Positions 1-64,000 of a stretch of DNA of 64,000 nucleotides are shown here, piece by piece; position 1 is the first letter of the stretch; each line of letters opens with the position of its first letter. This DNA comes from Rudanella paleaurantiibacter (GTDB lineage Bacteria; Bacteroidota; Bacteroidia; Cytophagales; Spirosomataceae), in the NCBI RefSeq assembly GCF_009184635.1, contig NZ_WELI01000003.1, positions 124,001 through 188,000 of the forward strand, read 5' to 3'. Below the pieces are notes generated by a model. The model was not told where the DNA came from, searched no databases, and was given only the letters and a program-made list of their open reading frames with translations. The position numbers and the translations under genes were made by a program.

Positions 1-419
1 TCTCCTACACTCAAGTCAAGAAGTTTCTGGAAAAGTGACAAAAATCATGCCTATGATTATCAGCCACTTAATCCATAATCTAATAGACTAAACACTCTTT
101 GTATTGATGTATATTTGTAACTAGATACTTACCCAAAAGAAAGTTGAATCAATGCATTGATTCGGCTTTCGGAGTTTATACTCTATTTTCGTATTCACTG
201 TCTCTCTACTCAGCCATAATCCAGACAGTCATGGATAGGCCCACCCAGCCACAAACAATTCCGTGTGTTTGTTGACCCAACGCTATGTCCTTTTTTGGGA
301 GCAATCAGGTATGATTGACACCGTCAGGCCGGGCACAAGAATTATAGTAATCGTTCGTAAAACAGAACATTTTATCAAATGCGGGAATTGGTGGAGTGAA
401 CTCGTTTATTCAGAGCCGT
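1..419. other. Gene-less left edge
   Basis: I see no convincing gene in this AT-rich stretch, and the short frames here have no recognisable product. A Bacteroidota-like -7 match, TATATTTG at 110-117 on the plus strand, has no TTG at the expected spacing and no plus-strand gene after it, so it is not called as a promoter. The stretch lies downstream of the minus-strand gene that ends at 420 and may hold that operon's terminator, but no clear hairpin was found. Confidence 0.5.
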
Positions 420-1745
420 CTATAGGTTGGAATAAGTTAGCTGCTGACGCGCCTTATCCCAGCGTATCTCCACCTGATGGCCTTCACAACAATCTTCATC
501 CTTCCCGATCAGGGTGGCCCCTAAGCCATTTATGGGCTCATTGCCGGCCCCTTCCTGTTTCAGGGTTAGTCTAAAAACCCGGTTTCCTACCGACTTCAGA
601 TCAGTCGTTGTAATTTTCTGGACACGATACTTCTTATCCGGTTGATTGATATACACAAAAATAGCCATGCCGCTATTCAACCCTACGTCTTTGTTAGTCA
701 ACAGGATAGCCTCATCAAGCAATCCATCTTCGTTGAAATCAGCTACGACAAACAACCGGGCATTTTTATGTTTAGGTTGCTGCCAGCCCACTGGATACCC
801 TTTGCCAGGCAATCCGCTACGGAGAGCGGGGTTTCGTAACAGCAACTCCCCGCTATGGGCTGCAAACCGATATAGTTCCAGGTCGTCGGTTCGCCAGCCT
901 TTTTGCCGGTGTTCGGTGAGGGCCAGCTCAAGTTCGCGGGCCGCCGACGCATACTGTCCGGTATGGTAGAGCATTTTTCCCCGCAATGAGTGTGTTTTCA
1001 TCTGCTGAATGGTCGTCGCCAACCAGGGTCTGACGGTCTTCTGGAAATCGCTGCTGTTTATGTGGACGGTAATGTGGCTGAAAAGATTATCGCCGTAGTA
1101 GCCGCCATAGACTTTGTTTGCGTTCCTGTCGGTGCTGCCGTGTTCGAGGGTTTCGTATTCGCGCAGCATTTGACCTATCACTGACAAATAAGCGGGAATG
1201 CTCGCACTGGCGTAATACGTTTCTCCATCCAACTCTTCGGTAGGAATGCGGGTAAGCCGGGGGTCCGCGTCGAAAAACTCGGCGTGTGTCCAGCCAACGT
1301 ATTCGGCTTCTCCTGAAACTCTTCGATAGGGTTGGTTGCCGACCTTGCCCAGGGTGCGGATCAGGTTCACTACGTTTTCGGCACGTCCGTATAGTGGATC
1401 ATCAATTAGATTTATCTCCATCAGGATGCCTAACTCATAAGCTATTGTTTCTGCCGACCTCGTCTGCGCAATAGATTGCGCCAGGTTCAGCAATTCAGTC
1501 CGGATTTTGGCTTTGGCAACCCGTTCCCGGTCAATAAACCCACTTGCCTCGCGGGTTGCACGATCGGGGTCTCTTTCGCGAAGGCGGGCATTCTTTTCAT
1601 GGTCAAACGGCTCTACTTTATGCGTGTCCCAAATACGGTTTATCTGTTGTTTGATCCGGGCAACACTTCCTGAAGGGGCCGTCTGCGCCTGACTTGCTGC
1701 TGAAAAGTAAAAACACAGAATAAGGCTGATGATGAGCGTTTTCAT
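420..1745 (-). CDS. Exported protein of unknown function with FG-GAP-like segment
   Basis: The 441-residue product begins with a clear signal peptide (hydrophobic core at about 3-18, ending ...ASQAQ), so it should be periplasmic or surface-located. The middle is alpha-helical and rich in charged residues, and I recognise no family there. Near residue 335 the stretch ADFNEDGLLDEAIL resembles the calcium-binding Asp-rich loop of FG-GAP/VCBS or EF-hand-like repeats. The ATG at 1745 lies 10 bp after the preceding WG-repeat gene, so it is probably the last gene of a minus-strand operon that begins near 7288. The function is unknown. Confidence 0.75.
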   Translation of the reverse strand: MKTLIISLILCFYFSAASQAQTAPSGSVARIKQQINRIWDTHKVEPFDHEKNARLRERDPDRATREASGFIDRERVAKAKIRTELLNLAQSIAQTRSAETIAYELGILMEINLIDDPLYGRAENVVNLIRTLGKVGNQPYRRVSGEAEYVGWTHAEFFDADPRLTRIPTEELDGETYYASASIPAYLSVIGQMLREYETLEHGSTDRNANKVYGGYYGDNLFSHITVHINSSDFQKTVRPWLATTIQQMKTHSLRGKMLYHTGQYASAARELELALTEHRQKGWRTDDLELYRFAAHSGELLLRNPALRSGLPGKGYPVGWQQPKHKNARLFVVADFNEDGLLDEAILLTNKDVGLNSGMAIFVYINQPDKKYRVQKITTTDLKSVGNRVFRLTLKQEGAGNEPINGLGATLIGKDEDCCEGHQVEIRWDKARQQLTYSNL

Positions 1746-1755
1746 GGTACCGGTT

Positions 1756-3147
1756 TCACCATTTTGGAGCTGTTTTTTTCACCATTTCAAAGACACCTTT
1801 CGTGTTGATGTAGCCCTCTATCTCTTTACCATTCACTTTTGCCTTTGCCCATGTCAGACCCGACGTTCCGTCGAAATCTTTCAAAGAACTGTATATGGGT
1901 GGTAGGCTAAACTCACCGTTCGCAATATCAATCATGCCTGTTCCGCCCTCATAGTGAAAACCAGGGCCATCAAAAGACGCATCAGGCGCATAAATAGAAT
2001 AATACAGGATGCCATCCTGATGATCGAGAGAACTTAACCTGTATGTATAGTTTCGGTTGAAGCTGTCTTTAAAAACCTTGTCGAGTCCCCATTTTTTGAT
2101 TGCCTCTCTGGCGGCCTGTGCCAGATCAGTCATATTGCCAGCTTTGTCATAGCGCTGTAAAGGTGGAATGTCCTGGTAGCTTTTGGGTATTTTTAGCAGA
2201 AGATACCCATCGCTGAAAAACAACTCTTTAAACCAGTTGTAGTTGCGTTGGCCGGTTTTGGGGCCATTGGGGTTATTTTTTACGTTGAAAACCAGCTCGC
2301 CTTCCCGATTTATGTAGGCATACTGAAAGCCTGAATCATTGTCTTTGGGTATTACGATAGACAGCCCATCGTGAAAGTCGCTTGGTGGGTATGAATACAT
2401 AAAATTAAGTACCCTTTTGCCGTTGGTGTCAATAACGCCCCATTTTTCCTCCTTAAATTCGTTGCGTTTCATGACCACCGCCAACCCCTCCGAAAAATTC
2501 ATCACTTCTTCAAAAATGGGTTGTGTGATAAACCGGCCTGCATAGTCTGTCAGTGCGAACAAAGGTTTATGGCCCGTGTAGTAATTCTCATACGCCCAGA
2601 GTCGCTGGCTCTCTATGTCTGCCGTTTGAAAGGTAAATCCTCTGGGAAGCTGAGGACGCCGGGCGTCGGTATCTGCGCTGCTTTGCGGCACATAAATGGG
2701 AGTACCGTCCCACAGGTAGTGTTGTTTCCTGCTACCGGCCAACTCAAACTGCAGTATGTAATTGTCGAGGATATACAACGCACCATACTGAAAAGGAACC
2801 ACCAGTTTTTGCGTTCTATCCATCACAGCTGTGTTTCTGCTTTGCGGGTCAATAATCAGACATCGACCGTTATTAAAACCAGTCCGAAATTTTTTCAGAC
2901 TGCCTTTTGCCCAATAGTTATCGTTGAACACACTGCCAAAGAGGTATTTGTTGTAGGGAATAAAGAAACTGCCCTGGGTATCAATCATGGCGTGCGATGC
3001 CCCCTTAACAACCACAGCGTAGCCTTCGCTGAACGGCTGTAGTGCATCGGCATCAATTGTTTTGACCGTGGGCGAAAATTGTATGGCGGGTACTTGTGCC
3101 AACGCCCCATAGCTGAGCAATCCCAGATAAAGGATAAGTTTCTTCAT
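1756..3147 (-). CDS. WG repeat-containing exported protein
   Basis: The 463-residue product has a short signal peptide (MKKLILYLGLLSYGALAQ) followed by several WG-type repeats. Recognisable units include MIDTQGSFFIPYNKY near residue 53, WGVIDTNGKRVLNFMY near 235, MIDIANGEFSLPPIY near 405 and GYINTKGVF close to the C-terminus. WG repeats (WG_beta_rep family) form beta-rich, probably ligand- or peptide-binding surface domains in Bacteroidota; no enzymatic role is implied. It sits 5 bp downstream of the thioredoxin-like gene and 10 bp upstream of the next gene, consistent with one transcript. Confidence 0.85.
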   Translation of the reverse strand: MKKLILYLGLLSYGALAQVPAIQFSPTVKTIDADALQPFSEGYAVVVKGASHAMIDTQGSFFIPYNKYLFGSVFNDNYWAKGSLKKFRTGFNNGRCLIIDPQSRNTAVMDRTQKLVVPFQYGALYILDNYILQFELAGSRKQHYLWDGTPIYVPQSSADTDARRPQLPRGFTFQTADIESQRLWAYENYYTGHKPLFALTDYAGRFITQPIFEEVMNFSEGLAVVMKRNEFKEEKWGVIDTNGKRVLNFMYSYPPSDFHDGLSIVIPKDNDSGFQYAYINREGELVFNVKNNPNGPKTGQRNYNWFKELFFSDGYLLLKIPKSYQDIPPLQRYDKAGNMTDLAQAAREAIKKWGLDKVFKDSFNRNYTYRLSSLDHQDGILYYSIYAPDASFDGPGFHYEGGTGMIDIANGEFSLPPIYSSLKDFDGTSGLTWAKAKVNGKEIEGYINTKGVFEMVKKTAPKW

Positions 3148-3152
3148 ACAAG

Positions 3153-4055
3153 CTATTGGCTGATGAGTTTCCGAATTTCAGCAATGGCCTGCGGGCCAGG
3201 GTGCTCTGCCCAGTTTTTCCATAAATTCCCTTGCTTATCTATAATTGTATAGCTGGGATATGCCCTCAAAACAAAAGCGACTTTGGGGTCTCCAAAAGGT
3301 TTTGGGAGAATTTGGAAATTAGGGCCGTATTTGTCGTACTCGTACCTTCTGACCGCCGACAGCCACGGGGCTTGTTCGGTTTCCCCATTCAGAAAAAGAA
3401 ACACGACTTTTTTTCTCTCTTCGGGCTTTAATTGATTAATCATCTTTTTGACTTCGGGAACCTCCGCCAGACAATATTTACACCAACTCGCCCACATATT
3501 GATGTAAATTACCTTTCCTTTAAACTCACTCAAATAGTGCAGCTTACCGTCGGCGTCAGCAAAACGAACATGGTCGGCAGACTCTCCTTTTAATAATTGA
3601 GGAGGAGGGTCAGTGAAGGAGGATAAACGTATGGTAGAAAGTTTCTTACCGTTGTAGGATGCTCCTACTATGTATGAAATCCCTTCCATTCGGTAATTTG
3701 GAGACTCGCCATCAGGACCTGGTAAGTTTACCCCCCGCTTTTCGAGCTCTTTGGTCAACTCCTGCAAGGCCGCATTTTCTGAGGGGGTGTACATCACTGT
3801 CATGTTTTCAGGATGAAAGACTAACACCACTCGAAACTTCCCTTTAGTAGCTTCATAGATTCTGACAACACGGCTCTTTTCTTTATCTAAACGGCTGTCG
3901 GTGAGTGAGTAACCAAGCGGTTGAAGGTAATTGGTAATACAATCAGGGGAATCATCGCATTGGTGCAATAACTCCAGGTCACGTAGGGTCAGTTTTTGAG
4001 CCTGACTATTGACATAGCCCAGTGTACACAGCAGAAGTAAGTATACGTTTTTCAT
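3153..4055 (-). CDS. TlpA-like thioredoxin-fold protein, exported
   Basis: The 300-residue product is a periplasmic thiol-disulfide oxidoreductase of the TlpA/ResA/AhpC-TSA type. The signal peptide ends ...NSQAQ. The C-terminal half carries the thioredoxin fold with the active site WASWCKYC at about residues 188-195, the usual VIYINMWASWC strand before it, and a cis-proline region near AYPSYTIID. The N-terminal half, about 150 residues, is not recognised. I chose the ATG at 4055 over an in-frame TTG nine bases upstream because it directly begins the MKNVYLLLL signal peptide. It lies 5 bp before the WG-repeat gene, so it may act on proteins from the same operon (inference). Confidence 0.88.
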   Translation of the reverse strand: MKNVYLLLLCTLGYVNSQAQKLTLRDLELLHQCDDSPDCITNYLQPLGYSLTDSRLDKEKSRVVRIYEATKGKFRVVLVFHPENMTVMYTPSENAALQELTKELEKRGVNLPGPDGESPNYRMEGISYIVGASYNGKKLSTIRLSSFTDPPPQLLKGESADHVRFADADGKLHYLSEFKGKVIYINMWASWCKYCLAEVPEVKKMINQLKPEERKKVVFLFLNGETEQAPWLSAVRRYEYDKYGPNFQILPKPFGDPKVAFVLRAYPSYTIIDKQGNLWKNWAEHPGPQAIAEIRKLISQ

Positions 4056-4129
4056 GGTTTGCAACGGTTAATAGCTTTAGCCTGATTAGGTTCTCTAAAC
4101 GTTTGAGAAGCTGATTCATACAGTCACTA

Positions 4130-5116
4130 TCATGGCTGCCCAAACCCCAAAACTCCTCCGTTCATCAGCTTTCCACCAGCCTCAAAGCGCAGGTTTCGGC
4201 ACACCTGCCGCCCCATCGGGCTCAGCACCGTAACCGTATGCCCTGTTCTGATCAGTACATCCTGCGTACCGGTTGGTACCGAGCCACACGACCAAATGGT
4301 GGGGTCGTTCCAGTTGCCCGAACGGAGGGTTTGTTGCATCGGGCACCCCGTCAGCGTACTATTAACCGGGACGTAGTAAAGTGCCGACCAACGGTTGTTG
4401 GTATCGCGGGCGCGGAAAAAGAAACTGTAGCTACCCAATGCGCTCAGACTGGTACTGCCCGTTACGGCTACATCCTGCCCATTGGCGGGTGTAAACGGCA
4501 AGGCGGTAGCCTGCCCATAGCCGGGGTCAGTATCGATAAAATACTCGACGCGGCTGATGGCATTGGCGGTCTGTCCTGCAAAAATCACGAAAGGACTCAG
4601 CATAGTTTGCGACCATTGCCCACGCCCTGTGCGAGTTCGTACCCCCATCTGGTGCGTACCCACGGCGAGTGTAGCAGGCAACGGAATACTCACCACGACC
4701 GGCGTACTGCCCGACGTGGGCGATATTGGCAGGATGGTATTGTTGCCCAAGCCCTGATCGGTGTTGATAAAGTATTCAATGTCGGTGAGCACCGTTTGGT
4801 CACCTGAGGTGCCAGGGGCATGTATGTAGACCATATTCAGGCGGGTCGGCGACCATTGCCCATTGGCAGCCCGCACCCGAACGCCCAGAAAATTAACCCC
4901 CTGCGGCAACGTCCCAGTCGGTATGGAAAGCAATGCATCTACATGTACCCCCGGTGGTAAGGGCAGAGCAGTAGCCGCTCCAACACCGGGATCGGTGTTC
5001 CAGAAGTACTCAGCCGCAACCAGTGTTGTACTCACTGCCTGTTGCGATACTCCGTTTTTGGCCTGCAATGCACCCGCCAACAGGCATAAGCCCGCAATAA
5101 GAATCCAGCTTTTCAT
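4130..5116 (-). CDS. Exported three-repeat beta protein
   Basis: The 328-residue secreted product starts with a signal peptide (MKSWILIAGLCLLAGALQA). It contains three repeats of about 80 residues, each opening with a motif like VEYFIDTDPGYGQATALP (near residues 37, 113 and 192) and ending with a strand such as GVRTRTGRGQWS. The C-terminal part has the GNWNDPTIWSCGSVPTG motif often seen in surface adhesin-like proteins of Bacteroidota. I see no obvious type IX secretion domain at the C-terminus. It begins 7 bp after the beta-helix gene. Function unknown; a surface or matrix role is a guess. Confidence 0.78.
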   Translation of the reverse strand: MKSWILIAGLCLLAGALQAKNGVSQQAVSTTLVAAEYFWNTDPGVGAATALPLPPGVHVDALLSIPTGTLPQGVNFLGVRVRAANGQWSPTRLNMVYIHAPGTSGDQTVLTDIEYFINTDQGLGNNTILPISPTSGSTPVVVSIPLPATLAVGTHQMGVRTRTGRGQWSQTMLSPFVIFAGQTANAISRVEYFIDTDPGYGQATALPFTPANGQDVAVTGSTSLSALGSYSFFFRARDTNNRWSALYYVPVNSTLTGCPMQQTLRSGNWNDPTIWSCGSVPTGTQDVLIRTGHTVTVLSPMGRQVCRNLRFEAGGKLMNGGVLGFGQP

Positions 5117-5123
5117 GCGAGGG

Positions 5124-6131
5124 TCAGTTTTGGATTTTGGCCCGCAGCCGAATCTGAATGGTTTCGTTTTGCCGGGCGGTAGCTGGCACCTGCAAATCCT
5201 GAATCACGGGCCCAACGGGCGAACCGGTCAGCACGTAGGGATCTGCCCCGCCGAAAGCCCCGCAATCGGTCCCGCCCTCACCTGCGCCTTTTGCCGGCGA
5301 GCTGACCGAGAGCATGTATTTCCCTTCCAGTGATGTTCCAGCGGGCGTAAATAATGTACCAGCCATGTTGGCCACATTCAGAAACACGTTGCTCGGATTG
5401 GTACTTTGGTAATTGCCCAACCGAACAATGTTATTGTTGAATGAGGCAAACATATCCGTCCGGTAATTCTGTTGGGCGTTAGCGTTGTTGCAGGTAGCTG
5501 GCGTAACAAGGATATTATTGGCTACCGTGACATTGACGTTTGTGGTACCCAGCGAAATCACATCACAGGCCTCATACGTCATTGTATTGTAAGCGATAAC
5601 ACCTGTGTACTGCACGGATGAGAAATTTGTACCTATCCGGCCGTTGATTATTGAGTTCTTGATCAGGAAGTTGGTTGCCCCCCACTGAATTGCAATCCCA
5701 CCCTCAATGAAGCACTGAACCAGTCTGGCATTGTTTACATTACCGATGTCAACCGAAGTTGAGAACCCAGACGGATATATTCTGCACCGTTGCACGGTTA
5801 TGTTGCTTCTGCTGATCGTAATTGTGCGCATTGAGCAACCTGTAATTAAAGACCCGTCTGAAGTAGTGAGGTTGTTGCTACTGAACGTAACGTCCTCTAA
5901 CTGGGCTTCGTTTGTTCCGTTGAAGTACCCACTACCAATGATACTAACCCGCTTTCGGACGATAACATCGCCATACGAGCCGGGGTCGAGTAACAATACC
6001 GAGCCTGCTACAAAGGCAGGGTCGTCGATAATAGTCTGGAGGCTCTGCCCATTTTGCACCCGAATCACATTCTGGGCAAACGTAAGGGTGGTAGCCAGCA
6101 TCAGGCCGAGGATAAGTAGATTGATCTTCAT
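5124..6131 (-). CDS. Right-handed parallel beta-helix exported protein
   Basis: The 335-residue product has a signal peptide (MKINLLILGLMLATTLTFAQ) followed by the typical opening of pectate-lyase-like beta-helices (VIRVQNGQSLQTIIDDPAF), then repeated short rungs rich in Asn, Ile and Val such as SLITGCSMRTITISRSNITV. Such folds bind or cleave polysaccharides, but no catalytic residues can be assigned here. It lies 23 bp after the upstream repeat-protein gene and 7 bp before the next one, inside the six-gene run of exported proteins. Confidence 0.82.
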   Translation of the reverse strand: MKINLLILGLMLATTLTFAQNVIRVQNGQSLQTIIDDPAFVAGSVLLLDPGSYGDVIVRKRVSIIGSGYFNGTNEAQLEDVTFSSNNLTTSDGSLITGCSMRTITISRSNITVQRCRIYPSGFSTSVDIGNVNNARLVQCFIEGGIAIQWGATNFLIKNSIINGRIGTNFSSVQYTGVIAYNTMTYEACDVISLGTTNVNVTVANNILVTPATCNNANAQQNYRTDMFASFNNNIVRLGNYQSTNPSNVFLNVANMAGTLFTPAGTSLEGKYMLSVSSPAKGAGEGGTDCGAFGGADPYVLTGSPVGPVIQDLQVPATARQNETIQIRLRAKIQN

Positions 6132-6154
6132 GCGTTAGTGATTGGGTTTGAGAA

Positions 6155-7288
6155 TTAGTTCAGCACACAGGATGCCGACATGGTTACCTGAATGGCCCGT
6201 TTTTCATTGACCGAGTCTTCCACAAACTTTCGGTTGTACAGGTTGAGCCGGTAGCCTTTGATGAGCTTCTTCGACAGCGTTTGCGCCTGCTGCGGGGTTA
6301 GTTTGTAATACATCAGCAGGTCGGTTTCATAGGAGCCTCCCCCACTCCAGTCAAAGCTGCTCTCGGAGTTTTCGGCGGGCATGAACTGCATCACCGATTC
6401 ATCCTGCATCAAAAACATCAGGGGCTTGTCACTGTCCACAACCAGTAAGTTTAAGCCCGGTTTTCGGGCGTACAGAACAAGCGACAGGTCGCTGCCATCC
6501 CGTCGGAAAATCAGGTCAACTTCCAGATCTTCGATGCCTACATCACCTGGATTACCGCCCGTAAGTACACCCACAATGATTTTTGCCCCCAATTTGGACC
6601 CGCGCAGGGTTGCCTGGGAGGCCTTTACGTTCTTCTTGGTAAACTTGTCGAACCATGCGTTGCACTGGGTTGGCAAAACCGTTTTGCCGTCCGATGTCTT
6701 CGTACGAGCGGCAGCCTCTCTGCTACTCTGATTGGCGTACAGTGGATCTTTGAAGGGTGTGGTTTGCGTAGGCGATTTGGTGGCCGACTTCGTAGAGCTG
6801 GCGGGGGTATCGGTTTTGGTACTGGCTACAACCGGCTTAGCCGAAGGGGCAGATTGGGGGACTCCTCCCACCATCATGGCTTCAATCAGGGCATCGGGCA
6901 GTTTGGCAGTTTTCAGCTCAATCATGCCGTCGGTAGAGGTATCAAACGCCGACCGGCTGGCCTGAATTTTCTGAACAATGAATTTCCGGCCATACCCGGC
7001 ACGGTGCAACTCGATAATGTCTTTGTTCTGGATGATATCCGTAGACTGAGTCAGCGAAAGCATCAACTCAGCCAGGGGCTCGGGCACTTTGGCCGTTTTC
7101 AGTGCAAGCAACCCATTCACACTCACGTCAAAGCGCGTGGTGCTGCGGTTAATTTTTTCCTCAATCAGTTTACGTGATACCTTGGCCGTATTGAGCGCTA
7201 TAACACTCCCGTTGGTAAGTACCTCCTGCGCATTGACCTGTACGTAACCTGTTAAAACATACACGATAATGAGATAGACAATTTTCAT
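6155..7288 (-). CDS. Exported protein with duplicated helical repeat
   Basis: The 377-residue product begins with a signal peptide (MKIVYLIIVYVLTGYVQVNAQ). Two repeats of roughly 65 residues follow, sharing the pattern VI.L..AKV...LI..KI..S...FD.S..G...LK.AK.P..L.E.M (about residues 28-80 and 92-140). A Ser/Thr/Pro/Lys-rich linker (about 145-200) leads to a C-terminal beta-rich domain of unknown family. An in-frame TTG at 7300 would add four residues; the ATG at 7288 is preferred. It is the first gene of the minus-strand run 420-7288, so the operon promoter should lie in 7289-7450, though I could not identify a convincing one. Confidence 0.78.
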   Translation of the reverse strand: MKIVYLIIVYVLTGYVQVNAQEVLTNGSVIALNTAKVSRKLIEEKINRSTTRFDVSVNGLLALKTAKVPEPLAELMLSLTQSTDIIQNKDIIELHRAGYGRKFIVQKIQASRSAFDTSTDGMIELKTAKLPDALIEAMMVGGVPQSAPSAKPVVASTKTDTPASSTKSATKSPTQTTPFKDPLYANQSSREAAARTKTSDGKTVLPTQCNAWFDKFTKKNVKASQATLRGSKLGAKIIVGVLTGGNPGDVGIEDLEVDLIFRRDGSDLSLVLYARKPGLNLLVVDSDKPLMFLMQDESVMQFMPAENSESSFDWSGGGSYETDLLMYYKLTPQQAQTLSKKLIKGYRLNLYNRKFVEDSVNEKRAIQVTMSASCVLN

Positions 7289-7467
7289 AGAACAAGCCAA
7301 AGTGAGTAGTAAATCGAATGGCTAATGAAGTGCCGGATTAGGGCTTACAACCTGCATTTGCTCAAGCCAACAATTAGCCATTAATTCACAAGCATACAGC
7401 ACCGCTACAAAATGCCCTCCGGCTACTCTATGAACCCGGGCTTTTTCTCCACCAAACCTTATTAGGC

Positions 7468-7498
7468 TTGCACCAGGCCTGTCTAACACATAAGTTTG
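7468..7498 (+). promoter_or_regulatory. Bacteroidota-type promoter for the kinase/LytTR operon
   Basis: TTG at 7468-7470 and TAAGTTTG at 7491-7498 match the Bacteroidota primary sigma factor consensus, with a 20-nt spacer. Transcription would begin about 20 bp before the ATG at 7520. Confidence 0.6.
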
Positions 7499-7519
7499 TA
7501 GGTAATCCCACCGTGACGT

Positions 7520-9214
7520 ATGCGCTATTTTTTGCTCACCATCTTATTCATTTGCTTCTCGGTTCGGGGGCTGGCTCTGCCACCGCAGCATCCTAAACTG
7601 GCTCAAGCAAAGGCCGACTTTCGGGTGGCCTCCCAACGTCGCGATACGCTGGCAATGGCCGAAGCCGCTTACCTGATGGGCAAGTATACCCGTGAACCCA
7701 ATGATTTTGTGGGCGGCCGAAACTGGTTTCTCTTCGCGCTGCGAATCTGGGAAAAACGGGGCCCTTCGATCCAACTAAACAAAGTGCTTATTCAACTCTC
7801 GAGCGATGAGTCCGTAATGGGCAACTTCCCCGAAGCGTTTGTGTATGCCAACCGTGCCCTCGCCAACAGCCGTCAGCTCAACCACCCGCATAGCCTGATG
7901 AGTGCCTACTGGATGCTGGGAACCCTCCACCTTAAACGAGCCCAAAACGGCCTCGATACACCGACTGTCCGCCAAAAAACAGACCTCGACAGTGCAGCCC
8001 GGTACCTGCAACAGGCCGAAACGATAGCGCTGAGAATCGGTCGAGCAATCGACATTGCCGGCATCCGTGAAAGCCAGGCTGAGTTACTGGCTGATTCTGA
8101 CCCATTCAGGGCCATAAAACTCCGGGAGTATACACTCGGCGAGTACAAGAAGACAAAGCAGGGCGTCGGAATCGTCGGACTGCACTATACGTTGAGTACC
8201 GCCTATCTGGCCGTAAACAATCCGGCTAAAGCGTATACGTACCTCCTGGTAGCCGATAGCCTGATGCGCCATATTAATGACGCAAACCTTAAACTGATCA
8301 CGGATGGGCATTACGCCTGGGCAAAATGGTACGCGGCCACCCGGCAATGGCCGCAGGCATACCAACGGCTCCGCACGGCGGATTCGCTGCGAAAACGCCA
8401 GCTGACGAGAGAACAACGAGCCGTAATTGCCCAACTAAATGTGGGGTACGAAACCAGTCGGCGCGACAAGCTTCTCCAGCAACGCGAAGCCGAACTGAAG
8501 ATTAACAAAGCGGTACTAACCGCCCAACAAAATTACACGTATGGGGCCCTGGGGTTCTCGGCCGTGGCTTTACTTGCTGGTGCGTTTTTCTACCACCTTT
8601 GGCAGCAAAACAAGCGTACCCGTCAGCAAAATGAGCAATTACTAGCCGAACAAAGCCACCGCACCAAAAACCATTTGCAGGCTATATCGGGCTTGTTGAG
8701 CCTACAGGCGAGTCAGCTAACCGACGAAGATGCCAAGCGCGCCGTCGAAGAGAGTCAGATACGTATTCAGGCCATGACCCTGCTGAATCGGAAACTGAGC
8801 CATGCACCTGTACAGCAGCAAAGGCTACCCGAAATCATTCCGGAGATAATTCAGATGATTTTGCGCAGCTACGGCCCCCAACCCGTTGCCGTTACCTGCC
8901 AGGTTGAGCCGGTACCCATCTCAGTCGAACAAATACTCCCGGTTGTACTGATCCTAAACGAGTTAGTGACCAATGCCTGCAAATACGCTTTCCCAAACCA
9001 CCCGGCCCCTGAGCTTACCGTTCGGTGCTGGCACGAGAGCGGTCGCATCCGGTTGCGCGTGCAGGACAACGGGCCGGGTATCCGCCCCGGCACCGCCCGG
9101 ACGGGGTTTGGCAGGCGGTTGATTGCGTTGCAAACCGAGCAACTATGGGCCGAAGCGAGCTTTAGCCAACCGCCCGGCCTTACCTTTGACCTATCCATTC
9201 CCGGAAACGCCTGA
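7520..9214 (+). CDS. Sensor histidine kinase, TPR sensor + HisKA_2 type
   Basis: The 564-residue product has a signal peptide, an all-helical TPR-like periplasmic sensor (about 25-330), one transmembrane helix (YGALGFSAVALLAGAFFYHLW, about 341-361) and a cytoplasmic kinase core. The phospho-acceptor helix reads EQSHRTKNHLQAISGLLSLQ, the HisKA_2 pattern with H followed by RTKNHLQ. The HATPase domain shows the N box LNELVTNACKYAF, the G1 box DNGPGI and the G2-like GFGRRLI. It ends 5 bp before the LytTR regulator, its probable partner. The signal sensed is unknown. Confidence 0.9.
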   Translation: MRYFLLTILFICFSVRGLALPPQHPKLAQAKADFRVASQRRDTLAMAEAAYLMGKYTREPNDFVGGRNWFLFALRIWEKRGPSIQLNKVLIQLSSDESVMGNFPEAFVYANRALANSRQLNHPHSLMSAYWMLGTLHLKRAQNGLDTPTVRQKTDLDSAARYLQQAETIALRIGRAIDIAGIRESQAELLADSDPFRAIKLREYTLGEYKKTKQGVGIVGLHYTLSTAYLAVNNPAKAYTYLLVADSLMRHINDANLKLITDGHYAWAKWYAATRQWPQAYQRLRTADSLRKRQLTREQRAVIAQLNVGYETSRRDKLLQQREAELKINKAVLTAQQNYTYGALGFSAVALLAGAFFYHLWQQNKRTRQQNEQLLAEQSHRTKNHLQAISGLLSLQASQLTDEDAKRAVEESQIRIQAMTLLNRKLSHAPVQQQRLPEIIPEIIQMILRSYGPQPVAVTCQVEPVPISVEQILPVVLILNELVTNACKYAFPNHPAPELTVRCWHESGRIRLRVQDNGPGIRPGTARTGFGRRLIALQTEQLWAEASFSQPPGLTFDLSIPGNA

Positions 9215-9219
9215 ATCCT

Positions 9220-9969
9220 ATGCCTGATTCTGTTTTGATTGTTGAAGATGATCTGGCTATTGCCGTTGCCCTGGAAGAGACCCTCCGCTCCGCCGGGCGA
9301 ATAGTGGCTGGTATTGCCCGCACCTACGACGACGTGTTGCGCTATATCGAACGTGCTCCGATTGCTTTGGCGATTGTTGATATTCACCTTGCCAACCATA
9401 CCGATGGCATTGCCGCTGCGCGCGTACTTCAGCGTCAGTGTGGCTCCACCATTATTTACCTGACCGGCACCACCGACGATGCCACCTTTGAACGGGCAAA
9501 AGCAACCGGGCCAGCCGCTTTTCTGAACAAACCGTTGCGCATCAGAGAGGTGCTGCAACAGATTGAACTTGCCCTCGACAACCCCCATCGGCTCCATCCG
9601 AATCCGCACGATGGCCCCATTTATCTACCTACCGATTATGGCTTTGTACGCGTTGCCCAGCCCGACATTTTTTACCTGGAAGCGGCCCGGAGTTATACCC
9701 TGCTTTACCTGAACAACAGCACCCTGAACCAACTAAACCCGGCCCGGAAACCAGACGAACCCCTGGTGCTGACCGGAAACCTCAAATACTGGGAGAAACA
9801 TTTATCGCCCACCCTATTCTACCGGCTTTCCAAGTCGCTTCTGGTCAACTTATCGAACATACACCGCATCGATGAATACCAGATTCAGCTTGGCCCACAT
9901 GCCGTCAGCTTACCGGCAGGCACCCGCAAAGCGCTACTCGACCAACTTACGGTAATTCGGACCCGCTAA
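9220..9969 (+). CDS. LytTR-family response regulator
   Basis: The 249-residue product has an N-terminal receiver domain (about 4-120) with acidic pocket D10/D11, phospho-acceptor D54 in AIVDIHLANHTDG, the TGTTDD threonine region and the conserved lysine in FLNKPL. The C-terminal LytTR DNA-binding domain (about 135-249) contains the family motifs IFYLEAARSYTLLYL and RLSKSLLVNLSNIHRID. It is co-transcribed with the kinase and followed at once by a terminator hairpin. Its target promoters are unknown. Confidence 0.92.
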   Translation: MPDSVLIVEDDLAIAVALEETLRSAGRIVAGIARTYDDVLRYIERAPIALAIVDIHLANHTDGIAAARVLQRQCGSTIIYLTGTTDDATFERAKATGPAAFLNKPLRIREVLQQIELALDNPHRLHPNPHDGPIYLPTDYGFVRVAQPDIFYLEAARSYTLLYLNNSTLNQLNPARKPDEPLVLTGNLKYWEKHLSPTLFYRLSKSLLVNLSNIHRIDEYQIQLGPHAVSLPAGTRKALLDQLTVIRTR

Positions 9970-9979
9970 CCCGAAAACA

Positions 9980-10007
9980 AAAAACTCGCCCCGAAGAGCG
10001 AGTTTTT
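9980..10007. terminator. Bidirectional terminator between LytTR regulator and aconitase
   Basis: AAAAACTCGC at 9980-9989 pairs perfectly with GCGAGTTTTT at 9998-10007 around an 8-nt loop. A run of A precedes it and a run of T follows, so it can end transcription of both convergent genes. Confidence 0.85.
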
Positions 10008-10029
10008 GTCAATCTATACGGGATGCGAC

Positions 10030-12297
10030 TTACGCACCCTGCTTCATCCGAATGATGTTCAGGGCAGCGCCCGCCTTGAACCACTCGATCTGACCTTCGT
10101 TGTAGGTATGGTTTACCGGGAACTCATCCACTGAGCCATCAGCGTGGGTCAGCCGAACCGTCAGCGGTACACCCGGCGCAAACGTAGTCAGGCCCAGGAT
10201 GTCGATGCTATCGTCTTCCTGCACCTTGTCGTAGTCGGCGGGGTTAGCAAACGTCAGAGCCAGCATGCCCTGCTTTTTCAGGTTCGTTTCGTGGATACGG
10301 GCAAACGACCGCACCAGAATAGCCCGAACACCCAGGAAACGGGGTTCCATAGCCGCGTGCTCGCGCGATGAGCCTTCACCGTAGTTCTCGTCGCCCACAA
10401 CAACCGAACCTACACCAGCGGCTTTGTACGCCCGCTGTACGGCCGGTACTTCGCCGTACTCACCCGTCAGTTGGTTCTTCACTGAGTTGGTTTTCTCATT
10501 GTAGAAGTTCACCGCCCCAATGAGCATGTTGTTCGAGATATTGTCGAGGTGACCCCGGTACTTCAACCACGGACCCGCCATCGAGATGTGGTCGGTTGTG
10601 CACTTCCCTTTTGCTTTAATGAGCAGCTTCAGACCGCTCAGGTCAGTGCCTTCCCAGGCCGCAAACGGAGCCAGCAGCTGCAGACGATCCGACGTGGGCG
10701 ATACAATCACCTCCACGCCTGAGCCATCTTCGGCCGGAGCCTGATAGCCTGCATCTTCTACGGCATAGCCTTTGATCGGCTGCTCAATACCCTGCGGCTC
10801 GTCGAGCATAACCTGCTCGCCGTTTTCGTTGGTCAGGGTATCGGTCATGGGGTTAAACGTCAGATCACCGGCAATGGCAAACGCCGTTACGATTTCGGGC
10901 GATGCCACAAACGCGTGGGTGCTGGCGTTACCGTCGTTCCGCTTGGCGAAGTTCCGGTTGAACGACGTGATAATTGAGTTTTTACGGGTTGGGTCGTCCA
11001 TATGACGGGCCCACTGACCAATACAGGGTCCACAGGCGTTGGCCAGTACTACCCCACCGATACCTTCAAACGTGTTCAGGATACCATCGCGCTCGGCCGT
11101 GAACCGAACCAGCTCCGAACCCGGCGTAATGGTAAACTCTGCCTTCGTTTTGAGGTTTTTGGCAGCCGCCTGAGCCGCTACCGAGGCCGAACGGGTCATG
11201 TCCTCGTAGCTTGAGTTGGTGCATGAGCCAATCAGACCCACTTCCAGCTTCTCGGGCCAGCCGTTTTCTTTCACCGCTTTAGCGAAGTTCGACAGCGGCC
11301 ATGCAAGGTCGGGCGTAAATGGACCATTGATATGCGGCTCCAGCGTGTTCAGGTCGATTTCGATCAGTTGATCGTAGTACGTAGCGGGGTCGGCATACAC
11401 CTCATCGTCCGAACGCAGATGTGCGGCTACCGCACTGGCGGCATCGGCAATATCGGCCCGGTTAGTAGCACGGAGGTAATCGGCCATCTTCTCATCGTAC
11501 GCAAAAATCGACGTGGTAGCGCCAATTTCAGCACCCATGTTACAGATGGTTCCTTTACCCGTTGCCGAGAGGCTTTCGGCACCTTCGCCAAAGTACTCCA
11601 CAATGCAGCCAGTACCCCCTTTTACGGTCAGGATACCCGCTACGCGCAGAATCACGTCTTTGGCCGACGCCCAGCCCGACAGTTTGCCGGTCAGTTTAAC
11701 GCCAATCAGTTTGGGCATTTTCAACTCCCAGGGCAGACCAGCCATTACGTCGCAGGCATCGGCACCACCTACACCAATTGCAATCATACCCAGACCACCG
11801 GCATTGGGCGTGTGCGAATCCGTACCGATCATCATACCACCCGGAAACGCGTAGTTTTCTATCACCACCTGGTGAATGATACCCGCACCGGGCTTCCAGA
11901 AACCAATACCGTATTTATTCGAAATCGACGCCAGAAAGTCGTAAACTTCTTTGTTTTTGCTCTTGGCTACGTCCAGGTCTTTATCGGCACCCACTTCAGC
12001 CTGAATCAGGTGGTCGCAGTGTACCGTTGAAGGTACGGCAACCTTTGGCCGACCAGCCTGCATAAACTGCAACAGGGCCATCTGAGCGGTAGCATCCTGC
12101 ATGGCAACCCGGTCGGGAGCAAAGTCAACATAGGCTTTGCCGCGCTCGTGGGCCTGCGTGGCGTTTCCAGCCGACAGGTGGGCATATAAAATTTTCTCAG
12201 ACAGGGTCAGTGGACGACCGACGGCCTGGCGGGCCGCTTCAACGCGTTCGCCAAGGCGGGCGTACACACGTTGAATCATGTCAACATCAAAAGCCAT
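10030..12297 (-). CDS. acn: Aconitate hydratase, mitochondrial-type
   Basis: The 755-residue enzyme interconverts citrate and isocitrate in the TCA cycle through a [4Fe-4S] cluster. Length and sequence match the single-chain mitochondrial-type aconitases common in Bacteroidota rather than the roughly 890-residue AcnA form. The cluster-binding cysteines are visible in [15 protein letters not shown] and in [10 protein letters not shown], and the C-terminal swivel domain has the [15 protein letters not shown] motif. It stands alone and converges with the LytTR gene. A possible -7 element lies at 12404-12397, giving a leader of roughly 95 nt. Confidence 0.96.
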
Positions 12298-12396
12298 AGC
12301 AAAAAGGGGTAACGAGTTATAAAAACAACCTATTTATAAAAGGAACCGGAAAATCAGTGGATTTGATTCCCCGTTCTGGTTCATCTTATTGCGGGT

Positions 12397-12404
12397 CAAA
12401 ATTA
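12397..12404 (-). promoter_or_regulatory. Possible -7 element upstream of aconitase
   Basis: Read on the minus strand, this is TAATTTTG, a full match to TAnnTTTG. The nearest upstream TTG (12420-12418) is only 13 bp away, shorter than usual, so the promoter call is tentative. Confidence 0.35.
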
Positions 12405-12505
12405 GGGGATTTTGTCTCAATTTGTCCATAGACGCTTAAAAACGAAAATGTCTCAGCGTTACACCCTTGAAACGTCAAAACCGAATGACCAATGGGGTAA
12501 AACGA

Positions 12506-12532
12506 AAAAGCCCCTCTTTCGGAGGGGCTTTT
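12506..12532 (-). terminator. Terminator after tRNA-Glu
   Basis: AAAAGCCCCTC and GAGGGGCTTTT form an 11-bp stem around a short TTTCG loop about 10 nt beyond the 3' end of tRNA-Glu. A T run follows on the minus strand. Confidence 0.8.
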
Positions 12533-12542
12533 CACTTGGTTG

Positions 12543-12614
12543 TGACCGATACGGGAATCGAACCCGTGTTACCGCCGTGAAAGGGCGATGTCCTAACCGC
12601 TAGACGAATCGGCC
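12543..12614 (-). tRNA. tRNA-Glu (anticodon TTC)
   Basis: The reverse strand folds into a cloverleaf: acceptor GGCCGAT pairs with ATCGGTC, the anticodon stem-loop is CGCCCTTTCACGGCG with anticodon TTC, and the T arm carries GGTTCGATTCC. The discriminator base is A at 12543. The following bases are not CCA, so the 3' CCA must be added after transcription. It stands alone with its own terminator. Confidence 0.93.
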
Positions 12615-12803
12615 GTCTGAAGAACCAGACCTGACGTGTTTCAGATTTTTCTGCGACTGCGTCAGCGAATCGTGATGCAAAAGTACGGCGAAAATCTTCA
12701 CGCGCAACATTTCGGGCAAAAAAATTTTAAAAAATTCTCTTCTGCGCGTTTTAAACCTACTTTTGATGGATTCATTTTTTTAGTCATCTACTTCATTATC
12801 TGC

Positions 12804-15431
12804 ATGCTTCGGTCTCTTTTGGTCGTGGGCCTCTGTTGCTTAAATTTTTTTAGCAATGCCCAACCGACTTCAACAAACACAGTAACATCCCCCCAGGAAT
12901 TTTTAGGCTACCGAATCGGTGAGCGCTACACGCCCCACCATCGGGTGCTGGCCTACGCCGAACAGGTGGCCCGACAAGTGCCGGGCCGGGTGCGGGTTAT
13001 TCCGTACGGCACCACCTACGAAGGTCGGCCGCTGGCGATTGTCGTGGTCGCTTCGGAAGCCAATATGAATCGGCTCGAAGAAATTCGGACCGATAACCTC
13101 AAACGAATCGGGATGGCCGAGGGAAATCCGGCATCGGCGACCCAAACGCCTATTGCGTGGCTTAGCTACAATGTACACGGGAATGAGGCCGTCAGCTCCG
13201 AAACATTTATGGAGGTACTGTACGGCCTGGTTGATCCACAAAAAGGAAGCGACCAACCCGCCGTGATGCAGAAAATCCTGAACTCGACGGTAGTGATTCT
13301 CGATCCTGATCTGAACCCCGATGGGCACGACCGGTACGTAAACTGGTATAATCAGATGCAGGGCCGTGTGGCCGACCCTACGCCCTTCGCCCGCGAACAC
13401 AATGAACCCTGGCCCGGCGGACGGTACACACACTACTATTTCGACCCTAACCGCGACTGGGCATGGCAAACGCAGGAGGTAACCCAGCAGCGTATGGCCA
13501 TGTACCACCGCTGGATGCCCCACGTACACGGCGACTTTCACGAAATGGGCGTAGAAAGCCCGTATTACTTTGCGCCCTCGGCCAAACCTTACCACGAGGA
13601 TATTACGCCGTTTCAGCGCGATTTCCAGAACGTAATCGGGCAGTATTGTAGCCGCTATTTCGACCGCAACGGCTGGCTCTACTACACCCGCGAGCGGTTC
13701 GATTTGTTCTACCCCAGCTACGGCGACACCTGGCCAACGTACAACGGCGCCATTGCCATGACTTACGAGCAGGGCGGCAACACCCGCGCTGGCTTGGCCA
13801 TTACGAAAGCCGACGGCGACACGCTGACGCTCCGGCAACGCATCGACCACCACACGGCCGCCAGTATCGCTACGCTGGAATCGGTAGCCGATCGGGGCAC
13901 CGACATTGTGAAAGCCTTTGGTGAGTTTTACGACAAAGCCCGAACCAGCCCGATTGGGGCCTACAAAAGCTATGTAATTAAGGCCAATGGCGATGCCGGA
14001 CGGATGAACGCGCTACGGCAATTACTCGACAAAAATCAGATTCGGTACGGGTACGGACGGGCGGCCGCAGCAGCCACCACCGGAAAATCGCGCGGGAATA
14101 CCAACGCGGGCGGGCTGAGCGGTTTCAATTACTTCACCCAGAAAACCGAATCGGGTGTCGCGGTGGCCCCTGAGGATCTGGTTATCAGTGCGTACCAACC
14201 TAAGTCAACGTTGCTCAAGATTCTGTTTGAGCCAAAATCAGCCCTCGAAGATTCGGTTACGTACGACATTACGGCCTGGTCGTTGCCTTACGCTTTTGGC
14301 CTGACTACCTACGGCCTGACCACCCGCCTGGAGCCCGCCAGTACGGTGGCCCCGGCGTCGGTGCCGGCCTCTACATCGCAAACTACCGGTGCCACGCCCT
14401 ACGCGTATCTGGTGCGCTGGCAGTCGATGCCCTCAGCGCAACTGCTGGCGGGTTTGCTGAAACAAAAGCTTAAAGTACGGGCCGCCGAGAAACCATTCGA
14501 ACTGGGCGGGCAATCGTACCCGGCGGGCACGCTGCTGATTACACGGGCGGGCAACGAGCGCCTGGGCGCCCGTTTCGATCAGATTGTGCAGGCCGAAGCC
14601 CAGAAAGCAAATGTTACCTTGACCCCGGTGCAAACTGGCTTCGTAACCAAAGGCTCCGATTTTGGGTCTGATTTTGTGATGGCTCTGAAAGCCCCCCGCG
14701 TAGGTGTCGTGGTAGGCGAAGGCATGTCGCCCACGGCGTCGGGGGAGGTATGGCATTATTTCGATCAGGAACTCCAATACCCCTCTACGCTCATTACAGG
14801 CAATGATCTGGCGTCGATTGACCTGAGCAAACTCGATGTACTGGTGATGCCAACGGGCTATACCTACGGCCGGATTCTGAACGACAAAACCCTGTCGGCC
14901 CTGAAAACATGGGTGCAGGCAGGCGGCAAACTGATTGCACTGGAGCGGGCTGCCGACGCCCTGGCGGGTAAAGATGGCTTCGAACTGAAAGAGAAACCCG
15001 ATAAGGAAAAAGACGCCAAAAAAGACGATAAAACCAAAAAATCGGCCACGGATTCGGTGAAAACCTATGCTGACCGCGAGCGTGATGCCGTGTCGGACGA
15101 GACACCCGGCAGTATCTATCGCATTACGCTCGACGCGACCCATCCGCTTGCGTTTGGTCTGGGCAACAGCTACTACGCCATTGTGCAGGATGCGCACAAC
15201 TTCGAGTTACTTAAAGACGGCTGGAATGTGGGCTACCTCAAAGACGACAATTACGTAGCGGGTTTTGCCGGTAGCAACGCCAAAGAGAAACTGAAAAATA
15301 CCCTGTCGATGGGTGTACAGTCGCTGGGTCGTGGCTCGGTGGTTTACTTAGCCGACAACCCGTTGTTCCGGGGCTTCTGGTACAGCGGCAAGCTTCTGTT
15401 TGCCAACGCTGTGTTTATGGTTGGAAATTAA
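12804..15431 (+). CDS. M14-family zinc carboxypeptidase-like exported protein
   Basis: The 875-residue product resembles the large M14 metallopeptidases of Bacteroidota. Translation should start at the ATG at 12804, which directly begins a signal peptide (MLRSLLVVGLCCLNFFSNAQ); the frame is open further upstream but that extension is not signal-like. Zinc-site motifs are NVHGNEA near residue 120 (HxxE), then a histidine in the HGDFHEMG region, and the catalytic glutamate region AMTYEQGG. The C-terminal third has a class I amidotransferase-like fold (VLVMPTGYTYGRIL). A Lys/Asp-rich insert (KEKPDKEKDAKKDDK) lies near residue 740. It probably acts on peptides or peptidoglycan fragments in the periplasm. 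Confidence 0.88.
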   Translation: MLRSLLVVGLCCLNFFSNAQPTSTNTVTSPQEFLGYRIGERYTPHHRVLAYAEQVARQVPGRVRVIPYGTTYEGRPLAIVVVASEANMNRLEEIRTDNLKRIGMAEGNPASATQTPIAWLSYNVHGNEAVSSETFMEVLYGLVDPQKGSDQPAVMQKILNSTVVILDPDLNPDGHDRYVNWYNQMQGRVADPTPFAREHNEPWPGGRYTHYYFDPNRDWAWQTQEVTQQRMAMYHRWMPHVHGDFHEMGVESPYYFAPSAKPYHEDITPFQRDFQNVIGQYCSRYFDRNGWLYYTRERFDLFYPSYGDTWPTYNGAIAMTYEQGGNTRAGLAITKADGDTLTLRQRIDHHTAASIATLESVADRGTDIVKAFGEFYDKARTSPIGAYKSYVIKANGDAGRMNALRQLLDKNQIRYGYGRAAAAATTGKSRGNTNAGGLSGFNYFTQKTESGVAVAPEDLVISAYQPKSTLLKILFEPKSALEDSVTYDITAWSLPYAFGLTTYGLTTRLEPASTVAPASVPASTSQTTGATPYAYLVRWQSMPSAQLLAGLLKQKLKVRAAEKPFELGGQSYPAGTLLITRAGNERLGARFDQIVQAEAQKANVTLTPVQTGFVTKGSDFGSDFVMALKAPRVGVVVGEGMSPTASGEVWHYFDQELQYPSTLITGNDLASIDLSKLDVLVMPTGYTYGRILNDKTLSALKTWVQAGGKLIALERAADALAGKDGFELKEKPDKEKDAKKDDKTKKSATDSVKTYADRERDAVSDETPGSIYRITLDATHPLAFGLGNSYYAIVQDAHNFELLKDGWNVGYLKDDNYVAGFAGSNAKEKLKNTLSMGVQSLGRGSVVYLADNPLFRGFWYSGKLLFANAVFMVGN

Positions 15432-15503
15432 GAAAAAGGAAAAGGGAAAAAGGAGAAAGAGAAAGCATGTCGTTTTCCTTTCTCCCTTCTCCTTTTTCCC
15501 TCC
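15432..15503. repeat. Heptad inverted repeat A (GAAAAAG words)
   Basis: Starting one base after the peptidase stop codon, the purine arm is built of 7-nt words (GAAAAAG, GAAAAGG, GAAAAAG, GAGAAAG at 15432-15459). It is followed by a pyrimidine arm. GGGAAAAAGGAGAA at 15444-15457 is perfectly complementary to 15487-15500. It lies between two convergent genes and could serve as a bidirectional terminator or RNA 3'-end element. Confidence 0.85.
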
Positions 15504-15507
15504 ATCC

Positions 15508-16353
15508 CTATCCATGCAATACCAGCACCGGCACGTCGGTCTGTGCAACCATCCGTTCGGTTTCACTCGGGTTGATTAGGTTCTGGAAAAAGGTGCGCTC
15601 ACGAGTGGTCATCACCAACAAATCGGCGGGGTGCGACTCCAGATACTCAGTAAGCCCCTGCGTAACCGACCGGGCTTTCACTTTTTCCAGGTCGAGGGGC
15701 AGGTCGCCGTGCTGACGCTGTAGCTCCATGAGAAGCTGATGGTCGTCGTAGAGGTTGGGCTGGTTGGCCGCGTCGACTTTCACCAGTTGCAGACTCGCCC
15801 CAAACACCCGTGCTACGGCCATTGTCTGCGCGAGCATGTCGCGTTCCTCGAACTCCAGTTGGGTAGCGTACACCACCTGTTTCACCTGCACAGGGGCCGC
15901 AGGCGCATCGTCGGGCAAGTTAGGAACCACCAGCACCGGGCAGGTGGCGGCCCGCGCTACATCGGCAGCGGCACTCCCCACGAGCCGGTCGAAAAAGCCG
16001 GTTTGGGCGCTACGGCCCGTTACAACCAAATCAATATCGCGCTCATTGGCCACGGCCACAATTTCGTCTTCTACAGCCCCGATCCGCCATTCTGATTCAA
16101 TGGCAACACCCTCCGGCTGGAGTTTTTGCACCAGCTTTTGCAGGTTCTCGCGACCAATCTGTTCGAGGTCGGCGGTTGCCATAACGCCCACGCCGAGGTC
16201 GCCCATGGTAGGGAGGGTGGCATCCGGGATGGGGGGCTGATACACATGCAAAACCACCAGCGTGGCCTTGTATTGGCGGGCAAAATACAGAGCCCAGTCT
16301 AAAGCATGTTGGGTCGATGCGGTGAAATCGGTCGGGAAAAGGATGGTTTTCAT
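15508..16353 (-). CDS. Universal stress protein, tandem UspA domains
   Basis: The 281-residue cytoplasmic protein has two UspA folds. The first (about 1-148) begins MKTILFPTDFTASTQHALDWA and carries the ATP-binding-type stretch VVTGRSAQTGFFDRLVGS ending in the CPVLVV strand. The second (about 155-281) has KQVVYATQLEF and the terminal TDVPVLVLHG, with a less conserved nucleotide loop. Tandem Usp proteins of this size are common in Bacteroidota and are linked to stress survival. It converges on the peptidase gene, and a heptad inverted repeat fills the short gap between the two stop codons. Confidence 0.92.
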   Translation of the reverse strand: MKTILFPTDFTASTQHALDWALYFARQYKATLVVLHVYQPPIPDATLPTMGDLGVGVMATADLEQIGRENLQKLVQKLQPEGVAIESEWRIGAVEDEIVAVANERDIDLVVTGRSAQTGFFDRLVGSAAADVARAATCPVLVVPNLPDDAPAAPVQVKQVVYATQLEFEERDMLAQTMAVARVFGASLQLVKVDAANQPNLYDDHQLLMELQRQHGDLPLDLEKVKARSVTQGLTEYLESHPADLLVMTTRERTFFQNLINPSETERMVAQTDVPVLVLHG

Positions 16354-16397
16354 GGTATTGTAGTTTTCAAACTAACCCCAAAATAGAGCGGCCTGTT

Positions 16398-16937
16398 TTA
16401 CCAGCCGTAATAGCTTTCGGGCGTTATACCCTTGAGCCGGAGGTAAACAACGCACTGCCCCCGGTGATGGATAATATGGTTTTCGAGCACATACAGCAGC
16501 CGCCAACCCGGTATTTTGTGCTCCCCGTACTCTACAGTGGCCAGCAATTTTTCGGCCGGGATGGTTTCGATAGCCCGGCGCACATGCGCGTACATGCGGG
16601 GCAGTTCGGCCATCACCTCGGCCTTGGTCATGTTGAGGGGCAGGCGTTTACCCGCGTACAGGTTGGGTTGCTCAAAGTCGGCCTGCAACTGCCCTACCGT
16701 GTACAATAGACAATGCCGCCATTGCTCGGCAAAGGTCATGGCCTCGGGCGTGTACCGGAACGCATACCCGGCGTCGGGCATCTGCTCCGCCGTAGCAATC
16801 GATATTTTTTCGGAAGCCCGCCAGGCGTCAAGCAATTCCTGCCGGATTCGGTCGGCCTCGGGGTTGGCCCCCGGCAGCGAGACAACGGGCAGCCCGGCTA
16901 ACCCGGCTGCCCGTTTAAGAAAGGTCTTACGTTTCAA
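16398..16937 (-). CDS. DinB-fold protein with N-terminal export-like segment
   Basis: The 179-residue product belongs to the DinB/YfiT-like four-helix superfamily, putative metal-dependent enzymes that are often thiol transferases. Metal-ligand histidines appear in AEQWRHCLLYTVG and in LENHIIHHRGQCVVYLRL. The N-terminus MKRKTFLKRAAGLAGLPVV looks like a signal or Tat-related segment, although a strict twin-arginine motif is absent. The start codon is TTG at 16937, only 5 bp after the polA stop, so the gene is probably translated from the polA transcript. Confidence 0.8.
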   Translation of the reverse strand: MKRKTFLKRAAGLAGLPVVSLPGANPEADRIRQELLDAWRASEKISIATAEQMPDAGYAFRYTPEAMTFAEQWRHCLLYTVGQLQADFEQPNLYAGKRLPLNMTKAEVMAELPRMYAHVRRAIETIPAEKLLATVEYGEHKIPGWRLLYVLENHIIHHRGQCVVYLRLKGITPESYYGW

Positions 16938-16942
16938 GAGAA

Positions 16943-19906
16943 TTAATGAGCTACAAGCCAGTTTTCACCCACGCCAATACCGGTATCCATCTTGACGGCC
17001 ATCGGTATGGCGTTTTTCATGATATGGTCCACCCGTTCGCGTAGTATATCCAACTCATCGCGGTGGGCGTCGAACACCAATTCATCGTGTACGGTTAGAA
17101 TCATTTTCGACTGCATTCGCTCCCGGCGCATCATATCGTGAATCTGAATCATGGCAATCTTGAGCATATCGGCCGCACTCCCCTGAATGGGGGCGTTGAT
17201 GGCGTTACGCTCGGCAAACATCCGATCGGTTACGTTGCGGGAGTTGATGTCGCGCAGGTACCGCCGACGACCCAGAATCGTTTCGGCATACCCAAAACCA
17301 CGGGCCTTTTCAACGCTCTGTTCCATGTACGCTTTCACAGCCGGAAACTCCGCGAAATACTCCTCGATAATCTGAGCCGCTTCTTTGCGCGGAATTTTCA
17401 GCCGTTGCGCCAGCCCGAACGACGAAATCCCGTAGATGATCCCGAAGTTGATGGTCTTGGCCTTCCGGCGCATCTCGCTCGTTACCTCACCCAGGCCCAC
17501 ATGAAACACCTTGCTGGCCGTTTGGGTATGAATGTCGATGTTGTTGTTGAAGGCGTTGGTCATGGTTTCGTCGCCACTGAAAGCGGCCATAATCCGCAAT
17601 TCGATCTGCGAATAGTCGGCCGACATAATCAGGAACTCCTCCGACCTGGGCACAAACGCCTTCCGAATTTCCTGCCCGCGCGGGGTCCGGATAGGGATAT
17701 TTTGCAGGTTCGGGTTGGTTGAGCTGAGCCGCCCCGTAGCCGCCACCGCCTGATTGAACGAGGTATGAATACGACCCGTGCGCGGGCTAATAAGCAACGG
17801 AAGGGCGTCGACGTATGTATTTTTGAGCTTGATCAGCTCCCGGTAGTCGAGAATCTTGCGGGCAATTTCGTGCTCAGCTTCCAGTTTCGACAGAATTTCC
17901 TCGCCTGTAGCGTACTGCCCTGTCCGGGTTTTCTTGGCGTTTTTATCCAGCTTGAGCTTATCAAACAAAACCTCGCCCAACTGCTTTGGCGACCCGATGT
18001 TGAACGACTCCCCGGCCAGTTCGTAAATCTCCTGCTGCACCTGCTTCACATCGGTATCGAGCGTGGCCGACAGCTCAGCCAAAGCGTTGGTATCAATCCG
18101 AATACCTTCCAGCTCTAGATCGGCCAGCACCTGCACGAGCGGCATTTCGACCTGATCGAACAGCTTGAAGAGGTTATCTTTTTCGAGCAACGGCTCAAAC
18201 GTTTGCTTCAATTGCAGGGTAATGTCGGCATCTTCGCCGGCATACTCCACAATTTTCTCCACGTCGACCTCACGCATGGTCAACTGCCCTTTGCCTTTTT
18301 TACCAATCAGGGCTTCGATCTCAACCGGGTGGTAGTCCAGGTACGTCATGGCCATAATGTCCATGTTGTGCCGCTGCTCGGGCTCAATCAGGTAATGGGC
18401 AATCATGGTATCGAACAGCTTTCCCTGCACCTCTACGCCGTACTTTTTGAGCATCAGCAGGTCGTACTTCAGGTTTTGCCCGATCTTGGTAATCGCCGGG
18501 TCCTGTAACACGGGCTTAAACACATCGACAACTGCCTGAGCCTCGGCCCGGTCGGCCGGAACGGGCACGTAAAAAGCCTCGCCTGTCCGGTACGCAAACG
18601 CTAAACCAACCAAATCAGCCTCGACGGGGTCGATGGCGGTGGTTTCAGAATCAAAGCAAATAGCCGTTTGACTACTCAGGAAATACGCCAGACTGGCGCG
18701 AAGTTCGGGTGTATCAACAAGCCGGTAGTCATGCCGGACCGACTGAATGGTTTTGCGCGGTTTGCTGGCGCCCGTCTCGATTTCGGCATCGGGGTAAACG
18801 TCCAGAAACGCGGGGGCATCGGCGTCGGTCGGGGTTGCTTCGGTTGCAGCTGCTTTTTTGCGGGTTTTGGGAGTTGGCGTATCAGCAACGGCCGCGTCGC
18901 CCGGCTCAAAGCCAAACGGCAGGTCGGCCGTACCCGATGGGGCCGGGGCAGGTGCGGCAAAGAGGTCCATCTGCCCGTTTCCGGCCGCTTTAAACGCTGG
19001 AGGTAATGGTTGGTCGGCAGGCGAATCGAGACCCAGTCGGCCTTTCATCTGCCGGAACTCCAGCTCGTCCATCAGGGCCGTCAGCCGGGGTTTGTCGTAC
19101 TCGGTCAGGCGCAGGGCCTCCGCATCGAAGGGCACGGGGACATCGAGGTGAATGGTCGCCAGTTGTTTCGACAACAATCCCTGATCGGCGTATTGAACCA
19201 CGTTTTCTTTCAGCTTCCCCTTCAGCTGATCGGCATTAGCAATGAGGTTTTCGACCGAGCCAAATTCAGTAATCAGTTTTTGCGCTGTTTTCTCGCCAAT
19301 ACCCGGAATTCCGGGAATGTTGTCGACCGCATCGCCAATGAGGCCAAGCATATCGGTCACCTGCTCGATGCGTTCGATTCCCCAGCGTTCGCACACCTCT
19401 TTTACCCCCTGTTTTTCGGCCGCTTTACCCATAAAAGCAGGTTTGTAAATATGGATGCACTCATCCACCAGTTGCCCGTAGTCTTTATCGGGGGTCATCA
19501 TGTACACCTCAAACTCACCCGTAGCGCAGGCCCGTTTGGCAATAGTCCCGATAATGTCGTCGGCCTCGAAGCCCTCCATAATCAGGATGGGGATATTCAT
19601 GGCTTCGACAATCTGTTTGATGTACGGCGTAGCCACGCTGATATCTTCGGGCTGCGACTGCCGGGTGGCTTTGTACATCGGAAACTGTTCGTGCCGAAAC
19701 GTTTTTTTGGAGTGATCAAACGCGACCCCGATATGCGTCGGTTTCTCTTTTTGCAGCACCTCCAGCATGGCGTTCATAAAACCAAATATGGCGCTGGTAT
19801 TCAAGCCCCTTGAGGTGATACGGGGGTTTTTATTAAACGCAAAATGGGCGCGGTAGATCAACGCCAGGGCGTCGAGCAGAAACAGTTTGTTTTGTGGTTT
19901 TGCCAT
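16943..19906 (-). CDS. polA: DNA polymerase I
   Basis: The 987-residue enzyme fills gaps and removes RNA primers. The 5'-3' exonuclease domain (about 1-300) begins MAKPQNKLFLLDALALIYRA and has GFEADDIIGTIA and the helix-hairpin-helix GIPGIGEKTAQKLI. A variable Pro/Ala-rich linker follows (about 310-390). The 3'-5' proofreading domain keeps its catalytic residues in CFDSETTA, GQNLKYDLLML and YAGEDADITLQL. The polymerase domain has motif A SADYSQIELRIMA, motif B RRKAKTINFGIIYG and motif C LTVHDELVFDA. All three activities appear intact. Confidence 0.98.
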   Translation of the reverse strand: MAKPQNKLFLLDALALIYRAHFAFNKNPRITSRGLNTSAIFGFMNAMLEVLQKEKPTHIGVAFDHSKKTFRHEQFPMYKATRQSQPEDISVATPYIKQIVEAMNIPILIMEGFEADDIIGTIAKRACATGEFEVYMMTPDKDYGQLVDECIHIYKPAFMGKAAEKQGVKEVCERWGIERIEQVTDMLGLIGDAVDNIPGIPGIGEKTAQKLITEFGSVENLIANADQLKGKLKENVVQYADQGLLSKQLATIHLDVPVPFDAEALRLTEYDKPRLTALMDELEFRQMKGRLGLDSPADQPLPPAFKAAGNGQMDLFAAPAPAPSGTADLPFGFEPGDAAVADTPTPKTRKKAAATEATPTDADAPAFLDVYPDAEIETGASKPRKTIQSVRHDYRLVDTPELRASLAYFLSSQTAICFDSETTAIDPVEADLVGLAFAYRTGEAFYVPVPADRAEAQAVVDVFKPVLQDPAITKIGQNLKYDLLMLKKYGVEVQGKLFDTMIAHYLIEPEQRHNMDIMAMTYLDYHPVEIEALIGKKGKGQLTMREVDVEKIVEYAGEDADITLQLKQTFEPLLEKDNLFKLFDQVEMPLVQVLADLELEGIRIDTNALAELSATLDTDVKQVQQEIYELAGESFNIGSPKQLGEVLFDKLKLDKNAKKTRTGQYATGEEILSKLEAEHEIARKILDYRELIKLKNTYVDALPLLISPRTGRIHTSFNQAVAATGRLSSTNPNLQNIPIRTPRGQEIRKAFVPRSEEFLIMSADYSQIELRIMAAFSGDETMTNAFNNNIDIHTQTASKVFHVGLGEVTSEMRRKAKTINFGIIYGISSFGLAQRLKIPRKEAAQIIEEYFAEFPAVKAYMEQSVEKARGFGYAETILGRRRYLRDINSRNVTDRMFAERNAINAPIQGSAADMLKIAMIQIHDMMRRERMQSKMILTVHDELVFDAHRDELDILRERVDHIMKNAIPMAVKMDTGIGVGENWLVAH

Positions 19907-19917
19907 GCAGGAAAGCC

Positions 19918-19940
19918 TATCTTTATGTCGTGTAAAGATA
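19918..19940. promoter_or_regulatory. Divergent promoter palindrome at polA
   Basis: TATCTTTA at 19918-19925 and its exact complement TAAAGATA at 19933-19940 place a near-consensus -7 element (TAnnTTTR) on each strand, 7 bp apart. The minus-strand copy lies 26 bp upstream of the polA ATG. The plus-strand copy would start RNA near 19930, before the small membrane protein gene. No TTG elements were confirmed. Confidence 0.4.
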
Positions 19941-19987
19941 ACACATCTGCCGAAGTAAAGCTCCCAAATACCCGCTACCGATTACGT

Positions 19988-20293
19988 ATGAAGGACCGTC
20001 TTGCAGCCATCTCCGCGTGGCATGAGCGCTATGTACAGCACGCGCTTTCGATCAACTCCACCCTATTCTGGGTGTTGTTTCCGTTGTTGGCTGTTATCTC
20101 CTGCTCGTTTTATTATTTCTACGTCCACCACTGGTCCGACATGGTTGCTCTTCCGCAGCGTCATTTAGTCGGGCGGGGCGTCACGTACGGTTGTCTATTT
20201 CTCCCGTTTATCCCTTTTCGGAGACTACACTATTATGTGGTTATAATCGTGATGGACCTTTTGTATAATCATTTGCGACTAAAACTGTTTTGA
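19988..20293 (+). CDS. Small membrane protein, unknown
   Basis: The 101-residue product begins MKDRLAAISAWHERYVQHAL and has two probable membrane helices: about 25-46 (STLFWVLFPLLAVISCSFYYFY) and 65-95 (GCLFLPFIPFRRLHYYVVIIV). I do not recognise a family. An in-frame ATG at 19925 would add 21 polar residues but overlaps the putative -7 element, so 19988 is preferred. It is divergent from polA and followed by a CTTCGACAGG-type palindrome. Confidence 0.55.
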   Translation: MKDRLAAISAWHERYVQHALSINSTLFWVLFPLLAVISCSFYYFYVHHWSDMVALPQRHLVGRGVTYGCLFLPFIPFRRLHYYVVIIVMDLLYNHLRLKLF

Positions 20294-20388
20294 AGCAGCT
20301 TATCTAAAAACCTACAATTCAGGCAATTACCTCAAAGAGAATAAATCATTTTGCCTTACAGGTGGTTGCTGACCGTTCCTCCGATGCG

Positions 20389-20466
20389 GCAAGGGCCTTC
20401 GACAGGCTCAGTCTGACCAGAAGCTTGAGAGCCCCCAGTCAGCCTGAGCCTGTCGAAGGCCCTTGC
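20389..20466. repeat. CTTCGACAGG palindrome, copy 1
   Basis: The arms at 20389-20417 and 20438-20466 are 29 nt each and complementary at 28 positions, around a 20-nt loop. They share the core GGCCTTCGACAGGCTCAG with two other copies in this window. It lies between the convergent ends of the small membrane protein and fasciclin genes. Confidence 0.92.
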
Positions 20467-20511
20467 GTCAGCCAATATGCATAATTCAGGTTAACTTACC
20501 CGTTAGGCAAA

Positions 20512-21537
20512 TCAGTTATTCACCGCCGTGGGCAGCAAAACCCGGTCGATAAGGTGTACGACTCCGTTGGTGGCTGTCAGGTCGGTTTGTAGCAATGTAG
20601 CGCCTGTTACCGGGTTTCCTCTCCCGGTCAGGGTAGCCCCCTGCTCACTTACCGCGATACTCAGGGGCGTACCCTGTACGGTAGCTACATCGCCCGACAG
20701 CAGCATGGGGCTGAATGTCCGCCGGTTTACAACATGATACCGTAACACCTCGGCCAACCGTGCAGGTTCAGCGCTGCGTACGGCATCGGCATCAGCGTAG
20801 CCCGCAGCCCGAAAAGCCGCGTTGGTCGGTGCAAACACCGTAATCCCCCCCTCGGCCGACGACTGCAAGGCCGTCAGTACGGTAGCCCCAGCCCGGTCGA
20901 TTGCTTGCCGAAACAGGGACAGCTCGGGGTTGGCCCGAATCAGTTCCAGCGTCGATAGCGATGGCACCGGCATCAGCCGATCAATCACAAACATGACCGA
21001 GTTCATTGCTCCAATATCGGCCTGTACAATGCGGGCAGCATTGGCAAACAGCCGACCGTCAGAAGCTTTAAACAAGGTCATCGAAGCCGTAACCAGAGCC
21101 GTAGGTACCGGCGTTGGCGTGTTGACTGGCAAGGTCGAGACCGCCAGCCGACTGTTGAGCACATGGTATTGTAAAATCCGCTGCACCTGCGCGGGCGACA
21201 GCGAATCGAGCGTCGATTTGGCGTATCCTGCCGCCCGGAAAGCCTCGTCGGTGGGGGCAAACAAGGTGCGAGACCCCGTTCGGAAACTCTCAGCCAGGCC
21301 TGCCCGGGTCAAGGCGGCATTGAGCAGACTCAGGTGGGGTGTCCGGCTTACAATATCGGTCAGCGAGCCCGTAGCCGTTACCGTCGAGGGCATCGTAACG
21401 GTCGTACTGGGCAGTGTAGGCTCGGGATCAGGCCCAACGTCAGTGCCTCGGCTACAACTGGTTAGCCAGATGGCTCCAGCCAGGGCACAGGTCAGCAACG
21501 ACCACGATTGGGCAGATTGGATACGTGTTGTGTTCAT
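20512..21537 (-). CDS. Fasciclin (FAS1) domain lipoprotein
   Basis: The 341-residue lipoprotein has a signal peptide with lipobox ending WLTSC, then two FAS1 domains (about 60-190 and 200-340). Each shows the FAS1 hallmarks: an FAPTDEAFRAAGY or FAPTNAAFRAAGY segment, a YHV box (LQYHVLNSRL, LRYHVVNRR) and a terminal ATNGVVHLIDRVLLP-type strand. FAS1 domains mediate cell-surface adhesion. The ATG at 21537 is chosen because it begins the lipoprotein signal; the upstream in-frame extension is not signal-like. A paralogue lies immediately upstream on the same strand. Confidence 0.93.
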   Translation of the reverse strand: MNTTRIQSAQSWSLLTCALAGAIWLTSCSRGTDVGPDPEPTLPSTTVTMPSTVTATGSLTDIVSRTPHLSLLNAALTRAGLAESFRTGSRTLFAPTDEAFRAAGYAKSTLDSLSPAQVQRILQYHVLNSRLAVSTLPVNTPTPVPTALVTASMTLFKASDGRLFANAARIVQADIGAMNSVMFVIDRLMPVPSLSTLELIRANPELSLFRQAIDRAGATVLTALQSSAEGGITVFAPTNAAFRAAGYADADAVRSAEPARLAEVLRYHVVNRRTFSPMLLSGDVATVQGTPLSIAVSEQGATLTGRGNPVTGATLLQTDLTATNGVVHLIDRVLLPTAVNN

Positions 21538-21631
21538 AACGTCAGATAGCTCAACACATATTATGCCAAAACGGGGCGCCAAACCGTTTTTAGCGGCCGA
21601 CACCCCGTTATGAAAGTGGGTGAGGAGCTGA

Positions 21632-22591
21632 TTACGGCAGCAATACCCGGTCGATCAGGTGTACCACACCATTCGTAGCGACAATGTCGGTACGGGTTAC
21701 GTTAGACGCTGACGTTCCGTTGCCCCGGCCGGTGATAGTTACGGAGTTACCATTGATAGCTACCGTCGAAGCCGACCCACCAGCCATAGGTACGGTACCA
21801 GCTGCGAGGTTCGTAGAGAATACCCGCGCCGGTACAACGTGGTTCAGCAGAATACCCTGAAGGGTTGCCGGGTTAGCCGCATTGATAGCCGCTTCGGTGC
21901 CCAAACCAGCCGCCGTGAAAGCCGTGTTGTTTGGTAAAAACAACGTAAACGGACCTGCTGCGGTGCTCAGAGCACCCACTACCGCGGCACCGGCCCGCTG
22001 AACGGCCGCAATCACGAGTGAGTATTGGTTGTTATTGGCCGTGTTGAGCGCTACAACAGCTTCAAGCAGGTTACCCGCTGGTGGAAGTAATACCTTGTCG
22101 ATGGCATGGATAACGCCATTAGAAGCGGCAATATCTGCCGAAGTTACCCGCGCGCCATTAACCGAAACACCACCTGAGTTACGCGTAACGTACACTGTGC
22201 CGTTGGTCGAAAGCAGACTGGCCTGCGGAGCATTGTCGCCAACGTTGATCGCGCTCGACGCGACACGCGTGGGCAACACGTGGTATTGCAAAATGGCCGC
22301 CAGGGTAGCTACCGGAGCCGCATTGATGGCAGCCGCGTCGGCAAAGCCAGCCGCCCGGAAAGCCTCGTCGGTGGGGGCAAATACGGTAATGTTGTTTGTG
22401 GTACGGAGTGCATCGCCCAGCCCGGCGCGCAACACAGCGGCCTCAAGCAGACTGAACCGGCTGTCGGCAACAACTAAATCGGTTACGGTTTGGGGCGTGG
22501 TGCCTTCGTCTTCCTTACAGCTCGTGGCGATACCCAAAAGGAGTACGGTCATCAGAAATCCCATCCGACGAAAAAGCGATGTTCTAATCAT
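21632..22591 (-). CDS. Fasciclin (FAS1) domain lipoprotein
   Basis: The 319-residue product has a lipoprotein signal with lipobox IATSC and two FAS1 domains (about 38-175 and 178-319), marked by FAPTDEAFRAAGF, LQYHVLPTRV, FLPNNTAFTAAGL, LLNHVVPARVF and the end ATNGVVHLIDRVLLP. It is closely related to the gene downstream at 20512-21537, from which it is separated by 94 bp, suggesting tandem duplication and shared expression. Expected location: outer membrane or cell surface. Confidence 0.94.
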   Translation of the reverse strand: MIRTSLFRRMGFLMTVLLLGIATSCKEDEGTTPQTVTDLVVADSRFSLLEAAVLRAGLGDALRTTNNITVFAPTDEAFRAAGFADAAAINAAPVATLAAILQYHVLPTRVASSAINVGDNAPQASLLSTNGTVYVTRNSGGVSVNGARVTSADIAASNGVIHAIDKVLLPPAGNLLEAVVALNTANNNQYSLVIAAVQRAGAAVVGALSTAAGPFTLFLPNNTAFTAAGLGTEAAINAANPATLQGILLNHVVPARVFSTNLAAGTVPMAGGSASTVAINGNSVTITGRGNGTSASNVTRTDIVATNGVVHLIDRVLLP

Positions 22592-22790
22592 TGGAAAGAT
22601 AGTTTGAATTGGTTTGGTTGTATGTAGATAGCATAACCGCTACCAAATGCGATTACGGTTAATAAACGGACATTGATTAAAAACTGTTTAACACTTACCT
22701 ATCAAATATTAAACAAAACACTCTTTTTCTGTTAGTTGGTCAATTTTTGTCCAGCTCAATTAACTTCGTACCCGACTCTGCGCCCGCTTT

Positions 22791-23732
22791 ATGAACCCTA
22801 TCGACGATTTTCTGCACCACATCCGTTTCGAGAAACGCCTGAGCCACCATACCCTGACGGCCTACAGCAAAGACCTTCAGCAGTTTAGCCAATTTCTGAC
22901 CGATCAGTTTGGGCTCGAAACGCCCCTCACGGCCGACTTTCGGCAGGTGCGGGCCTGGATTGTGTCGTTGGTAGAGGCCGAAATGGACCGTACATCGGTG
23001 AATCGGAAAATTGCCACCCTGCGGAGTTTCTTTGGGTATCAGCTGCGCCGAAAAACCATTCAGGCCGACCCGATGCTCAAGATTCAGGCCCTCAAAACGA
23101 GCAAGAAACTGCCTCATTTTGTGGAAGAAAAGCCAATGGAAACCTTACTCGACGAAATCGAGTTTCCGCTCGACTTTGCGAGTCAACGCGACAAGCTGGT
23201 GCTTGAACTGCTCTATGGAACGGGTATCCGCCTGAGCGAGCTGATTGGCCTGAAAGTAGCCGATATTAACCGGTACGAACGCACCATTACGGTACTGGGC
23301 AAGCGAAACAAGCACCGGGTAGTGCCCATGCCACCCTCCCTCGCCGAACTGGTGGAAACGTACATTCGTCTGAAAACCGAAACCTTTGGTAACGAGGCCG
23401 ATTCGGTGTATCTGATTGTGAGCGACAAGGGTATTCAGGCGTACCCCGTTCTGATTCAGCGTATTGTACAACGTAACCTGACACTCGTAACCACGCTGGA
23501 GAAAAAGAGCCCGCACGTATTGCGCCATACCTTCGCTACGCACCTGCTCAACCGGGGTGCCGACCTCAACGCGATCAAAGATTTACTTGGCCACAGCAGC
23601 CTTGCCGCCACGCAGGTGTACACCCACACCAGCCTCGAACAACTCCGCAAAACCTACGAACAGGCACATCCGAAGAGTGGGCGAAGGGAGGAGGAAGGGA
23701 GGAAGGGAGAAAAGGAGGAAAGAAACGAGTGA
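22791..23732 (+). CDS. xerC: Tyrosine recombinase, XerC/XerD type
   Basis: The 313-residue product has an N-terminal SAM-like core-binding domain (about 3-88, FLHHIRFEKRLSHHTLTAYS) and a catalytic domain with Arg in GTGIRLSELIGL, Lys in LGKRNKHRVVP, HVLRHTFATHLLNRG (HxxR), LGHSSLAATQ and the nucleophile in QVYTH. This is the pattern of chromosome-dimer recombinases; no integron or phage genes surround it. The last 19 or so residues (RREEEGRKGEKEE...) are low complexity and are encoded by one arm of an inverted purine/pyrimidine repeat, so the native C-terminus has probably been extended. Confidence 0.9.
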   Translation: MNPIDDFLHHIRFEKRLSHHTLTAYSKDLQQFSQFLTDQFGLETPLTADFRQVRAWIVSLVEAEMDRTSVNRKIATLRSFFGYQLRRKTIQADPMLKIQALKTSKKLPHFVEEKPMETLLDEIEFPLDFASQRDKLVLELLYGTGIRLSELIGLKVADINRYERTITVLGKRNKHRVVPMPPSLAELVETYIRLKTETFGNEADSVYLIVSDKGIQAYPVLIQRIVQRNLTLVTTLEKKSPHVLRHTFATHLLNRGADLNAIKDLLGHSSLAATQVYTHTSLEQLRKTYEQAHPKSGRREEEGRKGEKEERNE

Positions 23733-23772
23733 GGTCTTCCCTTTCTCCTTTCCTCCCTCCTCCTTTCTCCCC
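23686..23772. repeat. Heptad-like inverted repeat B (GGGAGGA words)
   Basis: A purine arm (23686-23722) of irregular GGGAGGA/GGAAGGG words faces a pyrimidine arm (23736-23772). They pair imperfectly, with one or two indels. The left arm lies inside the end of the recombinase gene, and the right arm stops 5 bp before the end of the convergent esterase gene. Confidence 0.75.
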
Positions 23773-23777
23773 TATTT

Positions 23778-25493
23778 TTAATACCTCCAACTCGTGAGAT
23801 CCGCGCCCTTGGGGGCCGATTCTTCAATTCGCTTCAGAATTTTGGGCACGTACATAGAGTTGTACCGCAACCGGCTGATGTAGTTGGGCTGCGTAGGGTC
23901 ACCGTTCCAGCAGTGTTCGGCCCGGTCGCCATAGGCCACCTCGCCCCCGTAGTGCGGGTTGCGGGTTTGCTTCAGAAAATCCTCCATCAAATACACCGCA
24001 TTGTTGAGGTAGAAGTTGTCCATATCGCCACAGTAAATCCGGATTTTACCCGCCAGTTTAGGGCCCAGCGTTTTCCAGTCGCGCTTCAGGATATGGAGTA
24101 AATCGTAGTTTTCGCGCCAGTAAGCCGCCACCTGCTTGTCGATTACACCCGTGCGCTTGTCCCAGATCGGTTTGGGGTAGCCGTCGGGGCCTTGTGGCGA
24201 AAACACCGCCTGCCAGATGTCCCACTGATCGCCGGAACGGGAGTTGGTTCCCAGCGCCAGTTCGCGGTGATTCATGTCCTCAACCGTACATTTCACATGC
24301 CCCAGATAGTCGCGTTTGCCGGGCCGGGGCGTGCGCTTGTGCGGGCTGTCGAGGTAATAGGCGTTCTGATCTTTGTAAATATCGACCACGGTGTACGCCT
24401 GAAACGTGATGGGGTCGGGGCAGGCCGCAAAACAGCCGTTGAACTCATCGGGGTACATTACCTGTACCGCCAAAGCCTCCCAGCCGCCCGTGCTGCCCCC
24501 GTAGGTGAAGCGAGCCCAGCCTTGACCAATCCCCCGAAACTGCCGTTCGATTTCGGGAATCAGCTCGTACATAATGGCATCGCCCCAGGGCCCCATACTG
24601 GCCGAGTTAACCGCATAGGAATCATCGTAATACGGGGTTGGGTGCTGAATTTCTACGATCAGCATTCGGGGAAAATCCTTGCTTGTCCACTGTTTGTAAA
24701 AATCGTGGGCTTCCTGCGTTACCCGCTTTTTATAGCCGTAAATACCAAACCGAGGCACGTAATCGCTCGTGTCCATGTCGGCCGGTGGTGGCGTCTCACT
24801 GAACCCGTCGAAATCGGCCGGAAAATGGCCGTGAAATACGCAGAGTGGAAACCGGGCGTTGGGGTGCTCATCGAATCCGTACGGCAGCAGCACATGCGCC
24901 CCCAGGTACATAGGCCGACCCCAAAACTCGGTGAGTCGCTTGCTCAACACCTTGATGTGCTTGATGTATTTGGTGTCTTTGGGCTCCTCGATGGGCGGAA
25001 TTACCTGATCCATCACCACCGGAATCACCTGTTTGGTGCGCGGGTTGTACCGAATCTTGACGGGTTTGCTGTACAGATTACCCGGCGCCAGATTCCAGTG
25101 CTGCCCCTCGCCCCGATCCATGGGCAACTTTACGGTATGGCCTGTTTTGAGCCGAAACGTTTCGTACCGGTGCAGCACGGCCTGCACATAATACTCGCCC
25201 GCCGGTACATCGGCCAGGCTTTTGCGCGGGTACCCAAACGCCGAACTATTGACCGTAGCGGCCTGCCCCGGTTTCAGCCCGTCGACATCGACGCCAAACA
25301 CCAGTTGGGTGTCGGCCTCATCGCTAATCTGAAAACGCGGTTCGGTTTTGGCGTCTTTAGCCAGCAAAAGGAGTACGCGCCCATCGAGGGCCGTGGAAGT
25401 AGCCGAAGCGGGGAACGATACCGAAAAAAGGGGTTGCGCCTGCGCCACCAGAGCCGTGAGCAAGCTAAACAGAAAACAATAGAGGTAACGCAT
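23778..25493 (-). CDS. Exported esterase-like alpha/beta hydrolase
   Basis: The 571-residue product has a signal peptide (MRYLYCFLFSLLTALVAQAQ), an N-terminal beta-rich region (about 20-190) and a D-type esterase domain like enterochelin/feruloyl esterases. The nucleophile elbow is YGGSTGGWEAL (G-x-S-x-G type) near residue 330, preceded by an HVLLPYGFDEHPNARFPL segment. A histidine candidate is in DRAEHCWNGD near residue 530. It is much longer than typical esterases because of both flanking regions. The substrate is unknown. Confidence 0.82.
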   Translation of the reverse strand: MRYLYCFLFSLLTALVAQAQPLFSVSFPASATSTALDGRVLLLLAKDAKTEPRFQISDEADTQLVFGVDVDGLKPGQAATVNSSAFGYPRKSLADVPAGEYYVQAVLHRYETFRLKTGHTVKLPMDRGEGQHWNLAPGNLYSKPVKIRYNPRTKQVIPVVMDQVIPPIEEPKDTKYIKHIKVLSKRLTEFWGRPMYLGAHVLLPYGFDEHPNARFPLCVFHGHFPADFDGFSETPPPADMDTSDYVPRFGIYGYKKRVTQEAHDFYKQWTSKDFPRMLIVEIQHPTPYYDDSYAVNSASMGPWGDAIMYELIPEIERQFRGIGQGWARFTYGGSTGGWEALAVQVMYPDEFNGCFAACPDPITFQAYTVVDIYKDQNAYYLDSPHKRTPRPGKRDYLGHVKCTVEDMNHRELALGTNSRSGDQWDIWQAVFSPQGPDGYPKPIWDKRTGVIDKQVAAYWRENYDLLHILKRDWKTLGPKLAGKIRIYCGDMDNFYLNNAVYLMEDFLKQTRNPHYGGEVAYGDRAEHCWNGDPTQPNYISRLRYNSMYVPKILKRIEESAPKGADLTSWRY

Positions 25494-25634
25494 AGAATGT
25501 TGGGCTTGAAATGCAGCCCAACTTACAAAAAAGTACCCGCATGCTGGTGGTGCAATAGAAATGACCGCTGGGCGTCCCCGATCTTTCCAAACAAGATGTC
25601 ATCTCTGGGAACTGACCGTACCTCAGTCAAACAG

Positions 25635-26231
25635 TTAGTCGGGGAGGTTGAGGGCTGCTTTTACGCGGGCGTAGTCGGTCCAGTCGATGGAGGCCAGGCG
25701 GCCGCCGGTCGAGACACCACCGGGGATAATGACGTAGCGCATTTGCTGCGTCGCGTTGATCGGATAACTGGCCCTTAGCTCAATGCGTCCCACAAAAAAC
25801 CGCTGATGCACCGTATAGGTCACATTACCGACTACCTCAGCGTACGGCAACGGGATTACCCGACCGTTTTCCTGCCAATATACCCGAATATCGGCCCGGT
25901 CGAGCACAGTTTGGGTGATCTGCGGAGCGTTGATGTTGGCCGTAAAGGGGGCCGCGCTCCCCGAAAAATTGACCGAGACCCAGGGCGAGTAAATCACGTT
26001 AGCCGTTCCTACCGGCCCTTGAGGGCCTGCCGGACCAGCGGGACCAGTTGGGCCAGCCGGGCCTGCTAGTCCGGTAGCTCCAGCTACGCCCGATACCCCC
26101 TGAGGCCCCGTGGGGCCAGCCGGGCCGGCCGGACCTTCGGGACCCTGAGGGCCTTCGCAGCCCACGAGCAACCCGCCCAGAAGCACAAACAGAACAAAGC
26201 CGGCGAGCGAATTAAATATAGTTGTTTTCAT
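25635..26231 (-). CDS. Collagen-like Gly-X-Y lipoprotein
   Basis: The 198-residue product has a lipoprotein signal with lipobox LLVGC, then about 17 consecutive Gly-X-Y triplets (residues about 26-76, mostly GPA, GPT and GPQ). A C-terminal non-collagenous beta domain follows, beginning with [11 protein letters not shown]. Bacterial collagen-like regions form trimeric stalks that display a globular domain. The triplets are flanked by non-repetitive sequence, so this is a real gene and not a simple repeat. The partner and ligand are unknown. Confidence 0.88.
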
Positions 26232-26284
26232 ACGATAAAGTCTTGTCTTACTGCTATTTACAAAAAAACGCGATACAAAGGACT

Positions 26285-26384
26285 CAGTACAGGAAATTAG
26301 ATGTTGGACATTAGACGTTAGACCTCCATATCTAAAGGTAGCAAGTCTAAGGTCCAGTGTCTGAAGTCCGAATGTCCAGTACTG
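26285..26384. repeat. Heptad inverted repeat C (ATTAGAC words)
   Basis: Words ATTAGAT, GTTGGAC, ATTAGAC and GTTAGAC occupy 26296-26323, and a looser complementary arm runs 26343-26384 (GTCTAAG, GTCCAGT, GTCTGAA, GTCCGAA). The outer CAGTAC/GTACTG ends pair. It accounts for part of the 357-bp gene-less stretch 26232-26588; the rest holds a terminator and otherwise featureless sequence. Confidence 0.7.
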
Positions 26385-26524
26385 AAATCAACGGATTTTG
26401 TGTTCGACAAAAGGCAAGAATCAGGAGATTGGTGTTGGTTATCAAGCCCGTAAGCACCGAATTTTTCGGCAACCTACACCCCACTGTTTACCGGGTTCGG
26501 GGCCCTTTCTGCCGGGCTGAGACC

Positions 26525-26580
26525 ATAAAAAAAGGTCAGGATGGCCGGTAGCGGCACATCTCTGACCTTTATGCTGAACG
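26525..26580 (-). terminator. Terminator after the 26.6-27.2 kb lipoprotein gene
   Basis: AAAGGTCAG at 26531-26539 pairs with CTGACCTTT at 26572-26580. On the minus strand the hairpin is followed by seven T residues. Confidence 0.65.
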
Positions 26581-26588
26581 AAACGCTC

Positions 26589-27206
26589 TCAATATTTAAT
26601 CATAACCCGGATCGTCTGCGGAGCGGGTTGGTTGCCGCCGAAGTAAAGTCCATTCCGGTACGCAATTGTTTTTTTGTGCGTAAACGGAATCGGGTCTCCG
26701 TCGAGCACCTGATAGGTCTTTTTCTCGTAGTCGATTTTGATACTCAACCGGCGCTCCTCATTGATTTTCATGCTACCCAGATCCTGCGTGATGCGCTTGC
26801 CTTCCACGTACACATACGCGCCAAGGTCGATCCGGTTCTGTTTGGGGTTCCAGCGCCAGGCCACCCGCGCTCCGTCTACCTGATGCGGAGCCTGTCCCAT
26901 GTGCTGGTTTTCGGACCCGACAAAGCCTAACCCGAAAATCTTGTTGTAGTCGAACTCATCCACCTGCGTCACGTCGTACATGCAGCTACTGTCAAATCTT
27001 ACCGTAGCCGACACCTCACGCGGGCTAACGAGCATACCGCCCTTCCGTTTCAAAACGGGTTCGTACATGCCTTTTTCGATGACCACCCACTCAGGATCTT
27101 TCACCAGAAAATCGGGCACACAGGCCGAAACCGTAAACAACAGCCCGACAACGAGCAAGCGAATAAGGCCCCGTCGGGACAGACTGACAACAACGTTTCG
27201 TAACAT
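26589..27206 (-). CDS. Hypothetical lipoprotein
   Basis: The 205-residue product has an arginine-containing N-terminus and a lipobox (TVSAC near residue 29). The mature part has a beta-rich pattern, with segments WVVIEKGMYEPVLKRKGGM and HMGQAPHQVDGARVAWRW, that I do not assign to a family. It may bind a glycan or ligand at the cell surface, but nothing in the sequence proves it. A terminator lies 9 bp beyond the stop. Its ATG at 27206 is divergent from the beta-helix gene at 27474 across a 267-bp AT-rich promoter region. Confidence 0.72.
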   Translation of the reverse strand: MLRNVVVSLSRRGLIRLLVVGLLFTVSACVPDFLVKDPEWVVIEKGMYEPVLKRKGGMLVSPREVSATVRFDSSCMYDVTQVDEFDYNKIFGLGFVGSENQHMGQAPHQVDGARVAWRWNPKQNRIDLGAYVYVEGKRITQDLGSMKINEERRLSIKIDYEKKTYQVLDGDPIPFTHKKTIAYRNGLYFGGNQPAPQTIRVMIKY

Positions 27207-27473
27207 GGGCTGGTACTTCTTTGAGGATAGCTCTGTACAAAGAACGGGCTAATTGACTCATTCGTACGACCATTGACTCAAAAATGAGGCACTATAGCCT
27301 GGGTACTACGTCACTTCAACTCAATTCTAACAAAAATCACCGGGCTGTACACCGATTCTGAAGTACTACATATTCCTGTTTTTCTGTAATCTTGTTCCAG
27401 TTCCGAACAAATAGTACGTACTTAATTCTCAGTATTGTGCTAACCTACCCTTAAATCTTACTACGCATTGATC

Positions 27474-28757
27474 ATGATAAAAATGATTTATCGCTGGCAG
27501 TTAATCGCTCTAACTGGTTTTAGCCTGTGTGCCTGTCAGCCGTCTGCTACACAACTTACCCAACTCGATGTAACCAAGCTACCTAAAGCCACACCCGAAC
27601 AGGTTGAGAAACTGGTAGAGCAGTTCATTGAGGCCAAAGAGGGTGAAACCATTCAGCTCCCCGAGGGCTATTTTGAAATGAATACCCAGCTAATTCTCGA
27701 CAAGGTGAACCATGTGACCATCAAAGGAGCAGGCATGTACAACACCGTGCTATCGTTCAAAACCCTACCGGCTGGGGGCGAGGGAATGAAAATTGCGGGT
27801 AACGATGTGGTATTAGAAGGGTTTACCGTAATGGATGCCCCCGGCGACTGCATCAAAACACAGCACTGCGAAAACCTCACGTTCAGGGCTGTTAATACAA
27901 CCTGGTCCTATAGCGACCTTGGTAAGCGTGGCACGTACGGCATTTATCCGGTGCAGTGTAAAAACGTGCTGATCGAACGCTGCGAAGTATCACGCTCACG
28001 GGATGCCGGTATCTACGTTGGGCAATCAGAAAATATCATTGTACGGAACAACGTAGTTTTTGAAAACGTAGCAGGTATCGAGATTGAAAATTCGGATAAT
28101 GCCGAGGTGTATGACAACGTAGCCGAAAACAACACAGGTGGAATTCTGGTCTTCAATTTACCGGGTTTACCAAAGGCGTTTGGCTCACGGACGCGGGTCT
28201 TCAACAACACAATCCGCAACAACAACCACGAAAACTTTGCTGATTCGGGGCCTGTGGCCAACGGCAACGCTATCACGATGATTCCGCCCGGCAGTGGCAT
28301 TGTCATTCTGGCGGGCAATGAGGTTGAGATTACAGGCAATAAGCTCATCAACCAGAAAACAGCGGCTATTTCTATTGCCAGCTATCATATCACGCAGTTG
28401 CCAATTCCCAAACACCCCGGCTGGTCGCCCTATACCACCAACGTATTCGTTCATGATAACACCTACGAACGGGAGTTTGGTATGCCTGACCTAACCAAAG
28501 ATATGGGCAAACTCATTGCTACCAAGTGCTTAAAAGCCCAGGATATTGTCTATGATGGTATTGTGGACGAAAGCCGTGGGCGCGATGTGCAGAAAAACCC
28601 AATGACCATTTGCATCCGCGAAAAAACCCCCGACCTACGTTTTACCCGGTTTAGCTTACCGGCCAGTGGCAAGCTATCGGACATTGAGGCTTTTCCGGAC
28701 GCAACTCCGTTCAACGCCTGTACGGTTCCTGTCAAAACAACCCCTCCTGTGCTGTAA
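27474..28757 (+). CDS. Parallel beta-helix lipoprotein paired with dihaem cytochrome
   Basis: The 427-residue lipoprotein (lipobox LCACQ) is a right-handed parallel beta-helix. It shows the family opening EGETIQLPEGYFEMNTQLIL and repeated rungs such as VVLEGFTVMDAPGD, NVLIERCEVSRSRDAGIYVG and NIIVRNNVVFENVAGIEIENS. I recall this architecture as the conserved family found next to SO2930-type dihaem cytochromes (TIGR03805/TIGR03806). The next gene, 28 bp downstream, is exactly that cytochrome. The ATG at 27474 is preferred to a TTG two codons upstream. Substrate unknown. Confidence 0.85.
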   Translation: MIKMIYRWQLIALTGFSLCACQPSATQLTQLDVTKLPKATPEQVEKLVEQFIEAKEGETIQLPEGYFEMNTQLILDKVNHVTIKGAGMYNTVLSFKTLPAGGEGMKIAGNDVVLEGFTVMDAPGDCIKTQHCENLTFRAVNTTWSYSDLGKRGTYGIYPVQCKNVLIERCEVSRSRDAGIYVGQSENIIVRNNVVFENVAGIEIENSDNAEVYDNVAENNTGGILVFNLPGLPKAFGSRTRVFNNTIRNNNHENFADSGPVANGNAITMIPPGSGIVILAGNEVEITGNKLINQKTAAISIASYHITQLPIPKHPGWSPYTTNVFVHDNTYEREFGMPDLTKDMGKLIATKCLKAQDIVYDGIVDESRGRDVQKNPMTICIREKTPDLRFTRFSLPASGKLSDIEAFPDATPFNACTVPVKTTPPVL

Positions 28758-28785
28758 AGCGACTATCAATAGCTGCTTTTTGGGT

Positions 28786-29877
28786 ATGAAAAATTTCCGA
28801 TTACTAAGCTTGGCCATGCTTCTCTTTAGCGGTGCGGTCTTCTATGCCTGTTTGGGACCAAACAACGCCCAAACAAATCCCGGAGAACTTGACTTTGAAA
28901 CGTTTCCACTGAAAAGGCTGTCGGAATATGGCTTCTTCAAAGGTAACCTGAACGCCCTTCAACCTAACGAGCGGGTGCTGGTTTATGAACCCATTGCTCC
29001 TCTTTTTACCGACTATGCGTTTAAGAAGCGGTTTGTTTGGATGGCACAAGGCACCTCCGCTACGTTTGATCCCGCTGCTCCCGATGAACCGCTCGACTTC
29101 CCCGACAAGGCTATCCTGGTGAAGAATTTTTACTATCCAGCTGACTTCCGAAAGCCTGCCGCCGAAAGGCGCATTCTCGAAACCCGCCTGCTGGTAAAGC
29201 ACCAAGGCACCTGGAAAGCCTATCCCTACCGCTGGAACGCCGAACAGACCGATGCCGACTACAAAGTAACGGGTGAGCGCATTCCGGTAAGCTGGACCGA
29301 CGAATACGGACAGGCCCACCAGATTCAGTATGCAATGCCCAACAAAAATCAATGCAAAAGCTGCCACAATCGCAATGAGGTATTTATGCCCATTGGCCCG
29401 AAGGTGAAACAGCTGAACCACCCCATAGCCTACGCCGATGGTACCGAAAACCAGTTGGAGCGCTGGGTAAAAATGGGCTACCTCAAAGCGACCAAAACCG
29501 ATATAGAACGTATCTCGCCATTGGTGAGTATGACCAACGAACACGCATCGCTCAATAGCCGCGCCCGTTCATACCTGGATGTGAACTGCGGGCATTGTCA
29601 CAATCCTAAAGGGCCTGCCGCAACGTCGGGCCTGTATCTGAACCATGAAGAGCGCAACCCCTTCCACTGGGGCGTGCGAAAATCGCCTGTAGCGGCTGGC
29701 ATAGGAGCAGGTTCGTTTCGGTTCGACGTGAACCCCGGTCAGGGCCGAGCGTCCATCATGACGTACCGAATGAACTCCGTACACCCCGGTATTATGATGC
29801 CCGAAGTAGGGCGAGTGAGTATCCATACGGAAGGCGTAGCCCTGATAGAAGCCTGGATCAATAGCCTGACTCCCTGA
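28786..29877 (+). CDS. SO2930-family dihaem c-type cytochrome lipoprotein
   Basis: The 363-residue product has a lipoprotein signal (lipobox FYACL) and two haem c sites, NQCKSCHNRNEV near residue 196 and NCGHCHNPKG near residue 267. Other landmarks are the LSEYGFFKG opening and the late MTYRMNSVHPGIMMPEVGR segment. The start at 28786 is chosen because the upstream in-frame extension overlaps the beta-helix gene. The conserved pairing suggests a periplasmic redox step linked to the beta-helix protein (inference from recalled family neighbourhood). Confidence 0.88.
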   Translation: MKNFRLLSLAMLLFSGAVFYACLGPNNAQTNPGELDFETFPLKRLSEYGFFKGNLNALQPNERVLVYEPIAPLFTDYAFKKRFVWMAQGTSATFDPAAPDEPLDFPDKAILVKNFYYPADFRKPAAERRILETRLLVKHQGTWKAYPYRWNAEQTDADYKVTGERIPVSWTDEYGQAHQIQYAMPNKNQCKSCHNRNEVFMPIGPKVKQLNHPIAYADGTENQLERWVKMGYLKATKTDIERISPLVSMTNEHASLNSRARSYLDVNCGHCHNPKGPAATSGLYLNHEERNPFHWGVRKSPVAAGIGAGSFRFDVNPGQGRASIMTYRMNSVHPGIMMPEVGRVSIHTEGVALIEAWINSLTP

Positions 29878-29927
29878 CAGTTTACCGAAACTACCACGGC
29901 AATAGCCTCCTTTCCCCCTTCCTCCTT

Positions 29928-30779
29928 TTATTGATACACCCGCACCCAATCTACCTCCATACGCTGGGGGAAAATAGCGTCGTCGACGCCTTTCTGCCCA
30001 CCCCAGTTACCGCCGATGGCCAGATTGAGAATGAGGTAAAAAGGCTGATCGAACGGCCACTGCTCGTACCGTTTGCCGTATGATTCCTTGTCGAAGGTGA
30101 AGTACGTTTTGCCGTCGACAAGGAAGTCAATTTTGTCGGTAGTCCAGTCGATAGCATACACATGAAAGGCCGTGCTGAAATCAGGAACCGTTATCTGATT
30201 GCCCTGCTGGGTTTTCTTCACGTGGTTGTACGCCTGCGTATGTACTGTGCCGTGCACCACGCCGGGGTCATAGCCCACGTGTTCCATAATGTCGATTTCA
30301 CCGTCGTTGGGCCACACCAGCGGCTCTTTGGCAGCCAGCATCCAGATGGCCGGCCACGTCCCCCGACCCGGCGGTAACTTGGCCCGCACCTCTACCCGGC
30401 CGTGTTTCCACTCTACCTTGCCTTTGGTGCGCAACTTGGCCGAGGTATAGTTCCGGTTCTCCCAGCTCTCTTTGCGGGCCTCGATAATCAGAACGCCGTT
30501 TTCAATCCGGCTATTTTCGGGCCGATTGCGCGTGTAAAACTGGAGTTCGTTGTTGCCAAAACCGCTCCCGCCCACATCGTAGGCCCACCGGGCGGTGTCG
30601 GGGCGGGTAGCATCGGGGCGTGGCACATCGGGTCGGCCGAGGGTACTCCCATCAAATTCGTCGAACCAAACCAGTTGCGTGTTGATAGCTTGTGATCGAG
30701 CTGGCGCAGGGGCCTGCTGCCCCCGGCAAGCGAGCGAAAAGCCGAGCAGACTCAGCACATAAACAGAATGACGCATCAT
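29928..30779 (-). CDS. Glycoside hydrolase family 16 glucanase, lipoprotein
   Basis: The 283-residue product is a GH16 endo-beta-glucanase-type enzyme (laminarinase/lichenase family). The catalytic motif GEIDIMEHVG (ExDxxE) lies near residue 160, preceded by PPGRGTWPAIWML and followed by HVYAIDWTTDKIDFLVDGK, all typical. The signal peptide ends at a lipobox-like FSLAC, so it is likely anchored. The start is either of two adjacent ATGs at 30779/30776; a longer frame to 30818 is less signal-like. Expected substrate: beta-1,3 or mixed-link glucans. Confidence 0.92.
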   Translation of the reverse strand: MMRHSVYVLSLLGFSLACRGQQAPAPARSQAINTQLVWFDEFDGSTLGRPDVPRPDATRPDTARWAYDVGGSGFGNNELQFYTRNRPENSRIENGVLIIEARKESWENRNYTSAKLRTKGKVEWKHGRVEVRAKLPPGRGTWPAIWMLAAKEPLVWPNDGEIDIMEHVGYDPGVVHGTVHTQAYNHVKKTQQGNQITVPDFSTAFHVYAIDWTTDKIDFLVDGKTYFTFDKESYGKRYEQWPFDQPFYLILNLAIGGNWGGQKGVDDAIFPQRMEVDWVRVYQ

Positions 30780-30892
30780 AATCAGTTGGAAGAGCTTTAC
30801 AACCGCAATGTTACGCAAATCCCGACAGAGTACCGGGCGAGAGTCAACCCGTGCTACCTTGATCTTAATTCCGATTAAGGCTGTAGGTCACC

Positions 30893-31414
30893 TCAGTGCC
30901 GGGCTCTGTTTACCGGATTATCGGCCGCAGCCTGCTCATTAATCTCGACATTCTCCCCGGCGGTAATGAGCCATTTTCCGCTTTGTTTCACCAAAACCAG
31001 CGTGGCCATATCGTCGGTTTCCGGGCGTTTGTTGGTACCGTGATCGATGCCGTCGGGCGGAAAGTACGTCCCGATGTGCGACAGGACGTGCGCAATGGCC
31101 ACATCGGGCGTCACAAACCGAACGGTTACGTTTTTCAGCGTCCAGGGGGTATTCTTGAAAAATGTGTCGTGAAACGCCTGATGCGCCAGGCGTACTTCTT
31201 CGCGACCTTTCCACCACATACCAACAATATTCACCCAGTCGATGTCGGGCGTGGCCCAGTTGGCAATATCTGCATAGTTGTGGTTGGCCCAGCTCTTCCC
31301 CATCGCGTCGATGGTAGCCCGGATAGCCACTTCGTCAGCCTTTTTGTCGGCCGATTGCCCGAAGGCGGTGTTCAACAGGGCTACGGTCAGCCCCACACAG
31401 AGTAGGTATTTCAT
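30893..31414 (-). CDS. Exported SnoaL-like (DUF4440) protein
   Basis: The 173-residue product has a signal peptide (MKYLLCVGLTVALLNTAFGQ) and a SnoaL/NTF2-like cone fold. The segment KADEVAIRATIDAMGKSWANHNYADIA is characteristic of the SgcJ/DUF4440 group, and WLITAGENVEI closes the fold. These proteins bind small hydrophobic ligands or serve as uncharacterised enzymes. It follows the two AraC regulators on the same strand. Confidence 0.85.
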   Translation of the reverse strand: MKYLLCVGLTVALLNTAFGQSADKKADEVAIRATIDAMGKSWANHNYADIANWATPDIDWVNIVGMWWKGREEVRLAHQAFHDTFFKNTPWTLKNVTVRFVTPDVAIAHVLSHIGTYFPPDGIDHGTNKRPETDDMATLVLVKQSGKWLITAGENVEINEQAAADNPVNRARH

Positions 31415-31488
31415 GGTTCGATAGATTTGATTTCTGACACAAACCTACCGGCCAACGGCGAACGCTTACATGTAAAAAAACGACAACT

Positions 31489-32319
31489 TTACCCGGTGCG
31501 CCACCAATCGGGCGAAGCCATCTCCTGAGCCAGCAACAACGAGGGGGTCACCTCGGCAAACTGCCGAAAATCGCGCATCAGGTGCGAAAAATCGAAATAC
31601 CCACACTGGTACGCTACATCAAGCCAGTCGAGCTGAGGCTGCTGTGTTTTCAGTTTGAAGGCCCGGTCGAAGCGGGCAATGCGAGCATAAAACTTGGGGC
31701 TCATGCCCATTCGCTCCTGAAATTTGCGCTCCAGTTGCCGACTGCTCAAACAAGCCTGATCGGCCAGCCAATCGAGCGAACGGGGCATTTCCGACTGCCT
31801 CAGGGCCGCAATCACCCGGTCGATTGGCTGCACATCGATCGAAAGGCGGGCGCATCTGTTCAGGAGCCAGGTTTCAATCAGGGCAATCATGCGTCCATAA
31901 TCGGTTTCTTCGCCCAGCCGTTCGTTCAGTTCCTGCATGGTCCGATCGGTCAAGTCTTCGGCACTCAGTTCCTCATCCCGCCAGGTATGAAAAGGCGCTT
32001 TACCCAGAAACTGATACAGAAAGCCCGGCCGGAAACAGACCTGAATAATGAGGTGATCATTGCCAAACCCAATATTGATGCGCGACGTTTGACGGGCTAC
32101 AAATATGCTCCGGGCCGATGTACGCGTTTCGGACGTACGGTTGGTGATGACTTTGACCTCGCTGCGGGGATAGAAATAAAGCGACTGATCGGCATCGGGC
32201 GGCATGGGCTTGATGCGTTGCTCCGGCGGAATACCGGCCATCGACGCATGCAGCAGCAGATAATGCCGCACGTAAGGCCGCAATGCCGGATGCGGCTGAA
32301 GGTTGGGCATAAACACCAT
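31489..32319 (-). CDS. AraC-family transcriptional regulator
   Basis: The product of about 276 residues has an N-terminal ligand-sensing domain (DUF6597-like, PHPALRPYVRHYLLLH) and two C-terminal helix-turn-helix motifs: RSLDWLADQACLSSRQLERKF and WLDVAYQCGYFDFSHLMRDFRQF. The start is one of two ATGs, 32319 or 32310; the longer frame to 32508 would run into the neighbouring paralogue and is rejected. It is about 26 bp downstream of a second, related AraC gene. Confidence 0.9.
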   Translation of the reverse strand: MVFMPNLQPHPALRPYVRHYLLLHASMAGIPPEQRIKPMPPDADQSLYFYPRSEVKVITNRTSETRTSARSIFVARQTSRINIGFGNDHLIIQVCFRPGFLYQFLGKAPFHTWRDEELSAEDLTDRTMQELNERLGEETDYGRMIALIETWLLNRCARLSIDVQPIDRVIAALRQSEMPRSLDWLADQACLSSRQLERKFQERMGMSPKFYARIARFDRAFKLKTQQPQLDWLDVAYQCGYFDFSHLMRDFRQFAEVTPSLLLAQEMASPDWWRTG

Positions 32320-32345
32320 AACACAACTTGTTAAATGGCCTGTTC

Positions 32346-33188
32346 TTATGTTTCGGCTACCCCAAACGTACGCTCCGGCGACCGACCATCGCGCAACAAA
32401 AACGCGTTGGGTGTCAGGGTCGTAAACTCCCGAAAATCGCGAACCAGATGCTGATAGTCGTGGTAACCCAGCTCGAGTGCTACACTCAGCCAGTCTTTGT
32501 CGGGACACGTATTTTTTAGCTTCATTGCCTGTTCAAAGCGGGCAATGCGGGCGTAGAACTTAGGGCTGACCCCTTCCCGGTCGACAAAGCACCGGTAAAA
32601 CTGCCACTGACTCAGACACGCCTGATCGGCCAGCCAGTCGAGCGAAACCGAGCCGGGGCGCTCCAGCAGGTAGCGCGTAGCCCGGTCAATTGGGTGCAGA
32701 TGCGGGTGCCGCGCCCGGCTCACCAGGTACAGCAGAAAATCTTCGACCACGGTAATCATCTCCGTGTAGTGCCGGCAGTAACTCAGCCGCTCATCGACCC
32801 GGTTCATTTCGCTCGAAAACACGGCTTCGGCATCTACAAACGCGTTCGTGAGCTCGCCGGATGGGAGCCCCGTGAGCCGATACAAAGCCCCCGGCTGAAA
32901 CTGCACCTGAAACACCATAAAATCGCGCCCTACGTGCCGGTTGGTCACCATCGAATACTGCCCATTCACAATAGACCGGGGCTTGATTACGGTTGCCTCG
33001 GTGTAGCCGAACTGCTGGCGCTCCGGGTCTTTCGGATAAAACGACAGGCAGTTTTCGGCACGGGGCCAGTAAGCTTTCACGGGCAGCGACGTCATGGAAG
33101 CCGGAAACGAACAGCCGACGATTTTGAGCATCCTGACGTAATCGCGTAGCAGCGGTTGCGGGGGCCGGTAATCGAAAATGCCTTCCAT
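32346..33188 (-). CDS. AraC-family transcriptional regulator (paralogue)
   Basis: The 280-residue product shares its architecture with the downstream gene, including the near-identical stretches LDWLADQACLS and GVSPKFYARIARFE, so the two arose by tandem duplication. Its sensing domain opens MEGIFDYRPPQPLLRDYVRM. The second helix-turn-helix is WLSVALELGYHDYQHLVRDFREF. It lies 16 bp after the cupin gene and may regulate this local run of genes (inference). Confidence 0.9.
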   Translation of the reverse strand: MEGIFDYRPPQPLLRDYVRMLKIVGCSFPASMTSLPVKAYWPRAENCLSFYPKDPERQQFGYTEATVIKPRSIVNGQYSMVTNRHVGRDFMVFQVQFQPGALYRLTGLPSGELTNAFVDAEAVFSSEMNRVDERLSYCRHYTEMITVVEDFLLYLVSRARHPHLHPIDRATRYLLERPGSVSLDWLADQACLSQWQFYRCFVDREGVSPKFYARIARFEQAMKLKNTCPDKDWLSVALELGYHDYQHLVRDFREFTTLTPNAFLLRDGRSPERTFGVAET

Positions 33189-33204
33189 ATCGGTTCCAGA
33201 CGGT

Positions 33205-33753
33205 TTAGTGAATCGCCAGCGGTGGCCCTACCACCTGCATATCGTGATCGGCAAAGATTTTGGCTCCTTCCGGCGGAGACGGCGGCCCCGATAACTTACC
33301 TAAAGTACGGAAATAGTTTTCCATTTTTCCGGCCGGTTGAAAAAAGAACAGTAACCGGCCCGCATCGGATAGCTGGGCAAAGGTGTGGGGCACGTTTCGG
33401 GGCAAAAAAATCAGGTCGCCTGCCGTAAGTGTCTGCTGCTCATTGCCCACCTGAAACAGATACTGTCCGTCCAGCACGTAGAAAATCTCGTCCTGATGCG
33501 GATGAATGTGCAGGGGCGGCCCACCTTTTTGATGGCCCGTGTACTCAAGCACACTCAACTGCCCTCCGGTATCGTCGACCGACACTTTAATATCGTTGGG
33601 GTTGACGCCCCCCAGGCGGGTTTGTTCCCCAAAGCGCCCCTTACCGGCCTTGACTACGAATGACTTAGCCGGAACCGAAGCGGCCATTGTGTGGGCGAGT
33701 GCATTTGTGGCAGTAGCGGCCACGGCTGTCCATAAAAACGTACGACGTTGCAT
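33205..33753 (-). CDS. Exported cupin-domain protein
   Basis: The 182-residue product begins with an export-like segment (MQRRTFLWTAVAATATNALAHTMA) and contains a single cupin barrel. Motif 1 is GGPPLHIHPHQDEIFYVLDGQYLF, with metal-ligand His, His and Glu; motif 2 is GDLIFLPRNVPHTFAQ with the final His. Metal binding is therefore likely. The reaction is not predictable. It precedes the AraC pair by 16 bp and probably leads that operon. Confidence 0.87.
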   Translation of the reverse strand: MQRRTFLWTAVAATATNALAHTMAASVPAKSFVVKAGKGRFGEQTRLGGVNPNDIKVSVDDTGGQLSVLEYTGHQKGGPPLHIHPHQDEIFYVLDGQYLFQVGNEQQTLTAGDLIFLPRNVPHTFAQLSDAGRLLFFFQPAGKMENYFRTLGKLSGPPSPPEGAKIFADHDMQVVGPPLAIH

Positions 33754-33891
33754 AACGAACTCGTTTAGATTGTGTTATGCAAAAATGGGCCTAACCTAAG
33801 GCCCATTAGTGGTAAAAATCGGACGTTTTTCGGAATGTAGAACACCGTTTCGGCCCTACAAATAAACAGGCCAACAGGCTACCAACGAGAC

Positions 33892-34782
33892 TTACCGCCC
33901 AAAGGCCCACGTCAGAAAGTCGGGCATAATAGCTCCCCAGGTTTCGGGGTTGTGGTGCCCCCCTTCGACCTCTACGTACCGCACATTCCCCGCCATACCG
34001 GGCTTCTCGCGCTGATACCCTATTTTTTCCAGCTCCGCAATCAGGTCGAGGGTATCGTCGATGGAGTCGATAACTCCGTTATTGTTACGGTCACTGGTTT
34101 CGTCGAGGGTGCCGGTTTGCAGCCAGAATTGCAAGCCGGAACGGTAGCTTCCCTGCCGCACGAGGGTATGCATAATCCGGTCGGTATCATCGTCGTAGGC
34201 ACTGCTAAACGCCTTGCTCCGCCACCAGAACGACCCCGAAAACACCCCCGCCCGGCTGAAGTGTTCGGGATGGTGAAAGACAATATCGAACGCCGATAGC
34301 CCACCGAGCGAGAACCCCGCAAAGGCGGCCTGTGCTGGTGCTGCACTCACCTGGTACTGTTTATGGATGTGGGGCAGCAGTTCGGTCAGTACAAAGTCGG
34401 TGTAGAGCCCGGCTTTGCTGCCGCGCTTCATGTAGTCGGGCTGGGCCGCTGTGCCGTACTCCTGAATCCGGTCGGCATGCGTATGAATGGCCACCAGCAC
34501 AAACGGCCGGACGGCCTGTTGGGCATAGAGCGAATCGAGCACCTGGGGCAGCCGCAACCGGGGGAGGTCCTGCCCGTCGTTGAGATACAGCACCGGGTAC
34601 GGTTCGGGCGCGTGGGCGTCGTACGCAGGGGGTAAAATAATATCGAGTTGCACACTCCGATTGAGGGGCACCGAGTACAGCGATTGGTCACGAACGACAG
34701 TCACTAAAGTCGTCGAAAATGCCGGGGTGGGATCGGCCATAAAGAAACAGATAAACAAAAATAAGCTACGCACAACCGGCAA
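33892..34782 (-). CDS. Putative esterase, enterochelin-esterase-like
   Basis: The product of about 296 residues is an alpha/beta hydrolase of the putative esterase family. Key segments are DIILPPAYDAHAPEPYPVLYL, the nucleophile elbow AFAGFSLGGLSAFD (Ser in GFSLGG) and the late VEGGHHNPETW with the catalytic His candidate. The frame opens with TTG at 34782, which gives a signal-peptide-like VVRSLFLFICFFMA. An ATG 14 codons later would yield a protein without a signal, so the start is uncertain. It is divergent from the amide-ligase cluster. Confidence 0.82.
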   Translation of the reverse strand: MPVVRSLFLFICFFMADPTPAFSTTLVTVVRDQSLYSVPLNRSVQLDIILPPAYDAHAPEPYPVLYLNDGQDLPRLRLPQVLDSLYAQQAVRPFVLVAIHTHADRIQEYGTAAQPDYMKRGSKAGLYTDFVLTELLPHIHKQYQVSAAPAQAAFAGFSLGGLSAFDIVFHHPEHFSRAGVFSGSFWWRSKAFSSAYDDDTDRIMHTLVRQGSYRSGLQFWLQTGTLDETSDRNNNGVIDSIDDTLDLIAELEKIGYQREKPGMAGNVRYVEVEGGHHNPETWGAIMPDFLTWAFGR

Positions 34783-34927
34783 AATAAGGGCTTTTTTAGA
34801 CGTAAACGGACCCGGTAGCGCTGCATGTAAGGATTTTAACTAAATTCCAATCGCAAACCACACGCCAAACCCAGCCCGGATCTCCGGCTTTTCGGCGTAT
34901 TTCATCACAACATAACTTATCATCGTT

Positions 34928-35632
34928 TTGCATCAGGAATACCGTACTTACTACTCGCACCACCTCAATCGGACCCTCGAAATGCTCGTTTATGGCAACT
35001 GGGGCTACCCTATTCTGGTGTTCCCGACCACTATGGGCCGTTTCTACGAAGCGAGCGACTTTAAACTGATCGACGCGGTGAGCGCGCATATCAACTCGGG
35101 TCGGGTCAAACTATACTGTATCGACAGCGTTGACCGCGATAGCTGGTACGCCAAACACCTGCATCCCGGTGCCCGTATCTGGAACCACGTGCTGTACGAC
35201 CGCTTCCTGAGCGAAGAACTGGTGCCGTATATTCAGCGCGAAACCAACACGGGCAAAATTGGGGTAGCCGGGTGCAGCTTCGGCGGGTTTCAGGCCCTGA
35301 ACTTCGCGTTTCGGCACCCCGATCAGGTAGGACACCTCTTTTCGATGGGGGCCAAATTCGACATTCGGTCGTTTATGGATGGGTACTACGACGACAATGT
35401 GTATTTCAACAACCCGCCCGACTTTATTCCGAACGCCCACAACGACGAGTTTTACAAGATGAACATCGTACTGGGTACGTCGGAGCATGATTTCTGCAAA
35501 GGCTCAAACTTCGAAATGGCCGGTATTCTGGGCCGTAAGAACATTCCCCACTGGCTCGACGTAGTGCCCTGGGGTGAGCACGACTGGCCCGTCTGGCGGA
35601 GCATGTTTCCGCGCTATCTGAACATGATTTGA
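34928..35632 (+). CDS. COG4947-type esterase, first gene of amide-ligase cluster
   Basis: The 234-residue alpha/beta hydrolase matches my recollection of the COG4947 'uncharacterised esterase' family: HQEYRTYYSHHLNRTLEM, PILVFPTTMGRFYE and CIDSVDRDSWY at the front, nucleophile elbow GVAGCSFGGFQAL near residue 118, and WGEHDWPVWR with His near the end. The start codon is TTG at 34928. The next ATG (34982) would delete the conserved N-terminal strand, and there is a stop just upstream. It probably trims or transfers the acyl product of the ligases downstream (inference). Confidence 0.85.
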   Translation: MHQEYRTYYSHHLNRTLEMLVYGNWGYPILVFPTTMGRFYEASDFKLIDAVSAHINSGRVKLYCIDSVDRDSWYAKHLHPGARIWNHVLYDRFLSEELVPYIQRETNTGKIGVAGCSFGGFQALNFAFRHPDQVGHLFSMGAKFDIRSFMDGYYDDNVYFNNPPDFIPNAHNDEFYKMNIVLGTSEHDFCKGSNFEMAGILGRKNIPHWLDVVPWGEHDWPVWRSMFPRYLNMI

Positions 35633-35680
35633 CCGAGGTCCGGGCCGACAGTTTTGAACCGCTGCCGTTCAGCCTCCCCA

Positions 35681-35710
35681 ACACCTTACACTAAACCTTA
35701 CACCTTAAAC
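35681..35710 (+). repeat. Heptad array E (ACACCTT words), single-armed
   Basis: Four 7-nt words (ACACCTT, ACACTAA, ACCTTAC, ACCTTAA) lie just upstream of the DinB-fold gene. I found no complementary arm within the 88-bp gap. Confidence 0.6.
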
Positions 35711-35720
35711 GTACCCTGCT

Positions 35721-36203
35721 ATGTGGCCAAATCAGCATTATACCGCTGCCGACTCAACGCTCGAAGGGGCTCTCTCGCGGCTTACCGGGTATATTCAGGA
35801 GGTTCCGGCGCAACTCTCGGCCCTGCCCGAAGAAACGCTGCTGGACATGAAACCCGGCAAATGGTCGCGGAAACAACTGCTGGGCCACCTGATCGACTCG
35901 GCTCTGAACAACCTGAAACGATTCAACGAGGCTCAGTTTGGGCCGGAGCCATACACGTTTGCCTCCTACCGGCAAAACGAGCTGGTCGTTACGAACCATT
36001 ACCAGAACCTCCCGCTCGATCATCTGCTTACGCTCTGGCAAGCCCTGAACCGGCAAATCGTGCACGTTATCAGCGACTTACCCGAAGCCACCCGGCAGCG
36101 CAAGGTACAGGTAAAAGGCAGTGATGGCCCTCCGCGTACCCTGTCGTGGCTTATCGAAGACTACGTGGGGCACATGGAGCATCACCTGCAAAAGTTGCTT
36201 TAA
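35721..36203 (+). CDS. DinB-fold (DinB_2) protein
   Basis: The 160-residue cytoplasmic protein has the DinB-like four-helix pattern with metal-ligand histidines in LLGHLIDSALNNLKRF and in YVGHMEHHLQKLL at the C-terminus. Members include mycothiol- and bacillithiol-dependent S-transferases and uncharacterised stress proteins. It lies 88 bp after the esterase on the same strand, with a heptad array in the gap. Whether it belongs to the ligase pathway or merely lies among its genes is open. Confidence 0.85.
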   Translation: MWPNQHYTAADSTLEGALSRLTGYIQEVPAQLSALPEETLLDMKPGKWSRKQLLGHLIDSALNNLKRFNEAQFGPEPYTFASYRQNELVVTNHYQNLPLDHLLTLWQALNRQIVHVISDLPEATRQRKVQVKGSDGPPRTLSWLIEDYVGHMEHHLQKLL

Positions 36204-36359
36204 TTCCCTACCGCTACCCTCAACCTACCGCCAAGTTATTCTGGGGGTTGTGGTAACGCGACAAAAACGGCATTTTTGCCCCGCCTTCGGGCATGAGTAT
36301 AATTAAGGTTACACACAAACAACCTAAAAACAATCAGACACACCCGTCTGCTACGAACT

Positions 36360-37430
36360 ATGAAAAAAATAGGCATACTGTTCGGCCAGGAAAACACGTT
36401 CCCGCAAGCCTTTGTCGAGCGCGTCAACGAAAAACAAAGCGATTTCAAGGCCGAGTTTGTCTTTATCGACCGTGTGGAGCAAAGCGTCCCAACCGACTAC
36501 GCCGTTATCATCGACCGCATTTCGCAGGACGTTCCGTTTTACAAGGCGTTCCTGAAAAATGCCGCCCTCACCGGCACAGCCGTTATCAACAACCCGTTCT
36601 GGTGGGCTGCCGACGAGAAGTTTTTCAACAATGCCCTGGCCGTTCAGCTGGGTGTTCCGGTACCCAAAACCATTCTGCTGCCTTCTAAAGAGCGCCCCGA
36701 CGACACGAACCACAACTCGTTTCGGAACCTCGGCCACATGAACTGGGACGCCATTTTCGAGCATATCGGCTTCCCGGCGTTTATGAAACCCCACGCGGGC
36801 GGTGGCTGGAAAAGCGTGTACAAGGTAGACAACCCGGAGCAGATGTTCCGGGCCTACGACGAAACCGGGCAACTCGTGATGCTCTATCAGGAAGCTATCG
36901 ACTTTGAAGACTACTTCCGGTGCTACTGCATTGGCGGCAAAGACGTCCGGATTATGCCCTACGAGCCGCGCAACCCCCATCACCTGCGCTATGCCGCCGA
37001 GATGAAAACCACGGGCGATGCGGGCAAGAAGCTCCTCGAAACCATGACCGACTATGTGCTGAAGCTCAACCACGCCCTCGGGTACGACTTCAACACGGTG
37101 GAGTTTGCCGTACGCAACGGGGTGCCCATTGCCATCGATTTCTGCAACCCTGCGCCCGATGCCGACGTAAACTCGGTAGGTCAGGAAAACTTTGAGTGGG
37201 TGGTAGAGGCTGCTGCTAATATGGCTATTGAGCGTGCCAAGCGGGTGCAGGCGGGCAAAGACAACCTCACCTGGGGTACGTTTGTACGGGGCTCGGTAAC
37301 GGGTACCGGCCCGGTTGGTATTCAGAGCCCGGCCGCAAGCAGCGAACCAGCCAAAGAAGCCAAACCGAAGGCGAAAAAAGCCGAGGCCCCCAAAGCCGAG
37401 AAAGCCGCCCCTAAAAAGGCGAAAAAGTAA
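36360..37430 (+). CDS. RimK-like ATP-grasp ligase with Lys/Ala/Pro tail
   Basis: The 356-residue product is a RimK/D-Ala-D-Ala-ligase-type ATP-grasp enzyme. The ATP-binding lysine is in GFPAFMKPHAGGGWKSVY, the linker in LVMLYQEAIDFEDYFRCYCIG, and Mg-binding residues in FNTVEFAVRNGVPIAIDFCNP. Such enzymes join a carboxylate to an amine through an acyl phosphate. The last 35 residues are histone-H1-like, made almost only of Lys, Ala, Glu and Pro, which is unusual for the family and could bind nucleic acid or serve as a modification site. The substrate is unknown. Confidence 0.88.
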   Translation: MKKIGILFGQENTFPQAFVERVNEKQSDFKAEFVFIDRVEQSVPTDYAVIIDRISQDVPFYKAFLKNAALTGTAVINNPFWWAADEKFFNNALAVQLGVPVPKTILLPSKERPDDTNHNSFRNLGHMNWDAIFEHIGFPAFMKPHAGGGWKSVYKVDNPEQMFRAYDETGQLVMLYQEAIDFEDYFRCYCIGGKDVRIMPYEPRNPHHLRYAAEMKTTGDAGKKLLETMTDYVLKLNHALGYDFNTVEFAVRNGVPIAIDFCNPAPDADVNSVGQENFEWVVEAAANMAIERAKRVQAGKDNLTWGTFVRGSVTGTGPVGIQSPAASSEPAKEAKPKAKKAEAPKAEKAAPKKAKK

Positions 37431-37450
37431 AGAGGTTTGGGGTTTATGTG

Positions 37451-37534
37451 AATGAACAATGTAAAATGCATAATGAATAATTGATTTATCAGCTGATAAT
37501 CAACTTTTTCGTTACACATTTTACACTGTTCATT
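37451..37534. repeat. Heptad inverted repeat F (AATGnnn words)
   Basis: Five words AATGAAC, AATGTAA, AATGCAT, AATGAAT and AATTGAT start at 37451. The arm 37451-37468 is complementary to 37517-37534 at 17 of 18 positions. A second inner palindrome, TTATCAGCTGATAA, sits at the tip. It separates the ATP-grasp gene from the YbdK gene within the cluster. Confidence 0.88.
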
Positions 37535-37599
37535 ACACATTCCATTCAGCTAAGTCCCCAGAATCTTACCATCAACTGACCTTTAAACCAACCCATTGA

Positions 37600-38700
37600 A
37601 TGCACGTATTTACGCTTGGTATTGAGGAAGAATTCCAGACCATTGACCCCGTAACCCGCGAGCTTCGGTCGCACATGTCGAAGCTCGTTGAAGGAGGCAA
37701 AATAGTGCTTCAGGAGCGCGTAAAGGCCGAAATGCACCAGGCCGTAGTGGAAGTAGGCACCAATATTTGCCACAATATTCACGAAGCCCGGCAGGAGGTG
37801 ACCTACCTCCGGCGCGAGATTATCGAGCTGGCCGACAAGCAGAACCTGAAGGTGGCGGCCGCCGGCACGCACCCCTTCTCCGACTGGCAGGCGCAACTCA
37901 TCACGCCCAACGAACGCTACGATCAGCTGATTGAGGAAATGCGCGACGTGGCCCGGTCGAACCTGATTTTTGGCTTGCACGTACACGTGGGCATCAGCAG
38001 CCGCAACGAAGGCATTCAGATCATGAACGCGGTCCGTTACTTTTTGCCCCACATCTACGCCCTGTCGACCAACTCGCCGTTCTGGCGCGGGCGCAACACC
38101 GGCTTCAAGTCGTACCGCTCCAAGGTGTTCGACAAATTTCCGCGCACGGGTATCCCCGACTTTTTCTCGTCGGCGGCCGAGTACGACGAGTACATTGCCC
38201 TGCTGGTGAAAACGGGTTGTATCGACAACGGGAAGAAAATCTGGTGGGACATCCGGTTGCACCCGTTCTTCGACACCATCGAGTTCCGAATTTGCGACGT
38301 CCCGATGCGGGTCGATGAAACGGTTTGCCTGGCTGCGATCATGCAGGCGCTGGTGGCTAAAATTTCTAAACTCCACCGGCAAAACCTCAATTTCAGGCCC
38401 TATCGGCGCATTCTGATTAGCGAAAACAAGTGGCGGGCCGCCCGGTACGGCATCGAAGGCAAGCTCATCGACTTCGGTAAGCAGGAAGAAGTGCCTACGC
38501 ACAGCCTGATTCATGAATTGCTCGATTTTATCGACGATGTACTAGATGAACTAGGTAGCCGACAGGAGTGCGAGTACGTGCTTAAAATGCTCGAAATGGG
38601 TACGGGTGCCGACCGGCAGCTGGCTGTTTTCAACCAAACCGGCGACCTCAAACAGGTTGTGGATTACATTGTTGCGGAAACTTCCTTCGGCGTGAGGTAG
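37600..38700 (+). CDS. ybdK: YbdK/GCS2-type carboxylate-amine ligase
   Basis: The 366-residue enzyme belongs to the glutamine-synthetase-fold carboxylate-amine ligases (COG2170, YbdK). The opening FTLGIEEEFQTIDP carries the metal-binding glutamates, GLHVHVGIS is the family His motif, and DIRLHPFFDTIEFRICDVPM is the signature near residue 225. Members have weak glutamate-cysteine ligase activity, but the true substrates are mostly unknown. It is 14 bp upstream of the amidotransferase. The start follows a heptad inverted repeat, so translation or transcription may be retuned here. Confidence 0.93.
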   Translation: MHVFTLGIEEEFQTIDPVTRELRSHMSKLVEGGKIVLQERVKAEMHQAVVEVGTNICHNIHEARQEVTYLRREIIELADKQNLKVAAAGTHPFSDWQAQLITPNERYDQLIEEMRDVARSNLIFGLHVHVGISSRNEGIQIMNAVRYFLPHIYALSTNSPFWRGRNTGFKSYRSKVFDKFPRTGIPDFFSSAAEYDEYIALLVKTGCIDNGKKIWWDIRLHPFFDTIEFRICDVPMRVDETVCLAAIMQALVAKISKLHRQNLNFRPYRRILISENKWRAARYGIEGKLIDFGKQEEVPTHSLIHELLDFIDDVLDELGSRQECEYVLKMLEMGTGADRQLAVFNQTGDLKQVVDYIVAETSFGVR

Positions 38701-38714
38701 TTAGGAAAAGTGAG

Positions 38715-39548
38715 ATGAAAATCGCTATCCTTGATATGTACGACAACCATGCCAACGAGGGCATGCGTTGTATTCAGCAGATTATCCGCATGGTAGAAGG
38801 CCAGGTGCGGGTGCCGCTTCACTTCGATGTGTTCAATGTTCGGGCGGGGAAAACCCCCGATCAGGTGCACCTGCCCGGTCTCCACTACGACGCGTACATT
38901 TCGACTGGTGGCCCCGGAAGCCCGCTACCCCTCAACGAAGCCTGGGAGGAACCGTACTTCGACCTGATCGACGAGCTGTTTACGTGGAATCGGACGCAGG
39001 AACCCAAAAAACCCTTGTTTCTGATCTGCCACTCGTTTCAACTGGTAGCCCGGCACCTGGGACTGGGCACCATCAGCAAGCGTCGGTCGACCTCGTTCGG
39101 TATTTTTCCGATGCACCGAACCGACGACGGGTACGCCGAACCGTTTTTCGGCGGCTTACCCGACCCATTTTACGCCGTCGACTCCCGCGATTACCAGCTC
39201 ACAGAGCCTAATCTGGAGCGATTCGATGAGATTGGCGCGCAGATTCTGTGTTTGGAAAAAATTCGGCCCCACGTCGATTTGCCCAGGGCCGTGATGGCCG
39301 TGCGCTTCGGACCCGAAATTTTCGGGACCCAGTTTCACCCGGAGGCCGACGGTGAGGGGATGCTACGTTACTTCATGACCGACGAAAAACGCGACCAGAT
39401 TGTGTCGGTACACGGGCAGGCCAAGTACGACGAAATGGTCGCTTATTTACAAGACCCTAACAAAATTGAGCTAACCGAATCGGTGGTGCTGCCGGGCTTT
39501 TTGCGCCATGCTATCCAGACCCAGCGCCAGTCGACCTTCGAGTATTAG
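38715..39548 (+). CDS. Class I glutamine amidotransferase-like protein
   Basis: The 277-residue product has the GATase class I fold. It opens MKIAILDMYDNHANEG and continues to YISTGGPGSPLP. The nucleophile elbow is FLICHSFQLVARHLG (Cys about residue 98), and the His/Glu pair is in FGTQFHPEADGEGM. The usual C-x-G elbow is replaced by C-H-S, as in some stand-alone or non-ammonia-producing members. It may hydrolyse glutamine to supply ammonia or cleave a gamma-glutamyl bond for the neighbouring ligases (inference). It is 14 bp after ybdK and 19 bp before the second ATP-grasp gene. Confidence 0.88.
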   Translation: MKIAILDMYDNHANEGMRCIQQIIRMVEGQVRVPLHFDVFNVRAGKTPDQVHLPGLHYDAYISTGGPGSPLPLNEAWEEPYFDLIDELFTWNRTQEPKKPLFLICHSFQLVARHLGLGTISKRRSTSFGIFPMHRTDDGYAEPFFGGLPDPFYAVDSRDYQLTEPNLERFDEIGAQILCLEKIRPHVDLPRAVMAVRFGPEIFGTQFHPEADGEGMLRYFMTDEKRDQIVSVHGQAKYDEMVAYLQDPNKIELTESVVLPGFLRHAIQTQRQSTFEY

Positions 39549-39567
39549 CCCTATCCGCTCATTTCCT

Positions 39568-40761
39568 ATGCTGCAACCCGTTCGCCAGGTATTCAATCAG
39601 GCCTTTAGCCCCGCGCAATACGGGGCTTTTTTGGAGTCGATTCAGAACGATATGCCCGGCCTGCTCGATTTTAGGGTGGCCGAAACCCCTGTTTTTGTCC
39701 CGAAAGACCTCGGCGACAAGCTAAAACAGGCCTGCGCCGATATTGTCGAGGTGATTACCGCCCCCGACTTTAAAGCCCGCACTGAGGGAGCTATTCCGGC
39801 AGATCAGCGTGTACCGAACGAAAACGGCCATACCACATTTCTGGCCGTCGACTTTGCCGTTTGCCGGGCAGCCGATGGCTCACTCGAACCACAACTGATC
39901 GAATTACAGGGCTTTCCGTCGCTTTTCGGGTTTCAGGCGTACCTGCCCGAGAAGTTCCGGCAGTTTTACCCCATTCCCGACGAGGTGTCGCCGTTGTTCA
40001 ACGGCCTCGACCGGGCGGCTTACCTCGACTTGCTGCGTCAGACCATCGTGGCCGATTGTGACCCCGAACAAGTGATTCTGCTTGAGATTTACCCCGAACA
40101 GCAGAAAACCCGCATCGATTTCGAACTCACCCGCCAGTATCTGGGTGTTGCGCCGGTTTGCCTGACCAGAATCCGCAAGGATGGCCGGAAACTATACTAC
40201 GAAAAAGACGGTCGGCGAATCGACATCAAGCGTATTTACAACCGGCTGATCTTCGACGACCTCCAAAATTACCCCAACCTCCAGACCGAATTCAACCTCA
40301 CCGACGACGTAGACGTGACGTGGGTGGGGCATCCCAACTGGTTTTTTCGCATCAGCAAGTACACCCTCCCTTTGCTGGAGAGCCAATTTGTTCCCCAAAG
40401 CTATTTTTTGAGCGATCTGGAGACGCCCCCCGCCGATCTGGAGAATTACGTGCTAAAACCCCTGTTTTCGTTTGCCGGGGCCGGCGTCAAAATACACGTG
40501 ACGCCCGCCGACATCGACGCCATTCCGGCCGACCAACGCGGTAACTTCCTGTTGCAACGGAAGGTGCAATACGAGCCCGTCATTCAATCGCCCGACGGAC
40601 TGGTGAAGTGCGAAATCCGTATGTTGCTGGTGTGGCCCGACTCCGCCGAAAAGCCCATTCTGGCCACAAATTTGGCCCGACTGAGCCGGGGTGAAATGAT
40701 TGGGGTCAACTTTAACAAAAACAAAGACTGGGTCGGCGGAACGGTCTGTTTCTTCCCGTAG
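39568..40761 (+). CDS. Second ATP-grasp-like enzyme of the cluster
   Basis: The 397-residue product has the look of an ATP-grasp fold of the glutathionylspermidine-synthase/circularly permuted class. ENYVLKPLFSFAGAGVKI is the ATP-binding lysine and glycine-rich loop, and VKCEIRMLLVW and NLARLSRGEMIGVNFNKNKD give metal-site residues. The N-terminal half (FLAVDFAVCRAADGSLEPQLIELQGFPSLFGFQ) is characteristic of a Bacteroidota family I recall only as hypothetical. The ATG at 39568 lies 19 bp after the amidotransferase; the upstream extension is rejected. The stop codon TAG is part of a GTAGAGACG repeat. Confidence 0.75.
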   Translation: MLQPVRQVFNQAFSPAQYGAFLESIQNDMPGLLDFRVAETPVFVPKDLGDKLKQACADIVEVITAPDFKARTEGAIPADQRVPNENGHTTFLAVDFAVCRAADGSLEPQLIELQGFPSLFGFQAYLPEKFRQFYPIPDEVSPLFNGLDRAAYLDLLRQTIVADCDPEQVILLEIYPEQQKTRIDFELTRQYLGVAPVCLTRIRKDGRKLYYEKDGRRIDIKRIYNRLIFDDLQNYPNLQTEFNLTDDVDVTWVGHPNWFFRISKYTLPLLESQFVPQSYFLSDLETPPADLENYVLKPLFSFAGAGVKIHVTPADIDAIPADQRGNFLLQRKVQYEPVIQSPDGLVKCEIRMLLVWPDSAEKPILATNLARLSRGEMIGVNFNKNKDWVGGTVCFFP

Positions 40762-40867
40762 AGACGTAACATTTCTTCCCGTAGAGACGCAATATTTTGC
40801 GTCTCCTGTAGCCAACGTGTTTCCCTCATCAACTGAGAGGCAAAGACGCAAAATATTGCGTCTCTAC
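40757..40867. repeat. GTAGAGACG inverted repeat G
   Basis: A 24-nt arm at 40781-40804 (GTAGAGACGCAATATTTTGC then GTCT) is perfectly complementary to 40844-40867. Each arm is itself nearly palindromic. A third, partial GTAGAGACG unit starts at 40758. The TAG of the unit at 40758 ends the plus-strand gene, and the unit at 40864-40866 ends the minus-strand gene. Confidence 0.93.
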
Positions 40868-41997
40868 CGGCGTGATAACCGCAGGTTGTAGCCCAGGTAA
40901 GGCAACGGGAACACGCGGAGCCGGTCTTCGTCGCGAATAGGAATCAGGGCGCCAAGATCAAACGCATGCCGAGCCCGATTGAGCCGAAAAACCGCCGATA
41001 CCTGACTGAAATGGCCATCCCAGTAACTCTCCCGCGTGAGTAACACCCGGTTGTCGCAGATGAGAGAAACCCGGCGTCCGAGCGGAGCTACGAAGCCAAT
41101 ATCGAGCGAACGTCGGTCGGCCTCGCCAATATCGGCCTTGACCGACGTGTACCCGAGGGTCAGATTGCGGCTTGTCCCACCGAATGTTACCATCCCGCCC
41201 AACGTCCGTTGCCGCCGATACGTCCGTCGACTGCTGAATTGGGCGTATCGCCACCCTTCAAAAAACTGATAATCCAGGGTTCCGCCCAGGTGCACCGACC
41301 CCAGCGGAATACTCAGTTTAAGCCCGGCCGCCGGTCGGGTGTAGAGGGTGCTGTTGTAAAAAGTTGACCCACCGAACGAAGGCGTCACACTCGCCCGAAG
41401 CGTGAGAAAATTAAACAAACCCACTGCCACTTCGTTGTACAAAACCCAAATGTTGCGGTAGGTGGCCTGCCCGGCCTTGAGCGGAATAGCCGTTTGGCTG
41501 TTGAGCAGCCACGGGTATGCGTTCTCGCCACGGGCCGAGGGGTTTTGGTTGGGCTCTCCTGCAGTCGGGATAACCACATCGGCCGGAGCCGTTTCGCTCA
41601 GGGGTTCAATACGGGTAATTTCAGCGGGCGACAGAATGGATTCTCCACCGCGCCGACGAATGACCACCCGACTCTCGGTCCGCTCCCGAATCTGCCCCGT
41701 GTAGATAGTGCCATCGGTCAGGGTCACGGCGTACAGGTTACGGCCCCGGTTCCGCACGGCAGACTGGTACGGCTCAATCCGGGTAATATCGGCCGGGGCC
41801 AGGTACGACAGCCCCCCACCCTGCCGCCGAACCACTACCTTGAGGCTATCCCGGCTTATAATGCGACCGACATACTGCCCCCCATCTCGCAGAAATATCG
41901 AAAAGGTGGTACGGCTCGAATCAAGCGGGGCCGCGTTTTTTTGGGCAGATAGGGAAAGAGGTACGGATAGCAACAGGGTAAGCAGAACTGTTTTCAT
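40864..41997 (-). CDS. Exported protein with duplicated small beta domain and barrel-like C-terminus
   Basis: The 377-residue product has a signal peptide (MKTVLLTLLLSVPLSLSAQ). Two repeats of about 48 residues follow, each with DG..Y.G.I..R....VV.RR.GG...L.PA.ITRIEP (about 33-80 and 88-132). The rest (about 150-377) alternates hydrophobic residues as in an outer-membrane beta-barrel and ends in a strand with LGYNLRLSRR. No family name can be assigned with confidence. It is divergent from the aminotransferase and converges on the ligase cluster. Confidence 0.78.
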   Translation of the reverse strand: MKTVLLTLLLSVPLSLSAQKNAAPLDSSRTTFSIFLRDGGQYVGRIISRDSLKVVVRRQGGGLSYLAPADITRIEPYQSAVRNRGRNLYAVTLTDGTIYTGQIRERTESRVVIRRRGGESILSPAEITRIEPLSETAPADVVIPTAGEPNQNPSARGENAYPWLLNSQTAIPLKAGQATYRNIWVLYNEVAVGLFNFLTLRASVTPSFGGSTFYNSTLYTRPAAGLKLSIPLGSVHLGGTLDYQFFEGWRYAQFSSRRTYRRQRTLGGMVTFGGTSRNLTLGYTSVKADIGEADRRSLDIGFVAPLGRRVSLICDNRVLLTRESYWDGHFSQVSAVFRLNRARHAFDLGALIPIRDEDRLRVFPLPYLGYNLRLSRR

Positions 41998-42066
41998 GAA
42001 AGAAGGTGTTGAGGTTTCGTTACAGACAAGAGTCTAATCGGCCCGAAAGGGTTGTAACGCATCTGA

Positions 42067-42126
42067 TGAATAATGTATAATGCCGGGTCCCCCCCCACCA
42101 TACATTATTCATTACGCATTACTCAT
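42067..42126. repeat. Heptad inverted repeat H (TAnnCAT words)
   Basis: TGAATAATGTAT at 42067-42078 is exactly complementary to 42100-42111. The right side continues as words CATACAT, TATTCAT, TACGCAT, TACTCAT up to 42126, eight bases before the aminotransferase ATG. This element is upstream of two divergent genes, unlike most of the others. Confidence 0.85.
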
Positions 42127-42133
42127 TAACAAC

Positions 42134-43336
42134 ATGACCCATCGCCAGCTATTTTTCCAGCACGTTGCCCAAACCTCTGATTTCCCGCTTGCCCTCGAAA
42201 TTGAGCGCGCCGAGGGTGTGTATCTCTACACCGCTTCTGGCCAACGGTACATGGACCTGATTTCGGGCATTGGTGTAAGCAATGTAGGGCACCGGCATCC
42301 GAACGTACTGGAAGCCATTGGACACCAACTGGACAAATACCTGCACCTGATGGTCTACGGCGAGTATGTGCAGACACCCCAAACGCAGCTCGCCCAGGCC
42401 CTCGCGGATACACTGAGCCCGTACACAGGCCCACATGGCAAGCTGAGCAACGTGTATTTCACCAACTCAGGCACCGAGGCCGTTGAAGGAGCCATGAAAC
42501 TGGCCAAGCGGTTTACCGGTCGTACCGAAATTATTAGCTGTTTCAACGCGTACCACGGCGCTACGCAGGGGGCTCTTTCGCTCTCAGGCGACGAGAATTT
42601 CAAACGCAATTACCGTCCCCTCCTACCCGACGTTCGGCATATTCGCTACGGACACCTGCCCCATCTGGAGCACATCACCCGTCGTACGGCCGCCGTTGTC
42701 ATCGAGGTTGTGTCGGCCGAATCGGGTATCCGCGTGCCCGACCCGGCCTACCTACAGGCCGTTCGCCAACGTTGCACCGACACCGGCACTCTGTTGATTT
42801 TCGACGAAATCCAGACAGGATTTGGCCGCACGGGCACGTTTTGGGCGTTTGAGGGCTTCGGTCCCGTGGTGCCCGATGTACTGGTGTGCGCCAAAGGCAT
42901 GGGGGGCGGTATGCCCATCGGTGCGTTTATCAGTTCGCCTGAGGTTATGGTGGTGTTTAAAAACAACCCGATTCTGGGGCATATCACCACGTTTGGCGGG
43001 CACCCGGTTTCGTGCGCGGCCTCGTTGGCAACGCTGAACGTGATTCGCAACGAAAAACTGTACGCGCAGGCCGAAGCGAAAGGGCAGCTTTTCCGACAGT
43101 TGCTCGCCGACGTGCCAGGGATTCGGGCCGTTCGGGGTAAAGGGCTGATGCTGGCGGCCGAGTTCGATTCGTTTGCGGTGCTCAAACCGGTTATTGACCG
43201 CGCCATCGAGCGGGGCGTCATTACCGACTGGTTTTTGTTTTGCGACAACTCAATGCGCATTGCCCCGCCACTCATCATCACCGAAGAACAGATTCATGAA
43301 GCCTGCACCGTCATTCGAGATGCGGCAGGAGTGTAA
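42134..43336 (+). CDS. Class III PLP-dependent aminotransferase
   Basis: The 400-residue enzyme transfers an amino group using pyridoxal phosphate. The catalytic lysine is in VLVCAKGMGGGMPIGAF, preceded by LLIFDEIQTGFGRTG; the phosphate-binding NSGTEAVEGAMKLAKRFTG is near residue 100. It resembles acetylornithine/ornithine-type aminotransferases, but no arginine-pathway genes are near, so the substrate is open. The start ATG 42134 (MTHRQLFFQHVAQT) is taken; an upstream in-frame extension reads through the heptad repeat and is rejected. Confidence 0.92.
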   Translation: MTHRQLFFQHVAQTSDFPLALEIERAEGVYLYTASGQRYMDLISGIGVSNVGHRHPNVLEAIGHQLDKYLHLMVYGEYVQTPQTQLAQALADTLSPYTGPHGKLSNVYFTNSGTEAVEGAMKLAKRFTGRTEIISCFNAYHGATQGALSLSGDENFKRNYRPLLPDVRHIRYGHLPHLEHITRRTAAVVIEVVSAESGIRVPDPAYLQAVRQRCTDTGTLLIFDEIQTGFGRTGTFWAFEGFGPVVPDVLVCAKGMGGGMPIGAFISSPEVMVVFKNNPILGHITTFGGHPVSCAASLATLNVIRNEKLYAQAEAKGQLFRQLLADVPGIRAVRGKGLMLAAEFDSFAVLKPVIDRAIERGVITDWFLFCDNSMRIAPPLIITEEQIHEACTVIRDAAGV

Positions 43337-43385
43337 CGAAACGTGTTGAAAAACGGGAGTAGCCCTGAAATAAGTAAATACTATT

Positions 43386-43475
43386 GCTGGCGCATAGGCC
43401 TTCGACAGGCTCAGGCTGACTGGATACTCTCAACTTGAAGGTCAGCCTGAGCCTGTCGAAGGCCTATGCGTCAGC
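43386..43475. repeat. CTTCGACAGG palindrome, copy 2
   Basis: The arms at 43391-43420 and 43441-43470 are perfectly complementary over 30 nt, and a 5-nt outer extension pairs with one mismatch. The loop is 20 nt. It lies 50 bp after the aminotransferase stop. Confidence 0.95.
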
Positions 43476-43608
43476 CTTTTTCTTCTACGACAAGGCAATC
43501 GCGCAGAAAGGGTTTAAGGTATTGTACCCACAGAAACATCGGCCAGTCGAGGTTAGGATTTGCCCGAAAACTGGTTTAGTTAAAAACCCTTACGGTTACT
43601 GCTAAACC

Positions 43609-46248
43609 ATGTTAAAAATCTCCTTTGGCTTCCTGACAGCCTTTCTGTTGGCCTTCGGTTTCCAACTCAACACCGACCTTCGCCCGACCAAAGAAACGCC
43701 CCGGACATCCGTTCGTAAAGACGATTTCCCGGCCGACCTCAAGCTAACTCAGTTCACCGGTCCCGACCTCACGCCCAGTCCGGCCTGTTTGGCGGTTGCT
43801 CCAACCGGTGAGGTATTTGTGGGCGTCGACATGCAGGGATCGCTGGGGAAAAAGCCCGACATGGGCAGTATTATCAAGCTGATAGACAAGGATAACGACG
43901 GGACGATGGACGCGCACACAACGTTCGCGAAAGTCAATAACCCGCGCGGCATTATTGCCCTCGGCGACCGGGTGTTTGTGCTCCATGCCACGTTCTCGCC
44001 CGATGGCAAAGCGACCGGGATGGATCTGGTTGTGTTTGATGACAAAAACGGGGACGGTGTTGCCGATGGCCCCTCAAAACCACTGGTTGAGCACATCAGC
44101 AACGTGAAGTTTATCCAGCAACGGGGTGTCGACCATGCCACCAACGGCATTCGGATGGGTATCGATGGCTGGATTTACATCGCCGTGGGCGACTTTGGTT
44201 TCCACGATGCCGTCGACCGGTCAGGGAAGAAGCTCACCATGCTCGGCGGAGGTATTGTGCGCGTACGGCCCGATGGTACCGAAATGGAGGTGTATTCGCA
44301 CGGTATGCGTAACATCTACGACGTGGCGATCGACCCGTACATGAATATTTTCACCCGCGACAACACTAACGACGGGGGCGGCTGGAACATCCGGTTCAGC
44401 CACCAGATTCAGTCGGCCGAGTACGGCTACCCGGTTCTGTTTAAGCATTTTACGGATGAAATTATCCCCGCACTGGTCGATGTGGGGGGCGGCTCTGGAA
44501 CAGGCTCGTTGTTCATGGACGAACCCACCTGGCCCGCCAAATACAATCAGGTGCCGATGATGGCCGACTGGGGTCGTAATCAACTTTACATTCACCGCGT
44601 GACGCCCGACAAAGCCAGTTTTACGCAGAAGGAAGAAGAATTTATCAAGCTGCCGCAAATCACCGACGTGGACGTCGACGGCTCCGGCCGCCTGTACTTA
44701 GCTGCCTGGAATGGAGCTGGTTATACGGGCAACCCCAATAAGGGCTATGTGGTGCGGGTAGTGCCCCAGAACTGGACGTACAAAGCGTTCCCCGACCTGA
44801 AAAAAGCATCGGTCAAACAATTGGCGAACCTCCTGGCCTCTCCAAGTGCTGTGGCCCGGCTGAATGCCTCGCAGGAGTTGCTCACCCGCCCCGCCAAGCA
44901 GGCCACCAAAGCCGCCTGGAAAATAGCGTCGGACACAAACCTTCCTCTGGCCTGCCGGGTAGCGGGTCTGTTCACCTACGCCCAACTGACCGGTAAAGAA
45001 GGCATCGCGAACCTGGTCAAGCTCACGAACGATGCCCCCATGCAGGAGTTTGCCCTTCGTGCCCTCGCCGACCGAAAACCGGTGGTGAGCAACGTACCGT
45101 TGGAGCCATTCCTGCAAGCCGCCCAATCGCCAACCGAACGGGTTCAGGTGGCCGCACTGATTGGCCTGGGCCGTCTGGAGCGTAAAGAAGCCGCTTCGGC
45201 CCTGTTGCGGGTAGCCGTTCCGAGTTCGTTTGTGGCACCTGCCAAAGGCACCGAAGGCCCACACGCTACGCCCAACGCATCGTTGGTACCGGCTCACCTG
45301 GCCGTGCGGTCACTGGTGAAGCTCAACGCTGTCGACGCTTGTTTGGGGGCCATCGGCTCGTCTAATTCAACACTGGCTTTGTGGGCCTTGCGGTACATGC
45401 ACACGCCCGAAGCCGCCTACGGCCTGGTAGCCGCCTACGGCCGCATAACCGACCCACAACTGAAAAGCCAGATTCTGCATACGGCCGCGCGTCTGTACAA
45501 AAAAGAAGCCCCGTACGATGCTTCCTGGTGGTGGAGCACCCGGCCCGACACCCACGGCCCGTACTACAAAGCAATTACCTGGGAGGGCTCACCCGCCATT
45601 GAGTCGTTGCTGAAAGCTGAATGGGCCAAAGCCGACGCAGCTGGTAAATTGGCCTTTACAGACATGAACGAGCGCTATCGGCTCGACATTGCCGACTTCA
45701 AAGGCGCCGAACCCGTTGCTCTGGAGGAAACGAAAATCGAAACCAAAATTGATCTGGAGAAAATCAAGAACCAGAAAGGGCAGATTGGCAACACCTCCAT
45801 TGAAGATGTAATGCTCGCTATGGCCAGCATCAAAGGCGACTCCCGCAAAGGCCGCGAGCTGTTTATGCAACAGGGCTGTGTGGCCTGTCATAGCCTGAGC
45901 AAGAGCGAAAAAATGAAGGGGCCGTTTATGGGCCAAATCGGCTCGATCATGACCCGCGATCAGATTGCCGAGTCGATTCTGAAGCCCAACGCGTCGATCT
46001 CACAGGGTTTTGCCACGGTTGAGATCAAAGCGAAAGGCAACAAGAGCTACGTGGGCTTTGTGTCGGAAGAGTCGGCCGACCGCGTTGTACTGCGCGATAT
46101 TGCCGGCAACGTGTACACCATCCGGGCAAGCGACATTCTTTCACGAAAAGAGCAAGACTCGTCGATGATGCCCTCTGGCTTAGCCAACTCTCTTTCGTAC
46201 GAAGAATTTGCCTCACTCATCACCTTCCTGTCGGAGCAGAAGAAGTAG
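43609..46248 (+). CDS. Haem-binding dehydrogenase-like protein, Pirellula/Verrucomicrobium type
   Basis: The 879-residue exported protein has a signal-like N-terminus (MLKISFGFLTAFLLAFGFQ). A six-bladed beta-propeller of the glucose/sorbosone dehydrogenase class (about 45-400) contains ATNGIRMGIDGWIYIAVGD and SHGMRNIYDVAIDPYMNIF. A HEAT-like helical region (about 410-640) follows, then a C-terminal cytochrome c domain with haem motif GCVACHSLSKSE near residue 758. The end (PNASISQGFATVEIKAKG, EEFASLITFLSEQ) is characteristic of TIGR02603-type proteins. It is probably a sugar or polyol dehydrogenase passing electrons to haem; the substrate is unknown. Confidence 0.9.
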   Translation: MLKISFGFLTAFLLAFGFQLNTDLRPTKETPRTSVRKDDFPADLKLTQFTGPDLTPSPACLAVAPTGEVFVGVDMQGSLGKKPDMGSIIKLIDKDNDGTMDAHTTFAKVNNPRGIIALGDRVFVLHATFSPDGKATGMDLVVFDDKNGDGVADGPSKPLVEHISNVKFIQQRGVDHATNGIRMGIDGWIYIAVGDFGFHDAVDRSGKKLTMLGGGIVRVRPDGTEMEVYSHGMRNIYDVAIDPYMNIFTRDNTNDGGGWNIRFSHQIQSAEYGYPVLFKHFTDEIIPALVDVGGGSGTGSLFMDEPTWPAKYNQVPMMADWGRNQLYIHRVTPDKASFTQKEEEFIKLPQITDVDVDGSGRLYLAAWNGAGYTGNPNKGYVVRVVPQNWTYKAFPDLKKASVKQLANLLASPSAVARLNASQELLTRPAKQATKAAWKIASDTNLPLACRVAGLFTYAQLTGKEGIANLVKLTNDAPMQEFALRALADRKPVVSNVPLEPFLQAAQSPTERVQVAALIGLGRLERKEAASALLRVAVPSSFVAPAKGTEGPHATPNASLVPAHLAVRSLVKLNAVDACLGAIGSSNSTLALWALRYMHTPEAAYGLVAAYGRITDPQLKSQILHTAARLYKKEAPYDASWWWSTRPDTHGPYYKAITWEGSPAIESLLKAEWAKADAAGKLAFTDMNERYRLDIADFKGAEPVALEETKIETKIDLEKIKNQKGQIGNTSIEDVMLAMASIKGDSRKGRELFMQQGCVACHSLSKSEKMKGPFMGQIGSIMTRDQIAESILKPNASISQGFATVEIKAKGNKSYVGFVSEESADRVVLRDIAGNVYTIRASDILSRKEQDSSMMPSGLANSLSYEEFASLITFLSEQKK

Positions 46249-46286
46249 GAGTTTGAGAGCAGATTATGTGAGTGACGTTTAAAAAA

Positions 46287-46393
46287 GCTGACGCACGGCC
46301 CTTCGACAGGCTCAGGGTGACGACTTATTTGACTCTGCCATTCTGATTCAAGGTCGAGGTCACCCTGAGCCTGTCGAAGGGCCGTGCGTCAGC
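46287..46393. repeat. CTTCGACAGG palindrome, copy 3
   Basis: The arms at 46287-46321 and 46359-46393 are 35 nt and perfectly complementary, around a 37-nt loop. The element lies 39 bp after the dehydrogenase stop and about 100 bp before tex. Arm bases that differ from copy 2 differ in both arms. Confidence 0.95.
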
Positions 46394-46478
46394 CATATAG
46401 CTATTATTGAATAAATCAACGGCAACGGACTATCCTCCTCAATGACGCTACCCGCATATACCAAAGCCCCTTTCTGAC

Positions 46479-46486
46479 TATTTTTG
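46479..46486 (+). promoter_or_regulatory. -7 element directly before tex
   Basis: TATTTTTG matches TAnnTTTG and ends 4 bp before the tex ATG at 46491, implying a leaderless or nearly leaderless mRNA. No good TTG was found at the usual distance. Confidence 0.45.
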
Positions 46487-46490
46487 CGGC

Positions 46491-48617
46491 ATGACCCCAA
46501 CAAATTACGAAGGGCGCATTGCCGGCCTACTGAACCTGAACACCCGGCAGGTTGCCAATACGATTGAACTCCTCGACGGCGGAGCCACCGTGCCGTTTAT
46601 TGCCCGTTACCGGAAAGAAGCCACCAACGGTCTGGATGAAGTACAGATCACGGCCATCCGCGACACCTACGGACGTTTGCAGGAACTCGACAAACGTCGG
46701 GAAGCCATTCTTAAATCCATCAACGAACAGGGGAAACTTACCCCCGAACTCCAGAAAAAAATAGAAGCCGCCGACTCCATGACGGAGTTGGAAGATTTGT
46801 ATCTACCCTACAAGCAGAAACGTAAAACCCGCGCAACCATCGCCATCGAGCGGGGCCTCGAACCGCTGGCCAACGTCATTTTTGCCCAAACCGAAGCTAA
46901 CCCCGAGCGGGCCGCCGGCCGATTCCTGACCGATCAGGTGCCGACCATTGCCGACGCCCTACAGGGAGCCCGCGACATTATCGCCGAACGCATCAACGAA
47001 GATGCCGACGCCCGCCAACGCGTTCGTAACCTATTTGAGCGCGAAGCCATTGTACGGTCGGTGGTCAAAAAGAACAAAGAAGTCGAAGGCGTCAAATACA
47101 AAGACTACTACGACTTTGCCGAGCCCCTGCGCCGGGTACCTTCGCACCGGTTGCTGGCCATCCGCCGGGGCGAAGCCGAAGGGTTTCTGAGTGTCAGCAT
47201 CAGCCCCGATGAAGAGGCCGCTATCGAACGGCTCGAACGGCAATTTCTGAGGGGGCTTCCAGCCAGCAAAGATCAGGTAGCCACAGCAATCCGCGACAGC
47301 TACAAACGCCTGATCAAACCCTCTATTGAAACCGAATTTGGGAACAAGTCGAAGGAGAAAGCCGACGGCGAGGCTATCAAGATTTTCGCTGATAACCTCC
47401 GGCAACTGCTCCTGAGCCCTCCGCTGGGCCAAAAACGCGTACTGGCCATTGACCCCGGCTACCGAACCGGTTGCAAAACCGTAGTGATCGATGCGCAGGG
47501 CAACCTCATGGCCGATACATTACTCCACCTGTTTCTGTCTGACAATCAGAAGCAACAGGCCACCGAAACGGTCCGGCGTCTGGTCAAACAGCATCAAATC
47601 GAAGCGGTCGCGATTGGTAATGGCACCGGCGGCCGCGAAACCGAAGCGTTTATCCGGGGCCTCGGCCTCGATGCGAGCATCGCCATTTTTGTGGTGAGCG
47701 AACAGGGCGCATCGGTGTATTCGGCTTCGGACGTAGCCCGCGAAGAGTTTCCCGATAAGGATGTGACCGTACGCGGGGCCGTCAGCATTGGTCGCCGGTT
47801 GATGGACCCACTGGCCGAACTGGTTAAAATCGACCCAAAATCGATTGGGGTGGGCCAATACCAGCACGACGTTGATCAGTCGGCCCTTAAAAATAGCCTC
47901 GACGATGTGGTCATGAGCTGCGTAAACTCCGTGGGCGTGTCGCTCAATACAGCGAGTGCGCATTTGCTCCGGTACGTGTCGGGGCTGGGGCCGCAGCTGG
48001 CGCAGAATATCGTGCAGTTTCGGGCGCAGAATGGTCCGTTCAAAAGCCGCGATCAACTGAAAAAAGTACCCCGGCTGGGGCCCAAAGCCTACGAGCAATG
48101 CGCAGGCTTTTTACGCATCGAGGGCGGCAAACACCCGCTCGACAACAGCGCTGTTCATCCTGAAAGCTATGGCGTTGTGGAGCGTATGGCCGCCGACCTC
48201 AACACCACCGTTGCCGACCTGATCCGTAAACCCGAACTCCGTAAGCAGATTCGGCCCGAACGGTACGTAACTCCGACCACCGGCTTACCTACCCTGCGCG
48301 ATATTGTGGCCGAGCTCGACAAACCCGGCCGCGACCCCCGCGAACAATTGTCGGTGTTCAGTTTCGATGAGCGCATCAAAACGATGGAGGATCTGCACGA
48401 GGGCATGGTCCTCGACGGTGTGGTAACCAACGTGACCGCGTTCGGGGCCTTTGTCGATATTGGGGTGAAGCAGGACGGCCTCGTGCATATCTCGCAACTC
48501 TCCAATCAGTTCGTAAAAGATCCGCGCGAGGTGGTAAAAGTGTACCAGAAAGTAAAAGTCCGCGTTACAGAAGTGGATTTAGCCCGCAAACGTATTGCGT
48601 TGACCATGAAATTTTGA
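46491..48617 (+). CDS. tex: Tex family transcription accessory/RNA-binding protein
   Basis: The 708-residue protein matches Tex in full length and domain order. The N-terminal helical domain includes TVPFIARYRKEATNGLDE, a YqgF/RuvC-like fold starts at VLAIDPGYRTGCKTVVID near residue 318, and tandem helix-hairpin-helix motifs include GPQLAQNIVQFRAQNGPF. The C-terminal S1 domain includes GMVLDGVVTNVTAFGAFVDIG. Tex binds nucleic acids and affects transcription elongation and virulence-type gene expression in other bacteria. A single-gene unit here. Confidence 0.96.
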   Translation: MTPTNYEGRIAGLLNLNTRQVANTIELLDGGATVPFIARYRKEATNGLDEVQITAIRDTYGRLQELDKRREAILKSINEQGKLTPELQKKIEAADSMTELEDLYLPYKQKRKTRATIAIERGLEPLANVIFAQTEANPERAAGRFLTDQVPTIADALQGARDIIAERINEDADARQRVRNLFEREAIVRSVVKKNKEVEGVKYKDYYDFAEPLRRVPSHRLLAIRRGEAEGFLSVSISPDEEAAIERLERQFLRGLPASKDQVATAIRDSYKRLIKPSIETEFGNKSKEKADGEAIKIFADNLRQLLLSPPLGQKRVLAIDPGYRTGCKTVVIDAQGNLMADTLLHLFLSDNQKQQATETVRRLVKQHQIEAVAIGNGTGGRETEAFIRGLGLDASIAIFVVSEQGASVYSASDVAREEFPDKDVTVRGAVSIGRRLMDPLAELVKIDPKSIGVGQYQHDVDQSALKNSLDDVVMSCVNSVGVSLNTASAHLLRYVSGLGPQLAQNIVQFRAQNGPFKSRDQLKKVPRLGPKAYEQCAGFLRIEGGKHPLDNSAVHPESYGVVERMAADLNTTVADLIRKPELRKQIRPERYVTPTTGLPTLRDIVAELDKPGRDPREQLSVFSFDERIKTMEDLHEGMVLDGVVTNVTAFGAFVDIGVKQDGLVHISQLSNQFVKDPREVVKVYQKVKVRVTEVDLARKRIALTMKF

Positions 48618-48627
48618 TTCTTTTGAA

Positions 48628-48679
48628 GCATTGAACCGGACGAAGTCACATCCCTTTTCGGCTTTGTCCGGTTCAGTGC
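48628..48679 (+). terminator. Long hairpin after tex
   Basis: GCATTGAACCGGACGAAG (48628-48645) and CTTTGTCCGGTTCAGTGC (48662-48679) pair at 16 of 18 positions around a 16-nt loop, beginning 10 bp after the stop codon. No T run follows, so it may be an RNA-stabilising 3' hairpin rather than a classical terminator. Confidence 0.55.
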
Positions 48680-48700
48680 CACTGACTATTCGTATCCCGT

Positions 48701-49282
48701 ATGCTGCCAACCACCATCCGGGCCCTTGTCCCGTCGGGCCTCACTGGCCTTACCTTGTTACTTAGCCTGTCGTCATGTAGTTTGTTCGGTCCGTCGTCGG
48801 GCCCCGCCCCTACCTCACGGCCAACTACCGCAAACCGCAAACCAGCCGCCCCGACCGGTAAAGTTGTCGATACCAAAACCTACCAGCGCACCTACGTGCC
48901 CACGGTGGTGCGGGTGGCGCGCAAGTACACGGGTGTACCGTACCGGCTGGGCGGCAACACGATGTCGGGCATTGACTGTTCAGGGCTGATTTACAATGTT
49001 TTTCAGGAGGTAGGCCTCCGAATGCCGCGTATCTCGTGGCAACAGTCGGAAGTGGGTTACGAGGTCGATGTTAACGCCATTCGGCCGGGCGACCTGCTCT
49101 TTTTCGTACCCGATCAGGGTAAAGCCGGGTATGTGTCGCATGCGGCTATTGTAACTGAGGTTCGCAACTACGAAACCGACATTCGGTTTATTCATGCTTC
49201 ATCGTCGCGGGGTGTTCGCGAAGACAATCTGTACTCATCATACTTCAAAGGGCGGTTCGTAAAAGCCTTGCGCCCGTTCTGA
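48701..49282 (+). CDS. NlpC/P60 (C40) peptidase lipoprotein
   Basis: The 193-residue lipoprotein (lipobox LSSCS near residue 26) has an NlpC/P60 cell-wall peptidase domain (about 70-193). The catalytic Cys is in SGIDCSGLIYNVFQEVG, His in GYVSHAAIVTEV and the third polar residue in FIHASSSRGV. Such enzymes cleave gamma-D-glutamyl-diaminopimelate bonds in peptidoglycan stems. An 80-bp gap with a hairpin separates it from tex, so it probably has its own promoter. Confidence 0.93.
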   Translation: MLPTTIRALVPSGLTGLTLLLSLSSCSLFGPSSGPAPTSRPTTANRKPAAPTGKVVDTKTYQRTYVPTVVRVARKYTGVPYRLGGNTMSGIDCSGLIYNVFQEVGLRMPRISWQQSEVGYEVDVNAIRPGDLLFFVPDQGKAGYVSHAAIVTEVRNYETDIRFIHASSSRGVREDNLYSSYFKGRFVKALRPF

Positions 49283-49293
49283 TTCGCTACTCA

Positions 49294-49313
49294 GCCAGTG
49301 GGGTTCACCCCCT
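49294..49313 (-). repeat. REP unit 1 of the Y1 transposase locus (partial)
   Basis: GCCAGTGGGGTTCACCCCCT is a partial reverse-oriented copy of the 42-nt repeats that flank the transposase at 49369-49410 and 50175-50216. Confidence 0.6.
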
Positions 49314-49368
49314 AATCAGAACCGGCGTAGAGGTCTCAAGCGAATTTAAGATGACCTTATAATAGAAG

Positions 49369-49410
49369 CGCTCAACCACTGCCAGAGGGATAAACCCCAC
49401 TGGCAGGGTT
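49369..49410 (+). repeat. REP unit 2 upstream of the Y1 transposase
   Basis: This 42-nt unit begins CGCTCAACCACTGCCAG and contains a CTGCCAG...CTGGCAG stem with an inner GGG...CCC pair. It matches the downstream unit at 39 of 42 positions and lies about 90 bp before the transposase ATG. Confidence 0.85.
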
Positions 49411-49499
49411 GGCAGAATACTTCTAAAATCGGCGCGGGCAGTTTAGTCTACTATCTGTTTACTTATATTTGGCGCTGAACATAACGTATTACCGAGCCG

Positions 49500-50129
49500 A
49501 TGCAACAGCTACTACCGCTTGAACCGGGTTGCACCTACCATATTTACAATCGGGGCATAAACGGGACAACTTTATTTTCAGAGCCGCATCACTATCAGTT
49601 ATTTCTGGAGCAATTCGCTTATTACACAGAGCCGGGCATCGACACGTATGCCTATTGCCTACTTAATAACCATTTCCATCTGGTGATCCGGGTGAAAGAA
49701 GAAAGCGAGTTGGACTTAAACCGATGGAAAAAAGAGCGAGGCTGGTCGAAGGTAAGCGACGCATCGACGCTGCTTGGGCACTGTTTCAACAGCTATTGCC
49801 AACGGTTTAACAAATTGACCAATCGCACAGGTAGCCTTTTTGAAAAACCATTTCATCGGGAACTGGTCGATGAAGATAGATACCTCTCCCAATTGATCTA
49901 TTACGTGCATGCCAATCCGGGCAAGCATCAGTTCACTGCCGATTTCCGAACGTATCCCTATTCCTCTTATGGGAGTATTCTTTCTGAAAAACCTACTTTG
50001 CTACGGCGTCAGTATATCCTAGACTGGTTTGGTGGTAAGCAGTCTTTCATTGCTTTTCACACAGATATGGAAACGGCTTCTGAGTATCCTACCAGTAGTA
50101 ACGAGCGCTCATCAGTTTGCCATAATTGA
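49500..50129 (+). CDS. REP-associated Y1 transposase (RAYT/IS200-like)
   Basis: The 209-residue product has the HUH-type Y1 transposase fold of REP-associated tyrosine transposases. CTYHIYNRGINGTTLF near the N-terminus is the first strand. The HUH-type motif is in LLNNHFHLVIRV near residue 60, and the tyrosine is in the RYLSQLIYYVHANPGKH helix near residue 125. These enzymes bind and mobilise short REP hairpins and are usually single copy. It is flanked by 42-nt hairpin repeats in direct orientation, its likely targets. Confidence 0.92.
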   Translation: MQQLLPLEPGCTYHIYNRGINGTTLFSEPHHYQLFLEQFAYYTEPGIDTYAYCLLNNHFHLVIRVKEESELDLNRWKKERGWSKVSDASTLLGHCFNSYCQRFNKLTNRTGSLFEKPFHRELVDEDRYLSQLIYYVHANPGKHQFTADFRTYPYSSYGSILSEKPTLLRRQYILDWFGGKQSFIAFHTDMETASEYPTSSNERSSVCHN

Positions 50130-50174
50130 GGCATTGCTCCCAGCCTGATAAACGGGTAAACCCACTCTAAAATC

Positions 50175-50216
50175 CGCTCAACCACTGCCAGGGGGATAAA
50201 CCCCACTTGCTGGGTT
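50175..50216 (+). repeat. REP unit 3 downstream of the Y1 transposase
   Basis: This is a direct copy of unit 2, with 39 of 42 positions identical. The inner stem changes to GGGG...CCCC while the outer CTGGCAG becomes TTGCTGG, weakening the outer stem. Confidence 0.85.
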
Positions 50217-50225
50217 TCGAAAACA

Positions 50226-50254
50226 CTAAAAAGGCCACCCCGAGGGGCGGCCTT
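50226..50254 (-). terminator. Terminator after the GIY-YIG gene
   Basis: AAGGCCACCCC (50231-50241) pairs with GGGGCGGCCTT (50244-50254) apart from one A/C mismatch around a GA loop, and a T run follows on the minus strand. It ends 5 bp after the gene. Confidence 0.82.
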
Positions 50255-50259
50255 GCTCT

Positions 50260-50514
50260 TTATTTCTCGACAACTTCGGGAGAGAAAAACTCAGCCCATT
50301 GTTCGGGTGTCCTATACTTTAGCTTCATTTCCAGCGACGACGATTCCTTACGGGTATCAAACGATCGTTGGTACTTCACCTCCCAGGGCTTGCCTTCGGC
50401 CGTTGCGGGAATCGCTTTTGCATTATGTTGCCAGAGCGTAATCCGCAGATCCTTAGTCTGACCAATGTAGTACTGCTCGGTAGAAGGGCTGTAAATGATA
50501 TAAACGGTATGCAT
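50260..50514 (-). CDS. GIY-YIG nuclease-superfamily small protein
   Basis: The 84-residue product is a minimal GIY-YIG domain of the YhbQ/UvrC-N type. HTVYIIYSPSTEQYYIGQT contains the YII...YIG core tyrosines, followed by the conserved Arg helix DLRITLWQHNAK and the Glu near SLEMKLKYR. Stand-alone domains of this size are common in Bacteroidota and of uncertain function. It lies between the transposase repeats and tRNA-Ala on the minus strand. Confidence 0.88.
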   Translation of the reverse strand: MHTVYIIYSPSTEQYYIGQTKDLRITLWQHNAKAIPATAEGKPWEVKYQRSFDTRKESSSLEMKLKYRTPEQWAEFFSPEVVEK

Positions 50515-50559
50515 AATTTTCTCAGATGCTATTCAAATCTATGGAATAAATAGCAACAA

Positions 50560-50582
50560 AAAAAGCTACCAATGGTAGCTTT
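50560..50582 (-). terminator. Terminator after tRNA-Ala
   Basis: AAAGCTACC and GGTAGCTTT form a 9-bp stem around AAT. A run of T follows on the minus strand, about 10 nt beyond the tRNA end. Confidence 0.82.
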
Positions 50583-50590
50583 CTATTGTA

Positions 50591-50667
50591 TGGTGGAGAA
50601 TATCGGATTCGAACCGATGGCCTCTACAATGCCATTGTAGCGCTCTAGCCAACTGAGCTAATCCCCC
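50591..50667 (-). tRNA. tRNA-Ala (anticodon GGC)
   Basis: The reverse strand folds into a cloverleaf: acceptor GGGGGAT with ATTCTCC, anticodon arm CTACAATGGCATTGTAG with anticodon GGC, and T arm GGTTCGAATCC. The 3' CCA is encoded (50593-50591), unlike in the tRNA-Glu at 12543. Confidence 0.92.
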
Positions 50668-50756
50668 AGAGCAACCGGCTTTTTGTTCGCCGTAACGGGT
50701 GCAAAACTGCACAAAAACCGGTCGCTTGTCAAGAGCTTTGCTTAGTTTTTTTTGAC

Positions 50757-51206
50757 CTATTGGTCAACCATCTCAGCATCAGCGAGTATGTAATTCAACT
50801 CGTAGATATTGTCGGCGTTCAGTTTGAGCGTTCCACGGAACGTACGGCGCTCGTCGGTCTTAAACTTACGGCCAGCTTTCTTAAATTTCAGCGATACCAC
50901 CGACTCCGGGCCGGCCCCTCCGCAGAAAAAGCAGGCACTATACGGAAACGCCGAAAGTACGTACAGATTCGACTCCAGATCGACCGGTAATACATAGCCC
51001 GTCAGCTCGACAGGTTTACCGTTTAACTTTTGTACGCTCGGACCAAAGGTCGGATAAAGCATGTACACAGACTCCTCGGCGTACCACTTTTTCTTGAACG
51101 TGACGTCGCGCAGGGCCTCCCACGTCAGTTTGACGGGCTCCACCGCTGACGTAAATGCCAGTAAGAACAAACTCAGAAAGGCCGGAAAAAGCAATAGCCG
51201 CTTCAT
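50757..51206 (-). CDS. Exported DUF3299-like protein
   Basis: The 149-residue product has a signal peptide (MKRLLLFPAFLSLFLLAFTSA). The mature domain carries PVELTGYVLPVDLE and the Cys pair in YSACFFCGGAGPESVV, a pattern I recall from DUF3299 proteins that may bind metal or haem. Its stop lies 89 bp beyond the 5' end of tRNA-Ala. Function unknown; the paired Cys suggests periplasmic metal handling. Confidence 0.78.
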   Translation of the reverse strand: MKRLLLFPAFLSLFLLAFTSAVEPVKLTWEALRDVTFKKKWYAEESVYMLYPTFGPSVQKLNGKPVELTGYVLPVDLESNLYVLSAFPYSACFFCGGAGPESVVSLKFKKAGRKFKTDERRTFRGTLKLNADNIYELNYILADAEMVDQ

Positions 51207-51293
51207 TAGCTAATATTATCGGTTTGAAGTATGTTGTAAAATTACAAATTCTGTACTTTTAGGGTACTTTTTTGCAGGCTCAATAGTTGTAAC

Positions 51294-52829
51294 TTGGAAG
51301 AACCACACGAAGTTAAACATAAAACGTACGCTTCTCCGTTCCGATTGCACAGTCTTTATACGACTGCACTCGTAGCTCTTACGATTTTGCTCACTGCCGG
51401 ACAGATCCTGACGCAATATCGGCTGAACAACCTGCAAAAAAACATTCAATTTATTCGATATGCGTCGCTGCAACGGCACCAAAGCCAACAGCTTATCAGT
51501 AAGGCACTTCAGCTCCGCGACGCCAGCCAACTGAACGATTTTCGGACGCACCACCGCGAACTCAAACAAATTTTTGACGGACTCGAGTCCAGTTATTCGC
51601 AAAGTAGCTCGGGCCGGATCAATGAATGGGATATTACGATTGAGAACAGCCCCAAAGTGCGGGCTATGTTCGACGGTCTAAGGCCAATATATACCCAACT
51701 GGCCCGCTCAACCCGTACGATTCTGTCGTTTCAGACCCCGGAAGCGGTGCAGTCGCCCATTGCGGATCTGGCCATGCAGCAACTCCTTCAGAACCAAAAC
51801 CCTTTTCTGGGTCAGGTAGATGCGATTGTGCGACAATACAACGCCGAAATTCGGGAGAAGATAGTCTTTCAGGAATGGATTGAGTTTGCCTTTTACATCC
51901 TGACCCTGGCGGTTGTGCTGTACATCGGGCTCAAGCTATTCAGGCCCGCTATCCGGCAGTTGAATCAAACCATCGATCAGCTCATTGCGGCCGAAAACAC
52001 CACCGCCGAAACGAACCGTAAACTGGTGCGGCTCAACCGGTCGCTGCACGAAGCCCGACAGCGTTTGTTTCAGGCGACCAAACAACAACATCAGCAAGAA
52101 ATTAATGACCAAAAGTTACGGTCGTCACTTCTAATTGCCGGTCAGGAAGAAGAACGGAAACGCCTGTCGCGGGAACTGCACGACGGCCTGGGGCAGATGA
52201 TGACCGCCATCAAGCTACAGGTAGAAGGGCTCGAAACCCACCTGAACCGGGTCACCTCGGCCGACGACCCTGTGGCCACGAAGCGAATCAGAGCCTTAAA
52301 AGACCTCATTGCGCAGACGATCAGCGAAACCCGATCCATCTCTAACGATCTGATGCCCAGCGTACTGAGTGACTTTGGGATTATTCCAGCCCTGAAGATG
52401 CTGGCCGAAACCGCTCTCGACAATCAGGCAAAAACCAACAACCCCGCACCCGACATTCGGTTTGAGACGAACCTGCCCTCGGGGCGGCTCGACCGGCACG
52501 TTGAGATTTCGCTGTACCGCATTACGCAGGAGGCCGTGACCAACGCAATCCGTCACGGAAAACCAACGCAAATCACAATTGAGCTTATCGAACGAGAAAA
52601 CTACTTACATTTGGTTGTTGCCGACAACGGCAGCGGCTTTTATGTTCAACGCTTACAGGAACCACACGGCCCCTCGCAGGGCATTCACAACATGCAGGAA
52701 CGAACAAAACTACTAAACGGTAGGTTCGTCATTCGATCAACCCCCGGTAAAGGCACCAAATTATTTGTCAGCATCCCTTATCAAGTACATTTCTCAGCGT
52801 ATGAACAAGATACGACTAATGCTCGTTGA
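51294..52829 (+). CDS. NarL-type sensor histidine kinase (HisKA_3)
   Basis: The 511-residue membrane kinase has two transmembrane helices (about 20-42 and 200-220) enclosing a periplasmic four-helix sensor of about 155 residues. A HisKA_3 dimerisation helix follows, with the phospho-acceptor in RKRLSRELHDGLGQMM near residue 298, and a HATPase domain with RITQEAVTNAIRHG and VADNGSGF. The start codon is TTG at 51294; the first in-frame ATG lies beyond the first membrane helix. It overlaps the regulator gene by 29 bp. Confidence 0.92.
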   Translation: MEEPHEVKHKTYASPFRLHSLYTTALVALTILLTAGQILTQYRLNNLQKNIQFIRYASLQRHQSQQLISKALQLRDASQLNDFRTHHRELKQIFDGLESSYSQSSSGRINEWDITIENSPKVRAMFDGLRPIYTQLARSTRTILSFQTPEAVQSPIADLAMQQLLQNQNPFLGQVDAIVRQYNAEIREKIVFQEWIEFAFYILTLAVVLYIGLKLFRPAIRQLNQTIDQLIAAENTTAETNRKLVRLNRSLHEARQRLFQATKQQHQQEINDQKLRSSLLIAGQEEERKRLSRELHDGLGQMMTAIKLQVEGLETHLNRVTSADDPVATKRIRALKDLIAQTISETRSISNDLMPSVLSDFGIIPALKMLAETALDNQAKTNNPAPDIRFETNLPSGRLDRHVEISLYRITQEAVTNAIRHGKPTQITIELIERENYLHLVVADNGSGFYVQRLQEPHGPSQGIHNMQERTKLLNGRFVIRSTPGKGTKLFVSIPYQVHFSAYEQDTTNAR

Positions 52830-53475
52830 TGACCACGCCATCGTGCGGGACGGCATCCGCCTGTTGCTCGAACAGGTCGACGACTTTCAGATCATCGATG
52901 AAGCCACTGATGGTGAAGAAGCTCTGGAAAAACTGAAAACCGGCCATTCGTCGGACGAAAACCGGCCTGATGTGGTCCTGATGGACATTTCGTTGCCCGG
53001 CATGTCGGGGATTCAAACGGCGCAGTCCATTGCCCGGCAGCACAAGCAGGTTCGGGTACTCATGCTCTCGATGCACAACAACGAAGACTACATTCTTCGG
53101 TCGGTTGAAGCCGGGGCCGCTGGGTACATTCTGAAAGACACCTCGTCGGACGAAATGGTGAAAGCCATCCGGACGGTGGCCTCCGGTGAGAAGTATTACA
53201 GCTCACCCGTAGCCACCATCATCCTGAACGGGTACATGCAGCAGTTGAAGAAAAGCGACAAGACTGCCCTGAAAACCCGCCGGTCAAAACTTTCCAAAAA
53301 GGAAAAGGAAATCCTGCAATTCCTGGTTGAAGGGATGAGCAGCCGCGAGATCGCCGAGAAGCTCCAACTGAGCGTTCGGACGGTCGACAATCACCGCGCC
53401 AACATGATGCGCCGATTGCAGGTACGCAACGCGGCCGAGCTGGTGAAAACAGCTGTGGAAGAAAAACTGATCTGA
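52801..53475 (+). CDS. NarL/FixJ-family response regulator
   Basis: The 224-residue regulator has a receiver domain (about 4-120; RLMLVDDHAIVRDG, phospho-acceptor in VVLMDISLPGMSG, lysine in GYILKDT) and a LuxR-type helix-turn-helix (about 160-220; LSKKEKEILQFLVEGMSSREIAEKL). The ATG at 52801 is chosen because it begins the receiver; the frame upstream lies inside the kinase gene. It is translationally coupled to the kinase. Targets are unknown. Confidence 0.93.
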   Translation: MNKIRLMLVDDHAIVRDGIRLLLEQVDDFQIIDEATDGEEALEKLKTGHSSDENRPDVVLMDISLPGMSGIQTAQSIARQHKQVRVLMLSMHNNEDYILRSVEAGAAGYILKDTSSDEMVKAIRTVASGEKYYSSPVATIILNGYMQQLKKSDKTALKTRRSKLSKKEKEILQFLVEGMSSREIAEKLQLSVRTVDNHRANMMRRLQVRNAAELVKTAVEEKLI

Positions 53476-53535
53476 CAGGTGCCTGTCGCCGATGAATTGA
53501 GCTACATCGGCCGACAATAGACCTCTCGCTGAAAC

Positions 53536-53563
53536 TTGAATGGATTTACTTGCGTTAACTTTG
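53536..53563 (+). promoter_or_regulatory. Promoter of the peroxiredoxin gene
   Basis: TTG at 53536-53538 and TAACTTTG at 53556-53563 with a 17-nt spacer match the Bacteroidota consensus. The predicted start lies within or beside the hairpin at 53565-53589. Confidence 0.65.
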
Positions 53564-53564
53564 C

Positions 53565-53590
53565 AAAACCGGCCGAAAAAGCCGGTTTTG
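53565..53590 (+). terminator. Hairpin overlapping the peroxiredoxin transcription start
   Basis: AAAACCGGC (53565-53573) pairs with GCCGGTTTT (53581-53589). It probably ends the kinase/regulator transcript, but it also lies at the start of the peroxiredoxin RNA. Confidence 0.55.
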
Positions 53591-53649
53591 TACGTTTATA
53601 GTAGTACATAAAGTTGATAGAGTACACAACCTTTTAAACCTGATATGTT

Positions 53650-54285
53650 ATGTCACTTCGCTTAGGAGACATTGCGCCGGACTTTGAAGCCGACACCACC
53701 CAGGGCCCTATTCGTTTTCATGAGTGGCTGGGCAGCTCGTGGGGCATGCTGTTTTCGCACCCTGCCGATTTCACACCAGTTTGTACCACCGAACTGGGCA
53801 AAACGGCTCTCCTCAAAGACGACTTTGCCAAGCGTAACGTTAAAGTTATTGCCGTGAGTGTCGACGATCTGGATTCGCACAACCGCTGGACTCCCGATAT
53901 TAAAGACGTAACGGGTACGGAAGTGAATTTCCCGATCATTGCCGACCCCGACCGCAAGGTGGCCGAGCTTTACGATATGATTCACCCCAACGCAAGCGAG
54001 AAAGCGACCGTACGGTCGGTGTTTGTGATTGGCCCCGATAAAAAAATCAAGCTCACGCTGACGTACCCCGCTTCGACGGGTCGTAACTTCAACGAGTTGC
54101 TCCGCGTGATTGACTCGCTGCAACTGACCGCTGATTACCAAGTGGCTACCCCTGCCGACTGGCAGGATGGCGAGGACGTGATTGTAACGCCCGCCGTACC
54201 GAACGATCAGCTGGAGGAGAAATTCCCGAAAGGCGTGACGTTTGTGAAGCCTTATCTGCGCAAAACACCACAGCCGAACAAATAA
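53650..54285 (+). CDS. 1-Cys peroxiredoxin (Prx6 type)
   Basis: The 211-residue enzyme reduces peroxides with a single peroxidatic cysteine in SHPADFTPVCTTELG near residue 47. The threonine and Arg (KATVRSVFVIGPDKKI) of the active site are present, and length and C-terminal extension match Prx6 rather than the 2-Cys AhpC type. No second (resolving) cysteine is seen. It stands alone behind a good promoter and is probably part of the oxidative stress response. Confidence 0.95.
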   Translation: MSLRLGDIAPDFEADTTQGPIRFHEWLGSSWGMLFSHPADFTPVCTTELGKTALLKDDFAKRNVKVIAVSVDDLDSHNRWTPDIKDVTGTEVNFPIIADPDRKVAELYDMIHPNASEKATVRSVFVIGPDKKIKLTLTYPASTGRNFNELLRVIDSLQLTADYQVATPADWQDGEDVIVTPAVPNDQLEEKFPKGVTFVKPYLRKTPQPNK

Positions 54286-54478
54286 TCGGCCTTCGTTTTC
54301 AATCTGAAAGCGTGTTGCTGACGGAACGGTAACATACCGTCTGTTGGCCACACGCTTTTGGCGTTTCTGACGGGCGGCCGGTGTAAACAGCGGCCATTGC
54401 CCGGCTGTGGCAACGGTACTTCCAAACAAAGCTTGCAAACACCGGGTTAGGTTTCTGTTAATCAAACAACACAACGTT

Positions 54479-54718
54479 ATGTCAAAGAACTTGAATCCGC
54501 AGCACGACGAAGGCCCAGTGGCCAAAACCATTGAGGAACAAACCGCCAAGTTACCCTCCGACTTGTTTTTGTGGGCCGCTTTAGGCTCCATGGGCGTATC
54601 GCTCGCGCTCAAACTTCAGGGCGAAAATCATAAAGCACTTTTTGTAGGTCAATGGGCCGCCCCCTTCCTGATTCTGGGCCTTTACAATAAGCTCGTGAAG
54701 CTCGAAGGGTCGGAATAG
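54479..54718 (+). CDS. Small membrane protein, unknown
   Basis: The 79-residue product starts at the ATG at 54479 (MSKNLNPQHDEGPVAK); the frame is open upstream but uninformative. An acidic N-terminus is followed by two short hydrophobic segments (LFLWAALGSMGVSLAL, about 29-44, and AAPFLILGLYNKL, about 60-72). It resembles small uncharacterised proteins common in Cytophagales. It lies 193 bp after the peroxiredoxin gene. Confidence 0.7.
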   Translation: MSKNLNPQHDEGPVAKTIEEQTAKLPSDLFLWAALGSMGVSLALKLQGENHKALFVGQWAAPFLILGLYNKLVKLEGSE

Positions 54719-54727
54719 CCATTACCG

Positions 54728-54817
54728 GTTTACAGTTTACGGTTTAGGGTTTACAGGTGCGCCAAGTGGTTTTTAACCCGTCAGGCTACTGAAAACTGCA
54801 AACCGTAAACTGTAAAC
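54728..54817. repeat. Heptad inverted repeat I (GTTTAnn words)
   Basis: Words GTTTACA, GTTTACG, GTTTAGG and GTTTACA run from 54728. The 18-nt stretch 54728-54745 is exactly complementary to 54800-54817. It begins 10 bp after the small membrane protein gene and ends just before the lysozyme -7 element. Confidence 0.93.
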
Positions 54818-54819
54818 TC

Positions 54820-54827
54820 TATTTTTG
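54820..54827 (+). promoter_or_regulatory. -7 element directly before the lysozyme gene
   Basis: TATTTTTG ends 3 bp before the ATG at 54831, the same spacing as at tex, so the mRNA is probably leaderless. Confidence 0.45.
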
Positions 54828-54830
54828 TGC

Positions 54831-55607
54831 ATGTCTTTAGGGGTTTTACTTCGGTTTCTGGTCAAGCGGTATGAGTTTTGGGGAGCGGTGCTGGCGCTGG
54901 TACTGGGCGTTATCCTCATCCGGTCGTGCCGCAAAACAGAAACTGATAAGGATTGGCGTTTTGTGAAAGGGTACGGCATTCGGCTGCCCATGCACTATAC
55001 CATGCACGGTTTCGACGTATCGAAGCACAATGGCCGAATCGACTGGAAACGAGCCGCCCGCATGGAGTCAGAAGGCGTTCGGATGCGATTTGTGTACATC
55101 AAAGCCACCGAAGGGGCCACCCTCGCCGACAAACAGTTTGCCCAAAACTGGAAAGGGGCTGGCAAGGTAGGTCTGCCACGGGGCGCCTACCATTTTTACC
55201 ACCCCACCCGCGACCCGCACAAGCAGGTGCAGAACTTCATCAAACAGGTCACGCTGAAACCCGGCGACCTTGCCCCCGCTCTCGATTTTGAAGTGGTCAA
55301 CGGGGTGGGCGAACAGAAACTCATTGCCGATATGCAAATCTGGCTCGACGAAATCGAGGAGCATTACGGCATCCGCCCCGTTATTTACACGAACGGGAGC
55401 CTCTACAAACGCTACATCAAGGGTAATTTCGACAAGTATCCGCTCTGGATTGCCGATTACTCCAACACGCACCTCAACGATTACAACCCCGACAAACTCT
55501 ACATCTGGCAGCATAGCCAAAGCGGCTGGGTGAAGGGAATCCGGGGGCCTGTCGACATCAATACGTTTGTGGTGGACTCCATCCGGCTGGCCGAGCTCCG
55601 GCTGTGA
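54831..55607 (+). CDS. GH25 lysozyme
   Basis: The 258-residue enzyme cleaves the glycan backbone of peptidoglycan. An N-terminal membrane helix (about 14-31, FWGAVLALVLGVILIRS) anchors a GH25 barrel with GFDVSKHNGRIDWKRAA (acidic residue near the first strand), VYIKATEGATLADKQF and LAPALDFEVV near residue 145 with the catalytic acids. Inactive-looking substitutions were not seen. The ATG at 54831 is preferred to the adjoining TTG two codons earlier. Confidence 0.92.
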   Translation: MSLGVLLRFLVKRYEFWGAVLALVLGVILIRSCRKTETDKDWRFVKGYGIRLPMHYTMHGFDVSKHNGRIDWKRAARMESEGVRMRFVYIKATEGATLADKQFAQNWKGAGKVGLPRGAYHFYHPTRDPHKQVQNFIKQVTLKPGDLAPALDFEVVNGVGEQKLIADMQIWLDEIEEHYGIRPVIYTNGSLYKRYIKGNFDKYPLWIADYSNTHLNDYNPDKLYIWQHSQSGWVKGIRGPVDINTFVVDSIRLAELRL

Positions 55608-55672
55608 GTTAGAGCCGGGTGCCGACCGCGTAAGGGGTTATCCACTTCATCGAAAACATTGAAACTCTCTTT

Positions 55673-55680
55673 TACCTTTG
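55673..55680 (+). promoter_or_regulatory. -7 element upstream of pgi
   Basis: TACCTTTG matches TAnnTTTG 28 bp before the pgi ATG. No TTG at 17-21 bp upstream was found. Confidence 0.4.
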
Positions 55681-55699
55681 CCCTTGCAAAACAACCTGA

Positions 55700-57364
<1,665 letters not shown>

Positions 57365-57390
57365 AACATTGCTTTTCTCTCGTCTGTTAA

Positions 57391-57424
57391 GGGGGTGTGG
57401 TCAGCTTGATCACACCCCTTTTTA
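57391..57424 (+). terminator. Terminator after pgi
   Basis: GGGGTGTGGTC pairs with GATCACACCCC around AGCTT, followed by TTTTT. Confidence 0.88.
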
Positions 57425-57443
57425 GTACAATTCACTAAACGTT

Positions 57444-58352
57444 ATGAAAGTCATGAAAAAATCAGTTTTCGCACTTTGCCTGCTGGCTACGGGTGCAGTC
57501 TACGCACAAACAAACTCCGAGTCGACTACTTCGGGCTCGATGTCATCAACGACGACAACCACCAATACAAACATGTCGTCGCCAACGAACAATGCCAACA
57601 CGACCGGCACCATGAGCGGTACTGAGTCGATGGGAACCGGCACCACCAGCAATGGCACCTACAGCTCAGGCAGCACCGGCAACACGACCGGAACAGGTGC
57701 GATGAACAGCGCTCCTACGTACAACGCTACTACCACTACAACCACTACAACTTCCGACTACGGCACTACGCCTACACGGACTCGGGATGCCAACGGCAAC
57801 CGGGCCTGGGGTAAAGATGGCAAGTTTGGGGTATACGCGGGTTTGAACTTCTCGCGGTTTGTGAATGAGCCTATCCCCGACGATGCTTACCGCACAGGCT
57901 GGCAGGCCGGTATTTACGGCCGGTCGGGTGGTACGATCTTCGGTCAGATTGGTCTGGAGTATCGGAACTCGACCTCAAACCTGGTTCGGAGCGGTTCGGC
58001 CATTGGTAACCCAACGTCAGGTACGGCCGCATCCGGTGCTGAAACCCGTGGCAAGATTGATCAGCACTTCCTGGCCATTCCGGCTTACGTAGGTGCCCGT
58101 ATTGGTGCTCTGGCAGGTCTGCGCTTGCAGGCCGGTCTTGAACTGTCGTCACTGGTATCTATTGGTAACAACGCTTTCAACCTCGACCGGGCCGACCTGA
58201 ACCGTACCATTCTGAACGGTCTGTTGGGTGCTGGTATCAACCTCGGGCCTGTAACCCTTGATGCGGTGTACAACCACGGCCTGCAAAACGTATTCGACGA
58301 CGCGGATACCAAACGCCGGATGTGGGCCTTTAATGTAGGCTTCCGTTTCTAA
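57444..58352 (+). CDS. Putative outer-membrane barrel protein with Ser/Thr-rich N-terminus
   Basis: The 302-residue product starts with a signal peptide (KKSVFALCLLATGAVYAQ). Residues about 22-115 are nearly all Ser, Thr, Asn and Gly and probably unstructured. The C-terminal domain of about 180 residues begins KFGVYAGLNFSRFVNEP and ends in an outer-membrane-type terminal strand (MWAFNVGFRF), so it is predicted to be a beta-barrel. A second ATG at 57453 is an alternative start. It is paralogous to the next gene. Confidence 0.8.
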   Translation: MKVMKKSVFALCLLATGAVYAQTNSESTTSGSMSSTTTTTNTNMSSPTNNANTTGTMSGTESMGTGTTSNGTYSSGSTGNTTGTGAMNSAPTYNATTTTTTTTSDYGTTPTRTRDANGNRAWGKDGKFGVYAGLNFSRFVNEPIPDDAYRTGWQAGIYGRSGGTIFGQIGLEYRNSTSNLVRSGSAIGNPTSGTAASGAETRGKIDQHFLAIPAYVGARIGALAGLRLQAGLELSSLVSIGNNAFNLDRADLNRTILNGLLGAGINLGPVTLDAVYNHGLQNVFDDADTKRRMWAFNVGFRF

Positions 58353-58376
58353 GCTCAACAAAACAATAGTATCTGA

Positions 58377-58401
58377 CCACCCCCAACGGGGTGGTTTTTT
58401 T
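58377..58401 (+). terminator. Terminator after the first barrel gene
   Basis: CCACCCC pairs with GGGGTGG around CAAC, followed by seven T residues. Confidence 0.88.
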
Positions 58402-58497
58402 ATGCCTTATTATCTCGATTCAGGCAGTATTTCCGAACATAGCCTTATATACCCTGTTATCCAATAGGGTAACAATTATTACCCACAACTCAACGTG

Positions 58498-59427
58498 ATG
58501 AACCATACAGTACAGGTAGCTCTCTGCACACTGGGTGTGCTGGGGAGCAGTTTGGCATACGCCCAACGAAACACAAACGACTACGACCGGTTTCGGTCCG
58601 ACGATCGTAACGGCCGGCCCGAGCGTCGACTCGAACGCGATGATCGGGCGTACGGGCGTGATTTTCGCGACGACCGGCCAAACTGGGACGACCGTTCGTA
58701 TCGCAACGAGCGTTTGGGGCCAATGCGCGATGAACGGGAAATGCGCCCATCGGGTACTGGGCGCGAGATGCTCGACGCGTACCGCGAGGGATACCGTGAC
58801 GGGCAACGGGATACGGAGCGGCTGTTGCGTAGAAACGGTGATGAGCGCGATGAAAACGAGCGCGACGAGCACCGTAATGATCGACTGAACTACAAGAACT
58901 TTACGTTTGGCGTGTACGCGGGAGGCAATTCCACCCGCTTTGAGGGCGAAGATGTGAACGGCGATGCGCTGACCGGCCGACTCGGCTGGCAACTTGGCGG
59001 TTTTATTCGGGGCGGGGGCCGTGTGTTTGGGCAGATCGGCTTTGAATACCTGACGTCGAGCAATGATTTTTACCAAAAAGGCGACGGCGCGAATCTGGAA
59101 GATATTACGGGCAATATTGATCAGCGGTACATCCACGTGCCCGTTTACGTTGGGATCAAACTGGCGCAATCGCCCCGCGGAGTGTCGGCCGTGCGGCTTC
59201 AGGTAGGGGCTCAGTATGCCGCGCCAACGGGTGTTCGCAACAATGATTTCAACTTTGAACGGGGCGATTTCCGCCGATCCACCATCATGGGGCTGGCCAA
59301 TCTGGGCTTCGATGCAGGGCCACTATTTCTGGATCTGGTGTATCAGCACGGTTTTGAGGATGTGCTAAAAGAAGTCAGCAACACCAAACGCCGAATTGTG
59401 GGACTCAATGTTGGGCTTAAGTTTTAA
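58498..59427 (+). CDS. Putative outer-membrane barrel protein with Arg/Asp-rich N-terminus
   Basis: The 309-residue product shares its C-terminal domain with the preceding gene (FGVYAGGNSTRFEGED; FGQIGFEYLTSSND; terminal RIVGLNVGLKF). Its mature N-terminus (about 24-135) is instead packed with Arg, Asp, Glu and Asn and probably disordered and highly charged. The ATG at 58498 is preferred to an upstream GTG. The signal peptide ends SSLAYAQ. Confidence 0.8.
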   Translation: MNHTVQVALCTLGVLGSSLAYAQRNTNDYDRFRSDDRNGRPERRLERDDRAYGRDFRDDRPNWDDRSYRNERLGPMRDEREMRPSGTGREMLDAYREGYRDGQRDTERLLRRNGDERDENERDEHRNDRLNYKNFTFGVYAGGNSTRFEGEDVNGDALTGRLGWQLGGFIRGGGRVFGQIGFEYLTSSNDFYQKGDGANLEDITGNIDQRYIHVPVYVGIKLAQSPRGVSAVRLQVGAQYAAPTGVRNNDFNFERGDFRRSTIMGLANLGFDAGPLFLDLVYQHGFEDVLKEVSNTKRRIVGLNVGLKF

Positions 59428-59431
59428 GTTA

Positions 59432-59516
59432 AAATGTATAGTGTACAGTGCAGAATGAATAATCAACCCCTGACAATCAGCGTATTAAATCATTACTCAT
59501 TGTACATTATACATTT
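59432..59516. repeat. Heptad inverted repeat J (AATGTAT words)
   Basis: Words AATGTAT, AGTGTAC, AGTGCAG and AATGAAT run from 59433. The arm 59432-59450 pairs with 59498-59516 at 17 of 19 positions. It begins 5 bp after the second barrel gene and is related in word to elements F and H. Confidence 0.88.
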
Positions 59517-59602
59517 CATCTTCACTTGATTAAGAACTCTTGGAGGCCGACTCACCCTAATTCACCCTTTGCCATTGGTCGCAAACTGTCGACCTTTGCG
59601 TC

Positions 59603-60199
59603 ATGAATACCCTCTTCCCTGTTTTTATCAAAATTAGCCAGTTGCAAACGCTCGTTGTGGGCGGGGGTTACGTAGGGCTCGAAAAACTCACTGCTCTACT
59701 CAACGCCGATGCCGATGCGCCCATTACGCTCGTCGCCCCCGAAATTCGGGACGAGATTCGGACATTGGCCGGGCAGCACCCGAACATCACCCTGATTGCG
59801 GAAGCGTACAAGCCAGAACACCTGGGCGGCCGAGATCTGGTCATTGTTGGCACCAACGACAAAGGGGTAAACCGGCAGGTACAACAAGACTGCAAGGCCC
59901 GGAAAATTCTGGTCAACGTGGCCGATACACCCGACTTGTGCGATTTTTACCTCAGTTCGGTCGTGCGCAAAGGCGACTTGAAAATTGCCATTTCGACCAA
60001 CGGAAAGTCCCCTACGTTTGCCAAGCGATTCCGCGAGGTACTGGAAGATATTCTGCCCGACAGTTTGCAGGAAACCCTCGATAACCTGACGGCTATACGC
60101 AATCGGCTCAAGGGCGATTTTGTGCAGAAAATGGAGAAGCTAAACGAGATTACAAGCGTGATGCGGAGCAGCAAGAGCGACACCAATCCGCCAGAGTAG
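59603..60199 (+). CDS. Siroheme synthase N-terminal (precorrin-2 dehydrogenase) domain protein
   Basis: The 198-residue product matches the CysG N-terminal/Met8p-like dehydrogenase/ferrochelatase module: LQTLVVGGGYVGLEKL holds the dinucleotide-binding glycines, VIVGTNDKGVNRQVQQDC and VNVADTPDLCDFYLSSVV follow, and ISTNGKSPTFAKRFRE is the family signature. It should convert precorrin-2 to sirohydrochlorin and possibly insert iron. The methyltransferase (CysG C-terminal) half is not present nearby. It converges with the next gene. Confidence 0.92.
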   Translation: MNTLFPVFIKISQLQTLVVGGGYVGLEKLTALLNADADAPITLVAPEIRDEIRTLAGQHPNITLIAEAYKPEHLGGRDLVIVGTNDKGVNRQVQQDCKARKILVNVADTPDLCDFYLSSVVRKGDLKIAISTNGKSPTFAKRFREVLEDILPDSLQETLDNLTAIRNRLKGDFVQKMEKLNEITSVMRSSKSDTNPPE

Positions 60200-60201
60200 G
60201 C

Positions 60202-60546
60202 TCAGAAGTGAAACGTACGCAGCAGATCGATAGGCTGATTGCGCACGATGAAGATGTACACCAGCCCGGCCAAAACCATATAGCTGATAATGAGCCACTT
60301 CTTTTTGGTATCAAACTCGGTGGGGTTATGGTGGTAATCGTACACCATTGAGGTCGAGAGGCCCATGACCATCAGAAAGAACGAGAAGATCCCGAAATCT
60401 GTTCGGTACATGGTCAGCTCGTGCAGAAACCGAGCCCCGGATACAATATACAGCAGCCAACAACCAAACCCGGCACGATACAGGTACACGCTCAGTCGGC
60501 GGTCGTTTTTGATGTCAAAGAGGTCTTCTGAAAATTTCTCGGACAT
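60202..60546 (-). CDS. Small membrane protein, unknown
   Basis: The 114-residue product begins MSEKFSEDLFDIKNDRRLS and has three probable membrane helices (about 26-45, 52-70 and 85-103), including LLYIVSGARFLHEL and FGIFSFFLMVMGLSTSMVY. I do not recognise a family. It ends only 3 bp from the stop of the convergent siroheme gene and is divergent from the OsmC gene. Confidence 0.7.
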   Translation of the reverse strand: MSEKFSEDLFDIKNDRRLSVYLYRAGFGCWLLYIVSGARFLHELTMYRTDFGIFSFFLMVMGLSTSMVYDYHHNPTEFDTKKKWLIISYMVLAGLVYIFIVRNQPIDLLRTFHF

Positions 60547-60602
60547 GGCGGCTAATTTTAAGTGAAGTTAATCACGTATACCCACAAAACCAATTTAGCA
60601 CT

Positions 60603-61061
60603 ATGGTTGATTCCCAACCCGTTGAGACAACACCTGCTTACAACGCCATGACGGTTGAGTTAGTGCGCGTCGACGATGCATTCCATTTCGAAGCCACCGG
60701 CACGTCGGGCGTAGCCCTGCATATCGACGGAGCCACCGACATTGGTGGACACAACCTTGGCGCCCGCCCTATGGAGATGTTGCTGATGGGGCTGGCATCA
60801 TGTAGCGCCATTGATGTGATTATGATTCTGAACAAGCAGCGGCAGGTAATCGACGATTTCCGGCTTTCGGTTGAGGGGTTGCGCGAAAAAGGAGCCACAC
60901 CCGCGCCGTTCCAGAAAATTCATATTACGTACAAGCTCAAAGGCAACCTCGACCCCGACCGTGTGAAGCGCGCCGTTGACCTGTCGATGGATAAATATTG
61001 CTCGGCTACGGCCCAACTGCGGCCCACAGCCGAGATTACATACGCCATTGAACTGGCTTAA
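60603..61061 (+). CDS. OsmC/Ohr family protein
   Basis: The 152-residue product is an OsmC-like peroxide-handling protein. The conserved segment GARPMEMLLMGLASCSAIDVIMILNK carries one catalytic-type Cys, but the second Cys lies in the C-terminal MDKYCSATAQL. Both positions fit the two-cysteine OsmC active site. Function in organic hydroperoxide reduction is expected for the family. It is divergent from the small membrane protein. Confidence 0.93.
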   Translation: MVDSQPVETTPAYNAMTVELVRVDDAFHFEATGTSGVALHIDGATDIGGHNLGARPMEMLLMGLASCSAIDVIMILNKQRQVIDDFRLSVEGLREKGATPAPFQKIHITYKLKGNLDPDRVKRAVDLSMDKYCSATAQLRPTAEITYAIELA

Positions 61062-61148
61062 GCCGCATGGATACGCCGTTGGCATTGTGTTTGCAATAAT
61101 TTCCGAAAAAATAGGTTATTGCTAAGAAACAAAGTAAACACAACTGCC

Positions 61149-61319
61149 ATGAAAAAAGTATGGATGGGCCTCGCCCTGCTCACTACCCTATCGACCGTAG
61201 CGATGGCCGGACCGGCCTTCAAAGGCAAAAAAGCGAAGGCAAGAGCCAAAGCGAAAAGCGAACACTGCGAAAAGATGGGCTCGTCGAGCTGCTGCATGAA
61301 GAAAAAAGCACAGGTTTAA
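61149..61319 (+). CDS. Small exported Lys-rich, Cys-containing peptide
   Basis: The 56-residue product has a signal peptide (MKKVWMGLALLTTLSTVAMA) and leaves a mature peptide of about 36 residues. That peptide is very rich in Lys and Ala (KGKKAKARAKAKSEHCEK), followed by a cysteine cluster (SSSCCMKK). A CXnCC pattern could bind metal. It has a start ATG at 61149 and an unusually strong terminator right after its stop, which supports it being a real gene. Confidence 0.65.
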   Translation: MKKVWMGLALLTTLSTVAMAGPAFKGKKAKARAKAKSEHCEKMGSSSCCMKKKAQV

Positions 61320-61339
61320 TGTCACTGTCTTGAATGAAT

Positions 61340-61388
61340 CTGGCGCGCCGGGTAGAGTTATCTCTGCCTGGCGCGCCAGGTTTTTTTT
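61340..61388 (+). terminator. Strong terminator after the small Lys-rich peptide gene
   Basis: CTGGCGCGCC (61340-61349) pairs perfectly with GGCGCGCCAG (61370-61379), with a 20-nt loop and eight T residues after. Confidence 0.9.
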
Positions 61389-61440
61389 GTGGTAGATTCG
61401 TGCGAATTTTGGCGATTCGTTTGCTTCTCGGCTCTACCTC

Positions 61441-62235
61441 ATGCAACAATATCACGATTTACTGCGGCACATTCTGGCCAACGGAACCCGCAAAACCGAC
61501 CGGACGGGCACCGGTACTATCAGCGTTTTTGGGTATCAGATGCGGTTCGATCTACGGGAGGGTTTCCCCCTGCTGACCACCAAAAAAGTGCATACCAAGT
61601 CGATTATTCACGAATTGCTGTGGTTCATTAAGGGCGAGACGAATATTAAGTACCTGAAAGATAATGGCGTTAGTATCTGGGATGAATGGGCCGACGAAAA
61701 CGGCGACCTTGGCCCCGTTTACGGCAAACAGTGGCGAAGCTGGGCCGCTACCGACGGGCGGGTGATTGATCAGTTACAGGACGTGCTGAATCAACTCAAA
61801 CGTTCTCCCGATTCGCGCCGGATGATGGTCTCGGCCTGGAATCCGGCCGATGTGCCTAACATGGCCCTCCCCCCCTGTCATGCCCTGTTTCAGTTCTATG
61901 TAGCCGATGGTAAGCTCTCGTGCCAGTTGTATCAGCGCAGTGCCGACGTGTTTCTGGGTGTGCCGTTCAACATTGCCTCATACGCCCTACTCACCATGAT
62001 GGTAGCGCAGGAATGCGGTTACGAAGCTCATGAGTTTATCTGGACCGGGGGCGATACCCACCTGTACCTCAACCACCTAGAACAGGTAGAAACCCAACTT
62101 GCCCGCGAGTTCCGGCCGTTGCCTACCATGCGCCTGAACCCGGCCGTAACGTCGATTTTTGATTTTACGTACGCCGATTTCACTCTCGAAAACTACAACC
62201 CTCATCCCGCCATTAAAGCACCGGTAGCTATTTAA
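61441..62235 (+). CDS. thyA: Thymidylate synthase
   Basis: The 264-residue enzyme (same length as E. coli ThyA) methylates dUMP to dTMP with methylenetetrahydrofolate. The nucleophile is in [14 protein letters not shown] near residue 145; the folate and dUMP contacts [14 protein letters not shown] and [20 protein letters not shown] are intact. Transcribed alone; the next gene follows after an inverted heptad repeat. Confidence 0.98.
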
Positions 62236-62240
62236 AACAA

Positions 62241-62357
62241 GCAGTGGGCAGTGGGCAGTGGCAGTAGGCAGTGGGCAGTCACTTACACACGAAGGCCCAA
62301 AAAGCACATAAGCTACTTCCAGTGCCGACTGCCACTACCTACTGCCACTACACCCTA
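62241..62357. repeat. Heptad inverted repeat K (GCAGTGG words)
   Basis: Words GCAGTGG repeat from 62241, with one 6-nt unit. The arm 62257-62274 pairs with 62332-62349 at 17 of 18 positions. It fills most of the 128-bp gap between thyA and the methyltransferase ATG. Confidence 0.9.
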
Positions 62358-62363
62358 CTTCTC

Positions 62364-63152
62364 ATGTTTGAATTTCATAAAGACCGGGCGCTTTATTTCC
62401 AGCATCAGACCCTGAACACCACCCGGTACGTGATTCCGTTTATCGAAGCCGCTACCCCGCTCAAGCCCGGCTGTCGGGTGCTCGAAGTGGGCTCAGGCGA
62501 AGGCGGTGTCCTCAAGGCATTTGTCGACCGGGGGTGCTACGGTGTGGGTGTCGAACTGGAAGAACCGAAGGTAAACGTGGCCCGCGCCATGATGGCCGAC
62601 GATATTGCCGCCGGGCGGGCGCAGTTCTTTGTCAAGAATATTTACGATACCGACGTACTGAGCGAACTGGGTGGCCCCTTCGACCTCATTGTGCTGAAAG
62701 ACGTGATCGAGCACATTTACGATCAGGAGAAATGCCTGGCGTTGCTCAAGACGTTTCTGAAACCGGGCGGCTCCATTTATTTCGGGTTTCCACCCTGGCA
62801 AATGCCGTTTGGCGGGCATCAGCAGATTCTGCACAGCAAGTTCCTGTCGAAGTTACCCTACTTTCACCTGTTACCCATGCCCCTGTACGTGGGCATTCTG
62901 AAGGCCTTTGGCGAACGCCCAAAAGGGCTAATCGAAATCAAGGAAACGGGCATTTCGATTGAGCGTTTCGAGCGGATTACCCGCCGGACCGGCTACCGGA
63001 TTACGAACAAAAAGCACTACCTCATCAATCCGATTTACGAGTTCAAGTTCAAGCTGAAGCCCCGCGAGCAGTACCCAATCATCAGCAAAATCCCGTATCT
63101 GCGCGATTTTGTCACGACCTGCGTGTACTACTTGATTACACCTAGGGTGTGA
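62364..63152 (+). CDS. Class I SAM-dependent methyltransferase
   Basis: The 262-residue product has the SAM-binding motif I VLEVGSGEGGVLKAFVDRG near residue 37, the acidic GVELEE after it, and motif IV in FDLIVLKDVIEHI. An N-terminal opening of MFEFHKDRALYFQHQTLNT and a C-terminal hydrophobic tail (LRDFVTTCVYYLI) suggest a membrane-near or small-molecule methyltransferase. The substrate is unknown. The ATG at 62364 is preferred because the upstream frame lies inside the heptad repeat. Confidence 0.88.
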   Translation: MFEFHKDRALYFQHQTLNTTRYVIPFIEAATPLKPGCRVLEVGSGEGGVLKAFVDRGCYGVGVELEEPKVNVARAMMADDIAAGRAQFFVKNIYDTDVLSELGGPFDLIVLKDVIEHIYDQEKCLALLKTFLKPGGSIYFGFPPWQMPFGGHQQILHSKFLSKLPYFHLLPMPLYVGILKAFGERPKGLIEIKETGISIERFERITRRTGYRITNKKHYLINPIYEFKFKLKPREQYPIISKIPYLRDFVTTCVYYLITPRV

Positions 63153-63161
63153 GGTAACTAC

Positions 63162-63305
63162 CGGACCACCCCCCGGCCCCCTCCTGAACTCAGGAGGGGG
63201 TGATGAAAACGTCAATCTTGACTAACTAATGGGATTGAAATGAGACGTAGCATGACTGTTACACCTCCCCCTCCTGAACTCAGGAGGGGGCCGGGGGGTG
63301 GTCCG
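63162..63305. repeat. CCCCCTCCTGA inverted repeat L
   Basis: Two copies of a roughly 39-nt unit face each other at 63162-63200 and about 63267-63305. Each contains its own CCCCCTCC...GGAGGGGG hairpin. The outer CGGACCACCCCCCGG is matched by CCGGGGGGTGGTCCG. It lies between two convergent genes, so it could end both transcripts. Confidence 0.92.
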
Positions 63306-63309
63306 AGAT

Positions 63310-63609
63310 CTATTGGCTCTGCTGAAGCCGTTGGTACTCGCGCTCAATGGGGTCTGAGCCGTTGCCCTGCCAGTATACAGACAGGTAATGAGACACAAGA
63401 CCAATCCCCCACCCAAATGTCATAAACACCGGCCATGGAAAGCGGCCAATCCGGCGGTCGACAAAAAATGTCAGGGCCAGATAAATAGTCCAAACAGCAG
63501 CATTGATCAATACGTAGGTACGGAGGTGTTGTTTGAACTCAACTCGTTTTTTTGCTTGTTCCCACAAGTACGGGTTACGGTTGGCAGGTGTGTTAGGAGT
63601 CGGTTGCAT
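63310..63609 (-). CDS. 2TM-domain protein
   Basis: The 99-residue product has the PF13239-like two-helix 2TM fold: a basic N-terminal helix (YLWEQAKKRVEFKQHLRTY), a first membrane helix (VLINAAVWTIYLALTFFV, about 33-50), the W/P-rich linker RRIGRFPWPVF, and a second helix (TFGWGIGLVSHYLSVYW). The C-terminal EREYQRL helix is also typical. Such domains occur alone or attached to kinases or regulators in Bacteroidota; function uncertain. Confidence 0.88.
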   Translation of the reverse strand: MQPTPNTPANRNPYLWEQAKKRVEFKQHLRTYVLINAAVWTIYLALTFFVDRRIGRFPWPVFMTFGWGIGLVSHYLSVYWQGNGSDPIEREYQRLQQSQ

Positions 63610-63772
63610 GACGAGATTAGCAGTGCGTTGGTTGATGAGTCAAAGGTAAAGTACCTCTCAGCCGGGGCCTTTTACTTTCCGACAAACTCCCCCCTGTGCG
63701 GGATAAACCCCCTTTTTTCTGGAGTAGACTCCCGCATCCAAACCCATACGCTCGAAACACAACGAACCTCCC

Positions 63773-64000
63773 ATGAACACCTGGCTTGGTAAATACCTTA
63801 TTATCATCGGGGCCGCACTCCTGGTTGTGGGTGCGGTGGTCTACTTTGTAGGCGACCGGTGGCCTACGTGGTTAATTCCCGGCCGGTTGCCGGGCGACAT
63901 TCGGATCGAAGGCAAAAACGGCGGGGGATTTTACTTTCCGGTTGTCACCTGCATTGTGGCCAGTATTTTGCTCAACCTGCTTATTTCGCTCATCCGTCGA
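63773..64000 (+). CDS. DUF2905-family small membrane protein (partial)
   Basis: The reading frame from the ATG at 63773 runs to the window edge without a stop, giving 76 residues. It begins MNTWLGKYLIIIGAALLVVG and has a second helix near VVTCIVASILLNLLISLI. The order of membrane helix, WLIPGRLPGDIRIEG and second helix matches the small DUF2905 family, so only a few C-terminal residues are probably missing. No function is known. Confidence 0.85.
   Translation, partial: MNTWLGKYLIIIGAALLVVGAVVYFVGDRWPTWLIPGRLPGDIRIEGKNGGGFYFPVVTCIVASILLNLLISLIRR

Follow-up and report, generated by a model that had tools for sequence, protein, structure and literature searches.

The window analysed here is a stretch of 64,000 nucleotides from Rudanella paleaurantiibacter (contig NZ_WELI01000003.1), and all positions are counted from its first letter. 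The six codirectional ORFs that the initial annotation had described as one cluster are all present at positions 34928–40761 of the window. They are listed below together with an adjacent divergent gene.

33892..34782, minus strand: E0, divergent putative PF00756 esterase (PF00756, 93.9 bits)
34928..35632, plus strand: A, predicted esterase (ORF)
35721..36203, plus strand: B, DinB gene (ORF)
36360..37430, plus strand: C, predicted RimK/LysX-like ATP-grasp ligase with a Lys/Ala/Pro-rich C-terminal tail (fold model, conserved residues)
37600..38700, plus strand: D, predicted YbdK-family carboxylate-amine ligase, GCS2 (curated models)
38715..39548, plus strand: E, class-I GATase-like putative Cys-His-Glu enzyme (PF00117, conserved residues)
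39508..40761, plus strand: F, predicted ATP-grasp ligase, likely start at 39568 (fold model, orthologue alignment)

Conservation of the gene set

The conservation of the set made up of A, C, D, E, and F is genuine. With C as the query, 80 named loci were collected among the matches listed; all five genes were called in 42 of them, a tally affected by the fact that 25 of these loci span less than 14 kb and that the simple ORF caller skips some genes. In the named loci among the matches listed that hold both members of a pair, codirectional neighbours are A and C in 60 of 64 loci, C and D in 62 of 62, D and E in 51 of 51, and E and F in 50 of 51. The median gap between successive core genes in these listed loci is 31–92 bases, and the intergenic gaps in the window are 14–169 bases. 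Judging from this spacing, the small gaps between the window genes appear to offer no conserved space for the precursor peptide gene that a graspetide (ATP-grasp RiPP) cluster would have beside its ligase.

The DinB gene B (DinB_2, 42 bits; cut-off 24.8) is a passenger of few loci, being found in 5 of the 80 named loci among the matches listed. Thus, although the six ORFs lie as described, speaking of six genes overstates the unit. Of the 65 loci that hold A (named loci among the matches listed), 52 have the divergent E0 gene no more than 1.5 kb away from it. The hydrophobic stretch at its N-terminus, judged by eye, may be a secretion signal. E0 is a frequent associate of the set, and its membership is uncertain.

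A class-III aminotransferase gene (42080–43336) was considered as a further core gene. It adjoins F in 19 of the 20 loci that have both, but it occurs in 20 of the 80 named loci (both counts among the matches listed), and two other genes of the same genome score similarly with the ArgD model (356.6 and 354.8 bits vs. 345.1 bits); therefore, it was not counted as core. The same genome also carries an unlinked CP_ATPgrasp_2 protein (547 bits), which probably belongs to another system. None of the six cluster proteins matches the PADLOC anti-phage defence models at E 0.01, a tblastn search of C and F against plasmids gave zero matches, and a promoter and terminator scan of the locus performed no better than the shuffle level.

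Predicted enzymes

By its sequence, A is assigned to the cytosolic PF00756 esterases (44.8 bits; cut-off 22) with a retained Ser117-Asp188-His218 triad; among 66 aligned sequences, S117 is present in 65, and D188 and H218 in all. A is an esterase of the COG4947 type.

Gene D is predicted to encode a YbdK-family carboxylate-amine ligase (GCS2, 227.2 bits; cut-off 21), scoring above the curated models NF010039 (566.6 bits; cut-off 371) and TIGR02050 (318.7 bits; cut-off 176.4), with E9 and E10 conserved in 63 of 63 sequences. Its similarity to the E. coli YbdK structure 1r8g is high (E 4.5e-52). E. coli YbdK has weak gamma-glutamylcysteine ligase activity. In contrast to the E. coli protein, D belongs to a conserved multi-ligase set and, in the order sample, is confined to genomes with C and F.

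The ORF of F opens at 39508; however, its orthologues align from 39568, which makes the latter, 19 bases after E, the more likely start. F reaches no Pfam family above its cut-off, and its sequence profile matched nothing among solved structures. The predicted model (m907955858526, pLDDT 91.2) has an ATP-grasp fold and matches YgiC over the whole length (7uk8, Z 25.7, rmsd 3.5, 341 aligned residues), followed by 7uk6 (Z 25.4) and 2ioa (Z 24.5). The modelled fold is thus that of YgiC, glutathionylspermidine (Gsp) synthetase, and eukaryotic glutathione synthetase, shared with the YgiC/YjfC peptide-spermidine ligases and Gsp synthetase. F differs from these enzymes in that it sits in a multi-ligase cluster, the identity in structural alignments is 10–16%, and the glutathionylspermidine synthase family PF03738 scores 13.5 bits, under its cut-off of 29.3. 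The Gsp synthetase/amidase, a ligase with an amide-cleaving partner, follows a logic similar to that of the cluster.

Like F, C reaches no Pfam family above its cut-off, and the comparison of its sequence profile with solved structures gave one weak D-Ala ligase match. According to the predicted model (m25b74644784c, mean pLDDT 78), C has an ATP-grasp fold and groups with RimK/LysX. RimK, LysX, and ArgX are its best structural matches, tied within about 1 Z: 5zct (RimK) matches over the whole domain (Z 20.1, rmsd 2.8, 260 aligned residues), followed by 5k2m (Z 19.5) and 3vpb (Z 19.4). However, C is under the cut-offs of both rimK_fam TIGR00768 (36.9 vs. 143.4 bits) and LysX (25.5 vs. 275.6 bits), and, in difference from LysX systems, a LysW-like carrier was not noticed among the recurrent neighbours of the cluster loci listed. 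The residues K143, E248, D260, and N263 are conserved in 79 of 79 C proteins.

A lysine-rich tail, a further difference from RimK and LysX, is found in 66 of 79 C proteins (window and named loci among the matches listed), and none of the 575 proteins that belong to other families with at least three members in the same listed loci carries one; this test was devised after the tails had been noticed. Such a tail is odd for a small-molecule enzyme. It is also lineage-bound: within the order it is carried by 12 of 16 proteins, and in the deeper set from the phylum by 6 of 29.

These features of C bear on an alternative that we consider unlikely, namely, protein or ribosome modification. C would act in a RimK-like manner on a protein tail while its basic tail docks it on the ribosome or nucleoid, F would add a further group, and E, or an M29-peptidase-like protein, would remove the tag. 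Two of RimK, LysX, and ArgX act on protein tails, and the frequency of the lysine-rich tail keeps this explanation alive. On the other side, the tail follows lineage and its test was framed post hoc, the rimK_fam score of C is low, and relatives of D and F make small molecules.

Co-inheritance and replacement of genes

Of the 148 order genomes analysed, 50 contain both C and F and the remaining 98 contain neither, with no discordant genome. E is found in 48 of these 50 and 3 of the 98 others, and D in 40 of the 50 and 0 of the 98. This tally left out three 40-residue matches to C (E 3.5e-4 to 9.6e-4; G067, G122, and G135) and one 30-bit match to D (G016), counted G138 as C-positive from a 42-residue piece beside D, and retained the E of G113 (129 bits) as E without C. 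Among 296 genomes of the phylum, C was detected in 108 and F in 92, with both in 89, C only in 19, and F only in 3. Genomes with weak matches were left out here (3 of 111 for C, 1 of 93 for F, 11 of 81 for E, and 81 of 87 for the M29-like protein, for which the best score left out was 129 bits and the weakest kept 527). Fisher p-values for co-occurrence, in the order and in the phylum, ignore shared ancestry.

The genes are often apart. C and F are less than 10 kb from each other in 23 of the 50 order genomes, 20–169 kb apart on the same contig in 4, and on different contigs in 23, where, in draft assemblies, the true distance of some pairs may be smaller than it seems. Thus, they are not close neighbours in 27 of 50 genomes. 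The initial annotation had regarded scattering without co-occurrence as evidence against a cluster; scattering does occur, yet the genes still co-occur. This also makes it very improbable that unrelated housekeeping genes simply share a deep ancestral order. Old gene orders are indeed common to many Bacteroidota, and taxonomic families with the set mostly have it in most members, but the gene content stays together in these 27 genomes despite the lost order. The enzymes are inherited together in many Bacteroidota even where their genes are apart, so the amide-bond-making set, usually accompanied by a hydrolase-like partner, probably represents a single uncharacterised route to a small peptide-like compound.

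The two ATP-grasp ligases and the YbdK ligase recognised initially do belong to a conserved, co-inherited set, as indicated by the predicted folds of C and F, the curated models of D, and the co-occurrence. However, three is not a fixed number of ligases, since D is missing from 10 of the 50 order genomes. The replacement of F can also be noted: E is present in 15 of the 19 C-only phylum genomes, and in all 11 examined of these 15, a CP_ATPgrasp_2-like protein follows C. Four C-positive phylum genomes (215–357 bits) have neither F nor E.

E passes the PF00117 GATase cut-off (33 bits; cut-off 22.8), has weak profile matches to 3l7n and 2vdj, and keeps C105, H208, E210, and Q109 in 59 of 59 sequences; it is a probable hydrolase or acyl-transferring enzyme. 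An M29-peptidase-like gene was found in six phylum genomes, few and related, all of which have C and F and none of which has E. In five of them it lies no more than 1 kb from F, and in the sixth (G346) far from F; its product occupies the E slot in loci L069, L258, L259, and L275. The presence of this gene where E is absent hints that E hydrolyses. Neither E nor the M29-like gene is found in 29 of the 89 phylum genomes with C and F; given this and the absences of D, only C and an F-type ligase are constant.

We find it improbable that E is a true glutaminase feeding ammonia to C or F, with a primary amide as the product. Its kept residues and its PF00117 score would suit this role, and the arrangement can be likened to carbamoyl-phosphate synthetase, which combines an ATP-grasp and a class-I GATase. 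However, glutamine-derived ammonia could not be delivered in this way by a peptidase, so the M29-like replacement counts against it, as do the 29 genomes with neither gene. The proposal that the amidotransferase supplies a group is weakened for the same reason.

The suggestion of a thiol product has also lost ground, since BshC of bacillithiol synthesis is present in all 50 order genomes with C and F (132 of 148 in total) and a thiol pathway is already there. A glutathione-like thiol, for which D would make gamma-glutamylcysteine, C and/or F would add the third residue, A would be an S-formylglutathione-hydrolase-like esterase, and B a thiol S-transferase, therefore seems a poor candidate. It can be proposed from the GCS2 family of D, the eukaryotic glutathione synthetase fold of F, the PF00756 assignment of A (the family of esterase D), and the YfiT-like score of B, although the latter (47 bits) is far below the cut-off of 160 for NF009807, the bacillithiol S-transferase YfiT. 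In addition, 10 of the 50 genomes lack D, which would have to take the first step, and B is rare among the loci.

Proposed pathway and related systems

The reading that we prefer, with an even chance of being correct, is that A, C, D, E, and F constitute a pathway, conserved in aerobic-type lineages of Bacteroidota and independent of NRPS, which yields a small soluble peptide-like amide and includes a trimming enzyme. It builds on the observed gene set and co-inheritance, the intact active sites, the folds, and the replacement of E and F in place. A soluble product, as suggested initially, fits the conserved genes of the loci listed, which include no transporter, and the six proteins, which gave no NRPS match. 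Folds do not fix substrates; we infer the substrates and the order of reactions from family chemistry. D may act on an amino acid, probably glutamate, by activating its gamma- or alpha-carboxylate and joining it to an amine; C, as a RimK/LysX-type ligase, would add an alpha-amino acid; and F would use an amino acid or polyamine to cap the acceptor carboxylate. E may hydrolyse or remodel one amide via a cysteine acyl-enzyme, a role that the M29-peptidase-like protein would fill in other lineages, and A would cleave an ester or thioester form.

It is also conceivable, but quite unlikely, that the set performs reversible phylum-wide tagging. C, docked through its tail on the ribosome, nucleoid, or another polyanion, and F would then furnish a protein- or RNA-borne target with a cap made of a non-ribosomal peptide or a polyamine, which would be removed by E or by the M29-like peptidase.

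In the searched literature, with subscription journals mostly outside it, no paper on this cluster was found. The E-64 pathway provides a precedent for standalone ligases that assemble an NRPS-free pseudopeptide stepwise (PMC12568646). The F model matches its fungal ligase Cp1B (9cjn, Z 22.2). The differences are that the system is fungal, that the partner Cp1D is an adenylating enzyme rather than a GCS2 or RimK-like protein, and that a GATase-like partner does not appear in the description consulted (PMC12568646).

With regard to the preferred pathway, a metabolite, if found, would be a hitherto unknown compound widespread in a large environmental phylum. The YbdK, YgiC-like, and RimK-like ligases, whose activities are weak or promiscuous, have long been orphans. 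In many Bacteroidota, co-inheritance now links relatives of all three, which offers a common test for their substrates. Peptide-amidoligase neighbourhoods combining ATP-grasp, GCS2, and peptidase genes were reportedly described by Iyer et al. 2009, and the general idea is similar to that of the present cluster.

Genes, folds and conserved residues

The six open reading frames (A–F) proposed in the initial annotation were borne out by ORF calls in the window, whose source genome is 6.72 Mb. A, B, D and E were assigned by profile searches; A, C, D, E and F are treated below as the core set.

E0: 33892–34782 (−), PF00756 esterase, divergent from the cluster
A: PF00756 esterase
B: DinB_2 protein
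C: RimK/LysX-like ATP-grasp, ending in a lysine/alanine/proline-rich tail (37310–37430)
D: YbdK-family ligase
E: class-I GATase-like protein
F: YgiC/Gsp-synthetase-fold ATP-grasp, start probably at 39568
42080–43336: class-III aminotransferase adjoining F

In the Pfam profile search, no family scored above its cut-off for C or F, and none of the six window proteins (0/6) matched a PADLOC model. The predicted model of F (pLDDT 91.2) matches YgiC (Z 25.7), YjfC (25.4), Gsp synthetase (24.5), human glutathione synthetase (24.1) and Cp1B (22.2); a title cited in PMC12568646 attributes peptide-spermidine ligase activity to YgiC and YjfC. The model of C (pLDDT 78.3) matches RimK (Z 20.1) and LysX/ArgX (about 19.5), which are ties by the rule of the structure-comparison tool.

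Residues that we take to be catalytic from family knowledge are conserved in the aligned sequences: C105, H208 and E210 of E (59/59); S117 (65/66), D188 and H218 (both 66/66) of A; K143, E248, D260 and N263 of C (79/79); E9 and E10 of D (63/63).

Co-inheritance and gene order

In the order sample (148 genomes), C and F occur in the identical 50 genomes. E is found in 48 of these and in three others; D is found in 40 and in none of the others, and the ten C+F genomes lacking D all belong to one family (f4). C and F lie less than 10 kb apart in 23 of the 50 genomes, 20–169 kb apart on one contig in four and on separate contigs in 23, so their joint presence is not merely a by-product of linkage. 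The co-occurrence p-values (down to 1e-40) are too strong, given the shared ancestry of the order genomes. In the phylum sample (296 genomes), C is present in 108 genomes, F in 92 and both in 89, and 69 of the 70 genomes with E also have C. The pair that stays constant is C with a ligase of the F type. D, though common, is dispensable, and this speaks against a backbone made by D in every lineage.

Among 40 stretches around F, one from each of 40 order genomes, several show the order E0-A-C-D-E-F, the rest having F alone, D-E-F or E-F. A search of named genomes with C gave at least 543 relatives, the nearest among the matches listed being from Spirosoma and Fibrella (87–90% identity). The best 80 were retained as named loci; going by their titles, all 80 are from Bacteroidota, including Spirosoma, Fibrella, Hymenobacter, Dyadobacter, Larkinella, Runella, Emticicia, Mucilaginibacter, Zeaxanthinibacter and Saprospiraceae. 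Within these best 80, the whole core set was called in at least 42, and codirectional neighbours are A-C in 60/64, C-D in 62/62, D-E in 51/51 and E-F in 50/51 loci with both genes; E0 lies divergently no more than 1.5 kb from A in 52 of the 65 loci that have A, and B is present in 5/80. Gene counts here are lower bounds, since 25 of the 80 loci are shorter than 14 kb and the ORF caller overlooks genes lying under longer antisense ORFs.

Several neighbouring genes can also be noted. The aminotransferase next to F recurs in other Spirosomataceae, and one lies upstream of the cluster in L164. An extra alpha/beta-hydrolase-like gene separates A and C in five Cytophagales loci (L137, L150, L164, L166 and L169). 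Ten Hymenobacter loci (L102, L103, L104, L106, L108, L109, L110, L113, L115 and L119) carry, a few genes upstream, an isoaspartyl-peptidase/asparaginase-like gene assigned by eye. In L129 and L131, the F ORF starts about 107 residues early (504 aa) and E is uncalled, probably a calling artefact of GC-rich DNA.

Putative product and the tail of C

The chances appear even that the core set makes a small peptide-like amide, a putative product built by standalone ligases; A might act as an esterase on this product or on an activated form. BshC, already encoded in 50/50 C+F order genomes (and in 82/98 others), makes a replacement thiol unlikely.

A rather improbable alternative is protein modification, with which the RimK fold of the C model and its lysine-rich tail are consistent. 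This histone-H1-like C-terminal tail is found in 66 of 79 C proteins (the window and 78 of the best 80 named loci) and in none of 575 proteins from other families with at least three members in the same loci, by a rule defined after the tails had been noticed. It occurs in 12/16 linked order loci versus 6/29 deeper phylum loci, and is therefore a lineage-bound addition outside the catalytic core. The L147 tail had no Pfam match to a helix-hairpin-helix domain; by eye, it ends in a stretch resembling one.

Replacement of E and F

An M29-peptidase-like protein (PF02073, 53–56 bits, cut-off 27) scores above 500 bits in six phylum genomes (6/296), all with C and F and none with E; its gene lies no further than 1 kb from F in five of them but is distant in G346. 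Such a gene also occupies the E slot of L069 from the order sample. Of the other C+F phylum genomes, 54 have E and 29 have neither gene. Since a peptidase-like gene stands in for E in some genomes, the sequences suggest a hydrolytic role for E, not the donation of ammonia. In the proposed amide pathway, E or its substitute would be a trimming or recycling enzyme. E also has a weak profile match to homoserine O-succinyltransferase 2vdj (E-value 0.0012), in which the motif DSRDYQ is paired with HSRHTE; homoserine O-succinyltransferase likewise works via a cysteine acyl-enzyme.

Nineteen phylum genomes have C without F, 15 of them with E. In all 11 neighbourhoods fetched from these 15, a circularly permuted ATP-grasp-type protein follows C, lying between C and E in 10/10 stretches with E, and no D model match is labelled in the 11; a different ligase thus substitutes for F (and D). 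Of two examples compared with PF14403 (cut-off 32), one passes (37.3 bits) and one falls below (23.7).

The component families are known; no description of the co-inherited set, the in-place substitutions or the C tail was found in the literature searched, outside which lies a 2009 survey of amidoligases.

The genome containing the window also encodes, unlinked to the cluster, a CP_ATPgrasp_2 protein (G000:C28:412734-413855, 547 bits), whose relatives elsewhere are the proteins replacing F.
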